Assembly: GCA_003222055.1 (NCBI GenBank) | Contig: QHUT01000066.1 | Span: forward strand, 1-45,449 | DNA: 45,449 nt | Direction: 5' to 3' | Source: Gemmatimonadota bacterium | GTDB lineage: Bacteria > Gemmatimonadota > Gemmatimonadetes > Gemmatimonadales > GWC2-71-9 | Shown here: positions 1-45,449 of the stretch, piece after piece | How the letters are laid out: each line of letters opens with the position of its first letter | Numbering within the stretch: position 1 is the stretch's first letter | Made by a program: the position numbers and the translations under genes | The notes under the pieces: model-generated | Databases searched by the model: none | Told to the model about the DNA's origin: nothing | The model's input: only the letters and a program-made list of their open reading frames with translations

Positions 1-1
1 C

Positions 2-379
2 GCGACGCTCGAGGCGAACGGCCTCGCCGTCGTGGACGAAGTGATGCCCTCGTCCACCCGGCTCTACGCCAATCCCGTCGCCCTCGCCGATCCTGCCCGA
101 CGTCGTCGCATCGACGACCTCGTCATGCTCTTGAACTCGGTCCTCGTCGCCCGCCGGCGCGTGATGCTGGAGGTGAACGCGTCGGCCGAGTGCCTCGACG
201 CCGTGGTGGCGGTGCTGCCGTCGATGCGCCAGGCGACCGTGGCGCCGCTGTTCGGCAACGGCGGGTATGCGGTGAAGGCCGCAGTGCCGCGCGAGGCGCT
301 CCCGCAGGTGATCCCCGCCGTCAAGGCGGCCGGCGGCACCGACGTCGTCGTCTCGACCCTGTCGCAGATCGTCCCATGA
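2..379 (+). CDS. hisG: ATP phosphoribosyltransferase, C-terminal part (5' end outside window)
   Basis: This is the end of HisG, which condenses ATP with PRPP in the first step of histidine synthesis. The reading frame is open from base 2, so the gene begins upstream. The visible 125 residues hold the end of the catalytic domain and then an ACT-like tail that begins near VMLEVNA and ends VKAAGGTDVVVSTLSQIVP. That tail is the histidine-sensing regulatory domain of the long HisG form, so a separate HisZ is not expected. The stop overlaps the hisC start (ATGA, 376-379), so the two genes are translationally coupled. The identification is confident from the C-terminal domain and from the his genes that follow. 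Confidence 0.9.
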   Translation, partial: ATLEANGLAVVDEVMPSSTRLYANPVALADPARRRRIDDLVMLLNSVLVARRRVMLEVNASAECLDAVVAVLPSMRQATVAPLFGNGGYAVKAAVPREALPQVIPAVKAAGGTDVVVSTLSQIVP

Positions 380-1322
380 CCACAGCCACCCCCACCCCTC
401 CCGCCACGGGACCCGTGTCGCGCATCGACCCCGAGGCCGCGTACCGTCGCCCCACCGCCCCGGGGCCCGCGCTGCTGCGGCTCGACTCGAACGAAGGCGT
501 GCTCCCGCCGCAGGCGCTGCTCGCGCAGCTCGCCGCCGCCGATCCCGAGCTGCTGCGTCGCTACCCGGAAGTGTCGGCTTTGGAAGCGGCGCTCGCGGCA
601 CGGCTCGACGTGCCGCCCGAGCGCCTGATCGTGACCGCCGGCGCCGACGAGGCGATCGACCGGGCGTGCCGGGCATTTCTCGAGCCCGGCAAGAGCGTGC
701 TCCTTCCCGACCCGTGCTTCGACATGTTCGACCGCTGCGCCGCGCTGGCGGGCGGAACGCTCGTCCGCGTGCCGTGGCGTGACGGCCCGTTCCCACTCGA
801 CGGGTTCCTCGGGCGCGTCGACGCGCGCACGGGTGTCGTGGTCGTCGTGTCGCCCAACAACCCGACCGGCGCCGTCGCGAAGCTCGCCGAGGTGCGGCGG
901 CTCGCAGGGGCGGCCCCGAACGCGCTCCTGGTGCTCGATCACGCATACGTGGAGTACGCCGACGAAGACTTGACGCCGGCCGTCCTGGATCTTCCGAACC
1001 GCAGCTCGAGCGCGGCGTGGAGCCGTTGCGTGCGCACGTCGCGCGCATCCGCGTGGAGCGCGGTCTGCTCGCCACGCGGCTCGCCGCCCGGGGGCTCGCG
1101 CCCCAGCCGTCGCAGGCGAACTTCGTGCTCGTCGAGTGCGGGGCGCGCGCCCAGGCGATCCGCACGGCGCTGGCCGGCCGCGGCGTCGTGGTGCGCGACT
1201 TCCCTGGCCGCCCGGGTCTCGAGACGGCGCTGCGGATCACGGTGCCCGGGAATCCCGCGGACTTCGAGCGGCTGTGCGACGCGCTCGATGCCGCGTTCGC
1301 CGCCGTGGGGCTCCGGCCATGA
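376..1322 (+). pseudogene. hisC: histidinol-phosphate aminotransferase with internal deletion and frameshift
   Basis: HisC is a PLP enzyme that converts imidazole-acetol phosphate to histidinol phosphate. Two HisC halves lie in different frames. Frame 1 from ATG 376 reads LRLDSNEG, the SPNNPTG motif and LDHAYVEYADE, and stays HisC-like to about base 997. Frame 3 from about base 1000 reads on to the stop at 1320-1322 ([20 protein letters not shown]). The usual middle, with the SKAxGLAGLRxGY segment that carries the PLP lysine, is absent. Together the halves make about 310 residues against roughly 350-365 in the family, so about 60 residues are missing, and the lost length is not a multiple of three. 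Without that lysine the product cannot be an active transaminase. Both flanking overlaps (ATGA with hisG and with hisB) are intact. The lesion could therefore be recent, or it could be an assembly error. Confidence 0.85.
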
Positions 1323-1912
1323 CCGCCCGTACCGCCACCGTCACGCGCGCCACGCGCGAGACCTCGATCACCGTGACGCTCGCCCTCGACGGCACGGGCG
1401 CCGTCGACGTCAAAACGGGCATCGGCTTCCTCGACCATCTGCTCGACGCGCTGGGCCGCCACGCGCGCCTCGACCTGACGGTCGCCTGCAAGGGCGACCT
1501 CCACATCGACGATCATCACACCGCCGAGGACTGTGCGCTGGCGCTGGGGCAGGCGCTCGACCGGGCCTTGGGTGAGCGCCGCGGTGTGGCCCGTTTCGGA
1601 TCGGCCTTGGCCCCGCTCGACGAAGCCCTGGCGCGCGCGGTCGTCGATCTGTCGGGGCGCCCCTACGCCGACGTCGCGCTCGACCTCGGACGGGAGACGA
1701 TCGGGGGGCTCGCGTGCGAGAACATCGCGCACGTGCTGCGCTCGCTCGCCGTCGCGGCGCGCCTGACGCTGCACGTCGACGTGCTCAAGGGCGAGAACGA
1801 TCATCACAAGGCCGAGGCTGCGTTCAAGGCGACGGCCCTCGCGTTGCAGCAGGCGATCGCCTGCACCGGCTACGACGACGTGCCGTCCACCAAGGGGACG
1901 CTCGATGGCTGA
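1319..1912 (+). CDS. hisB: imidazoleglycerol-phosphate dehydratase
   Basis: HisB dehydrates imidazole glycerol phosphate to imidazole-acetol phosphate, a manganese-dependent step in the cytoplasm. The 197-residue protein has the length of the single-domain enzyme. It shows the two repeated halves with metal-binding signatures: [13 protein letters not shown] and [16 protein letters not shown] in the first, [12 protein letters not shown] and [14 protein letters not shown] in the second. No histidinol-phosphate phosphatase domain is fused to it, so that activity must come from elsewhere. The start ATG at 1319 overlaps the hisC stop, and the end overlaps the hisHF start by 8 bp. I see nothing irregular in the gene. 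Confidence 0.95.
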
Positions 1913-3296
1913 CCTCGTCATCGTCGACTCCGGGGTCGCCAATCTGGCGTCGATCACGAGCGGGTTCGGCCGGCTCGGCGCGAGCGTCGCCGTGACGCGC
2001 GACCCGGCAGCGGTGCGGCAAGCGTCGCGCGTGGTGCTTCCGGGCGTAGGCGCGTTCGGCGCGGGACTGGGCGCGCTGCGCGCGCATGGTCTCGACGCCG
2101 CGATCACGGACGTGGTGGCCCGTGGCACACCCCTCCTCGGCATCTGCCTGGGCATGCAGATGCTGTGTGAGGCGAGCGAGGAGACCCCCGGCGTCGCGGG
2201 GCTCGGCGTGATCGCGGGCACCTGCCGCCGGCTTCCCGCCGACGTGCGGGTGCCACATCTCGGCTGGAATACCGTGACCGCCCAGTCGGAGCAAGGGCTC
2301 ATCGCCACGGGTATCGCTGCGTTCGCGAACTCGTACGCCCTGCGCGACGCCCCAGCCGGCTGGACGGTCGCATGGACCACCCACGGCGTGCGGTTCGTGG
2401 CGGCGCTGGAGAAAGAAGGCGACCGCGTGCTCGCCTGCCAGTTCCACCCCGAGCTGTCGGGTGCGTACGGAGCGGGTCTGTTGCACCGCTGGCTCACCGG
2501 CGCGAGGGCCGCGCCGCCCCCACCGGCCGCCGGCCCGGCGCCGGGACTGCTGCCCCGCGTCGTGCCTTGCCTCGATGTGCGGGACGGTCGGGTCGTGAAG
2601 GGCGTGCGGTTCCAGGATCTGCGCGACGCGGGCGACCCCGCGACGCAAGGGGCCGCGTACGAGGCCCAGGGGGCCGACGAGATCGTCGTGCTCGACGTCG
2701 CCGCGTCGCCCGAAGGCCGCGCCACGCAGCTCGACACCGTGGCGCGGGTGCGGGCGGCGATCCGCATCCCCCTCACCGTGGGCGGCGGCGTGCGCAGCGT
2801 GGACGACGCGCGTCGCCTGCTCGCGGCGGGCGCGGACAAGGTGAGCGTGAACACGGCGGCCATCGAGCGTCCCGCGCTCCTGTCGGAGCTCGCGGCCCAG
2901 TTCGGCTGCCAGTGCGTCGTGCTCGCCATCGATGCGCGCCGCAGCGGTGATCGCTGGGAAGCGCTGGTGCGTGGCGGCCGCGCGCCCGGTCGGCCCGACG
3001 CGGTGGCGTGGGCGGCGGAAGGCGCGGGGCTGGGGGCGGGGGAGATACTGCTCACGAGCTGGGACCGTGACGGCACGCGAGCCGGTCCCGACCTGGAGCT
3101 GGTGCGAGCCGTCGTGGCAGCGGTGCATGTGCCGGTGATCGCCTCGGGCGGTATCGGCGACCGCGCTCACGTGGCGCAGGCGCTCGGCGCCGGCGCGGAC
3201 GCCGTGCTCGCCGCCTCCGTGTTCCACGACGGCGACGACACCGTCGGCGGCATCAAGGACGAGCTGTCGCTCCGAGGGCTACGGGTGCGGCGATGA
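1905..3296 (+). CDS. hisHF: bifunctional imidazole glycerol phosphate synthase, HisH-HisF fusion
   Basis: One 463-residue chain carries both subunits of IGP synthase. Residues 1 to about 205 are the class I glutamine amidotransferase HisH, with nucleophile Cys81 in GICLGMQ and partners His181 and Glu183 in CQFHPE. A proline/alanine linker (about 207-217) joins it to the HisF cyclase barrel (about 218-463), which has CLDVRDG with Asp224 and AIDAR with Asp343. These two aspartates are 119 residues apart, the same spacing as the catalytic pair Asp11/Asp130 of Thermotoga HisF. All key residues are therefore present. Ammonia made by the first half is normally channelled into the second. The fusion order matches yeast HIS7, whereas most bacteria keep hisH and hisF separate. 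It overlaps hisB by 8 bp and the next gene by ATGA. Confidence 0.95.
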
Positions 3297-4579
3297 TCGT
3301 CCCCAGCATCGACGTGATCAACGGCCGCGCGGTCCAATTGCGGCGCGGGCGCGAGTTTGTGCTGGACGGCGGCGACCCGCTGGCGCGCCTCGAGGAGTTT
3401 GCGGTGGCAGGCGAGGTGGCGGTGATCGACCTGGACGCGGCGCTCGGCCAGGGCTCGAACGCCGACCTGATCCGCGAGATGGTGCGCCGGGCGCCCTGCA
3501 GAGTGGGTGGGGGGATTCGCGACCTCGCCGCGGCGCGCGCGTGGCTCGACGCCGGCGCGGCGAAGATCGTGATCGGCACAGCGGCGAGCCCCGAGCTGTG
3601 CGGCGCCCTGCCGCGCGAGCGCGTGATCGCCGCGGTCGATGCCGACCGCGGCCAGATCGTGGTGGACGGCTGGCGCCGCGAGACCGGCGTGCCGGTGCTC
3701 GAGCGGATCCGCGCGCTCGCCCCCCTCGTCGGCGGGTTTCTCTTCACGCAGGTGGAGCGCGAAGGCGCCATGGACGGATTCGACTTTCAGGCGGTGGTGG
3801 CCGCGGTGCGCGCGGCGGGCGACGCGCGGGTGACGGCCGCCGGGGGGATCACGACCACCGTCGAGATCGCCGAGCTGGACCGGATCGGGGCGGACGCGCA
3901 GGTGGGCATGGCGCTGTACACCGGTCGGCTGACGCTCGGCGCGGCGGTGGCTGCGCCGCTCGCGAAACCGGTGGATCACGGGGCGAAGGGCGGTGTCTGG
4001 CCCACGGTCGTATGCGACGAGTGGGGGCGCGCGCTGGGACTGGTGTGGAGCACGCCCGAATCCCTGGCGCGCGCCGTGCAGGAGCGGCGGGGGGTCTACT
4101 GGTCGCGGTCGCGCCAGGCACTGTGGGTGAAGGGCGAGACGTCGGGCAACACGCAGCAGCTGTTGCGCGTCGATCTCGACTGTGACCGCGATGCGCTGCG
4201 TTTCACGGTGCGCCAACACGGCGTCGGGTTCTGTCACCTCGAGCGGCGTGCGTGCTGGCCCACCGATTTCGCTCCCGACGACCTCGAGCGCACCATCGCC
4301 GCGCGCGCGGCGCGACCGGACCCCGACTCGCGGACCAGCAAACTGTTGGGGGACCCGGCGCTGCTCGCTGCGAAGCTGCGCGAGGAAGCCGCCGAGCTGG
4401 CGGAGGCTGCAACACGCGGCGCGGTGGTGCACGAGGCGGCCGACGTCTTGTACATGGCGCTCGTCGCCCTGGTGCGGGGTGGCGGCTCCCTCGCCGAGGT
4501 GCGGGCCGAGCTGGCGCGCCGCCACGCGGGGGTCACCCGGCGGCCGATGGCGGCGAAGGCTCAGGCGGACGCATCATGA
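3293..4579 (+). CDS. trifunctional HisA-HisI-HisE fusion (isomerase, cyclohydrolase, pyrophosphatase)
   Basis: A 428-residue protein seems to join three histidine steps. Residues 1 to about 225 are a HisA-type (ProFAR isomerase) barrel, with PSIDVING (Asp7), [14 protein letters not shown] (Asp116) and VTAAGGI. Residues about 235-325 are the phosphoribosyl-AMP cyclohydrolase HisI, with [29 protein letters not shown] and GFCH; Cys297, Cys314 and Cys321 are likely zinc ligands. Residues about 348-412 are the phosphoribosyl-ATP pyrophosphatase HisE, with EEAAEL (364-369) and EAADVLY. HisIE fusions are common, but HisA placed in front of HisIE is not an arrangement I know. The HisI part ([11 protein letters not shown]) is close to the eukaryote-like subtype. 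The gene overlaps hisHF and hisD by ATGA at both ends, and no frame break is visible. Confidence 0.88.
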
Positions 4580-5844
4580 CGGCTTCACTCCTGCTGCGCC
4601 GACGCACGGTCGCCAAGCTGGTCCATCGGCGCACAGGCCGGGATGCAGGAACGCTCGCGGCCGCGGCGCGGATTGTCGAGGGCGTGAGGAAGCGGGGGGA
4701 GGTCGCGCTGCGAAAGTACGCCGAGCGGTTCGGGGACGTGTCGCCGGGTGCGCCGCTGTATTACGCCCGCCCCGACCTCGCGCGGGTGCTGAAGGGCTTC
4801 TCGGCCGATGATCGCGCGCGGCTCGAGCGCGTGGCGGCGCGGATCCGGGCGTTCGCGGTGGCGCAGCGAGGCGCCCTCGGCCCGGTGCGGGTGCCGGTGC
4901 CGGGTGGGGTCGCGGAGCACCACATCGCCCCGGTCGAGCGCGCGGGGTGCTACGCGCCGGGAGGGCGCTATCCCCTGCCCTCCTCGGTCCTGATGACCGC
5001 GATTACCGCTCGGGTGGCAGGCGTGCGGGACGTTTGGGTTGCGAGCCCTAAGCCGCAGGCGTTAACGCTCGCCGCGGCCGCAATCGCGGGCGCGGAAGGG
5101 GTGCTCGCCGCGGGCGGGGCCCAGGCGATCGCGGCGCTCGCCTATGGTGCGGGTCCGATCGCGCCACGAGACGTGGTCGTCGGACCAGGGAACCGCTGGG
5201 TGGCCGCTGCGAAGCAGCTCGTCGCCGGAACAGTCGCGATCGACATGCTCGCGGGCCCCTCCGAGCTGATCGTGTTCGCGGACTCGAGCGCCGACCCCGC
5301 CACCGTCGCGGCGGACCTGCTCGCTCAGGCGGAGCACGATCCCGACGCCGTGCCCGTGCTCGTGACGGTCGATGCCGGGCTGGTCGAGCGCGTGGAGCGG
5401 GAGCTGGTATGCCAGCTCGACGACCTGCCGGCGGCCGACGTCGCCCGGGCGGCGCTCGCGCATGGTGGAGCCGTCGTAGTAGAGAGCACCGATGATGGGA
5501 TCGCCGCGTGCGACGCGATCGCGCCCGAGCACCTCCAGCTCGAGCTGCGCGACGCGGACGCCGTCGCGCCTCGACTCGTTCACTACGGCGCCCTCTTCGT
5601 CGGCGCGGGGAGCGCGGAAGTGCTGGGTGACTACGGCGCAGGCCCGAACCACGTGCTGCCCACCGGCGGCACCGCCCGGTTCAGCGGAGGCCTCTCGGTG
5701 TACACGTTCCTGCGCGTGCGGACCTGGCTGCGAATCGTCGACGGCGCGGCGGCGCGGCCCCTGGTCGAGGACGCCGTGTGGCTGGGTCGTGCCGAGGGGC
5801 TCGAGGCACATGCGCGCGCGGCGGAGCGGCGGCTGGCGACATAG
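4576..5844 (+). CDS. hisD: histidinol dehydrogenase
   Basis: HisD performs the last two steps of the pathway, oxidising histidinol to histidine with two NAD. The 422-residue length is normal. The zinc ligands can be placed at Gln251, His254, Asp352 and His412, matching Gln259, His262, Asp360 and His419 of the E. coli enzyme with a constant offset. The catalytic pair Glu318/His319 lies in IAPEHLQLEL. The nucleotide-binding stretch VVGPGNRWVAAAKQ and the end region NHVLPTGGTARFSGGLSV are typical. ATG 4576 was chosen because it forms the usual ATGA overlap with the preceding stop. This is the last his gene here, and the repeat element begins 42 bp downstream. Confidence 0.97.
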   Translation: MTASLLLRRRTVAKLVHRRTGRDAGTLAAAARIVEGVRKRGEVALRKYAERFGDVSPGAPLYYARPDLARVLKGFSADDRARLERVAARIRAFAVAQRGALGPVRVPVPGGVAEHHIAPVERAGCYAPGGRYPLPSSVLMTAITARVAGVRDVWVASPKPQALTLAAAAIAGAEGVLAAGGAQAIAALAYGAGPIAPRDVVVGPGNRWVAAAKQLVAGTVAIDMLAGPSELIVFADSSADPATVAADLLAQAEHDPDAVPVLVTVDAGLVERVERELVCQLDDLPAADVARAALAHGGAVVVESTDDGIAACDAIAPEHLQLELRDADAVAPRLVHYGALFVGAGSAEVLGDYGAGPNHVLPTGGTARFSGGLSVYTFLRVRTWLRIVDGAAARPLVEDAVWLGRAEGLEAHARAAERRLAT

Positions 5845-5885
5845 CTCCGGATAGACTGCCCACTCTCCCTCACCCCCAACAGTTT

Positions 5886-5967
5886 CCCACGCCGGAGGCG
5901 TGGGCCCGATGAGCACTGCGCTTAAGCGCAGTGTCTCACTGGACCCACTCTTCAGAGTGGGAATAAC
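5886..5967 (+). repeat. left triple-hairpin repeat
   Basis: Three palindromes follow one another. At 5886-5904 there is an 8-bp stem (CCCACGCC/GGCGTGGG) with a 3-nt loop. At 5914-5933 there is a perfect 20-bp palindrome centred on CTTAAG, which can be extended by TGAG/CTCA with one bulge. At 5944-5961 there is an 8-bp stem (CCCACTCT/AGAGTGGG) with a 2-nt loop. The copy at 6454 repeats this with few changes. Confidence 0.85.
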
Positions 5968-6041
5968 AAGGGGGCGCGAGTTCGTTCGTTGACCGCTCGT
6001 TGACTCTGCATCCGCAATGTGGCCCCTCCGACCCGGCCGCC

Positions 6042-6428
6042 ATGCCAGCGCACCGCATCTACATCCATCTGACCTGGTCGACGCTGGCGCGACGGCCGAT
6101 GATCGACGTCCCCACTCGTGCGTTTCTCGACGAATTCTTTCGCAGGATCGCCATCCAGGAGCGCGTGACGATCATGGCGCTCGGCTTCCTCCGTACGCAT
6201 GTGCATCTGTTGGTCCGCACCGCCCCGCGCTACGACCTGCCCCGGCTCGTCCAGTTGCTCAAGGGCGGAAGCAGCTACGCCGCCAGCCGGCAACCCGCAA
6301 ACGTGCTCGGGCTGCGGTGGAATCGCGAATACTCCGCAACGAGCGTGAGCCCAAGGCTCCTCCGCGAGCCGGTCACGTACATCCAGAGTCAGAGCAGTCG
6401 GCATCCGTCGGAGGCGATCCCACCCTGA
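6042..6428 (+). CDS. IS200-like / RAYT-type Y1 transposase
   Basis: This 128-residue protein fits the small single-domain Y1 transposases that nick and join single-stranded DNA. The HUH metal motif is THVHLLV, with His53 and His55. LVQLLKGGSSYAASR (about 69-83) is the usual LKG-S helix. The C-terminal VTYIQSQSSRHP holds Tyr113, which aligns with the catalytic tyrosine of the IS200 family (VxxYIxxQ). ATG 6042 is chosen because MPAHRIYIHLTWST is the normal N-terminus; a TTG at 6000 would add 14 unlike residues. The gene lies entirely between the two triple-hairpin repeats, which are its likely substrates. All catalytic residues seem present, so it may be active. Whether it is an IS200 or a domesticated RAYT needs copy-number data. 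Confidence 0.85.
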   Translation: MPAHRIYIHLTWSTLARRPMIDVPTRAFLDEFFRRIAIQERVTIMALGFLRTHVHLLVRTAPRYDLPRLVQLLKGGSSYAASRQPANVLGLRWNREYSATSVSPRLLREPVTYIQSQSSRHPSEAIPP

Positions 6429-6453
6429 ACTCACCGATCGCCGGCCCTGTTCT

Positions 6454-6535
6454 GCCACGCCGGAGGCGTGGGCCCGATAGAGCACTGCGCTTAAGCGCAG
6501 TGTCTCACAGGGCCCACTCTTCAGAGCGGGAATGA
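6454..6535 (+). repeat. right triple-hairpin repeat
   Basis: This is the second copy of the left repeat in direct orientation. Its hairpins lie at 6455-6471 (7-bp stem, 3-nt loop), 6483-6502 (the 20-bp palindrome, identical to the left copy) and 6513-6530 (8-bp stem with one changed pair, AGAGCGGG). The ends read GGGAATGAC here against GGGAATAAC on the left. Spacer lengths differ by a single base between the copies. Confidence 0.85.
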
Positions 6536-6592
6536 CGACGCACGGCGAGGGGGTACAGAACACGTACGACTTCCGATTCGAGCGATGTCCGG

Positions 6593-6621
6593 TTGACATG
6601 CACCGCCCGTCGCCCTACGTT
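6593..6621 (+). promoter_or_regulatory. candidate sigma-70 promoter for tauE
   Basis: A perfect -35 hexamer TTGACA (6593-6598) is followed after 17 bp by TACGTT (6616-6621), which keeps the first two bases and the last of the -10 consensus. It would give a leader of about 200 nt before tauE. The stretch 6536-6826 holds no convincing gene. Confidence 0.4.
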
Positions 6622-6762
6622 GCAACTCCCGATGCAATCGACGCCGATGTCTCCGCTCTGTTGTTGTATCCACCACCCGCAGGGTCGGACGGACGTCTCG
6701 GCGCATGCAGTGACGACATGAGGTAACTCTCAGCCTCTTCGCCCATTGAGCGGCTCCCAGGC

Positions 6763-6796
6763 CCGGCCACCCCCAGCGTGCGCCGGGTTTTTGTGT
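6763..6796 (+). terminator. terminator-like hairpin in the tauE leader
   Basis: CCCGGC near 6764 can pair with GCCGGG just before the run TTTTTG that ends near 6793, leaving a loop of about 14 nt. It sits about 35 nt before the tauE start, where an attenuator would be. The stem is only 6 bp, so this is a weak call. Confidence 0.25.
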
Positions 6797-6826
6797 TTGT
6801 ACGCACCCTCAACCATTCGGGACGCG

Positions 6827-7723
6827 ATGCATGTGACGCCAAGCGCGCTCGTCTTGATCCTCATCACGCTCCTCGCCGCCATCGTCAACGGCGCGCTGGG
6901 CTACGGATTCTCGTCGATCACCGTACCGGTGGCGCTGTTGTTCTACACGAACCGGGTCCTCAATCCGGCGCTCGTGTGGATCGAGGTCGTGTTGAACGCG
7001 TACGTGCTCTGGGTCAATCGGGCGAGCGTGCCGCACGTGTGGCGCCGGGTCGTGCCCATCATCCTCGGGCTGGCGCCGGGCGTCGGGCTGGGGACATCGC
7101 TGGTGCATCGAGTACCGCCGGGCTGGCTCAAGCTCGCCACGTTCATGGTCCTGTTGCCGCTGATTCTGTTGCAGGCAGCCGGATTTCGCCGGCCCATCAA
7201 AGCCGAGCGCCCCGTCGGACTGGCGTTCGGCGGGGGCCTCGGTGTGCTCTACTCCGTTACCACGATCTCGGGGCCGCCCCTGGCTCTCATGTTGAGCAAC
7301 CAGGGGTTCACGAAGCAGGACTTCCGAGCCGGTCTCGGGCTCGTCCGACTGGCCGAATCGACGTTCACCGCCGCCGCGTACTACTTCGCCGGCATGTTTG
7401 CGACCGAGAGCGTCGGTGTGTTCCCCTACATCATCCCGAGCCTAGTCGTGGGGATCCCGCTCGGCGTGCGGGTCATTCGCCACGTGCGGCCCGAGACCTT
7501 CCGGCGCATCTGCATGAGCTTCGACGCCTGGGTGGTAGGCTACGGCATCTCGACACTACTGCGACAGCTCCACCTGGTCGATGGCGCGGCGGCGTTCTCC
7601 GTACTCACCGCGGTAGGCCTGGTGGACACCTGGCTGTTGTACCGGTTCTTCGGTAAACAGAGGCCTGACGAGCACGCTCATCGTCAGTACAGGTACGCCA
7701 CCCCGAGCGCGACCGTGACCTGA
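6827..7723 (+). CDS. TauE/SafE-family membrane permease
   Basis: A 298-residue, strongly hydrophobic protein fits the TauE/SafE (sulfite/organosulfonate exporter-like) family. It begins with the typical N-terminal helix and glycine motif (LAAIVNGALGYGFSSITVPVAL). A second glycine-rich half contains GGGLGVLYSVTTISGPPLAL, the internal repeat of the family. About eight membrane segments can be counted. ATG 6827 (MHVTPSALV) is chosen over an upstream in-frame ATG (6746), because the extra 27 residues are polar and cysteine-containing and would overlap the leader hairpin. The transported substrate cannot be told: relatives move sulfite, sulfoacetate or other anions. The last 40 bp overlap the convergent porin gene. 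Confidence 0.8.
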   Translation: MHVTPSALVLILITLLAAIVNGALGYGFSSITVPVALLFYTNRVLNPALVWIEVVLNAYVLWVNRASVPHVWRRVVPIILGLAPGVGLGTSLVHRVPPGWLKLATFMVLLPLILLQAAGFRRPIKAERPVGLAFGGGLGVLYSVTTISGPPLALMLSNQGFTKQDFRAGLGLVRLAESTFTAAAYYFAGMFATESVGVFPYIIPSLVVGIPLGVRVIRHVRPETFRRICMSFDAWVVGYGISTLLRQLHLVDGAAAFSVLTAVGLVDTWLLYRFFGKQRPDEHAHRQYRYATPSATVT

Positions 7724-8880
7724 TCTTTCTTGCCGTTGAACGTCCCCAACGTCGACCGGTCGTAGCGCACTTCGGGTCGCACGACGGCATTGGGCCAGGT
7801 ACGGATGTTGAAGGTCGCCGTGCCGCTCCCGAACTTCTGCCCCGTGTTCGGAGAGAAGCCGAGCACCCCGCTGGTGCGGGCGCCGTTCTCGTCATCGACG
7901 TAGTCGCCGCGCAGGGCCAAGCCGAGGGTCGGGCTGAAGTCGTACGTGACCCAGCCGCCGAGGGCCCACCACTTCGCATCCTGCGTGGAATCCGGCAGCG
8001 CCGCGTTGGCCTGCTCCCGGCCGTAGTCGCCCTGTACCCACAGCGCCGCTTTGCCGAGCTTGCGCCACAACAGCCCGTCGACGCCGTAGCGATTGGCCGT
8101 GTTGCTGACCGCCTCTTCGGGCCCCCAGAACCCCACGACCCCGATAGCGGTGAGCGCGTCGGGATAGATTCCCACCCGTCCCATCAACGACTTGTGCGTG
8201 TTGTTGTCGGCCACCTGGTCCCAGCCGTTGATCACGCGGAACTGGGCGTCGACGTGGTCGTTGAACTTGGTCTCCACGCTCACGCCTGTGCCGGTGAAGT
8301 TCTCCACGTAAATGAACTGGTTCCCTTCCGACCAGTTGGGGTTGGCGTACGTCTCGATCACCTCGAGGCCCAAGAGCGTGGGAACGCGCCCCACCTTGAA
8401 CTGCAGGCCGTTGCCGCTGGCCGTGGGCACGTTCAAGGTGACGTAGAGATGCGGCACGTCGACCGGGATCGGGGTAGCGGCGCCCGCGAAGAGCCCATTC
8501 GACTGGATGACGGTCGCATCCTGACCTACGAGCAACTCCGTATGGAACCCGGCGCTGAACTTCGCGGGGTCATATGGCTTGTCGAGCACGGCCGCGAGCG
8601 CGTTGAGCGTGAATCGGTTCTGGAACCGGTCATACAGCCGGCCGACGATCGTCGTGTCCGCGAGACTGTGGCCCGAGTACGCATACGACCCAGCTGCGAA
8701 CCCGGTGAGCTTGAACCCGGCAATGGTGGTCTCCAGATGGTTGACCGGAGGCGTCGGCGGGTCCGGCTTTTTCGCCGCCGCTGTGTCTTTGGGCGCAGAG
8801 GATGCGCCCTGCGCGTACAGCACCCCGGGCGCGACGATCCAAAGGGCGAGGAATACGGCTGTTGCAGTTATGAGTTTCAT
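7684..8880 (-). CDS. outer-membrane beta-barrel porin (BBP2/OmpL-like)
   Basis: A 398-residue protein with a clear signal peptide (residues 1 to about 23, cut near LYAQG) and a short Lys/Pro-rich spacer. The rest alternates polar and hydrophobic residues in strands, with many aromatic girdle residues, and ends in VTVALGVAYLY, a typical barrel-closing strand with a terminal aromatic. This fits the putative beta-barrel porin-2 family. It lies 71 bp downstream of amt on the same strand, with a strong hairpin between, which suggests joint transcription and uptake of a small nitrogen-containing solute across the outer membrane. The link to ammonium is inferred from position only. The 3' end overlaps tauE by 40 bp. 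Confidence 0.75.
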   Translation of the reverse strand: MKLITATAVFLALWIVAPGVLYAQGASSAPKDTAAAKKPDPPTPPVNHLETTIAGFKLTGFAAGSYAYSGHSLADTTIVGRLYDRFQNRFTLNALAAVLDKPYDPAKFSAGFHTELLVGQDATVIQSNGLFAGAATPIPVDVPHLYVTLNVPTASGNGLQFKVGRVPTLLGLEVIETYANPNWSEGNQFIYVENFTGTGVSVETKFNDHVDAQFRVINGWDQVADNNTHKSLMGRVGIYPDALTAIGVVGFWGPEEAVSNTANRYGVDGLLWRKLGKAALWVQGDYGREQANAALPDSTQDAKWWALGGWVTYDFSPTLGLALRGDYVDDENGARTSGVLGFSPNTGQKFGSGTATFNIRTWPNAVVRPEVRYDRSTLGTFNGKKDQVTVALGVAYLY

Positions 8881-8911
8881 TCCAATTCTCCCAGTGATGG
8901 TCCCCCGAGTG

Positions 8912-8938
8912 CCCCCTCTCCGCAGGGCGGAGAGGGGG
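8912..8938 (-). terminator. perfect 12-bp hairpin between amt and porin
   Basis: CCCCCTCTCCGC (8912-8923) and GCGGAGAGGGGG (8927-8938) form a 12-bp perfect stem with a 3-nt loop, 13 bp after the amt stop. No T-run follows on the minus strand. It may limit read-through or protect the 3' end of amt mRNA, and it may also be a dispersed REP-like repeat. Confidence 0.5.
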
Positions 8939-8951
8939 ACAGGGGGTGAGG

Positions 8952-10502
8952 CTAGATGGCTTCTGGTTCGGGTTCGAGCTGCCCCGCCCCAAACGATACG
9001 GCGGCCGACTCACTGAGAATCACGGCGGACGAGACTTCGGGCGTGTCGGGGTACGCCAATGCGCCCATCTCGGGCAGGTCCAGCCCGAGCTCTTCCACCT
9101 CGGCCGACACCCGGTGGCCACCCACGACCAGCTCCGTCACCTTGTACGCGGCGTATGCCATGGCACCGACCGCGACGAAGTTGGTGAGGCCGCCGATTGC
9201 CTGGGCCACGAACTGCCCCGGGTCGCCGTAGAACAGGCCGCGCACCGCGCCGTTGACGCCGTTCCAGCCGTCGCCATAGGTGCCGTCCGCGAGCAAGCCC
9301 AGCGCCAGGATGCCCCACAACCCGTTGACCCCGTGCACCGAGATGGCGCCGACGGGGTCGTCGATGTGGAGCTTCCCGTCGATGAAGAACACCGCGACGC
9401 ACACGAGGACGCCGGCCACTCCGCCGATCAGCACGGCCGACGGCGCTGTCACGAACGCGCACGGCGCCGTGATGGCGACGAGCCCCGCGAGCGTGCCGTT
9501 CGCCACCATGGAGGGATCGGGCTTGCCGTACTTGAGCCACATGTAGAGCATTGCGGTGATGCCTCCAGCCGCCCCAGCCAGCATCGTGTTCGTCGCGATG
9601 ACCCCGATGCGGAGGTCCGAGCCCGCCAGCGTCGAGCCCGCGTTGAACCCGAACCATCCGAACGCCAGGATGAACGTCCCGATCAACGCCATGGGAATGT
9701 TGTGGCCCGGGATCGCGTTGCTCGTGCCGTCGGCGTTGTACTTCCCGCGGCGCGGGCCCAACAGCGTCGCAGCGACGAGCGCCATGACGCCGCCCGTCAT
9801 GTGCACGACCGACGAGCCGGCGAAATCCACGTGCCCGTGACCGAACCCGACGTTCTTGCCCAGCATCGCGAGCCAGCCGCCGCCCCACGTCCAGTTGGCA
9901 TAAATCGGATAGATGAAGGCGCCGACGAACACGCTGAACACCGCGAACGCCGAGAACTTCCAGCGCTCGGCCAATGCACCCGTGGGAATCGTGGCGGCGG
10001 TGTCCATGAACACCATCTGGAACAGGAAGTACGCGAACACCGGGGCGGTATATGCGACGCCGGTGAGGAAGAAGCCGGTCCCGCCGAACAGCCCCCACTC
10101 CTTGCCGCCGATCGTGAGCGAGATCTCATGCGCCAGCTTGTCGTAGCCGCCGAGTGTGCCGAGCGCGCCCACACCGCCGGCCTGCAGTGCGAAGCCCACG
10201 ACCCAGTACGCCAGCATCGCGATCCCGTAGACCATGAAGTTCATGGTGATCGTATGGGCGGCATTCTTGGCGCGCGTGAACCCGGTCTCGACCATGGCGA
10301 ACCCCGCCTGCATGAACATCACGAGGAACCCGGCGACCAGCGTCCACACGAAGTTGATGGCGACCGTATTCGCCGCCGCGGCGGCGTTCGCGGCCTTAGC
10401 GAGCGAATCCGCCGGGACTGCTTGCGCCGCCAGAACCAGCGGGCAGGCCAACGCCAACAGCAAACCAAGACCGACCGAGCGTCTCATGCCGTCTACCGTC
10501 AT
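8952..10502 (-). CDS. amt: ammonium transporter, Amt family
   Basis: Amt conducts ammonium into the cell. The 516-residue protein has an N-terminal signal-like segment (LGLLLALACPLVLAAQA) before the first helix, as in many Amt proteins. It then shows AGFAMVETGFTRAKN, the pore region VDFAGSSVVHMTGG with the first pore histidine, and the second histidine in SVHGVNGLWG. The cytoplasmic tail (HRVSAEVEELGLDLPEMGALAY) is the conserved gating tail that contacts GlnK. No glnK gene is adjacent. The start at 10502 is preferred because GGGAG lies 7 nt upstream; in-frame starts at 10571 and 10487 are less well supported. Two 15-bp palindromes upstream suggest nitrogen-linked control shared with the divergent antiporter. 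Confidence 0.93.
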   Translation of the reverse strand: MTVDGMRRSVGLGLLLALACPLVLAAQAVPADSLAKAANAAAAANTVAINFVWTLVAGFLVMFMQAGFAMVETGFTRAKNAAHTITMNFMVYGIAMLAYWVVGFALQAGGVGALGTLGGYDKLAHEISLTIGGKEWGLFGGTGFFLTGVAYTAPVFAYFLFQMVFMDTAATIPTGALAERWKFSAFAVFSVFVGAFIYPIYANWTWGGGWLAMLGKNVGFGHGHVDFAGSSVVHMTGGVMALVAATLLGPRRGKYNADGTSNAIPGHNIPMALIGTFILAFGWFGFNAGSTLAGSDLRIGVIATNTMLAGAAGGITAMLYMWLKYGKPDPSMVANGTLAGLVAITAPCAFVTAPSAVLIGGVAGVLVCVAVFFIDGKLHIDDPVGAISVHGVNGLWGILALGLLADGTYGDGWNGVNGAVRGLFYGDPGQFVAQAIGGLTNFVAVGAMAYAAYKVTELVVGGHRVSAEVEELGLDLPEMGALAYPDTPEVSSAVILSESAAVSFGAGQLEPEPEAI

Positions 10503-10549
10503 ACGGTCTCCCAGTGAGGTGGTGGAACGGTATCTGTGTCCATCGTTTC

Positions 10550-10564
10550 GTGCAAAATATGCAC
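10550..10564. promoter_or_regulatory. palindromic operator candidate 1 (amt-proximal)
   Basis: GTGCAAAATATGCAC is a dyad with arms GTGCA/TGCAC; the symmetry extends outward to TTCGTGCA (10547-10554) and TGCACGAA (10560-10567). It begins 47 bp upstream of the amt start and differs by one base from the second site at 10626. I do not recognise the regulator. It does not fit the NtrC, NtcA or TnrA consensus. Confidence 0.65.
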
Positions 10565-10625
10565 GAATCATGCTACAGCACGCTACTACCCAATCGTATT
10601 AGATAGGCCTAGTGTATCAGAGACT

Positions 10626-10640
10626 GTGCATAATATGCAC
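10626..10640. promoter_or_regulatory. palindromic operator candidate 2 (antiporter-proximal)
   Basis: GTGCATAATATGCAC matches operator 1 at 14 of 15 positions. It ends 49 bp before the antiporter start, and its centre is 76 bp from that of operator 1, about seven helical turns. The DNA between the two sites is unusually AT-rich for this window. Confidence 0.65.
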
Positions 10641-10689
10641 GTTTTGATAGACACACCTGTTGCTACAACGCCCCATGAGGAGGCCCGCC

Positions 10690-11916
10690 GTGGCTGATCC
10701 CGTTGCCCCCGTGCTGCTCGCCCTCGCCGCGATCCTGGCGGGCGCCAAGCTGGGCGGCGACCTGGCCGAGCGCATCGGTCAGCCCGCCGTCTTGGGCGAG
10801 CTGGTGGTCGGCATCCTGCTCGGCAACCTGGACCTGGTCGGTGTCCCCTGGTTCCGGGGGGTGGCCTCCGACCACACGATCGACGTGTTGGCCCGGCTCG
10901 GTGTCGTGCTGCTGCTGTTCGAGGTCGGGCTCGAATCCACCGTGAGCGATATGCTGAAGGTCGGGGGGCGGTCGCTCCTGGTGGCCGTCCTCGGCGTGGT
11001 GACGCCCTGGGTGCTGGGCTGGGGCGTGGGGGCGGTACTCCTCCCCGACGCCAGCCCCTACGTGCACGCGTTCCTGGGTGCCACCCTCACCGCCACGAGC
11101 GTGGGAATCACAGCGCGTGTGCTCAAAGACCTGGGGCGGGCGCAGTCGCCCGAGGCGCGCATCATCCTCGGCGCCGCGGTGATCGACGACGTGCTGGGGC
11201 TCGTGATCCTCGCCGTCGTGGCCGGCGTGATCACCTCGGCCGAGCGGGGCAGCGGCATCTCGTATGGCGCCGTCGGGGTGATCGTCGCGAAAGCGCTGGT
11301 GTTTCTCGGTGGCGCGCTCGTGCTCGGCGTGGCCGTATCCCCCCGTTTGTTCGCGCTCGCGGGGCGGCTGCGTGGATCCGGATTGCTCCTCACCACCGCG
11401 CTCGTGTTCTGCTTCATGCTCGCCTACCTCGCCTCCGCCGTAGGCCTGGCCGCGATCGTCGGCGCCTACGCCGCGGGTCTCGTGCTGGAAGAGGCTCATT
11501 ACGTCGATTTCGCGCGGCAGGATGAGCGCCGGCTCGGCGACCTGGTGCGTCCCATCGGCACTCTGCTGGTCCCCGTCTTTTTCGTGCTGATGGGCATGCG
11601 TGTGGAGCTCCGGTCGTTTGCACACCCGGAGGTGCTCGGTCTCGCCCTCCTGTTGACGCTGGCCGCGATCGCCGGGAAGCAGGCGTGCGCCCTTGGCGGC
11701 CTGGGCGCGCGTCTGGACCGGCTCTCGATTGGTATCGGCATGATCCCGCGGGGAGAGGTCGGCCTGATCTTCGCCAACCTCGGCCTGAGCCTCACACTGC
11801 ACGGCGAGCGGATCGTCAGCCCGGCGATTTTCTCGGGGCTGGTGATCATGGTCGTCCTGACCACGCTGATCACGCCACCGGCGCTCAAGTGGAGCCTGGC
11901 GCGGGGGGCCGGGTGA
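10690..11916 (+). CDS. CPA2-family cation:proton antiporter (KefB/NapA-like)
   Basis: A 408-residue membrane protein with about 12-13 helices. It shows CPA2 signatures: IGQPAVLGELVVGILLGN in the first helices, FEVGLESTVSDM, ATSVGITARVL, the core VIDDVLGLVIL with the paired aspartates of electrogenic exchangers, and GMIPRGEVGLIF near the end. It lacks the C-terminal RCK/TrkA-N domain of KefB and KefC, so it is closer to Na+/H+ exchangers of the NapA type. GTG 10690 is chosen because AGGAGG (10678-10683) lies 6 nt ahead; the ATG at 10675 would put that ribosome site inside the gene. It diverges from amt across two shared palindromes. The ion specificity is not readable from sequence. Confidence 0.88.
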   Translation: MADPVAPVLLALAAILAGAKLGGDLAERIGQPAVLGELVVGILLGNLDLVGVPWFRGVASDHTIDVLARLGVVLLLFEVGLESTVSDMLKVGGRSLLVAVLGVVTPWVLGWGVGAVLLPDASPYVHAFLGATLTATSVGITARVLKDLGRAQSPEARIILGAAVIDDVLGLVILAVVAGVITSAERGSGISYGAVGVIVAKALVFLGGALVLGVAVSPRLFALAGRLRGSGLLLTTALVFCFMLAYLASAVGLAAIVGAYAAGLVLEEAHYVDFARQDERRLGDLVRPIGTLLVPVFFVLMGMRVELRSFAHPEVLGLALLLTLAAIAGKQACALGGLGARLDRLSIGIGMIPRGEVGLIFANLGLSLTLHGERIVSPAIFSGLVIMVVLTTLITPPALKWSLARGAG

Positions 11917-11930
11917 ACGGCTGCGCCGAC

Positions 11931-11958
11931 TTGCGCCGACCAGGCCCGCGCTTAAGTT
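11931..11958 (+). promoter_or_regulatory. weak promoter candidate for the lysC leader
   Basis: TTGCGC (11931-11936), a 16-bp gap and TAAGTT (11953-11958) could serve as -35 and -10 elements. Transcription would then begin near 11965, just before the small leader ORF at 11971. Matches to consensus are partial. Confidence 0.3.
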
Positions 11959-11970
11959 TCGGCGTCCATC

Positions 11971-12075
11971 ATGCCTGCGTCCGCTTTCCTCAAGCGCCTC
12001 CCGTGTCGGGCTCCTTCTGCCGCGAAGCAGAAGAAGCCGGCGCCGGCGAGCGCGCGCGGGAAACGATCACTGTAG
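11971..12075 (+). CDS. candidate basic leader peptide upstream of lysC
   Basis: A 34-codon ORF begins ATG CCT GCG and ends TAG. Its product is rich in basic residues, six lysines and five arginines, including the run AAKQKKPAP. It ends about 30 nt before a very strong hairpin that precedes lysC, the placement of an attenuator leader peptide. No clear ribosome site is seen, but a possible transcription start about 6 nt upstream would make it nearly leaderless. It could also be chance coding in GC-rich DNA. I recognise no homologue. Confidence 0.3.
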   Translation: MPASAFLKRLPCRAPSAAKQKKPAPASARGKRSL

Positions 12076-12105
12076 GGGGCTCGAGCCCTCGGGCGTAAGA
12101 GACAG

Positions 12106-12142
12106 ATCGGCCGCGACGCGCAGCTCGCACGTCGCGGCCGAT
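12106..12142 (+). terminator. strong 13-bp hairpin (attenuator candidate) before lysC
   Basis: ATCGGCCGCGACG (12106-12118) and CGTCGCGGCCGAT (12130-12142) pair perfectly around an 11-nt loop. TGTGCGTTTT follows, a short and imperfect T-run. Two smaller palindromes precede it, GCCGGCGCCGGC near 12037-12048 and GGGCTCGAGCCC at 12077-12088. The hairpin ends 20 nt before the lysC start. I do not recognise a lysine riboswitch in this leader. Confidence 0.55.
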
Positions 12143-12162
12143 TGTGCGTTTTGGGGGAAGTC

Positions 12163-13539
12163 ATGGTGCAGCCGCGGATCCTCAAGTTCGGAGGTACCTC
12201 GGTGGCCGACGCGGCCGCCGTGGAGCGCGTGACGGGCGTGGTCCGCGCCCAGGGGGGGCCGCGGCCGGTGGTCGTCGTCTCCGCGCTCGCCGGCGCCACC
12301 GACGCGCTGCTCGCCGCCGCGGATGCAGCGGCCGCCGGCGACCCAGGCGGGACCGAGCCGACTGTCCAGTCGCTGCTCGACCGGCACACGAACATCGCCC
12401 GGCGACTGGCGCGGCCGGAGACGCGAGACGCTCTGCTTGCCGAGTTCGAGGCGGCGCGCCGCGAGATACTCCAGCTGCTTGGCCGCGTCGCTGCCGAGCC
12501 AGATCGGCGACCAGCGCTACGGGATGAGATTGCGTCGCACGGGGAGCGCCTCTCCGCTGCTCTCCTCGCCGCCGCGCTAGCGGGGGCGGGCGTGGCCTCG
12601 CGCTACGTCGACTCACGCCACTGTCTCACCACCGATGCGACACACGGCCGCGCCAACCCGCTGCTGCCCCTGACCGTCGAACGCACCCGAGCGATTCTCA
12701 CCCCGCTGCTCGATGACGGCCTCGTCCCCGTCTTGGGCGGCTACATCGCGGCGACAGCGGACGGGATCACAACCACGCTTGGTCGGGGCGGGTCCGACTA
12801 CTCCGCCGCCCTCGTGGGCGCGGCGCTCGACGCTCAGGAGATCCAGATCTGGACGGACGTAAACGGCGTCCTCACCGCCGACCCGCGCGTGGTTCCCGGC
12901 GCCCGCACCGTCGCCAGCCTTTCCTACGCCGAGGCGGCGGAGCTCGCGTATTTCGGGGCCAAGGTGCTGCACCCCAATACGATCCAGCCGGCGATGGATC
13001 GCGACATTCCCGTGCGCATCTGCAACTCTCGGGCACCCCGCGATCCGGGGACGGTGGTGACCGCCGTGGGAGAGGTTCGCCCCGGGGGGGTGAAGGCGAT
13101 CGCGCACAAATGTGGCGTCACGATCCTGCAGATCACCTCCACCCGCATGCTCGGCGCGTATGGGTTCCTGCGTGCCTTGTTCGACGTGTTCGATCGGCAT
13201 CGGACGGCTGTGGACGTCGTCACCACCTCCGAGGTCAGCGTATCGCTCACCGTCGACGACACCGCGTCGTTGGACGGCATCGTCGCCGACCTGCGCGGGC
13301 TGGGCACGGTGTCGCTCGAGCCCGACCGCGCGATCGTGTGCGTCGTGGGTGAGGGCCTGCGGACGACGCCCGGGATCGCGGCCCGCGTGTTCGCCACGGT
13401 CCGCGACATCAACGTCTCACTCATTTCCCAGGGCGCGTCCCGCGTCAACCTCACGTTCGTCGTGGAGGAAGCCCGGGTGCGTGAAGCGGTGTGCCGGCTG
13501 CACCAGGCGTTCTTCGAGCCTACGCGGAGCGTCGCATGA
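12163..13539 (+). CDS. lysC: aspartate kinase with C-terminal ACT domains
   Basis: LysC phosphorylates aspartate, the first step towards lysine, threonine and methionine. The 458-residue protein has the kinase domain (1 to about 300) with KFGGTSV at 8-14, VVVVSALAGATDAL, the LGRGGSDYSAAL loop and WTDVNGVLTADPR. Two ACT domains follow (about 310-455), where lysine or threonine normally binds; VVTTSEVSVSLTV and NVSLISQGASRVNLTFVV are typical. The length and single-function layout fit the monofunctional lysine-sensitive class. ATG 12163 follows GGGGGAAG by 2-3 nt; a TTG at 12142 inside the leader hairpin is unlikely. It heads a coupled operon with dapB, dapA, dapD and proC, so lysine supply is its probable role. 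Confidence 0.95.
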   Translation: MVQPRILKFGGTSVADAAAVERVTGVVRAQGGPRPVVVVSALAGATDALLAAADAAAAGDPGGTEPTVQSLLDRHTNIARRLARPETRDALLAEFEAARREILQLLGRVAAEPDRRPALRDEIASHGERLSAALLAAALAGAGVASRYVDSRHCLTTDATHGRANPLLPLTVERTRAILTPLLDDGLVPVLGGYIAATADGITTTLGRGGSDYSAALVGAALDAQEIQIWTDVNGVLTADPRVVPGARTVASLSYAEAAELAYFGAKVLHPNTIQPAMDRDIPVRICNSRAPRDPGTVVTAVGEVRPGGVKAIAHKCGVTILQITSTRMLGAYGFLRALFDVFDRHRTAVDVVTTSEVSVSLTVDDTASLDGIVADLRGLGTVSLEPDRAIVCVVGEGLRTTPGIAARVFATVRDINVSLISQGASRVNLTFVVEEARVREAVCRLHQAFFEPTRSVA

Positions 13540-14252
13540 AGCTCGCGCTGCTCGGCTACGGCCCAATGGCCCGCGTGGTGGAGGCGCAGGCGCGCGAAGC
13601 GGGCCACGACATCGGCGCGGTGCTCACGTCCCGCAATGCGGGCGAAGCGCTGCGGCTGCTCCCCGGCCACACGGCGGCCATCGACTTCTCGGTGCCGACG
13701 GCCGTGATGGACCACGTGAAGGCCGCCGCCGCCGCGGGCGTTCCCCTGGTCGAGGGCACCACCGGCTGGCAACGCGACGAGGACGAGGTACGCCGGATGG
13801 TGGAAGGGGGCGGGGGCGCCCTGATCTACGGGGCGAATTTCTCGGTAGGGGTCAACCTGTTCTACCGGCTGGTGGCGCACGCCGCGCAGCTGTTCCGTGG
13901 CGTCGCGGCGTACGACCCGTTCATCGAGGAGGCCCATCACGCCCGCAAGCGCGACGCGCCGTCCGGCACCGCTCTCGCGCTCCAGACGATCCTCTCCCGC
14001 GGGTTGCGGCGTCCGAGCGTACCGGTGACGAGCACGCGAGCCGGTCACATTCCGGGCACCCACCGCGTGGGCCTCGACTCGGCGGCGGATCAGGTCCTGT
14101 TGGTTCACACCGCGCGCTCCCGGTCCGGCTTCGCCGCGGGCGCGCTGCTGGCCGCGCACTGGATCATCGGGCGGCGGGGCATGTTTGCCTTCGAAGCCGT
14201 GCTCGACGACATCCTGGCATCGGCGCAGCAGACCGAAAGGAAGGTTCCATGA
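13536..14252 (+). CDS. dapB: 4-hydroxy-tetrahydrodipicolinate reductase
   Basis: DapB reduces hydroxy-tetrahydrodipicolinate with NAD(P)H in lysine and diaminopimelate synthesis. The 238-residue chain begins with a Rossmann motif (LLGYGPMARVV), shorter than the E. coli form, as in other compact DapB proteins. The signature EEAHHARKRDAPSGTALAL holds the catalytic His134 and Lys138 in the known HxxxK spacing. The central IDFSVPTAVMDH and GTTGWQRDEDEV are also characteristic. ATG 13536 overlaps the lysC stop (ATGA), and the gene's own stop overlaps the dapA start in the same way. Nothing odd is seen. Confidence 0.94.
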   Translation: MKLALLGYGPMARVVEAQAREAGHDIGAVLTSRNAGEALRLLPGHTAAIDFSVPTAVMDHVKAAAAAGVPLVEGTTGWQRDEDEVRRMVEGGGGALIYGANFSVGVNLFYRLVAHAAQLFRGVAAYDPFIEEAHHARKRDAPSGTALALQTILSRGLRRPSVPVTSTRAGHIPGTHRVGLDSAADQVLLVHTARSRSGFAAGALLAAHWIIGRRGMFAFEAVLDDILASAQQTERKVP

Positions 14253-15172
14253 CGCAATACGTAGGCTGGCTGCGCGGCTGCGGGACCGCCCTCGTGACGC
14301 CCTTTACAGCAGCCGGCGTGGTCGATGAGAAGCGCTTTCGGGCGCTGGTCGAACGCCAGATCGCGGCTGGCGTACGCCTGCTCGTCCCCTGCGGCACGAC
14401 GGGCGAGGCGGCGACGCTGACTGCACCCGAGCAGGAGCGCCTCATCGGCCTCACGGTCGAGACGGCGCGGGGCCGGGCCAAGGTGCTCGCCGGCGCCGGC
14501 AGTAACGCCACGGCCGGGACCATCGACCGTGCCCGCGCCGCCCGCGCCGCCGGCGCGGACGCGTTGCTCGTCGTGGCGCCCTACTACAACAAGCCCACGC
14601 AGGCGGGGCTCGCCGCGCACTTCCGGGCCGTCGCGCAAGCGGTGGGCGACACGCCGGTGGTGCTGTACAACGTCCCGGGCCGCACGGCCTCCAACGTCGC
14701 CGCTCCGACGACCCTCGCCCTGGCGCGCGAGGTGGAGAACATCGTGGGCGTGAAAGAAGCGTCGGGTGATCTGGCGCAGATCATGGCGATCCTGCGCGAC
14801 CGGCCGGCCGGCTTCCGCGTGTTGTCGGGCGACGACGCCGTGACGCTGCCGCTCATCGCCCTCGGCGCCGACGGCATCGTGTCCGTGGTGTCGAACGAGG
14901 CGCCCGACCTGATGGTCAACCTGACCGAGAGCGCGCTGCGCGGCGAGTGGGAAGCGGCCCGCGAGCTGCACTACCGCCTGCTCCCCCTCATGGAGGCGAA
15001 CTTCCTCGAGTCGAACCCGGGGCCCGTCAAGGCCGCACTGGCGGCGATGGGCCTGCTGGAAGAGCACGTCCGCTTGCCGCTGGTCCCGGTCCAGGAGCAG
15101 ACGCGTGCCCGCGTGCGGGCGCTGCTGGGAACGCTCGGCCTCGTGCCGGGCGCCGCGCATGTCGCTGCGTAG
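14249..15172 (+). CDS. dapA: 4-hydroxy-tetrahydrodipicolinate synthase
   Basis: DapA condenses pyruvate with aspartate semialdehyde, the committed lysine step. The 307-residue TIM barrel carries GTTGE (49-53), Tyr140 in YNVPGRT and the Schiff-base Lys169 in GVKEASGD, all at the family positions. [11 protein letters not shown] is a further hallmark. The gene starts within the dapB stop (ATGA) and ends 14 bp inside dapD, so the order lysC-dapB-dapA-dapD is tightly coupled. DapA functionally precedes DapB, and the gene order here is reversed, which has no effect on function. Confidence 0.95.
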
Positions 15173-15992
15173 CCGCGTCGAGGCGCTCGCCGCGGCGGCG
15201 CGGGACCGCTACGACGACGCCGACCGCGTCCTGTTCGCGGACTTTCGCGCGGCGCTCACCCGCGGTGAGATCCGCGCGGCCGAGCGCCGCCCCGATGGTG
15301 CCTGGTGCGTCAATGCCTGGGTCAAGCAGGGCATCCTGCTCGGCTTCCGCATGGGCGCCCTGGTCGACATGTCGGCCCACGCCAGCCTCCGGTTCTTCGA
15401 CAAGGACACCTATCCCGTCCGCCCCACCACGCTGGCGGAAGGCGTGCGCATCGTTCCGGGGGGATCGAGCATCCGCGATGGGGCGTATGTCGCGCCCGGG
15501 GTGATCTGCATGCCCCCGATGTACGTCAATGTGGGCGCCTACGTCGACACGGGGACCATGATCGACAGCCACGCGCTCGTCGGCTCGTGCGCGCAGATCG
15601 GTCAGCGGGTGCACCTCTCCGCCGCCGCCCAGGTCGGCGGCGTGCTCGAGCCGGTCGGAGCGCTGCCCGTGATCGTCGAAGACGACGTGCTGGTGGGCGG
15701 CGGATGCGGCATCTACGAAGGCACGATCGTGCGGGAGCGCGCCGTGCTCGCTCCCGGGACCATGCTGACGGGCTCCACGCCCCTCTACGACCTGGTGCGG
15801 GAAGCGGTGTATCGGCGCGACGGCGAGCGGCCGCTCGAGATCCCGGCAGGCGCCGTGGTGGTCCCGGGAGCGCGCGCCGCGCCCGGTGCCGCCGCGGCGC
15901 GGTGGGGCATCTCCCTGTACACGCCCGTGATCGTGAAGTACCGGGACGAGAAGACGGACGCCGCGACTCTGCTCGAGGAGTACCTGCGATGA
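15159..15992 (+). CDS. dapD: 2,3,4,5-tetrahydropyridine-2,6-dicarboxylate N-succinyltransferase
   Basis: DapD transfers an acyl group (usually succinyl) to tetrahydrodipicolinate. The 277-residue protein begins with a helical domain (1 to about 95, [16 protein letters not shown]). The left-handed beta-helix of hexapeptide repeats follows, with [23 protein letters not shown] spread over about 107-130 and VGGVLEPV after it. [20 protein letters not shown] and [11 protein letters not shown] are typical of the DapD class rather than of DapH, so the succinylase branch is favoured. ATG 15159 gives the family N-terminus and overlaps dapA by 14 bp. dapC, dapE and dapF are not in the window. Confidence 0.92.
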
Positions 15993-16801
15993 AGCAACAG
16001 CGTGTGGCGGTATTGGGGCTCGGGAAGATCGGGAATATCCTGCTGCAGGGACTCCTCAAGGCGGGTCTGCCACCGGGCAACGCGGTCGCGACCGTACGAC
16101 ACCCGGAGCGGGCGCAGGCGCTCGGAAAGGAGCGCCCCATTCCCGTGGGGACGGACAACCGGGCGGCCGCGCGCGGAGCCGACGTGGTCATCATCGCCGT
16201 CAAGCCGCAGAACGTGCGAGAGCTGCTCGAGGAGATCCGCGCGGACGTGACCCCGGCGCAGCTCGTGATTTCGGTGGCCGCCTCCGTCCCGACGGCCTTC
16301 ATCGAGAATCTCCTTGCCACGCCGACGCCGGTAGTGCGGGCGATGCCCAACACCCCGAGCCAGGTGGGCGCAGGCATGACCGGCATCTGCCGAGGGAAGC
16401 ACGCGACGGATGCACATCTCGACACCGCCCGGCGGCTGTTCGACACGGTGGGCCGGACGGTGGTGGTGGACGAAAAGCACATGGATGCCGTGACCGGTCT
16501 CTCGGCCAGCGGTCCGGCCTTCGTGTACATCATCCTCGAGTCGCTCGCGGAAGCGGGCGTCAAGGTCGGGCTGCCACGCGACATCGCGACCGTGCTCTCC
16601 GCGCAGACCCTCCTTGGCGCCGCGAAGGTGCAGCTCGACACCGGCGATCACCCAGCCCTGCTCAAGGACATGGTGACGACGCCGGCGGGCTGCACCATCG
16701 ACGGCATCCTGGAGCTCGAGGAGGGCAAGCTGCGGGTGACGTTGATCAAAGCGGTCGTCAAAGCCACGCAGCGCGCCAAGGAGCTGATGTTCGAGAAGTA
16801 G
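15989..16801 (+). CDS. proC: pyrroline-5-carboxylate reductase
   Basis: ProC reduces pyrroline-5-carboxylate to proline. The 270-residue protein has the dinucleotide motif [16 protein letters not shown], the turn [23 protein letters not shown] and the substrate loop [16 protein letters not shown]. The end, [17 protein letters not shown], is highly characteristic. The gene is coupled to dapD by ATGA, placing proline synthesis in the lysine operon. Both pathways use reduced pyridine nucleotides, but why they are joined is unclear. The convergent small gene ends only 4 bp after the stop, and no terminator hairpin is visible there. Confidence 0.95.
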
Positions 16802-16805
16802 GCGG

Positions 16806-17102
16806 CTACTTGTAATCCTGAAAGGGCTCCGTCAGGAGCCGCGCGCCCGTCGGCCTGTGCCGCAAGACATGGGTAAGGCGAACTTCCTCGCCCACCCGCT
16901 CGACCCGGGTCTCGAGCAGCTCGAAGTCCGGCGCGTTCCCCAGGCCCAGCTGATTGAGGCGCTCCGCTTCCCCCTTGCAGACATCGCCGGGCGTGGGCTT
17001 GGGGTTCGGATACGCGTCTTCGTGGTGTCGACGGAGCGCGCCCCAATGCTCGTCGCCGGCGCGCTCGACCGAATCGCGGATGTCGTCGCGGGTGAGCGCC
17101 AC
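16806..17102 (-). CDS. small hypothetical protein downstream of Asp-box protein 1
   Basis: I do not recognise this 98-residue protein. It starts with GTG behind GGGAGG, 7 nt upstream, and lies 13 bp after the large Asp-box gene on the same strand, so it is probably co-transcribed. It is polar and charged, has no signal peptide or membrane segment, and is likely cytoplasmic. The N-terminal half looks helical (TRDDIRDSVERAGDEHWGALRRHH); the second half alternates as in strands (FELLETRVERVGEEVRLTHVL). The ribosome site, the length and the tight placement make it a plausible gene. Confidence 0.6.
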   Translation of the reverse strand: MALTRDDIRDSVERAGDEHWGALRRHHEDAYPNPKPTPGDVCKGEAERLNQLGLGNAPDFELLETRVERVGEEVRLTHVLRHRPTGARLLTEPFQDYK

Positions 17103-17115
17103 CGGACACGCCTCC

Positions 17116-20100
17116 CTATTTGAGCATCAGGGCGGGGATATCCTGCTCCCGCGCGGCCCGGTTGAACGCCGGAACGTCCGTCTCGATCACCGTCTTCAGG
17201 CGGTCGAGATAGCCCTGCAACTCGCCCGTGAGCTGGTCGAAGACCTGGTACGACTGGTCGGTGGGTGCGGCATCGGCGCTGCCCACCACCCCGCCGAGCG
17301 ACGCCAGCTTGTTGTTGACCTTGATGGGGAAGTTGAGGGGATCTTCGGGGGCCTTGTTGCGGACCTGATAGATCGACTCCTGTACGGCAGCGAGCTTGCT
17401 CTTGAGCGAATCCCCCTGCCGCGCGAGGGCGGCGCCCTTGCCTTCGGGCAGCGCCCGAGCGCGCTTGGCGACCGCATCGACCTGGTCCTTGAGCTCCGCG
17501 ATCTCCTGGACCGCATCGTTCGCCGCGCTCACGCGGTCGCGGATGCGCACCAGCAGCTCGAACTGCTTGCGCAAGTCCTCGGCCGTCGCCGCGACCCGGG
17601 GGTCCTTCACCACCGTGAAGGGTTGCGTCTCGGACCACGCGCCGACGCTCAGCCGCACCCGGTAGACACCGGGAGGCGCGAGCGGTCCGCGTGTGCCGCC
17701 GGCCCAGAACACCAGTCCTTTGAACCGATGGGCGTCGGCGTAGCGCAGGTCCCACACGAAACGGTTGAGTCCGGCCTCCACCTTGAGCGTGTCCTGCCCT
17801 TCCTTCGGCCTGCTGGAGATGCGTCGCACCAGCGAGTCGCGCGCGTCGAGGATCTCGAGTGTCGCCTCGGCCTCGGGTTTGCCCTTGAAATAGGCATAGA
17901 TGATCGCGCCGTTCGGCGGGTTCGTGCCGACGCCCGTCAGGGCGCGCTCCGGCGTGAAGCCGGGTCCCTGGAAGCGCACGGCGTCCCGGGGGGTGAACAG
18001 ATGGTTGCCGCCCCGCGCAATGTCGTCGGTCAGCTGCTCGAGCGGCGTGATGTCGTCGAGAATCCAGAACGCCCGCCCATGGGTCGCCGCCACGAGGTCG
18101 TGGTCCTTGAGCGTCAGGTCGTGGATGGGGACGACGGGAAGGTTGAGCTGAAGCGGCTGCCAGGCGGCGCCGTCGTCGAGCGACATGTAGACGCCGAACT
18201 CGGTCCCGGCAAACAGCAAACCGCGATGCGCCGGGTCTTCCCGCACGACGCGCACGAAGTGATCGGCCGGGATCCCGGCGACGATCTTCCGCCAGGTCTT
18301 CCCGTAGTCGGCCGTCTTGTAGGCGTACGGCCGCCCATCGTCGAGCTTGTAACGCGTCGCGGCCACGTATGCGGTCCCCGGATCATGCGGCGATGCTTCC
18401 ACCGTGCTCACGAGAGCGCCTTCCGGAAGGTCTTTCGGCGTCGCGTTTTGCCAGGTCCTGCCGCCGTCCCGCGTCACCTGCACCAGGCCGTCGTCGGTCC
18501 CCACCCAGATCAGCTGCGAATCCCTGGGACTCGGCGCGACGGTGAAAATCGTGTTGTAGTACTCGATACTGGTGTTGTCCTTGGTGATCGGCCCGCCCGA
18601 GGGACCCTGTTTCGCCGTCTCGTTGCGGGTCAGATCGGGGCTGATCACCTGCCAGCTCCGGCCGTCGTTGACCGACTTGAACACCACCTGCGCCCCGATG
18701 TACAGGTCGTTCGGGTTGGTGGGCGAGAGCACGATCGGGAAGGTCCACTGGAAACGGTACTTGAGCGCCGCCGCTCCCCACCCCATCGGGTTGTCGGGCC
18801 AGGCGTTCACCGCCCTCGCCTGTCCGGTTCGCCGGTCGAAGCGGGTGATGTAGCCGCCGTAGCTCCCGGCGAACACGACGTCGGGATCGTCCTGGCGCGC
18901 CGCGATCCACCCGCTCTCGCCTCCCCCCACCTCGTACCAGTCCTTGTCGCTGATCCCGAGCCGGTCGGTGCGGCTCGCGATGCAGACCGTGCTGTTGTCC
19001 TGCTGCGCCCCGCACAGCCGGTACGGAAAGTGGGTCGTCGTGATCACGTGGTAGAACTGCGCCGTGGGCTGGTTGTCCAGGGTGGTCCAGGTCGCTCCGC
19101 CGTTCTGGCTCACCGTGGCGCCGCCGTCGTTGCCGTTGATCATGCGCTGGGGGTCCCGCGGATCGATCCACAGCGCGTGGTGGTCACCGTGCGGAGCGTG
19201 CAGGTTGGTGAAGGTCTTGCCCCCGTCCACCGACTTGAGGAGCGTCACGTTGAGAACGTAGACGCCGTCCACGTTACCCGGGTCCGCGACCACGTGCGTG
19301 AAGTACCAGGCGCGCTGCCGGATCTCGTTGTCGCCGCTCGAGCGGGTCCAGGTGGCACCACCGTCGTTCGAACGGAACAGGCCGCCCGAGTCCGCCTCCA
19401 CCAGCGCCCACACCCGATCGTGGCTCACCGGCGAGACCGCGAGGCCGATCTTGCCGATGATCCCCGCCGGAAGCCCCCGGCTCAGCGTGATGTCCTTCCA
19501 CGTGTCCCCGCCATCGGTTGACTTCCAGATCCCGCTGCCCGGTCCGCCCGACACGAGCTCCCACGGCCGGCGCACGGCCTGCCAGAAACCCGCGTACAGG
19601 ATGCGCGCGTTGGTGGGGTCCATCGCGAGGTCGATCGCCCCCGTGCTGTCGTTCTTGAAGAGGATCTTCTCCCACGTTTTGCCGCCGTCCTTCGAGCGGA
19701 ACACGCCGCGCGTCGCGTTGGGCCCGAACGCATGACCCACGACCGCCACGTACACGAGGTCGGCGTTCCGCGGGTGCACCGCGATATGGGCGACCTGACC
19801 GGCGTCGGCGAGCCCGATCTTGATCCACGTCTTCCCGGCGTCGGTCGAGCGATACATCCCGTCGCCGGGCGAGAGATTGCCCCGGATGGGCGACTCGCCT
19901 GTGCCGACGTACACGACGTTGGGGTCGGAGGGCGCGACGGCGATGGCGCCGATCGAGCCGGCGGTGAAATCCTTGTCCGACGTCGCCTGCCAGGTGAGAC
20001 CGCCGTCCGTCGTCTTCCAGACGCCGCCCCCGGTCGCCCCCATGTAGTAGACGAGCGGCTGGTCGACCACGCCGGCGACGGCGGTCACACGCCCTCCCCG

Positions 20101-20226
20101 GAACGGCCCCACCGGCCGCCAGACGAGCGCGCGGAACAGGCTGGTGTCGTACTTGGCGGCCGCCTGGGCCGAGAGCGACACGGGGACGATCAGCGTGAAG
20201 AGCGCAAGACGCGCGAGGCTGGACAT
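17116..20226 (-). CDS. secreted Asp-box (VPS10/sortilin-like) beta-propeller protein 1
   Basis: A 1036-residue exported protein (signal peptide 1 to about 22, ending LSAQA) built mainly of BNR/Asp-box repeats. At least ten S/T-x-D-x-G-x-T-W copies are visible, including KTTDGGLTW, RSTDAGKTW, RSKDGGKTW, KSTDGGDTW, RSNDGGATW, VTRDGGRTW and KTADYGKTW. These form one or two large propellers over about residues 35-730, as in VPS10/sortilin-type and glycosidase-like proteins. A beta-sandwich-like region (about 760-880) and a helical C-terminal domain follow, ending FNRAAREQDIPALML. No catalytic residues can be assigned, so the names glycosyl hydrolase and sortilin are only fold labels. Two paralogues lie at 22388-25738 and 41578-44787. 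It follows the M15-like gene by 63 bp. Confidence 0.85.
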   Translation of the reverse strand: MSSLARLALFTLIVPVSLSAQAAAKYDTSLFRALVWRPVGPFRGGRVTAVAGVVDQPLVYYMGATGGGVWKTTDGGLTWQATSDKDFTAGSIGAIAVAPSDPNVVYVGTGESPIRGNLSPGDGMYRSTDAGKTWIKIGLADAGQVAHIAVHPRNADLVYVAVVGHAFGPNATRGVFRSKDGGKTWEKILFKNDSTGAIDLAMDPTNARILYAGFWQAVRRPWELVSGGPGSGIWKSTDGGDTWKDITLSRGLPAGIIGKIGLAVSPVSHDRVWALVEADSGGLFRSNDGGATWTRSSGDNEIRQRAWYFTHVVADPGNVDGVYVLNVTLLKSVDGGKTFTNLHAPHGDHHALWIDPRDPQRMINGNDGGATVSQNGGATWTTLDNQPTAQFYHVITTTHFPYRLCGAQQDNSTVCIASRTDRLGISDKDWYEVGGGESGWIAARQDDPDVVFAGSYGGYITRFDRRTGQARAVNAWPDNPMGWGAAALKYRFQWTFPIVLSPTNPNDLYIGAQVVFKSVNDGRSWQVISPDLTRNETAKQGPSGGPITKDNTSIEYYNTIFTVAPSPRDSQLIWVGTDDGLVQVTRDGGRTWQNATPKDLPEGALVSTVEASPHDPGTAYVAATRYKLDDGRPYAYKTADYGKTWRKIVAGIPADHFVRVVREDPAHRGLLFAGTEFGVYMSLDDGAAWQPLQLNLPVVPIHDLTLKDHDLVAATHGRAFWILDDITPLEQLTDDIARGGNHLFTPRDAVRFQGPGFTPERALTGVGTNPPNGAIIYAYFKGKPEAEATLEILDARDSLVRRISSRPKEGQDTLKVEAGLNRFVWDLRYADAHRFKGLVFWAGGTRGPLAPPGVYRVRLSVGAWSETQPFTVVKDPRVAATAEDLRKQFELLVRIRDRVSAANDAVQEIAELKDQVDAVAKRARALPEGKGAALARQGDSLKSKLAAVQESIYQVRNKAPEDPLNFPIKVNNKLASLGGVVGSADAAPTDQSYQVFDQLTGELQGYLDRLKTVIETDVPAFNRAAREQDIPALMLK

Positions 20227-20289
20227 GGGCCTAGAGCTGCGTATCGAAGTGGGGACCGGGTACGGGTCTCCGGGAGACGCTGCCGTTGC

Positions 20290-21018
20290 TCACCGCACCG
20301 GCAACTCGACGTGCAGGTGGTCGGCGGTGCCTACGTGACGCAGCGTCTCGAACCCCATACTCCAGAAGTACGCCTGGACCAGCCGGTTCTTCACGAAGCT
20401 GCGGCCAGTGGTGCGCAGGTCCACGGCGTGCGCGTAGCCGTCCTGTTGGATGTAGTGCAGCGAGCCGTCGTTCCCGGGGAGGCCCATCGTTCGATAGTCC
20501 GCCGGACGGCGGATGAGGTCCGTCACCACCAGATCGCGGTCGACGAGGATGACGGTCGACAGCGCCACGCGGAGCAGCGGGTGCAGCGACGCGTAATAGG
20601 CCCGCACCTGCGGCGACTTGGCGTTGCCGGCCGACAGGTAGACCAGCGCGTACGCGCTGTACGCGACCACGAGCGGCAGGGCCACACTTCGCGCCACGAG
20701 CGCGAGCCGGACGCGACCGGTGAAGCGATGCCACGCCCACGCCGCGTATGCCGTGACGACGAGCGTGGTGCATGCCACACCGCCGGCGAGAGCGAGAGCA
20801 GTCGGATAGCCGCCGCGCTCGTACAGCACCACCGCCACCTTCACCAGGGCGAGGAACGGCAACGAGGCGACGAGCAGGGCCCATGCGGCGAGGCGCGTCA
20901 CGCGCAGCAGCCTCGCCCGCCACGGCCTCCCGGCCCGGGCGGCACCGGCCGCCACGGGCTCGCCGGCGAACCGCTCCCACCGGTGAAGCGCGCTCGAGTC
21001 GAGTCGCTGGAGTGTCAC
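20290..21018 (-). CDS. membrane protein with metallopeptidase-like C-terminal motif
   Basis: A 242-residue protein with three probable membrane helices (about 42-66, 74-96, 108-130) and a soluble C-terminal part. That part contains GYAHAVDLRT (His197, Asp200) and ends HVGTADHLHVELPVR (His234, His236). These recall the zinc-binding motifs of M15-type D-Ala-D-Ala peptidases (SxHxxGxAxD and HxH), but the spacing of the first motif is unusual, so this is a hint and not an assignment. GTG 21018 is chosen because it follows the TonB-C stop by 8 bp. A longer open frame upstream overlaps the TonB gene and is arginine-rich shadow sequence. A role at the cell envelope is inferred. Confidence 0.6.
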   Translation of the reverse strand: MTLQRLDSSALHRWERFAGEPVAAGAARAGRPWRARLLRVTRLAAWALLVASLPFLALVKVAVVLYERGGYPTALALAGGVACTTLVVTAYAAWAWHRFTGRVRLALVARSVALPLVVAYSAYALVYLSAGNAKSPQVRAYYASLHPLLRVALSTVILVDRDLVVTDLIRRPADYRTMGLPGNDGSLHYIQQDGYAHAVDLRTTGRSFVKNRLVQAYFWSMGFETLRHVGTADHLHVELPVR

Positions 21019-21026
21019 GGGCCACC

Positions 21027-21437
21027 CTACGGTACGCCCAGGCGGTGGGTTGCGCGCACGACCCCGAAGTCCACCGGCATCGTCACCATCTTCCCGACCG
21101 CCTTGCGCCCCACCCGGGCGGGCGCGAAGCGACACGCCGCGGCCATGGCGATGGCCGCCTGTGAAAGCCCGGGATGCGGGCTCTCCCGCACCACGATGCG
21201 GTCGCGCGGTACACGCCCCAGCGTGTCGACGACCAGATCGAGCACCACGTGCCCGCCGATGGCGCGCCGCTTGAGCGAGTCGGGATACTGGGTCGCGGGA
21301 CACGAGAGCAGCTGAGGCGCGTGATACTCGAAGCGCCGCGGTAGAACGGGGTCGAGCGGCTTCACCACAGTGATCTGAGCGGCGACCGGGAGGCCCGCGG
21401 ACGCCAGCGCCAGCGCCAGGAGCAGGGTCGTGTGCAT
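21027..21437 (-). CDS. secreted TonB C-terminal domain protein
   Basis: A 136-residue protein with a signal peptide (HTTLLLALALASAGLPVAAQ) followed almost at once by a TonB C-terminal fold. The core reads QYPDSLKRRAIGGHVVLDLVVDTLGRV and then SQAAIAMAAACRFAPARVGRKAV, the usual YP...G.V...V...G and FxPA pattern. It lacks the membrane anchor and proline-rich stalk of a full TonB, so it is a stand-alone periplasmic domain. The second ATG (21437) is chosen because AAGGAG ends 6 nt before it; that sequence lies inside the longer frame. It precedes the M15-like membrane protein and diverges from the DUF4349 lipoprotein by 54 bp. Confidence 0.75.
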   Translation of the reverse strand: MHTTLLLALALASAGLPVAAQITVVKPLDPVLPRRFEYHAPQLLSCPATQYPDSLKRRAIGGHVVLDLVVDTLGRVPRDRIVVRESPHPGLSQAAIAMAAACRFAPARVGRKAVGKMVTMPVDFGVVRATHRLGVP

Positions 21438-21491
21438 GGCGGTCTCCTTCATGCGTCTCTCATGGGACCCCGACTCCCCGGAGACACGCTC

Positions 21492-22391
21492 ATGCGGACC
21501 CTGCTCCTCGCCGCCGTCGCCCTCGCCGCCCTCGCCGCCCTCGCCGCGTGCCGTGACGTCGCGCGCCCGGAGCGACGGCCGTACTCGTACGGCCGGGCGG
21601 TCGCCGACAGCGCGGCGGCCTTCGCGCGCACGGACTTCGTGGCCAGGGCGGCCGCCCCCGTGGCCGCGCAGGAGCGGGCCGTGGCCGCGCCCGGAGATGC
21701 CGTGCTGTTCTCGCGCTCCAGCGTCGCGGCGAGCATGGTGATCCGCACCGGCCAGGCGAGCATCGAGGTCGACTCGCTCGAGGCCGCGGTTTCCCGCGTG
21801 CGCCTGCTCGCCGGCCGCATCGGCGGGTACATCGCCAACACGACCATGCAGACCGGTCGCGGCCAGCTGCGATCGGCGAATCTCGAGGTGAAGGTGCCGG
21901 CCGAGCGGTTCGATGAAGCGCTCGAGGGCCTGGCCCCGATCGGCAAGCTCGAATCGGTGAACGTCAACGCAGAGGACGTCGGTGAGGAGTTCACGGACGT
22001 CACGGCCCGCATGGGGAACGCCCGCCGACTGGAGTCACGCCTGATCGACCTGCTCGCCACCCGCACCGGCAAGCTCAAGGACGTGCTCGACGTGGAGCAG
22101 GAGCTGGCGCGCGTGCGCGAGGAGATCGACCGTTACGAGGGGCGGCTGCGGTACCTGCGCGCCCACGCCGTGCTCAGCACGTTTACCGTTTACGTCCACG
22201 AACCCCTCCCGGTCGTGGGGCACGCCGGATCGAGCGTCATGGGCGAGGCGTTCAAGCAGGCGTGGCGCAACTTCGTCGATCTCGTCGCCCTGTGCGTCCG
22301 CTCCCTCGGCGTCGTGCTGCCGCTCGGCCTGGTTGCCCTCGCCGCCTGGCTCGCCGTGAAGCGCCGCCGCAAGGTGGGCGTGGCGGCTTAA
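21492..22391 (+). CDS. DUF4349-domain lipoprotein
   Basis: A 299-residue protein with a lipobox signal (LAALAAC, Cys near residue 19) that should anchor it to a membrane. The main domain fits DUF4349: MVIRTGQASIEVDSLEAAVSRVRLLAGRIGGYI at its start (about 80-112), VKVPAERFDEALEGL, and a long charged coiled-coil stretch (about 175-220, ARMGNARRLESRLIDLL and VEQELARVREEIDRYE). A C-terminal membrane helix (about 270-292) is followed by a basic tail (KRRRKV), a common layout in this family. Function is unknown. The start ATG 21492 gives the best signal peptide. Its stop overlaps that of the convergent Asp-box gene 2. Confidence 0.8.
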   Translation: MRTLLLAAVALAALAALAACRDVARPERRPYSYGRAVADSAAAFARTDFVARAAAPVAAQERAVAAPGDAVLFSRSSVAASMVIRTGQASIEVDSLEAAVSRVRLLAGRIGGYIANTTMQTGRGQLRSANLEVKVPAERFDEALEGLAPIGKLESVNVNAEDVGEEFTDVTARMGNARRLESRLIDLLATRTGKLKDVLDVEQELARVREEIDRYEGRLRYLRAHAVLSTFTVYVHEPLPVVGHAGSSVMGEAFKQAWRNFVDLVALCVRSLGVVLPLGLVALAAWLAVKRRRKVGVAA

Positions 22392-25300
22392 CGCGACACC
22401 ACCTTCACCACTTTCACCTCGATCGGCTCGCCTGCCACCAGGACGGGCGCCCGGCGCTCCTCGGCCGTCTTGTTGAACCCGGCCACGTCGGTCCGGACCA
22501 GGGCGTTGAACCTCGCGAGATAGTCGTCCAGCGTGGCGCGCAGCTCCTTGAACCGCGCCGCCACGACCTCGCTGGGCGGCTGGGCGTAGGCCAGGGCAAG
22601 GGCGAAGCCGAGCGCCTGCAGCCGGTCATGGAAGCGGTTGAGGTAATGGATGTCGTCCTGCCCGGCGTCGCGCTGCACGTCGGAGTTGTACAGGCTGTCC
22701 TTGAGCTCCTTGAGCTTCCGACCCAGCTCGCGCCCCTGCCGCATGACGGGCCCCACGGTCGCCGTGTCGCCTTCCCCGCCCGCCCCGCCCGCATTGTCGC
22801 GCAGCGCCTGCTGCGTGTTCTTGAGCTGCGTCTCGAGGCTCACAATGCGATTGAGCATGGCGTTGAGCGCGGATAGGGCGTTACGCCATTCGAGTCCGGC
22901 AACGAGCTGCGCCGCGAACCGCGCGGGATCGCCGCCCAGCACTGGGTCGGGCTCCACTCGCACCGTCGTGGTCTCGGTCCGGCCACCCGCCGTCACCGCG
23001 ACGCTGTAACTACCCGGCACGGCGCGCGGGCCGACGACCGTGCGGAACGGATTCTCCTCTTCCTCGGCGCCCGCGGGACGGTCGAAGGTGAGCCGCACCG
23101 GCCCGGCGTGGCGCAGCGTCCAGATGTAGCGGTTGACGCCCTGCTTCCCCGGTCCGCTCGAGTCCACGACCACGGTGTCCCCGCGGGCGTCCGTGACCGT
23201 CACGATCACGCGACCGCGGCGGGAGCGCTCGCCGCGACGCTGCTCGCCCTGCCCCGACGTGGCCGTGTCGAGGGCGGTCTTGAGGTAGTAGTCGATCACG
23301 GCGCCGGCAGGCGCGTTCGGAGTGGTGAAGCGGGTCGGGGCCACGCCCGCGCGGCGCGGGCGCACGCGGATCTGCGCCGGCTGGGTCGAGAAGACGTGCA
23401 GGTCGGCGGCGAGGACCTGGGGCGTCAGCTCCTCCAGGGGCGTGATGTTGTCGAGGACGAACAGCCCGCGACCGTGCGTGGCCACCACCAGGTCGTGCGA
23501 GCGCTTGACGAACTGCACGTCGTAGACCGGCACGGTGGGGAAGTCGGCCTTGAGGGCCTGCCAGCTCGCACCCCCGTCGCGCGAATACCACAGGGCGGCG
23601 TCGGTGCCGAGCACGAGGAAGCCGCGCAGGTTGGGATTCTCCCGCACCACGTGCGCGGGCACGTCCGGCGGCAGGCCCTTCCCGATGTCGGTCCACGTCT
23701 TCCCGTAGTCGGCGGTCTTGTAGACGTAGGGGCGCCGGTCGTCGAGCTCGTGACGATCCACTGCGAGGTAGGCCGTGCCCGCATCGAACGGCGAGACGCC
23801 GATCTGATACACCCGCCCTTCGGCGTCCTTGGCGAGTGCCGGGAAGTGACCGGACACGTCGCTCCAGGTCTTGCCGCCGTCGCGCGTGACCTGGACGAGG
23901 CCGTCGTCGGTGCCGACCCAGATCACGCTCGAATCGGTGGGGGCGAGGGTCACGGTGAGGATCGTGTTGTAGGTCTCGGCGCCCGAGATGTCGTACTCGA
24001 TCGGGCCGCCGCTCGTCACCTGCTTCGCCTTGTCGTTGCGGGTGAGATCGGGGCTGATCGCCGTCCAATGGTCGCCGCCGTCGGTCGTCTTGAACACGAC
24101 GTTGGCGCCCAGGTACACCGTATTCGCGTCGCGCGCCGACACGGCGATGGGCGAGGTCCAGTTGAAGCGGTACTTCAAGTTGGCCGGCTTCATCTCATTC
24201 ACGCTCGAGAGATAGGGCCGAATGGAACGGGTCACCCCCGTCTTGAGATCCACGCGCGTGATGTTGCCGTTCTGTGAATCCACGTAGAGAATCGCCGAGT
24301 CGCTCGGCGCGGGCACCGCATACTCCCCGTCGCCGCCCGTGACCGTGAACCACTCGGACCCGTTCAACCCGCCGGCCGCACCGCCGCCACCTCCGCCCCC
24401 GCCGCCTCCGCCTGCACCGCTCGACGGCCCGCACCACGCGTTGTTGTCCTGTAGCCCGCCGCACAGCATGTAGGGCGTGTTGTTGTCGGCCGCCACCATG
24501 TAGAACTGCTCGATCGGCAGGTTGTTGAGATAGCGCCAGCTCTTGGCGCCGGTCTCCGTCACGTAGGCGCCGCCGTCGTTCCCCTGGATCATGCGGTCGG
24601 GGTTCTGGGGATCGATCCACAGCGCGTGATGATCCACGTGCACGCCGCGGTCGATGGGCGTCGTCGTCTTGCCGCCGTCGTCCGAGCGCAGCAGCAGGTA
24701 GGACGAGAAGAACAGCTTGCGGTCGTCCACGGGGGAGACGTGCAGCAGCGAGAAGTAGAACGGCCGGGCGGACAGGCCGTGAAAGTCGGAGACCTTGGTC
24801 CAGTGGTCTCCCTGGTCTTTCGAGTCCCACAACATGCCCTGCGTCGTCTCGATCAGCGCGTACACGTGGCTCGGGTTGGTGGGACCGACGGCGACGGCGA
24901 TGCGACCCAGCAGGCCGGTCGGCAGGCCTTCCTTGAGCCGCTCCCACGTCAAGCCGCCGTCCTTGGAGCGATAGATGCCGCTCGCCGCGCCGCCCGACAC
25001 GAGCTCCCACGGATGGCGCACGACCTGCCACAGCGCGGCGAACAGCAGCCGCGGGTTACCCGGCACCATGATCAGGTCGGCGGCGCCGGTCGTGTCGTTC
25101 ACGAACAGCACCTTGTGCCACGTCTTGCCGCCGTCCGCCGTGCGGAACACACCGCGCTCCGCGTTGGGCGCCCACACGTGGCCCAGCGCCGCCACGAACA
25201 CCACGTCGGGGTCGGCGGGATCGATCACGATCCGGGTGATCTGCCCGACGTCGCCGAGACCCATGAACTGCCAGCTCTTGCCCGCGTCGGGCGACATGAA

Positions 25301-25738
25301 GACGCCGCGGCCGTCCACCACGTCGTTGCGCGGGTTGCCTTCGCCCGTCCCCACCCACACGACGTTCGGGTTCGAGGGCGCGAGGGCCACGGCACCGATC
25401 GACGACGTCGGCTGGTCTTTGAAGACGGCGTCCCAGGAATCGCCGCCGTCCGTCGTCTTCCACACGCCGCCCGCCGCGGCACCGACGTAATAGGTGTTCC
25501 GGTCGCCGGGCACCCCGACCACAGCCGCCACGCGACCACCGCCCACGGAGGGCCCGAGGTTGCGGAACTTCACGTTGTTCAGGGAGTCCGCGCCCGCTGG
25601 CGCGGGTGCGGTGGCCGTGGGCGCGGGGACGGGTCGCTGCTTCGCCCGGCCGCGACCTTGCGCGCTGCCGGAGAGGGCGAGCGTCGCCGACAGGAGCATG
25701 CTGCAGAGACTGGCTTGACGGAGAGCCGTGCGGTGCAT
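22388..25738 (-). CDS. secreted Asp-box (VPS10/sortilin-like) beta-propeller protein 2
   Basis: A 1116-residue paralogue of the gene at 17116. ATG 25738 follows GAAGGAG by 8 nt and gives a signal peptide ending near LSGSAQG. Asp-box motifs include KTTDGGDSW, RTADGGKTW, RSKDGGLTW, KTTDGGDHW, VTRDGGKTW and KTADYGKTW. Shared landmarks are HHALWIDPQNPDRMIQGNDGG, shifted here in several residues, ISPDLTRN and ATHGRGLFVLDNITPLEEL. It differs by an alanine/proline-rich spacer after the signal peptide and by a run of eleven glycines at about 441-455, absent from both paralogues. A helical C-terminal domain ends TDVAGFNKTAEERRAPV. Substrate and role are unknown. Confidence 0.85.
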   Translation of the reverse strand: MHRTALRQASLCSMLLSATLALSGSAQGRGRAKQRPVPAPTATAPAPAGADSLNNVKFRNLGPSVGGGRVAAVVGVPGDRNTYYVGAAAGGVWKTTDGGDSWDAVFKDQPTSSIGAVALAPSNPNVVWVGTGEGNPRNDVVDGRGVFMSPDAGKSWQFMGLGDVGQITRIVIDPADPDVVFVAALGHVWAPNAERGVFRTADGGKTWHKVLFVNDTTGAADLIMVPGNPRLLFAALWQVVRHPWELVSGGAASGIYRSKDGGLTWERLKEGLPTGLLGRIAVAVGPTNPSHVYALIETTQGMLWDSKDQGDHWTKVSDFHGLSARPFYFSLLHVSPVDDRKLFFSSYLLLRSDDGGKTTTPIDRGVHVDHHALWIDPQNPDRMIQGNDGGAYVTETGAKSWRYLNNLPIEQFYMVAADNNTPYMLCGGLQDNNAWCGPSSGAGGGGGGGGGGGAAGGLNGSEWFTVTGGDGEYAVPAPSDSAILYVDSQNGNITRVDLKTGVTRSIRPYLSSVNEMKPANLKYRFNWTSPIAVSARDANTVYLGANVVFKTTDGGDHWTAISPDLTRNDKAKQVTSGGPIEYDISGAETYNTILTVTLAPTDSSVIWVGTDDGLVQVTRDGGKTWSDVSGHFPALAKDAEGRVYQIGVSPFDAGTAYLAVDRHELDDRRPYVYKTADYGKTWTDIGKGLPPDVPAHVVRENPNLRGFLVLGTDAALWYSRDGGASWQALKADFPTVPVYDVQFVKRSHDLVVATHGRGLFVLDNITPLEELTPQVLAADLHVFSTQPAQIRVRPRRAGVAPTRFTTPNAPAGAVIDYYLKTALDTATSGQGEQRRGERSRRGRVIVTVTDARGDTVVVDSSGPGKQGVNRYIWTLRHAGPVRLTFDRPAGAEEEENPFRTVVGPRAVPGSYSVAVTAGGRTETTTVRVEPDPVLGGDPARFAAQLVAGLEWRNALSALNAMLNRIVSLETQLKNTQQALRDNAGGAGGEGDTATVGPVMRQGRELGRKLKELKDSLYNSDVQRDAGQDDIHYLNRFHDRLQALGFALALAYAQPPSEVVAARFKELRATLDDYLARFNALVRTDVAGFNKTAEERRAPVLVAGEPIEVKVVKVVSR
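24376..24420. repeat. glycine-codon microsatellite inside Asp-box gene 2
   Basis: CCG/CCT/CCC triplets on the plus strand encode eleven consecutive glycines on the minus strand. The tract lies in a loop region just after the LQDNNAWCG segment. It is absent from the two paralogues in the window, so it looks like a slippage-prone insertion. Confidence 0.6.
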
Positions 25739-25840
25739 CGGACGAACTCCTTCGGTGGGTTCCGGAGGGATACGAAGACGCAACACGAAGCGTTGGACGT
25801 GGGCGCTGATGTACCGGCCTCGCGCGGCGCGTCACCTGTG

Positions 25841-25846
25841 TATGAT
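25841..25846 (+). promoter_or_regulatory. candidate -10 element directly before the HtrA start
   Basis: TATGAT, preceded by TGTG, lies 9 bp before ATG 25856. Transcription would start at or within a few bases of the start codon, so the mRNA may be leaderless; no ribosome site is seen between. No clear -35 box is found. Confidence 0.4.
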
Positions 25847-25855
25847 GTTCCCCCT

Positions 25856-27214
25856 ATGAGAACTCCCTTGCTGCTGTTCGGCATGACGCTCGCGACCGTT
25901 GCGACAGCGCCACACATTCTGGCCCAGGATGCTGGCCGATCCCGCCAGACGGCCATCGTCACGGCCGCAGCCCGACTGGCACCGGCCGTCGTGAGCGTGA
26001 ACGTGCTGCGGCGCGAGCGGCGGCTGGCGCAGGACCCCTTTGACTTGTTCTTCATGCCGCGTGGTGCCGAGCAGGTGGTAGAGGGATACGGGTCCGGCTT
26101 CATCATCTCGCCGGACGGCGTCGTGATCACCAATCAACACGTCACGCAGGGGGCCGAGCAGATCGTCGTCACGATGCGGGACGGGCGGGACTTTGCCGCG
26201 AAGATCCTGGGCGAGGACCCGCTCACGGACATCGCCGTGCTCAAGCTCGACGGCGCAGGCCTGCCGACCGCGCCGCTCGGCAAGAGCACCGACCTGTTGA
26301 TCGGCGAATGGGTCGTCGCCGTGGGCAACCCGTTCGCCTATCTGCTGGGCAACGCCGAGCCCACGGTCACGGCCGGGGTCGTGAGCGCGGTGGGCCGCAA
26401 CCTGCTGCCCTCCGAAGGGCAGTCGGGGATCTACGTCGGCATGATCCAGACCGACGCCGCGATCAACCCAGGTAACTCAGGCGGCCCGCTCGCCAACGCC
26501 CTGGGAGAGGTGGTGGGCGTGAACAGCTCGATCTTCACGAGCTCGGGCGGCTCCGTCGGGATCGGGTTCGCGATCCCGATCGAGCGGGCGCTGCGCGTCA
26601 CGGACGAGCTGCGGCGCTTCGGCAAAGTGCGCCGCGCCTGGGTGGGGCTCGAAGTCGCGGGCGCGGAGGACCTGCGGGGCTGGAAGCGGGCCGGGGGCCT
26701 GCGCGTGAGCCAGGTGGCGTCGGGAGGCCCGGCCGGCCGGGCCGGCGTGGCGCCAGGCGACGTGCTGGTGAGCGCGGGCGGGCGGCGGCTGCGGACTTTC
26801 CTCGACTGGGAGGCGGTGCTGCTCGACATCGGGCCCGGAGACACGCTGACCGTGAGCTACCGGCACGGGGGCGAGAGTCGCACGGCGCGGCTGGCGGTCA
26901 CGGACCTCCCCACCACGCTCGCTGAGAAAGTGGCCGTGCTCGGCGGAATGAAGGTCGTGACGGTGACGGCCCCCGTGCGCGCCGAGCGGGGCATTCAGAG
27001 CGACCACGGCGCACTGATCTACGACATCCCCGACGAGATGCAGCAGGCGACTGGACTCCGCTCCGGGGACGTGATCCTCCAGATCAACCGGGTGCGCGTG
27101 TCGAGCGTCGACGATCTGCGCCGGGCGTTCGCCGCCGCGGCGGGGGCGGGTGCCGCCACGGTGTGGTTCGAGCGGGACGGGCGGCTCAACCGCACGGCTT
27201 TCTATGTGAGATGA
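25856..27214 (+). CDS. periplasmic HtrA/DegP-type serine protease
   Basis: A 452-residue secreted trypsin-like protease (signal peptide to about residue 24, ILAQD). The catalytic triad is His95 in ITNQHVTQ, Asp125 in LTDIAVLK and Ser208 in INPGNSGGPL, so all three residues are present. VGNPF and VGIGFAIPI complete the protease domain (about 35-255). Two PDZ domains follow, about 260-345 and 365-450, as in DegP, although the second is degenerate (LRSGDVILQINRVRVSS). The likely role is envelope protein quality control. The gene diverges from Asp-box gene 2 by 117 bp and is followed after 65 bp by the ACT protein. Confidence 0.92.
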   Translation: MRTPLLLFGMTLATVATAPHILAQDAGRSRQTAIVTAAARLAPAVVSVNVLRRERRLAQDPFDLFFMPRGAEQVVEGYGSGFIISPDGVVITNQHVTQGAEQIVVTMRDGRDFAAKILGEDPLTDIAVLKLDGAGLPTAPLGKSTDLLIGEWVVAVGNPFAYLLGNAEPTVTAGVVSAVGRNLLPSEGQSGIYVGMIQTDAAINPGNSGGPLANALGEVVGVNSSIFTSSGGSVGIGFAIPIERALRVTDELRRFGKVRRAWVGLEVAGAEDLRGWKRAGGLRVSQVASGGPAGRAGVAPGDVLVSAGGRRLRTFLDWEAVLLDIGPGDTLTVSYRHGGESRTARLAVTDLPTTLAEKVAVLGGMKVVTVTAPVRAERGIQSDHGALIYDIPDEMQQATGLRSGDVILQINRVRVSSVDDLRRAFAAAAGAGAATVWFERDGRLNRTAFYVR

Positions 27215-27279
27215 GGCGACCTGGCGGGCGGGCGGACGCCGGGCCATAGTCATGCGAGTGCTCACACCCGGAGACCATC

Positions 27280-27693
27280 ATGGCCGACACGATTCGCAGG
27301 GTCAGCTACTACTACACCACCATTCCCGACAAGCCGGGTGAAGGCACGCGTCTGCTCGACGCGTTGCGGAGCGCGGGCGTCAATCTGCTCGCGCTACACG
27401 CGTTTCCCAGCGCCCGCAAGGCGCAAGTGGACTTCGTCCCGTCGGACGCGGGCGCCTTCGCGGCGGCGGCGAAGGGAGCGAAGATCAAGCTGTCGAAACC
27501 GAAGACGGCGTTCCTGGTGGATGGCGACGACCGGGTGGGCGCGCTGGCCGGTGTGCTCGGCCGGCTCGCGTCCGCGAAGATCAACGTCACGGCGGTGACG
27601 GGATTGTGCGCCGGGATGGGGCGCTACGGCGTGATCCTGTGGGTCAAGGAGCGCGACGTGAGCAAGGCCGCCGCCGCGCTGGGAGCGATGTAG
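27280..27693 (+). CDS. tandem ACT-domain protein
   Basis: A 137-residue protein made of two ACT-like halves. The first (about 6-65) reads YYYTTIPDKPGEGTRLLDALRSAGVNLL, the second (about 74-135) reads AFLVDGDDRVGALAGVLGRLASAKINV. ACT domains bind small ligands, usually amino acids, and this stand-alone form is most likely a sensor or regulatory subunit. The start follows GGAG by 7 nt. It has no signal peptide. It follows htrA on the same strand, and the convergent hypothetical gene ends 4 bp after its stop. The ligand cannot be inferred. Confidence 0.75.
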   Translation: MADTIRRVSYYYTTIPDKPGEGTRLLDALRSAGVNLLALHAFPSARKAQVDFVPSDAGAFAAAAKGAKIKLSKPKTAFLVDGDDRVGALAGVLGRLASAKINVTAVTGLCAGMGRYGVILWVKERDVSKAAAALGAM

Positions 27694-27697
27694 CCCC

Positions 27698-28384
27698 TTA
27701 GGGGCCCGTCTTTCCCGCGAGGCGCGCGGGCAACGAATCGAGGGCGAGGTGCACGGCGGCGACGTTGCGGCCGCCGTCGCCGAGCAGGGCAAGGCGAGGG
27801 ACGTCGACGAAGCGGTCTCCCACGATGCGGGCGGCGAGCTCGATGCCGCCCACTCCGCTGTAGAGCTCCTTCCCCGCCGAGTCCTCCACCATCGTGAAGA
27901 GCGACAGGGCCGGTACCGAGCCGGTCTTGGTGCCGAACAGGAATCCCCCGACCCCGCCCGGCGCGCCGCTGGTCTGCTCCACGCCGTGCCACTTCACCTT
28001 CCCGCCCTCGAACGGTGCGCCCACGAACTCGATGTCCGGGTGAAGCCACGCCTCGGCTCCATAGCGGGCTCTGAGTTCGCGCAGTGTCCCCAGGTGCACC
28101 GCATTCCACTTGGCCTCGACGAGCTTGCCCGTGTAGGTGTCGTAGTACCCGCCCATCGAGTCGCGCAGGTGCACCCAGATCGACTCGGAAGCCGCGGCAG
28201 ACACGACGGTGAAGCCTTCACCGCGCAGCACGGACACGATGAGCGAGTCGAACCGTGCGCGCGGGCTCGGCAGATTGGCGAAGTCACGCGGCAGATCGAT
28301 CGACGACACGGCGATGGTCTTCACGCCCTGCCGAGGCGCCAGCGCGAGACCGGCGGCGAGCGCGAGCATCCAGCCCGCCCTCAC
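27698..28384 (-). CDS. secreted hypothetical protein, paralogue of the adjacent gene
   Basis: I do not recognise this 228-residue protein. It has an N-terminal signal-like segment (MLALAAGLALA) and then a mixed alpha/beta domain starting KTIAVSSIDLP. It aligns along its whole length with the preceding gene: shared blocks are KTIA-S, RFDSL, IWVHLRDSMGGYYDTYTGK (against a similar block there), GTLRELRARYGAEAWL, PALSL, ELYSGVGGIE and AVHLALDSLPARL. It begins at a GTG overlapping the previous stop (GTGA), so the pair arose by tandem duplication and is coupled. The layout (short exported domain near 200 residues, strand-starting KTIAV) recalls CsgG/LpoB-like periplasmic folds, but that is only a guess. 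Confidence 0.7.
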   Translation of the reverse strand: MRAGWMLALAAGLALAPRQGVKTIAVSSIDLPRDFANLPSPRARFDSLIVSVLRGEGFTVVSAAASESIWVHLRDSMGGYYDTYTGKLVEAKWNAVHLGTLRELRARYGAEAWLHPDIEFVGAPFEGGKVKWHGVEQTSGAPGGVGGFLFGTKTGSVPALSLFTMVEDSAGKELYSGVGGIELAARIVGDRFVDVPRLALLGDGGRNVAAVHLALDSLPARLAGKTGP

Positions 28385-29040
28385 GGGCTCACCCGGAGCC
28401 GCGCCGCCAGCGAATCGATGGCGAGATGGAGCGCCTGGAGATTCCGCTTCGAGTCCTCGAAGAACTTGTCGCGCGAGATATTCTTCGAGCCCTTGCTCAG
28501 CACCCGGATCCCGCCACGGCCGGAATAGATCTCGGTACCGGACATATCCGACACCGACACCACGAGCGACAGCGCCGGCGCCGTGCCACTCGAGCCCCTT
28601 CCCATGCCCTCCGACGCCCCATCCCAGCGCGCCTTGCCGTCTTGGAAGTCGACCGGCACGACCTCGATCCGCGGGCGGAGCCAGGCGTCCGCGTGAAAGC
28701 GGTCCGCGAGCTCGCGCCGCGTGCCGTCCATCACGGCCCGGTACTTGGCCTCTACGCGCTCACCGGTGATCGCCGAATAGAAACCGTGGACCGAATCCGC
28801 GAGCCGCTTCCAGATCGCGCCGGCCTCGGTCGACGGAATCACCGTGACCCCGGCGTGCGCCAGCTCGCCCGCGAGCAGCGAGTCGAACAGGTCGCGCACG
28901 GGTTCGGGGTTATCCAGGCCGTCGGGCAGACGAGTCGGGGACAGGGCGATCGTCTTGATGGGCGCGGCCCCGCGAGCCGCCGCGAGGGCGACCGCAAGGG
29001 TGAACGCCAGACAGGTGAGCCGCACGCGACACCGGGACAT
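28381..29040 (-). CDS. secreted hypothetical protein, first of tandem paralogues
   Basis: A 219-residue protein with a signal peptide (LTCLAFTLAVALAAARGAA) and one alpha/beta domain. It shares about a third of its residues with the following gene by eye, including KTIALSPTRLP, IWKRLADSVHGFYSAITGE, GTRRELADRFHADAWLRP, PALSLVVSVSD and EIYSGRGGI. GGGGGAGATC stands 8-9 nt before the ATG. A probable promoter lies just upstream at 29059-29089, so the pair may be transcribed apart from dinB. No enzyme motif is seen. A structural or accessory envelope role is possible but not supported directly. Confidence 0.7.
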   Translation of the reverse strand: MSRCRVRLTCLAFTLAVALAAARGAAPIKTIALSPTRLPDGLDNPEPVRDLFDSLLAGELAHAGVTVIPSTEAGAIWKRLADSVHGFYSAITGERVEAKYRAVMDGTRRELADRFHADAWLRPRIEVVPVDFQDGKARWDGASEGMGRGSSGTAPALSLVVSVSDMSGTEIYSGRGGIRVLSKGSKNISRDKFFEDSKRNLQALHLAIDSLAARLRVSP

Positions 29041-29058
29041 CGATGATCTCCCCCTGCC

Positions 29059-29089
29059 TTAATAGGGCCGCCCTGCGGCACGACGTCAA
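29059..29089 (-). promoter_or_regulatory. candidate promoter of the tandem paralogue pair
   Basis: On the minus strand TTGACG (29089-29084) and TATTAA (29064-29059) are separated by 19 bp, slightly long for sigma-70. The site lies between the dinB stop and the ATG at 29040, with an expected start about 12 nt before the ribosome site. Confidence 0.4.
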
Positions 29090-29100
29090 GAGGCAATCGA

Positions 29101-30321
29101 CTAGCGCCCCTGCGCCCCGCCGCGCCCCAGCGCATCGGGGCCGAATTTGCCGCGCACTTCGTCGATCACCCGAGAGATCGTCCGGTCGCGCTCGGTTTCG
29201 ATCCCTCCCGCCTCGCGCTCGAGCAGGGAGAGCTGTCCCTCGGCGCCCTCCGCCCCGAGCTGCGACAGGGCCACACCCAACAGCCGGGCGGGCACGCGCC
29301 GGGCGCGGCGCAGTCTGGCGAGCAGCTGGCGCGCCACGGCGTACACCGCACGGTCGGACCGCACCGGGTCGGGCAGCGTGCGGCTCGCCTGGCGGGTGAT
29401 GAAGTCGGCGTCGCGCAGCTTCACGCTCACCGTACGCGCCACGAGACCGCCGTCTCGCAGATCGGCGCTGGCACGATCGGCGAGGACGAGCAGCTTCGCG
29501 GCCAGGGCGTCGTCATCGTCCACGTCGGTCGGGAACGTCTCGTCACGGCTCACCGACTTGGCCTCCCGATCCGGCTCGACCGGCGCCGCGTCGTGGCCAC
29601 GGACCCGCTGGTAGAGCCACTCGCCCTCGCGCTCGCCCAGCCAGCGGACCAGGGTCTCCCGCTCGTGCCGGACCACGTCGCGTACCGAGCGCAGGCCGAA
29701 CCGCGCGAGGCGCTCCTGGAACTTGGGCCCGACGAACGGCAGGTCGGCGAGCGCGAACCGCAGCATGAATTCCGCCTCCGCGCCCGGCGGGACCACGTGC
29801 ACGCCACCGGAGGGCGAGCCGGGTCGCGGCTTGGCGACGCCCGCGGCGAGCTTGGCCACGAGCTTCGAGGTCGCGCCCCCGATCGACAGCGATAGCGTGG
29901 TCTCCGCGAGTACGGTGTCGCGGATGCGGCGGGCCGTCGCGGCGAGCGGCTCGTCGTGATACAGGCGCTCCGTGCCGGAGAGGTCCAGGTAGAACTCGTC
30001 GCTCGAGGCCTGCTCCACGGCGGGCGTGAACCGCCGCAGCACCGCCGCGATCTCGCGGCCCTTGTCGGCGCAGGCCTCCCAAGGGACCGGTACGACCGTC
30101 GCGCCGGGACAGAGGCGCACGGCGCGCGCCATCGGCATCGCGGACTGGACGCCGTAGGCCCGCGCTTCATACGATGCCGAGGTGACCACGCCGCGGCGGT
30201 CGGGCGCGCCGCCGACGATCAGGAGCCGCGCCTTGCCCGCACCGTCCGGGTCCACGAGACGCGCCACCGCGACGTAGAAGGCGTCGGCATCGGCCAGCAG
30301 GATCCGCCGGCCCGTGGTCAT
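29101..30321 (-). CDS. dinB: DNA polymerase IV (Y-family translesion polymerase)
   Basis: A 406-residue Y-family polymerase that copies past damaged bases. Residues 7-20 (ILLADADAFYVAVA) give the first metal ligand Asp11; the usual FFASVE is replaced by FYVAVA. ASSDEFYLDLSGT carries Asp108 and Glu109, where the family has SIDEA. GGATSKLVAKLAAGVAKP and the helix-hairpin-helix LPFVGPKFQERLARFGLRSV are normal. The little-finger domain follows (about 245-360). The C-terminus lacks an obvious clamp-binding motif beyond EGQLSLLERE, in which QLSLL fits the QLxLF beta-clamp motif. It starts inside the stop of the preceding small gene (ATGA) and belongs to a run that begins with ligD. Confidence 0.92.
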   Translation of the reverse strand: MTTGRRILLADADAFYVAVARLVDPDGAGKARLLIVGGAPDRRGVVTSASYEARAYGVQSAMPMARAVRLCPGATVVPVPWEACADKGREIAAVLRRFTPAVEQASSDEFYLDLSGTERLYHDEPLAATARRIRDTVLAETTLSLSIGGATSKLVAKLAAGVAKPRPGSPSGGVHVVPPGAEAEFMLRFALADLPFVGPKFQERLARFGLRSVRDVVRHERETLVRWLGEREGEWLYQRVRGHDAAPVEPDREAKSVSRDETFPTDVDDDDALAAKLLVLADRASADLRDGGLVARTVSVKLRDADFITRQASRTLPDPVRSDRAVYAVARQLLARLRRARRVPARLLGVALSQLGAEGAEGQLSLLEREAGGIETERDRTISRVIDEVRGKFGPDALGRGGAQGR

Positions 30322-30686
30322 CGTGGAGGAGGCGCGGTCCGCGTGCGGAGGATCTGCTCCACCACCCGGCGGCGCTCGGGCAGGTCCAGCAGGGTCAGCT
30401 GATACACCAGGTCGCTCGTGCCGTTGGCCGCGCCGTCGTAGCGCGCGCCGTCGGTGACGGGTCCGACCTCGCGCTTCCCCGCCCGGACGAGCCGCATCTC
30501 GTCCACCCGCAGCAACGGGTAGCGCATGGTCTTCTTGTTCTGGCGGAACACGATCGTGTCGCGCCGCAGCGAGTCGAGCCGCAGGTCCCACACGATCGTC
30601 CCGTCCCTGAGCGTGATCTGCCACACGTCCTCCGTCGCCTGCCCGGCTCCGACCAACGCGAGGGCCGCGAGGAGCAGCGCTCTCAT
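30318..30686 (-). CDS. small secreted hypothetical protein between THX and dinB
   Basis: I do not recognise this 122-residue protein. It has a short signal peptide (ALLLAALALVGAGQA) and a predicted strand-rich core: WQITLRDGTIVWDLRLDSL, DTIVFRQNKKTMRYPLLRVDEM. The C-terminal third is charged. It overlaps THX upstream and dinB downstream by ATGA at both ends, so the three are translated in sequence. Having an exported protein sandwiched between a ribosomal and a repair gene is unusual, and position gives no hint of its role. Confidence 0.65.
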   Translation of the reverse strand: MRALLLAALALVGAGQATEDVWQITLRDGTIVWDLRLDSLRRDTIVFRQNKKTMRYPLLRVDEMRLVRAGKREVGPVTDGARYDGAANGTSDLVYQLTLLDLPERRRVVEQILRTRTAPPPR

Positions 30687-30814
30687 GTCGTTTCCCCTTT
30701 GCCCGTCTTGGTCGCGTCAGCCGCCTTTTTCTTGCGCCGCTTCTTGAGGCGCCGGTTGCCGTAGGTGCCCCGGAAGATCTTCCCTCGCTTGGTGCGAATG
30801 TCGCCTTTTCCCAT
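30683..30814 (-). CDS. 30S ribosomal protein THX (bTHX)
   Basis: A 43-residue very basic protein begins MGKGDIRTKRGKIFRGTYG and continues with a run of arginine and lysine residues. That start is the hallmark of Thx (bTHX), first seen in the Thermus 30S subunit, where it sits in a cavity of the head and stabilises r[10 protein letters not shown] lies 9 nt upstream of ATG 30814, and the stop forms an ATGA overlap with the next gene. It is 24 bp downstream of the EVE gene. The usual family length is 24-45 residues; the tail here (AADATKTGKGETT) is at the long end. Confidence 0.9.
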   Translation of the reverse strand: MGKGDIRTKRGKIFRGTYGNRRLKKRRKKKAADATKTGKGETT

Positions 30815-30838
30815 GAGTCGCCACTCCTCCGTCGTCAG

Positions 30839-31252
30839 TCATTTCATGCCGCCGAGCTTCTCGAGCCGCCTGAACTGCTCGGCCGATGCCGGCATGACCG
30901 AGAGGCGGCCGATGCGCACCAACGCCAGGTCGGCGAACGCCCGGTCCTTCTTAATCTCGGCGAGCGGGACCGGGCGCGGCAGTCTCCCCACTGCCCGGAG
31001 ATCCACGACAGCCAGCTTCGGGTCCTTCTGCTTGGGGTCGGGATAGGCTTCGGACGTCACCTCAGCCACGCCCACCACGGCTTTCTCGTCGCCGGTGTGA
31101 TAGACCAGCACCCGGTCGCCGGGGTTCATCTGGCGCAAATGCTTCAGCGCCAGGTTGTTCTTGACCCCGTCCCAGACGGCCTTCTTCTGACGCTCGAGGT
31201 CACCGTAACTGTAGGTGGACGGCTCGGTCTTCACGATCCAGTAGCTGGCCAT
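30839..31252 (-). CDS. EVE-domain protein
   Basis: A 137-residue EVE-domain protein of the THYN1 type; such domains bind modified bases in DNA or RNA. The start YWIVKTEPSTYSYGDL is diagnostic, and VWDGVKNNLALKHLRQMNPGDRVLVYHTGDEKAVVGVAEV forms the core in pieces across residues 26-66. The tail SEQ-like region (SVMPASAEQFRRLEKLGG) is also typical of bacterial members. No fused nuclease domain is present. It stands between an alpha/beta hydrolase and ribosomal protein THX in the ligD-dinB run. Modified-base recognition would fit a repair context, but that is inference. Confidence 0.88.
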   Translation of the reverse strand: MASYWIVKTEPSTYSYGDLERQKKAVWDGVKNNLALKHLRQMNPGDRVLVYHTGDEKAVVGVAEVTSEAYPDPKQKDPKLAVVDLRAVGRLPRPVPLAEIKKDRAFADLALVRIGRLSVMPASAEQFRRLEKLGGMK

Positions 31253-31258
31253 AAGGCA

Positions 31259-31300
31259 GGTTAGTGGAGGTTGGTGGAGGTTAGTGGAGGTTGGTGAAGT
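31259..31300. repeat. short direct repeat at the 3' end of the hydrolase gene
   Basis: The 10-mer GGTTAGTGGA or GGTTGGTGGA occurs four times in a row, the last copy degenerate. It spans the stop codon of the hydrolase gene and the gap to the EVE gene. Slippage here could alter the C-terminus of the hydrolase. Confidence 0.6.
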
Positions 31301-31955
31301 CCACCATGGCCTGCACCAGTTCGCCCATCACGTCCGCATCCGTCCTCCCCGACCGCTTGAGCACGTGAAACGAGTGATCCCCGCCCTCGACGAGGTGCAG
31401 CGTGGCCCGGTCGCCGAGCCGTTTCACGACCGGCTTCAGCAACTTCAAGTCGGCGAACTCGTCCCGGTCTCCCTGGAGAAACAGCATGGGGATCCGCACC
31501 TGCGCCAGATGCTCCGCCCGCTTGTCGTCCGGCCGTCCCGGCGGGTGCAACGGAAACCCGAGGAACACGAGGCCGCGCACGCCGGGGAGCGGCTCTTCCG
31601 CTTGTGCGGTAGACGTCATCCGCCCTCCGAACGACTTGCCGCCTGCCACGAGCGGCAGCCCCGGCGCGACGCGAGCCGCCTCCGCCACCACGGCCCGCAC
31701 CGTCGCCGCCGCGACCGCGGGCGGATCGGGCCGGCTGGCCCGGCGCTCCATGTAGGGGAACTGATATCGCAGGGTGGCGATCCCCCGCCCGTCGAGCTGC
31801 CGCGCAACGGTCTCGAGAAACGGATGGCGCATCCCCGCCCCCGCCCCGTGCGCCAGCACGTACAGCAGGCGCGCGCCGTCCGGCCGAACCAGCAGCCCCG
31901 ACACGTCCCCCGCCCGCTCGTCCACGGCGATGCGCAGCTCAACCGAGGCGGCCAT
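31281..31955 (-). CDS. alpha/beta hydrolase (KANL3/Tex30-like)
   Basis: A 224-residue cytoplasmic alpha/beta hydrolase. LYVLAHGAGAGMRHPFL supplies the oxyanion region, and GGKSFGGRM carries the nucleophile Ser108. The acid is Asp163 or Asp165 in LQGDRDEFADL, and the histidine is His194 in EGGDHSFHV. These fit the KANL3/Tex30-type family rather than lipases. The start ATG 31955 overlaps the end of ligD by 17 bp, so it is co-translated with it. The substrate is unknown, and the link with DNA repair is positional only. A short 10-mer repeat covers the stop codon. Confidence 0.82.
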   Translation of the reverse strand: MAASVELRIAVDERAGDVSGLLVRPDGARLLYVLAHGAGAGMRHPFLETVARQLDGRGIATLRYQFPYMERRASRPDPPAVAAATVRAVVAEAARVAPGLPLVAGGKSFGGRMTSTAQAEEPLPGVRGLVFLGFPLHPPGRPDDKRAEHLAQVRIPMLFLQGDRDEFADLKLLKPVVKRLGDRATLHLVEGGDHSFHVLKRSGRTDADVMGELVQAMVDFTNLH

Positions 31956-34482
31956 GGAGCTGTTCGAGCGCTTGGACGAGATCGGGCTTGAGCGCGAGCA
32001 CCGAGCGGAGCGGGTCTTGCTCCAGGTTCTGCATCCGGGCCGGGGCGGTCTTGATCGTGAACCTCTTGATATCGAGCTTCGGCGTGACCTCGCTCCACTT
32101 GAGCGGCATCGACACCGGCGCCCCGGGCAGAGGCCGCGCGCTGAACGGGGCGACGAGCAGGCGCCCGTGGCCGTTCTGCACGTAGTCGAGGTACACCTTG
32201 CCGTCGCGCCTTTGGACCTGGCGTGTTACCGTGGCGATTTCCGGCAGCTCGGCCGCGATGACACGAGCCAGGAGTCCGCCGAGCGTGCGGGATTGTTCGT
32301 AGGTGACCTGGCGGCCCAACGGGATCAGCACGTGAAGGCCGGTCGAGCCGCTCGTCTTGATGCCCGTCGGCAGGCCGATATCGTCGCACAACGCCTGGAC
32401 GGCCTTCGCGACCGTGACCACGTCCCTAAACGGGGCCTCCTTCGGATCGAGGTCCAGGATGCACCAGTCGGGCGTTTCCAGGGTCGACACGCGGGACGAC
32501 CAGACGTGAAGCAGGATCGCGGCCATGTTGGCGATGTAGAGAAGCGAGGACTCGTTGTCGCACACGAAATAGTCAAGGTCGCGCTGCGAGTCCTCGCTCC
32601 AGATCGTGACCGTTCGCACGAACGCCTGGGCATACTCCGGGGCGTCCTTCTGGAAAAAGGACTTCCCGTTGATGCCGTCGGGGAAGCGCGTGAGCACGAG
32701 CGGCCGGTCGGCCAGATAGGGCAACATCCACGGGGATATCGCCCGGTAGTAGTCGATCAAGTCGCCCTTGGTATAGCGCTCGTCGGGCCAGAAGACCTTC
32801 TCGAGATTCGAAAACTTTACTTCTCGGGGAAGAGGGACGGGAAAAGGGGGAAGAGGAAGCGACTCACGATCGGAGTCACTTCCCTCTTCCCTCTTCCCCC
32901 TTCCGCGTGTCGCTGCTTCCGTGATCGGCTTATCATCCCGAAATCGAACGAACACCGGTTGCCGCAACAGCCCTTCGTCGGTCCATTCTTTGTACCGGAC
33001 TTCCGCGATCAGCGTGGGCTCGACCCACGTGTGCCCGGAGTCCTGGGGGACCGGGCCGCTAAAGGCCGGCGTCGGACGAACTCCGCGCTCCAGCACGGCG
33101 CTCACGTCCTTGAGCTGCGCCGCGCTGAACCCGCTGCCCGCGCGTCCGCTGTACACCAGCTTCCCGTTCTCGTACGCGCCCAGGTCGAGCGCGCCGAACC
33201 CCGAGCGCGAGCCTTTGGGCCGCGTGAAGCCCACGACCACGAAGTCGTCGACCCGGTCGGCGCGGATCTTGAGCCAGTTGGGCGAGCGGCCGGCACGATA
33301 GGGTGCGTCCGCCTTTTTCGCCACGATCCCCTCGAGCCCCATCTTCACGACCTGCTCGTACAGCGCCTCGCCGTCCTTCTCGAAGTGCGTGAGATACTTG
33401 ATCGGACCGACGCGCGGTACGATCTGCTCGAGCAGGGCCTTGCGCTGCTCGAGCGGCAGCGGCCGGAGATCGTAGCCCTCGAAGGCGAGCAGATCGAACA
33501 GGTACAGCACCGCGGGCGCGTCGACCGCGGCGCGCCGCACCTCGAGCGCCCGGGCCACCTTGGCGCGGTTCTGGAGTCGCTGGAAGCTCGGCCGCCCCGC
33601 CTCGTCCGGAACGACCAGCTCGCCGTCGAAGATGTACCCGTCATACGGCAGCGCCGTCAGGGCGCGGCTGATCTCCGGAAACGAGGGCGCGATGTCGTGC
33701 CCGTTGCGGGTGACGAGCCGCGCGTCTCCTGCCTCGCGGCCGGCGCGGACCCGGTACCCGTCGAGCTTGAGTTCGAACAGCCATCCGGGCTTCGAGAACG
33801 GCTGCTCGCGCGTCTCCGCCAGCATCGGCTCCGCTTGCGCGAGCGTGATGGCGCGCCTGGGCGCCTTGAGACGGGCGAGCGCCTTCACCACCGGCGCCGC
33901 GCGGTCCTTTCCCGCCTTCAGCTCCTCGACGGTGAGCCCGGACAGGACCGACTCGAGCGGCAGCGCCCCGTCCGACGCGGCGTAGCCATCCTTCTCCTTG
34001 ATGAGCAGCCACTCCTTCTCGCCCTTCTTGAGCTTCACGAGGGTCCATTTGCCCTTGAGTTTGTAGCCGTGCAGCTCGAACAGCAGCTTCCCTTTTTTCA
34101 TGCCCTCATGGGGATCCTCGAGCGGTACCCAACGTCCGCGGTCCCACACGATCACCGCGCCGGCCCCGTAGTTGCCCTCGGGGATCAGCCCCTCGAAGTC
34201 GCCGTACTCGAGCGGGTGGTCTTCCACGTGCACGGCGAGGCGCTTGTCGGCCCGATTGGGCGAGGGGCCCTTCGGAACGGCCCAGGACCGGAGCACGCCG
34301 TCCATCTCGAGGCGCAGGTCCCAATGGAGCCGGCGGGCGGCGTGCATATGCACGACGAACAGCCCCCCGGCGGACGGTGCTGCCGTGGCGGGACGGGCGC
34401 CGGGCTCCGGCGTGCGGTCCAGAGACCGCTTGGCCCGGTAGGTACCGAGCGGATCCGGCCCGGGCTTCCGTTTTGAAGGCAT
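31939..34482 (-). CDS. ligD: multifunctional NHEJ DNA ligase LigD
   Basis: LigD processes and seals double-strand breaks together with Ku. The 847-residue chain has the order phosphoesterase-ligase-polymerase, as in Pseudomonas LigD. Residues 40-180 are the 3'-phosphoesterase, with HMHAARRLHWDLRLE and VEDHPLEYGDFEG. Residues about 215-520 are the ATP-dependent ligase, with the adenylated Lys239 in ELKLDGYR, FDGELVV and EGIVAKK. Residues about 555-835 are the primase-polymerase, with CILDLDP as metal-binding aspartates and KTSGSTGLHVLIPL. The linker near 525-552 (GKREEGSDSDRE, proline-rich after it) is encoded by an imperfect palindrome. The gene diverges from ku by 19 bp and overlaps the hydrolase gene by 17 bp. 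Confidence 0.95.
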   Translation of the reverse strand: MPSKRKPGPDPLGTYRAKRSLDRTPEPGARPATAAPSAGGLFVVHMHAARRLHWDLRLEMDGVLRSWAVPKGPSPNRADKRLAVHVEDHPLEYGDFEGLIPEGNYGAGAVIVWDRGRWVPLEDPHEGMKKGKLLFELHGYKLKGKWTLVKLKKGEKEWLLIKEKDGYAASDGALPLESVLSGLTVEELKAGKDRAAPVVKALARLKAPRRAITLAQAEPMLAETREQPFSKPGWLFELKLDGYRVRAGREAGDARLVTRNGHDIAPSFPEISRALTALPYDGYIFDGELVVPDEAGRPSFQRLQNRAKVARALEVRRAAVDAPAVLYLFDLLAFEGYDLRPLPLEQRKALLEQIVPRVGPIKYLTHFEKDGEALYEQVVKMGLEGIVAKKADAPYRAGRSPNWLKIRADRVDDFVVVGFTRPKGSRSGFGALDLGAYENGKLVYSGRAGSGFSAAQLKDVSAVLERGVRPTPAFSGPVPQDSGHTWVEPTLIAEVRYKEWTDEGLLRQPVFVRFRDDKPITEAATRGRGKREEGSDSDRESLPLPPFPVPLPREVKFSNLEKVFWPDERYTKGDLIDYYRAISPWMLPYLADRPLVLTRFPDGINGKSFFQKDAPEYAQAFVRTVTIWSEDSQRDLDYFVCDNESSLLYIANMAAILLHVWSSRVSTLETPDWCILDLDPKEAPFRDVVTVAKAVQALCDDIGLPTGIKTSGSTGLHVLIPLGRQVTYEQSRTLGGLLARVIAAELPEIATVTRQVQRRDGKVYLDYVQNGHGRLLVAPFSARPLPGAPVSMPLKWSEVTPKLDIKRFTIKTAPARMQNLEQDPLRSVLALKPDLVQALEQLHGRLG
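32846..32900. repeat. imperfect palindrome inside ligD coding for the linker
   Basis: GGAAGCGACTC (32855-32865) and GAGTCACTTCC (32873-32883) pair with one G-T wobble around a 7-nt loop. Purine-rich GGGGGAAGA on one side and CTTCC-rich repeats on the other extend the arms with small gaps. The sequence differs clearly from the rest of ligD in composition and lies exactly between the ligase and polymerase domains. Confidence 0.6.
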
Positions 34483-34501
34483 TGGGGTGAAATCTTAACC
34501 T
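34483..34501. promoter_or_regulatory. 19-bp divergent ligD-ku promoter gap
   Basis: Only 19 bp separate the two start codons. TAAGAT on the minus strand (34497-34492) lies 9 nt before the ligD start, and TGAAAT on the plus strand (34488-34493) lies 8 nt before the ku start. Each could act as a -10 box for a leaderless message. No ribosome site is seen for either gene. Confidence 0.4.
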
Positions 34502-35371
34502 ATGAGCGCACACCCGCTTGGTTCCGCGACCCTGTCCTTCGGCCTCGTGTCCGTGCCGATCAAACTGTTTTCGACCGGTGAGTCGTCGGCCGCCATCAGC
34601 TTCAACTGGCTCCACAAAAAGGACGGCGCCCGCCTGAAGCAGCAGTACGTCTGCTCCAAAGACGGCGACAAGGTCGAGAAGGACGAGATGGTGAAGGGCT
34701 ACGAGTTCACGAAGGGGCAGTACGTGATCTTCAAGCCGGAGGAGCTGAAGGCCCTCGAGGAAAAGTCCACCAACACGGTCGAGATCACCGAGTTCGTGCC
34801 GGCGGACCAGGTGGATAGGAAAGTCGTCGAGAAGTCGTATTTCCTCGGCCCCGACAAAGGCGGCGACCGGGCGTATCGCCTGCTGGCGGAGGCGCTCAAG
34901 CAGACGGGGCGCGTTGCGGTGGGGCAGTACGCGGCGCGCGGCAAGCAGTACCTCATCGCCGTGCGACCCGAGGCCAACGGGCTCGTGATGGAGCAGCTGC
35001 GCTACGCCAACGAGATCCGCTCGATCGCCGAGGTGCCGATCCCCAAGATCGAGGTCAAGAAGCCGGAGCTGCAGCTCGCCGTTCAGCTGGTGGAGCAGGC
35101 GGCGTCCGAGGCCTTCAAGCCCGAGAATTACGAGGACAACGTGCGCAAGCGGGTGCTCGAGCAGATTCAGCGCAAGGTGGAGGGGAAGGAGATCACCGAG
35201 GAGCCCGCCGAGGCGCCCAAGACGCAGATCATCGACCTGATGGAAGCACTCAAGGCGAGCCTCAAGGCGAAAGGGACCGCTGGGGAGCGGAAGCCCGCGA
35301 AGCGGGTCGAGGGCAAGGCGCCGAAGGCGGCTCCCGCGGCCAAGCGGAAGGTGGGAGGTGCCAGGGGCTAG
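34502..35371 (+). CDS. ku: Ku protein (NHEJ end-binding)
   Basis: Ku binds DNA ends as a homodimer and recruits LigD. The 289-residue protein has the bacterial Ku core (residues 1 to about 245): LGSATLSFGLVSVPIKLFS at the start, LKQQYVCSKDGDKVEKDEMVKGYEF, and YFLGPDKGGDRAYRLLAEAL, here given in shortened blocks. The core ends near YEDNVRKRVLEQIQRKVEG, followed by a lysine/alanine-rich tail (KPAKRVEGKAPKAAPAAKRK), which in other Ku proteins aids DNA binding. It is the divergent partner of ligD with a 19-bp gap, so both are probably controlled together. The MerR-TPR gene follows after 13 bp. Confidence 0.95.
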   Translation: MSAHPLGSATLSFGLVSVPIKLFSTGESSAAISFNWLHKKDGARLKQQYVCSKDGDKVEKDEMVKGYEFTKGQYVIFKPEELKALEEKSTNTVEITEFVPADQVDRKVVEKSYFLGPDKGGDRAYRLLAEALKQTGRVAVGQYAARGKQYLIAVRPEANGLVMEQLRYANEIRSIAEVPIPKIEVKKPELQLAVQLVEQAASEAFKPENYEDNVRKRVLEQIQRKVEGKEITEEPAEAPKTQIIDLMEALKASLKAKGTAGERKPAKRVEGKAPKAAPAAKRKVGGARG

Positions 35372-35384
35372 GGGTTAGTACGGG

Positions 35385-36224
35385 ATGAAGGGATACAATT
35401 CCCGGGACGTCGCTAGGCTGCTGGGATTGACCGTCGCGCAGGTGCGGGGATTCGCACGCGACGGTTTTTTGACGCCCGCCCCTGCGGCCGGGCGCAGACG
35501 GCGGGGCGGACTGCAGTTCTCCTTTCAGGATCTCGTCATCCTGCGCACGGCCAAGGCCCTGGTGGCCGCGCGTATCCCCACCCGGCGCATCCGGCGCGCC
35601 CTGAAGAAACTGCGCCTGGAGCTGCCGCGCGGCCGCTCGCTGGCCGAGCTGCGGATCACGGCCGAGGGCGACCGCATCATGGTGAGCGACGGCGAAACGG
35701 CTTGGAATCCCGAATCGGACCAGACCCATCTCGATTTCGCCGTCTCCGATCTCGCGACGCGCGCGGCGCCGATCGCGCGTCGCACCGCGCAAGCGGCGCG
35801 CGCCGCCGCAGGTGACCTCGACGCCGACGACTGGTACGAGCTGGGCCTCGAGCTCGAGGCCGTGGAGCCCGCGGAGGCCCGCGACGCGTACCGGCGTGCC
35901 CTCGAGCTCGACGCCCACCACGCGGATGCCCACGTGAACCTGGGCCGGCTGCTGCATGAAGAGGGCCTGGTGCAGGAGGCCGAGCGCCACTACCGGCTCG
36001 CGCTGCGCGAGAAACCCGAGCATGCGACCGCCGCGTTCAACCTGGGGATCGCGCTCGAGGATCTGGACCGTCCGGGGGACGCGGTGGAGGCGTATCGCGC
36101 GGCGCTCGCCCTCGACCCGCGGCTCGCGGACGCGCACTACAACGTGGCGCGGCTGTACGAGAAGGGGGGAAAGAAGGCGGCCGCGCTGAGGCACCTGTCG
36201 ATCTATCGCCGACTCACGAGCTAA
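35385..36224 (+). CDS. MerR-like HTH protein with TPR repeats
   Basis: A 279-residue protein with two parts. Residues about 4-75 resemble the MerR winged helix (YNSRDVARLLGLTVAQVRGFARDG, then FSFQDLVILRTAKALVAARI). Residues about 145-275 hold three to four TPR units, seen in EARDAYRRALELDAHHADAHVNLGRLL, AERHYRLALREKPEHATAAFNLGIAL and AVEAYRAALALDPRLADAHYNVARLY, given here in pieces. It is probably a DNA-binding regulator whose TPR part binds a partner. It follows ku by 13 bp on the same strand and may respond to or control the repair genes. Its stop overlaps that of the convergent rtcB. Confidence 0.78.
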   Translation: MKGYNSRDVARLLGLTVAQVRGFARDGFLTPAPAAGRRRRGGLQFSFQDLVILRTAKALVAARIPTRRIRRALKKLRLELPRGRSLAELRITAEGDRIMVSDGETAWNPESDQTHLDFAVSDLATRAAPIARRTAQAARAAAGDLDADDWYELGLELEAVEPAEARDAYRRALELDAHHADAHVNLGRLLHEEGLVQEAERHYRLALREKPEHATAAFNLGIALEDLDRPGDAVEAYRAALALDPRLADAHYNVARLYEKGGKKAAALRHLSIYRRLTS

Positions 36225-37423
36225 TCCCGATAGGGGTCCAGCTCGTTCTCCCCCGCCATCACGACGATCAGCGGCGTCAGGGTGTGGAGCACCGTCACGG
36301 TGTCGCCCTGCGCCGCGAGCACGTCCGGCAGACGACGGTAGGCATGGGGGGACTCATCGAGGCCCCCGCCCCGCAGAATCACGCCCTTCTCACCCACCCA
36401 CTCGCGCAGCATGTCCCACGTGATCTTCCCGGGACTGACGACCGCGCCCGTTTTGCGGTTCACCTTGCCGCGCGCCGCCGTGCGCGACATCACGCGGCCG
36501 GCCCCGTGCACCGTCGAATACAGCGACGCGCGCTGGCGCTCCGAATCGCCGCGCGCGCCCTCGATGATCACCGCGTCGTCGCCCATCGAGCCCCCCACGA
36601 AGCCCCGCTGGCCGGGAAACGCCGGCGTCGCCCCCTTCCGCACCACGACGTAGTCCGTCCCGCCGTGCGTCTCCTGCCACGCGAAGTTGTGGTGGTTGTG
36701 CACGAGCTCCAGCTCCTCACCACCCAGGAGCGAAACGACCTTGCGCGCCACCCACTCCCGCCCCGCGTACGCGTACGCGCCCGCCAACGTCATGAGCTGC
36801 CAGTAGTCGTGCCCGAGCGGCTGGTCGAGCGAGAACAGCGCCTCCCGCTCCGGAACGCGCTCGCCCCACCTTTTCCCCTGCGATAGCGCCAGGAACCCCG
36901 ACGCCACGGTATGGCCCAGACCGCGGCTCCCGAAGTGGACGCCCACCCAGAGATCCCCCGCTTCGTCCGCGAACACGTCCACATAGTGATTGCCGCCGCC
37001 CACGGTGCCGAGCTGGCTGCGTGCCTTGGCCTTGAGTCCGTCCCGCTCGTGCTTCCCCGGCAGGGCGCTCCAGGCGGGGTCCGCGAACAGCGGATGATCG
37101 GTGGGCGCGTCGTCGGCCCGGTTGGTCCGGCCCATCCCGAACGAGATGACGTGCTGGATCTCGTCGGCGAGGGCTTCGAGCTCCGCGCGGGAGTAGTCGC
37201 GCGCCCGCCGGTCCGTCCGGATGGCGGCGTTGCCGCACGCGATGTCGAACCCCACGCCCACGACGCTCACCTGGCGGCGGTACGCCGCCACGCCGCCGAT
37301 GGGCATGACGTAGCCCAGGTGGCCGTCCGCCATCAGGGCCACGCGATCGGCCCGGCTCGCGACGTCACGCAGCTGCGCCAGCGTCTGCGCGTCGTGGGAA
37401 CCGAAGATCACGGGCTCGGCCAT
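36221..37423 (-). CDS. rtcB: RtcB-family RNA ligase
   Basis: RtcB joins RNA 3'-phosphate or 2',3'-cyclic phosphate ends to 5'-OH ends using GTP and manganese. The 400-residue chain is shorter than the usual 400-480 but complete. Metal ligands are Asp60 and Cys63 in GFDIACGN, where the family has DVGCG, and histidines in GVHFGSRG (His163) and HNHHNFAW (His242 region). The nucleophile is His306 in YSTVHGAGRVMSR. Start MADGHLG and the end VVMAGENELDPYRD are also typical. No archease or RtcA gene is adjacent. It is the last gene of the RuBisCO-like operon, 3 bp after the DUF72 gene, and its stop overlaps the convergent TPR gene. Confidence 0.9.
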   Translation of the reverse strand: MAEPVIFGSHDAQTLAQLRDVASRADRVALMADGHLGYVMPIGGVAAYRRQVSVVGVGFDIACGNAAIRTDRRARDYSRAELEALADEIQHVISFGMGRTNRADDAPTDHPLFADPAWSALPGKHERDGLKAKARSQLGTVGGGNHYVDVFADEAGDLWVGVHFGSRGLGHTVASGFLALSQGKRWGERVPEREALFSLDQPLGHDYWQLMTLAGAYAYAGREWVARKVVSLLGGEELELVHNHHNFAWQETHGGTDYVVVRKGATPAFPGQRGFVGGSMGDDAVIIEGARGDSERQRASLYSTVHGAGRVMSRTAARGKVNRKTGAVVSPGKITWDMLREWVGEKGVILRGGGLDESPHAYRRLPDVLAAQGDTVTVLHTLTPLIVVMAGENELDPYRD

Positions 37424-37426
37424 CGC

Positions 37427-38128
37427 TCACTCGAGCAGGGTCACGAACTGTTGCGCCAGCTGCGGCCCGATGCCCGACTCCTCGTGCTTGAAGAAGATGA
37501 ACGCGTCCTGCCACTCCTTGCCGAGGTCCCGCACCGTTTTCGCCCACTGCTGCAGGTCTTCCTTCTTATACCCCTCGTCGCGCAGCCGCAGGTAGCCGAA
37601 GTCCGCCGTGGCGACGAGCGGCGTGTGCCCCGCTTCGGTGTCCGCGACGCACAGGGCGGCGTTGGCGGTACGCAGCGCCGCGTACACGTCGTCGGTGAAC
37701 CAGGACTCGTGGCGGAACTCCCAGGCGCAGCGCAGGTCGGCGGGGAACTGGGTGAGCAGGTCGTTGAGCCGGTCCACGTCCATCTTGAAGTTGGGAGGGA
37801 GCTGGAACAGCATCGGCCCGAGCTTGGGTCCGAGCTTGCGCGCCGTCTCGATGAAGTAGCGCAGCGGATCGTCCACGTCCTTGAGGCGCGCGAGGTGCGT
37901 GATGCGCTGGGGCGCCTTGAGCACGAACGTGAACCCGGCGGGCGTCGCCTGATCCCATCCCGCGACCGTCTTCGCGTTCGGCATCCGATAGAACGTGTAG
38001 TTCACCTCGACCGTCGACAGACGCTGGGCGTAGTACTCGAGCATCTTGGACTCGGGGGTCTTGGCCGGATAGAACGTCCCCTTCCACTCGGGGAAATTGT
38101 AGCCGGAGGTGCCGACGCGGACCGTCAC
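37427..38128 (-). CDS. DUF72 (YecE-like) protein
   Basis: A 233-residue DUF72 protein with a TIM-barrel-like fold. The opening VRVGTSGYNFPEWKGTFYP, then YAQRLSTVEVNYTFYRMP and FVLKAPQRITH are the family signature, and EFRHESWF near the centre is another conserved block. The activity is unknown; members often stand near nucleic-acid enzymes. GTG 38128 is chosen because it gives a GTGA overlap with the aldehyde dehydrogenase stop, the pattern used throughout the window; a GTG nine bases earlier would only add three residues. It precedes rtcB by 3 bp. Joint function with rtcB is not established. Confidence 0.88.
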   Translation of the reverse strand: MTVRVGTSGYNFPEWKGTFYPAKTPESKMLEYYAQRLSTVEVNYTFYRMPNAKTVAGWDQATPAGFTFVLKAPQRITHLARLKDVDDPLRYFIETARKLGPKLGPMLFQLPPNFKMDVDRLNDLLTQFPADLRCAWEFRHESWFTDDVYAALRTANAALCVADTEAGHTPLVATADFGYLRLRDEGYKKEDLQQWAKTVRDLGKEWQDAFIFFKHEESGIGPQLAQQFVTLLE

Positions 38129-39489
38129 GCCACCCACACCGTCTTGATGTTCACGAACTCCCGCAGCCCATACTCCGACAGCTCGCGCCCGTAGCCGGAA
38201 CGCTTCACCCCGCCGAACGGGAGCCGGGGATCGGACTTGACCAACCCGTTCACGAACACGCTCCCCGCGTCGAGCTCGCGCGCGATGCGCTCGCCACGCG
38301 CGCGGTCGGCCGTCCAGACGGAGGCGCCGAGCCCGTACACCGAGGTGTTCGCGATGCGAACCGCTTCGCCCTCGTCCCGGGCGACCACCACCGCCGCTAC
38401 CGGCCCGAAGGTCTCTTCATCGAACGCGGGGGTCCCGGGCTGCACGGCCGCGAGGACGGTGGGTGGATAGAACGCCCCCGGGCCGTCCGGCACCCGCCCA
38501 CCGAGCACCAGCTGGGCGCCCTGGCGCACCGACTCCTCCACCTGGCGGTGCAGGTTGATGCGCAGATCGAGCCGTGCCTGCGGGCCCACGGCGGTCGCCG
38601 GGTCGAGCGGATCGCCGACCCGTCGCGAGCGCATCTCCGCGGTGAACTGCTCGATGAATCGGCCCGCGACCCGATCCGCCACGATGAACCGCTTCGCCGC
38701 GATGCAGCTCTGACCGCTGTTCTGAAGCCGGGCATCGGCCGCGGTCTTCGCCGCGCGCGTCAGGTCGGCGTCGTCGAGCACGATGAACGGGTCGCTGCCT
38801 CCGAGCTCGAGCACCGTCTTCTTGAGGTGTCGTCCGGCGCGCTCCGCCACCTGGCTCCCGGCGCGGTCCGACCCGGTGAGGGTCACGGCGCGCACGCGTG
38901 GGTCGGCGATGACTCCCGCCGTCGCCTCGTTCGAGAGAAAGACCGCCCGGAACAGCCCCTCCGGAAACCCGGCCTCGCGGAACAGCTGCTCGATCTCGAG
39001 CGCGCAGCGCGACACGTTGGGCGCGTGCTTCAGTATGCCGGCGTTCCCCGCGGCGAGCGCCGGGGCCGCGAAGCGGAACACCTGCCAAAAGGGAAAATTC
39101 CACGGCATGATCGCGAGCACGGGCCCGATCGCGTCGAAGCGGACGTAGCTTCGCGCCGCGTCCGTCTCGCGCGGCTCGTCCGCCAGCATGGCGGCGGCCT
39201 GCTCCGCGTAATAGTCGCACGCCCACGCGCACTTCGCCGCCTCCGCCGTCCCCTGCGCGAGCGGCTTCCCCATCTCGAGCGCCATCGTGCGGGCGTAGGC
39301 ATCCTTCCGCTCGCGCAGGATGCGGGCCGCCGCGCGCAGCCGCTCGGCGCGCCCCGCGACGGGCACGCGGCGCCAATCGCGCGACGCCGCATCCGCCCGC
39401 ACGATGATTCGGTCCAGCTCCCCGGGCGACGTCTCCTCGAAGCGTTCGAGCACGGCCCCCGTGACGGGGTTGACGGACTGGAGACTCAC
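38125..39489 (-). CDS. NAD(P)-dependent aldehyde dehydrogenase (succinate-semialdehyde type)
   Basis: A 454-residue aldehyde dehydrogenase. PWNFPFWQVFRF, TGSDRAGSQVA, the general base Glu228 in LELGGSDPF and the nucleophile Cys262 in QNSGQSCIAAKRF are all in place. The length and the GQSCIAAKR pattern resemble the YneI/Sad succinate-semialdehyde dehydrogenase group, but family members accept other aldehydes. GTG 39489 is chosen because it forms a GTGA overlap with the cupin stop; a longer frame to 39531 runs into the cupin gene. It is coupled to cupin and DUF72. In the context of a RuBisCO-like protein, it may oxidise an aldehyde made by that pathway, which is inference. Confidence 0.9.
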   Translation of the reverse strand: MSLQSVNPVTGAVLERFEETSPGELDRIIVRADAASRDWRRVPVAGRAERLRAAARILRERKDAYARTMALEMGKPLAQGTAEAAKCAWACDYYAEQAAAMLADEPRETDAARSYVRFDAIGPVLAIMPWNFPFWQVFRFAAPALAAGNAGILKHAPNVSRCALEIEQLFREAGFPEGLFRAVFLSNEATAGVIADPRVRAVTLTGSDRAGSQVAERAGRHLKKTVLELGGSDPFIVLDDADLTRAAKTAADARLQNSGQSCIAAKRFIVADRVAGRFIEQFTAEMRSRRVGDPLDPATAVGPQARLDLRINLHRQVEESVRQGAQLVLGGRVPDGPGAFYPPTVLAAVQPGTPAFDEETFGPVAAVVVARDEGEAVRIANTSVYGLGASVWTADRARGERIARELDAGSVFVNGLVKSDPRLPFGGVKRSGYGRELSEYGLREFVNIKTVWVA

Positions 39490-39887
39490 CCGATCACCTC
39501 GGGACGATCCCGCTCCCGGTCCACCGTACACAGGAACCCCAGCGGCTCCTCGCCGCTCGCCCGGAACTGGTGCGCCACGCCGGGAGCCACGTAGATGCAG
39601 TCGAACGGCGCGATATCGTGCGTCGTGTCGCCCAGGATCACGCGCCCGCGCCCGCGGATCACGACCACGGCGTGCGGGTGCCGGTGCCGCTCGAAGGTCG
39701 AGTAGCCCCCCGGCTCGACCTCGAAGTAGCGCGTGAGGAAGTTGAACGCCTCCTCACCGGCCCCTTCGCCCAGGAGCGTCTGTCGCGTGACGCCCCGGTA
39801 GGGAACGTCCGCCGTCTTGTACTGGCGCAGGGGCACGCCGTCCCAGCGGAAGGCAGCGAACTTGAGGAGCTTCGACGGGTCGGTCAT
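39486..39887 (-). CDS. cupin-domain protein paired with the RuBisCO-like gene
   Basis: A 133-residue single-domain cupin. GGYSTFERHRHPHAVVVIRG carries His68, His70 and His72, and VAPGVAHQF carries His106. These can form a metal site, but the usual glutamate of the HxHxxxxE motif is replaced (valine or alanine at that place). The N-terminal RQYKTADVPYRGVTRQTLLG is shared with cupins often found beside RuBisCO-like proteins. In Rhodospirillum rubrum a cupin (CupA) next to the RuBisCO-like isomerase releases methanethiol from methylthio-xylulose phosphate. The same role is plausible here but not shown. ATG 39887 overlaps the RuBisCO-like stop (ATGA). Confidence 0.8.
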   Translation of the reverse strand: MTDPSKLLKFAAFRWDGVPLRQYKTADVPYRGVTRQTLLGEGAGEEAFNFLTRYFEVEPGGYSTFERHRHPHAVVVIRGRGRVILGDTTHDIAPFDCIYVAPGVAHQFRASGEEPLGFLCTVDRERDRPEVIG

Positions 39888-40984
39888 CGCGATAGAGCCC
39901 GCACCGCCCCGACCAGGCGTCGCGCCGCGGCGACGAGGTCCGGCTGCGCGTACAGGCTCCCTCCGACGAGGAAGATGGTGTCGGCGCCGTAGCGGTCGAT
40001 CCAATGCGGCACCCGGGCCACATCGATACCTCCCGCGGGTACGGGGAACGAGGGGCGCACGGAGCCGAGCGGTGCGCGCAGGCGCGCGTTGATCGCGGCG
40101 CACGTCGCTTCCGACAACGTAAATCGCCCCTCGACGTTGGGATAGATCACGGCATCGCTCCCCGCGAGGCGAAACAGGTCGCCCAAGAGCACCGGCGGCG
40201 CGATCCCGTGGTCCTCGTGAAAAAAGGCCCCCGCCAGCGAGGGGTGCGCCATGGTGGCGAGCCCCGTCGCCGCCACGGCGCGCACGGCGTCGAGACCCGC
40301 GGGGAGCGCGTTCACGACGCAGCCCCGGCATCCCACGCGGCGGGCGAGCGCCGCCCGCTCGAGCATCGCAGTCACACCACTGGTGACGTTGGGAAGGTAA
40401 AGCGTGTTCCCCCCGGTCTCGCGGTTCGCCCGCGCGACGGCGTCCTGGCAACGCGGCACCCGCTCGCGGAAGGGCGCGGGCGGCTGGTCCGTCAGGCTGT
40501 GGTCGTCCTTCACGAGGTCGATCCCGGCGAGCGCGAATCGATACGCCCGCTCGGCGAGCTGCGCCGCGGACACGCCGAGCGGCTTGAGCGCGGTGCAGAG
40601 CAGTGCGCCCCCCTGTGCGCCCGTAAGCTCGCGCAGGCCCGCGATGCCGTGGCGCGGCCCGCCGAGTGAGGCGAGCAGCTCGAGCGGCCAGTCGACATCC
40701 GCCACGACCACACCGGCCTGCATCGAGACGTTGCCGAACAGCAGGTTGAGGAGCTGCGGAATCTCGCCGCTCACCACGGCCGGATCGTACGCGATCACGC
40801 TGCTCCAGCGTCCCTCGCCCAGCGGCTCGACCGCCTCGACCCGGCCCACGATGCGCGCGGCCACGTCGGCGGAGAGGGCGTCCGCCGCCAGCTCGACCGT
40901 CTGCTCGAGCGCGATCTCGCGGGCGCGGGCGGCGGCGGCGCGGTGGTCGGCGCCGTGGACGTGATAGGTGATGCGCAGATCCAT
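39884..40984 (-). CDS. RuBisCO-like protein (form IV)
   Basis: A 366-residue protein with the RuBisCO large-subunit fold but shorter than true carboxylases (about 450-475). LFGNVSMQAG parallels the GNVF block. TALKPLG gives Lys134 at the Lys175 position. GIDLVKDDHSLTDQPPAPF gives Lys159, Asp160 and Asp161 in place of the Lys201-Asp203 site, while Glu204 is replaced by His162. Carboxylase activity is therefore not expected; an isomerase, enolase or similar reaction on a sugar phosphate is more likely. The next gene is a cupin, as in the MTA-isoprenoid shunt of Rhodospirillum. An alternative is a decarboxylase of apionate-type sugar catabolism. The start at 40984 gives the N-terminus MDLRITYHV. 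Confidence 0.88.
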   Translation of the reverse strand: MDLRITYHVHGADHRAAAARAREIALEQTVELAADALSADVAARIVGRVEAVEPLGEGRWSSVIAYDPAVVSGEIPQLLNLLFGNVSMQAGVVVADVDWPLELLASLGGPRHGIAGLRELTGAQGGALLCTALKPLGVSAAQLAERAYRFALAGIDLVKDDHSLTDQPPAPFRERVPRCQDAVARANRETGGNTLYLPNVTSGVTAMLERAALARRVGCRGCVVNALPAGLDAVRAVAATGLATMAHPSLAGAFFHEDHGIAPPVLLGDLFRLAGSDAVIYPNVEGRFTLSEATCAAINARLRAPLGSVRPSFPVPAGGIDVARVPHWIDRYGADTIFLVGGSLYAQPDLVAAARRLVGAVRALSR

Positions 40985-41206
40985 CGTGATCCTGGCGTGA
41001 GCCCGGCCTGACCCTGGCGTGATCCCGGTCACCTGGAGCGTTGTGTCACGCTGCCCGCGTCCCGCACGGTCGCGCGAGGCGGCCGGCCGGCCGGCACGTG
41101 CCGAGCCCCTCGTCCTATCCATATAGCACGCGGCGAGTTGTCTCGCATCCCCGGAACGGGCACGCGGCTTGCGAGGCTGGTGTACGGTGCCGACGAGGAG
41201 CGATGT
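40985..41206. promoter_or_regulatory. divergent intergenic region before the RuBisCO-like operon
   Basis: No gene is seen in these 222 bp. The region contains palindromes GGCCGGCCGGCC (41081-41092) and CGGCACGTGCCG (41092-41103), an AT-rich patch near 41116-41127 that could hold a promoter for the minus-strand operon, and the GG-N10-GC site on the plus strand described separately. The 9-mer CTGGCGTGA occurs twice near 40991-41020. Confidence 0.4.
41158..41173 (+). promoter_or_regulatory. sigma-54 (-24/-12) promoter candidate
   Basis: GGGCACG, a 4-bp gap and TTGC fit the sigma-54 consensus TGGCACG-N4-TTGCW except at the first and last bases. GG (41159-41160) and GC (41171-41172) are 10 bp apart, as required. 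The site is about 35 bp upstream of the small ORF at 41207. Confidence 0.45.
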
Positions 41207-41431
41207 ATGGCACGCGCGTGGATGCCCGGCGATCCGGGAGACGACGAGCTCGAGCGCCTGTTTGCAGCGGACCGTGAGGCCTGGCGAGGACCTTCTCACG
41301 ACGACGCGGGCCCGTGGTCGCCCGCGCCACACTCGGAAGACTGGCGCGGCGAGGAGCATTTCGCGGATTGGCCCGAGGAGCTCGCCGGACCGGAGTACCG
41401 CTTGTTCAAAAAGTGGGGAGACCGCCGCTAG
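41207..41431 (+). CDS. small acidic hypothetical protein
   Basis: I do not recognise this 74-residue protein. GAGGAG lies 7 nt before ATG 41207, and an in-frame upstream start (41138) is less likely because it would lie within the promoter candidate. The product is rich in Asp, Glu and Trp (DDELERLFAADREAWRG, EDWRGEEHFADWPEEL) and ends in a basic FKKWGDRR. It has no signal peptide. The charge pattern suggests a cytoplasmic binding or inhibitor protein, but nothing specific can be said. A possible sigma-54 promoter precedes it. Confidence 0.55.
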   Translation: MARAWMPGDPGDDELERLFAADREAWRGPSHDDAGPWSPAPHSEDWRGEEHFADWPEELAGPEYRLFKKWGDRR

Positions 41432-41577
41432 CCGACATCGCCCCTCGGGATATTGCGACACAGATCGGGGCCTGGGCTCAGGCGTTATGGGTTCGGGCCC
41501 CGCGTGTTTCCGCTGCAGCTTGCCACCGGTCGTAGCGCGCGATATGCTGCGTGCCGTTCCACCACCCGGAGTCGCTC
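41432..41577 (+). promoter_or_regulatory. promoter of Asp-box gene 3
   Basis: TTGCCA (41520-41525), exactly 17 bp, and TATGCT (41543-41548) make a good sigma-70 promoter 30 bp before ATG 41578, and CGGAG serves as ribosome site 7 nt upstream of it. Further upstream, CGGGGCC and GGCCCCG (about 41466-41502) could pair and end the preceding gene's message. Confidence 0.5.
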
Positions 41578-44500
41578 ATGTCACTCCTGCGAACCATCCC
41601 GCTCGTCGGCTGCGTGATCATTGGGCTCCCTGTCGCGGGACCGCTGGCGGCTCAGAAGGCGAAACGTGCTCCTGCGCGCGCCGAGTCCGCCCGCGAGGCG
41701 TCGGTGCCGACGGACCCGGCGCTGCGCGCGCTGCACTGGCGCCTGGTAGGACCGTTCCGGGGCGGGCGGGCCGTGGCGGTGGCGGGCGACCCCACGCGAC
41801 CACTGGTCTTCTACTTCGGCGCCGTGGACGGCGGCGTGTGGAAGACCGCCAACGGCGGTGAGACGTGGAGCAACGTGACCGACGGCCGGTCCGACATCGC
41901 GTCGGTCGGCGCGATCGCCGTGGCTCCCTCCGACCCCAACGTGATCTACGTGGGCGCGGGCGAAGCCGATTGGCGCGAGGATCTGACGTACGGCGAGGGC
42001 ATGTGGCGCTCGACCGACGGTGGCGAGACGTGGCGGCACCTGGGCCTCGCAGACACGCGTCACATCGCCGTCGTGCGCGTGGATCCGGCCAACCCCGACG
42101 TCGTGTACGTCGCCGCGATGGGACACGCCTTCGGGCCCAATCCGACGCGCGGCGTGTTCCGATCGACCGACGGCGGCCGGACCTGGGCCAAGGTGCTGTA
42201 CGTCGACGACTCGACGGGAGCGATCGACCTGGCACTCGACGCGACGAACCCGCGCGTGCTCTACGCCGCCATGTGGAAGAGCCAGCGCTTCCCGTGGGGT
42301 TTCTCGGCTGGAGGCGGCAAGAGCGGGTTGTGGAAGAGCAGCGACGGCGGCGATACCTGGACCGACATCACGGCGAGCCGCGGTCTGCCCCCCCGGCCCC
42401 TCGGCCGCATCGGGATCGCCGTGTCGCCCGCCAACCCCTCGCGGCTGTGGGCGAGCGTCGAAGGCCCGGCCGCCGACTCGAGCGGCGGCATCTTCCGGTC
42501 CGACGACGCGGGGGCGAGCTGGGAGCGCGTCAACGCGGAGCAGAAATTCATGGTGAGGCCGTGGTACTTCTCGTTCGTCACGGCCGATCCCGCCGACGAG
42601 AACACCATGTACGTCCTGAACCTGGGCACCTGGCGCTCCGTGGACGGCGGCAAGTCGTTCACGCGCATCCGCGTCCCCCACGGGGACTGCCACGTCCTGT
42701 GGATCGACCCCAGGGATCCCCGGCGCATGATCGAGGGGAACGACGGCGGCGCCACCGTGTCGTTCGACGGAGGCACCACGTGGTCCAGCGTGAACAACCA
42801 GCCCACGGCGCAGTTCTACCACGTCGCGACCGACGATCAGTTCCCCTACCGCGTCTACGGCGCGCAGCAGGACAACAGCACCGTCTCGATCCCGAGCCGC
42901 TCGGACGACGGGGCGATCACGCTGCGCGACTGGTACTCCGTGGGGGGAGGCGAGTCGGGCTACATCGCGCCCCAGCCGGGCGATCCGGGCACAGTGTTTG
43001 CGGGGACGTATATGGGGACGCTCACCCGCTACGACCACCGCACCCGACAGGCGCGCGACGTGTCCGTGTGGCTCAACAATTACGACGGGTACGCCGCGGC
43101 CGACGTGCCCTACCGGTTCCAATGGACCTTCCCGATCGTGTTCTCGCCACACGACCGCAACACGCTGTATGTGACGGCGCAAAAGGTGTTCAAGACCACG
43201 GACGGCGGCGCCAACTGGCAGGCGATCAGCCCCGACTTGAGCGCCCACGAGGCCGCTACCCTCGGCCCGGTGGGTGGACCGATCACGCGTGACATGACCG
43301 GCACGGAGTGGTACGGGACGATCTTCAGCTTCGCCGAATCTCCCATGAAAGCGGGCGTCTTCTGGGCCGGATCGGACGACGGGCTGATCCATCTCTCGCG
43401 GGACGCCGGTGCGACGTGGGACGACGTCACGCCGAAAGGCTTGGGCAAGTTCACGCGCGTCAGTCTGCTCGAGCCGTCGCACTTCGACGCCGCCGTCGCC
43501 TACCTCGCGGCCAACCGGTACCAGCAGGACGACGTCGAGCCCTACCTGTTCAAGACGGCCGACTACGGCAAGACCTGGACCAAGATCGTTACGGGCATTT
43601 CGGCCGGCGCGTACACCCGCGCGGTCCGCGAGGATCCGGTGCGGCGGGGCCTGCTGTTCGCCGGCACCGAAACCGGCATCTACGTCACGTTCGACGACGG
43701 CGGCCGCTGGCAGCCGCTGCAGCTCAACCTGCCGCGCAGCTCGGTGCGCGACATCGCGGTCCACGGGAGCGACCTCGTCGTCGCCACGCACGGGCGGGCG
43801 TTCTGGGTGCTCGACGACATCTCGCCGCTGCGCCAGCTCACACCCGCGTTGCGGGGCGAGCGCGTGCACGTGTTCGCCCCCGAGCCCGCGGTGCGCTTCC
43901 TCGGCGGGCGCAGCGAGCGACCCGTCCCCGCGGCGGGAGAGAACCCCCTTCCCGGCGCGGGCGTCACCTACTGGCTCCAGCAGAAGCCCGCGGGCGAGGT
44001 CGCGCTCGCGTTCCTCGACAGCGCCGGTACCGTGATTCGCACGTTTTCGGGGAAGGCCGATTCGAGCGCCACCGTCGACAGCGCGACGTACGCGCCCAGC
44101 GACTCTGCCGTCCCGGCTCGCGCCGGTACCAACCGCTTCGTCTGGAACCTGCGCGCGCCCGACGCCAAAAAGGCCAAGGATATCGTGGTCGACGAGGGGA
44201 CGATCCAGGGACCGATCGTGCCCCCGGGCCGCTACAGCGTGAAGGTCACCGTCGGCGGGCAGAGCTACACCCAGCCGTTCACAGTGCTGAATGACCCACG
44301 CGTGACCACGTCCCCGGCGGACCTCGCGGCCCAGTACGCGCTCGCGCTCCAGATTCACGACCGCATCGACACCCTCGTGACCGCGGTGGAGCGGGTGGAG
44401 CAAGCCGAGTCGCAGCTCGCGAGCTGGACGGACTGGACCAAGAATCGGCCCGACGGCACCCGCGTCAAGTCGCAGGCCGACTCCCTGAAGCGCAGCCTCG

Positions 44501-44787
44501 AGGCGGTGCGCGCCCGTCTGAGCGAGCCGCACGCGCACGCCGACGAATCCACGCTGCACTGGCAGATCCAGATCTACAACCAGCTGCTGTCGCTCAACGC
44601 CATGGTGCAGAGCGCGGACGCGGCGCCCACCAGGCAGGAGCGCGAAGTGCTCGCGGAGCTGTCGGCGAGGCTCGACAAGGAGCTCGCCGCGTTGCGCGGC
44701 ATCGAGACGGGGGATCTCGCCGCCTTCAATCGAATGCTACACGACCTGAACGTGCCCGCCGTGGGCGTGGGGGGCGACAAGCGCTGA
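41578..44787 (+). CDS. secreted Asp-box (VPS10/sortilin-like) beta-propeller protein 3
   Basis: A 1069-residue exported protein (signal peptide ending near GPLAAQK), paralogous to the two large minus-strand genes. Asp-box copies include KTANGGETW, RSTDGGETW, RSTDGGRTW, KSSDGGDTW, VSFDGGTTW, KTTDGGANW and KTADYGKTW. NNQPTAQFYHVATDDQFPYR and the GAQQDNSTVSI segment are nearly the same as in protein 1 and less so in protein 2, so 1 and 3 are closer relatives. A helical C-terminal domain ends TGDLAAFNRMLHDLNVP. Its stop overlaps the start of the TonB receptor gene by one base (TGATG), which couples the two. It may act on, or help handle, the receptor's ligand; this is inference. Confidence 0.87.
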   Translation: MSLLRTIPLVGCVIIGLPVAGPLAAQKAKRAPARAESAREASVPTDPALRALHWRLVGPFRGGRAVAVAGDPTRPLVFYFGAVDGGVWKTANGGETWSNVTDGRSDIASVGAIAVAPSDPNVIYVGAGEADWREDLTYGEGMWRSTDGGETWRHLGLADTRHIAVVRVDPANPDVVYVAAMGHAFGPNPTRGVFRSTDGGRTWAKVLYVDDSTGAIDLALDATNPRVLYAAMWKSQRFPWGFSAGGGKSGLWKSSDGGDTWTDITASRGLPPRPLGRIGIAVSPANPSRLWASVEGPAADSSGGIFRSDDAGASWERVNAEQKFMVRPWYFSFVTADPADENTMYVLNLGTWRSVDGGKSFTRIRVPHGDCHVLWIDPRDPRRMIEGNDGGATVSFDGGTTWSSVNNQPTAQFYHVATDDQFPYRVYGAQQDNSTVSIPSRSDDGAITLRDWYSVGGGESGYIAPQPGDPGTVFAGTYMGTLTRYDHRTRQARDVSVWLNNYDGYAAADVPYRFQWTFPIVFSPHDRNTLYVTAQKVFKTTDGGANWQAISPDLSAHEAATLGPVGGPITRDMTGTEWYGTIFSFAESPMKAGVFWAGSDDGLIHLSRDAGATWDDVTPKGLGKFTRVSLLEPSHFDAAVAYLAANRYQQDDVEPYLFKTADYGKTWTKIVTGISAGAYTRAVREDPVRRGLLFAGTETGIYVTFDDGGRWQPLQLNLPRSSVRDIAVHGSDLVVATHGRAFWVLDDISPLRQLTPALRGERVHVFAPEPAVRFLGGRSERPVPAAGENPLPGAGVTYWLQQKPAGEVALAFLDSAGTVIRTFSGKADSSATVDSATYAPSDSAVPARAGTNRFVWNLRAPDAKKAKDIVVDEGTIQGPIVPPGRYSVKVTVGGQSYTQPFTVLNDPRVTTSPADLAAQYALALQIHDRIDTLVTAVERVEQAESQLASWTDWTKNRPDGTRVKSQADSLKRSLEAVRARLSEPHAHADESTLHWQIQIYNQLLSLNAMVQSADAAPTRQEREVLAELSARLDKELAALRGIETGDLAAFNRMLHDLNVPAVGVGGDKR

Positions 44788-45449
44788 TGCTCGACGCAAT
44801 AGTGCTCGTGGCCACCCTGCTCGCGGGCGGGGATACCCTGTCCGGTCGGGTCGCGGACCCGGACGGCAACCCGGTCGCCGGTGCGACCGTGACCGTGGTG
44901 GAGCTCCACCGGGTGGCGGTGACCCAGGCGGACGGTGGGTATCGCTTCGCCGACATCCCCCCGGGTCGCTACACGATCACGGTGCGCGGGCTCGGGTTCG
45001 CGCCGCTCGCACGCGACGTCACCATCCGCGGCGCGACGACGCTCTCGGTCGTCCTGAACCGCACGTCCCTCTGGGTGGAGCCGGTCACGGTGACGGCGAC
45101 GCGCGCGCCGCTCGCAGCGGGACTATCGCCGCTCCCGACGCAGGCCCTCTCCGAGGACCGGCTGCGGCGCGAGCAGAGCGTGTCCCTCGCCCACGCGCTG
45201 GGCTCGCTCCCTGGGATCAACGCGCTCACCACGGGACAGCAGATCGGCAAGCCTGTCATCCGGGGGCTCACGGGCCCGCGCGTGCTGGTGCTCGAGGACG
45301 GCAGCCGGCTCGAGGACTACTCCTGGAGCGACGAGGACGGACCATCGGTAGACGCCCGCCTCGCGCAGCGGGTCGAGGTGATCCGTGGCCCGGCGAGCGT
45401 GCTGTACGGCTCGGACGCATTGGGCGGGGTCGTGAACGTGATCCCCGAA
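44787..45449 (+). CDS. TonB-dependent receptor, N-terminal part (runs off window)
   Basis: The first 221 residues of an outer-membrane receptor. After a short, weak signal-like start (MLDAIVLVATLLAGG) comes a carboxypeptidase-regulatory-like domain (about 17-95: LSGRVADPDGNPVAGATV, GGYRFADIPPGRYTITVRGLG). A plug domain follows (about 115 onward), with VTVTATRAPL, LGSLPGINALTTGQQ, KPVIRGLTGPRVLVLEDGSR and VEVIRGPASVLYGSDALGG, the last being a hallmark of the plug. The beta-barrel lies beyond the window. The start overlaps the Asp-box gene stop. The plug's ILEDG-like pattern resembles copper or siderophore receptors, but the ligand is unknown. Confidence 0.88.
   Translation, partial: MLDAIVLVATLLAGGDTLSGRVADPDGNPVAGATVTVVELHRVAVTQADGGYRFADIPPGRYTITVRGLGFAPLARDVTIRGATTLSVVLNRTSLWVEPVTVTATRAPLAAGLSPLPTQALSEDRLRREQSVSLAHALGSLPGINALTTGQQIGKPVIRGLTGPRVLVLEDGSRLEDYSWSDEDGPSVDARLAQRVEVIRGPASVLYGSDALGGVVNVIPE

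Follow-up and report, generated by a model that had tools for sequence, protein, structure and literature searches.

A single-copy Y1 transposase-like gene and two flanking three-hairpin repeats were found in the stretch of DNA analysed here (45,449 nucleotides of contig QHUT01000066.1 from a Gemmatimonadota bacterium, hereafter the window, to which all unprefixed positions refer). We conclude that they probably represent a REPIN/REPtron-like system of soil Gemmatimonadetes, with the three-hairpin unit as a mobile, non-autonomous repeat and the Y1 protein as its putative cognate single-stranded DNA (ssDNA) endonuclease/transposase. In a full-text literature search, with most subscription journals outside its scope, we found no account of a system of this kind from Gemmatimonadetes.

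The direct repeats are 83 nt long each, located at positions 5886–5968 and 6454–6536, and share 94% identity in BLAST. BLAST, folding and the PF01797 match confirmed the original prediction that two three-hairpin direct repeats flank a Y1 gene, with coordinates right to a base or two. The conserved edges of the element (TTCCC...GGGAA) lie at 5884–5963 on the left and at about 6452–6532 on the right, and both flanks of the gene are complete three-hairpin units in direct orientation to each other. The stem of the first hairpin has the same sequence in both repeats. As predicted, this also holds for the central palindrome CACTGCGCTTAAGCGCAGTG (5914–5933 and 6483–6502), while the third hairpin of the right repeat contains one mismatch. 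The features of the locus are as follows.

5884..5963, no strand assigned: left three-hairpin unit (TTCCC...GGGAA), a direct repeat with boundaries shared with about 20 dispersed copies
5886..5904, no strand assigned: outer hairpin 1 of the left unit, tagged, inverted relative to hairpin 3 and followed by the tag CCCG (fold, covariation)
5914..5933, no strand assigned: central palindrome CACTGCGCTTAAGCGCAGTG of the left unit (sequence, fold)
5944..5961, no strand assigned: outer hairpin 3 of the left unit (fold, covariation)
6042..6428, + strand: Y1 HUH transposase-like gene, 128 aa, with H53-V-H55, Tyr113 and Gln117 (PF01797, motif invariance, AlphaFold2, PDB fold matches)
6452..6532, no strand assigned: right three-hairpin unit in direct orientation (direct repeat, covariance model)
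6455..6471, no strand assigned: outer hairpin 1 of the right unit (fold)
6483..6502, no strand assigned: central palindrome of the right unit, identical to the left one (direct repeat)
6513..6530, no strand assigned: outer hairpin 3 of the right unit, with one mismatch (fold)

Near relatives carry a DUF2911-like gene, recognised by eye, between hisD and the next gene, at the place occupied by the Y1 cassette in the window. When the window region 5845–6560 was compared with G005 (L071), G001 (L073) and G004 (L072), this gene was found directly after hisD; G004 features a single tagged hairpin, GGGCCCGCTCTTCAGAGTGGGAA, at the cassette position. No cleanly empty cassette site was found at the hisD locus of the near relatives. 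Replacement and independent loss both fit the DUF2911-like gene in the relatives.

The open reading frame at 6042–6428 matches PF01797 with an E-value of 1.5e-16. Residues H53/H55, Y113 and Q117 are invariant in an alignment of 11 homologues. The catalytic motif of the protein, Y113-I-Q-S-Q117, is of the IS200-type Y---Q and not of the RAYT-type Y---NP, and its HUH context is THVH, the first residue of which varies in relatives. The protein scores 54.2–54.3 bits with the NCBIfam IS200 model (cut-off 55) and 26 bits with the REP_Tyr_transpos model, below the cut-off of 80. The AlphaFold2 model (pLDDT 93.7) matched ISDra2/IS608 and other IS200 TnpA structures as well as the E. coli TnpAREP structure 4er8 in the PDB, with 2xm3, 2xma and 2vhg as best matches. 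Tyr113 aligned to Tyr132 of ISDra2 (2xo6, Y132F). In superpositions of the monomer model (mfadb227cdda9), 4er8 was closer (2.7 A over 118 columns) than the IS200 TnpA chains (3.7–11 A). This may be due to the placement of the tyrosine helix in cis, which is perhaps a habit of the modelling rather than the sign of a truly monomeric enzyme.

The unit has the form TTCCCAnnCTgaAGnnTGGG-CCCG-n-[CACTGCcCTTAAGgGCAGTG]-n-CGGG-CCCAnnCTtcAGnnTGGGAA, an inverted repeat with imperfections in which two tagged hairpins face each other with a central hairpin between them. In the units read, the tag C[CT]CGG follows the left hairpin and CCG[AG]G precedes the right hairpin, or close variants occur. Read as CCG[AG]G, the tag lies 5' of its hairpin; for the right hairpin this is the top strand, and for the left hairpin the bottom strand. 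By eye, a single central hairpin was recognised in roughly 12 units of the genome and two in about 7 (the four-hairpin form), and one unit is without a centre. Units read by eye at a few sites lie between genes; an open-frame test does not discriminate in a genome this rich in GC.

Folding of the repeats as ssDNA was more stable than that of dinucleotide shuffles (z = −7.3 for copy 1 and −5.2 for copy 2), with none of 200 shuffles as good. The minimum-energy fold of copy 1 consists of exactly three hairpins. For copy 2, three hairpins are the best fold of the − strand, whereas on the + strand the three-hairpin fold (−22.7 kcal/mol) is slightly less stable than one long hairpin (−25.2 kcal/mol). 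Across 14 units, the variable stem bases were paired within their own hairpin in all 56 cases and across the unit in 14 of the 56. The covariation score for three hairpins was 0.240, compared to 0.079 for shuffles (0 of 500 reached 0.240), while the score for one long hairpin, 0.049, was not above that of shuffles. Because of this pairing pattern and of covariation for three hairpins only, selection keeps the local hairpins, and the left and right hairpins evolve independently. The pairing counts rule out one long hairpin, the classical REPIN fold, as the conserved structure despite the energy minimum of copy 2, and the predicted three hairpins per copy are supported by conservation over the 14 units.

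Solo copies of the repeat, for which the original prediction had suggested a search, were found both in the genome and in relatives. A covariance model detected about 20 dispersed units in the genome of the window (G000), about 15 in G001 and about 27 in G024; counts were halved, since the model scores each unit on both strands. Relatives of the genus and family have 1–27 units each. All ten genomes of the genus contain the unit, as do four others of the family, two of these four with weak matches only, and none was detected in 16 genomes from two other families of the order. The genomes compared are draft MAGs.

The repeat is neither confined to the window nor uniformly present at orthologous sites, so that the outcome named beforehand as refuting the original prediction did not occur. 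G009 lacks the unit at C10; as the flanks there share about 91% identity and the unit exists in G001, G004 and G006, loss is more likely than gain. The C148 unit occurs in the genome of the window, G009 and G004 but not in six other species, and G005 lacks the C164 unit. Gain and loss of units between species cannot always be told apart. Comparison of empty sites had been proposed as a means to find the target; presence/absence between species was indeed observed, while the empty and solo sites compared revealed neither a target-site duplication nor a clean target rule.

Homologues of the enzyme were found in a single family of Gemmatimonadetes; matches in other parts of the phylum were weaker. 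A search with a narrower homologue alignment returned ten loci, all from Gemmatimonadetes. Many homologues are flanked by units of a single plan (hairpin-CTCGGC-one or two central hairpins-GCCGAG-hairpin), the stems of which are lineage-specific; examination of homologue flanks showed no recognisable tagged hairpins beside some others. In the enzyme tree, the protein of the window forms a supported clade (96/95) with those of G002 and G216, and the units of this clade carry CCCGG-type tags in place of CTCGG. Proximity and this agreement with the tree suggest that enzyme and unit are cognate. Within a genome the pairing is not strict, since G001 has about 15 units, yet no enzyme of the group to which the protein of the window belongs (group A) was found in it; the gene may have been lost or be missing from the assembly, or the units may be acted on by a different enzyme.

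Two arrangements of the gene were observed. It lies between two complete direct units in the window and in L029, L150, L149, L154 and L162, and inside one split unit (hairpin-tag-central hairpin / gene / central hairpin-tag-hairpin) in L031/L134, L135, L136 and L033; L032 shows both arrangements. Several genes of the CTCGGC clade occupy one syntenic locus common to different genomes, whereas the cassettes of the genome of the window, G002 and G216 are found at three different loci, indicating that the cassette has been partly stationary and partly relocated.

Based on these characteristics, the system is REPIN/RAYT-like in behaviour, yet neither a RAYT by sequence nor a standard IS200 element. 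The dispersed multicopy unit is an inverted pair of REP-like hairpins according to alignment, covariation and model matches on both strands. As in the REPIN/RAYT systems and REPtrons of Pseudomonas and E. coli (PMC3116915, PMC8266576), the dispersed tagged-hairpin pairs are inverted, the hairpins show compensatory changes, the single-copy Y1 gene is flanked by its own repeat class, and several enzyme-repeat pairs per genome are possible. In contrast to the Y---NP motif and GT[AG]G foot of those systems, Y---Q and a CCG[AG]G foot were observed here; the GT[AG]G foot is absent from the units read, which have C[CT]CGG/CCG[AG]G tags or close variants. The motif and the lack of GT[AG]G in the repeats place the system outside the described RAYT subclasses. 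It further differs in that the spacer consists of one or two conserved hairpins and that the gene can lie inside the unit in relatives. The copy number of about 20 is low for REPs. The earlier suggestion of a RAYT system with a new REP class thus stands in part: dispersed solo copies, orthologous presence/absence, the single-copy Y1 gene beside units and the tag other than GT[AG]G agree with it, whereas the Y---Q motif of the enzyme does not.

The closest described system, compared by its published description, appears to be class 3 TnpAY1 of Quentin et al. 2018, although it is not fully matched. This class, known from Planctomycetes and Acidobacteria, is described as comprising intermediates between IS and REPtrons with atypical secondary structures, a 5' foot CnGA and high copy numbers (PMC6006769). 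Its proteins have Y----Q, NHVH and 155–178 aa, compared to Y---Q, THVH and 128 aa for the protein of the window, which is from Gemmatimonadetes. With respect to the CnGA foot, units of relatives have CCGA(G), and the class of the window has CCGGG or close variants. Hairpin-bearing spacers are also known from GTAG/CGTC REP dimers, in which spacers contain stem-loops, e.g. two in the CGTC-3 dimers of A. tumefaciens, and heterodimers with different stems occur (PMC3733652). The CGTC dimers resemble the unit of the window in this respect and differ in having other tags and no associated transposase gene. Three hairpins per unit are accordingly less unusual than initially supposed, and a distinct transposon type, the other option raised at the outset, is not required for a REPIN-like inverted tagged-hairpin pair with a spacer hairpin.

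An ordinary IS200/IS605 insertion sequence with unusually long ends, with the solo units as decayed ends, is an unlikely alternative. The core-only protein with HUH and Y---Q corresponds to IS200/IS605 class 1.1, its best fold matches are TnpA proteins of that family, and the NCBIfam scores lie just below the IS200 cut-off and far below that for REP_Tyr. Hairpins at the ends are shared with IS608 and ISDra2, and the gene inside one split unit in some relatives is IS-like. However, the flanks in the window are complete direct copies of one unit instead of distinct left and right ends. IS200/IS605 elements have small subterminal hairpins and multiply as gene-bearing copies, whereas the multicopy form is here a gene-less multi-hairpin unit; the genome holds one copy of the gene, and its flanks are two complete three-hairpin units in place of small subterminal left and right hairpins. 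The gene-less units are intact, far outnumber the gene and keep their stems by compensatory changes. Retention of the gene at one syntenic locus across several genomes is also unlike a transient IS.

Further Y1 genes and repeats were observed in the genome. A Y1 gene of a different branch (G000:C169:2244-2582, L009) lies amid at least five hairpins of the CCCCGGGC-N4-GCCCGGGG type and represents a second REPtron-like locus. A third Y1 gene (G000:C35:40799-41137, L011) is flanked by a 37-nt inverted repeat (94.6%) with AACCCCGGGGC hairpins, and a Y1 domain fragment covering model positions 40–82 (G000:C159:6229-6357, L012) is possibly a decayed copy. A second unit class, matching the pattern CGCGGCTCGGCNNTGCC, is dispersed through the genus (G000:C3, C93, C113, C141 and C144; G001, G002, G004–G009 and G024); the reversed control pattern gave one match in 13 genomes. 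At the positions of the CCCGG-class units G000:C5:1603 and G000:C164:6268, comparison with G009, G001 and G007 (L116, L119, L122, L123) showed that some carry another four-hairpin class, with CGCGGCT hairpins and CTCGGC/GCCGAG tags, and others none. The occurrence of two repeat classes at the same intergenic places may reflect target preference or replacement.

That another enzyme, e.g. one of the other Y1 proteins of the genome, moves the units, with the gene at 6042–6428 as a passenger or domesticated for another role, is improbable. The many units of G001, which has no group A gene, and the two other full Y1 proteins encoded at C169 and C35 speak for it; against it, these two genes belong to another branch of the tree and have different flanking repeats (CCCCGGGC...GCCCGGGG or the 37-nt inverted repeat). 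It is very improbable that the units are structured RNAs or terminators (bidirectional terminators or mRNA stabilisers) between two of which the Y1 gene inserted by chance: they are strongly structured, those read by eye are intergenic and REPs are known to be transcribed, yet an Rfam element, a terminator and a promoter were set aside as identities of the unit, since no credible Rfam match and no T-tract terminators or promoters at the units were found, units of like plan with lineage-specific stems flank the homologues in many other genomes, which is not expected by chance, and units come and go between close species.

For the REPIN/REPtron-like system favoured here, we propose that the unit would be exposed as ssDNA, e.g. 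during replication, and that the enzyme would bind a tagged hairpin. By analogy to IS608/ISDra2 and TnpAREP, in which a tetranucleotide 5' of the hairpin serves as guide or contact (PMC8266576), the enzyme here probably uses CCG[AG]G, 5' of the hairpin, for recognition or as a guide. The ssDNA would then be cut beside the hairpin by Tyr113 with the HUH-bound metal, and the ends rejoined. The unit would thereby disappear from its site, or a copy of it would enter a new one, mostly between genes. In this way the enzyme encoded in the window would mobilise the units.

Since the gene lies inside a split unit in several relatives, the gene-less units would most simply have originated from such an element by deletion. 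If its two like central hairpins recombined, the gene would be lost and exactly a three-hairpin unit would remain; if both central hairpins were retained, the four-hairpin form would result. The data agree with this origin.

The origin of REPs and REPINs is an open question, as is the way in which an enzyme encoded by a single gene copy came to act on a whole population of gene-less repeats. Bertels and Rainey proposed that REPs and REPINs descend from palindromes flanking an IS200-like element (PMC3116915). Both arrangements in one lineage, an enzyme with an IS200 signature and a tag type in agreement with the enzyme clade provide material to test this descent. We tentatively suggest, as a possibility somewhat short of even, that living intermediates between an IS200-like element and a REPIN/RAYT system exist in this family, with the gene inside a split unit in some species and between complete units in others, and the gene-less unit then arising by recombination of central hairpins. 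If this is true, the idea that REPINs descend from IS200-like ends could be tested directly on these intermediates.
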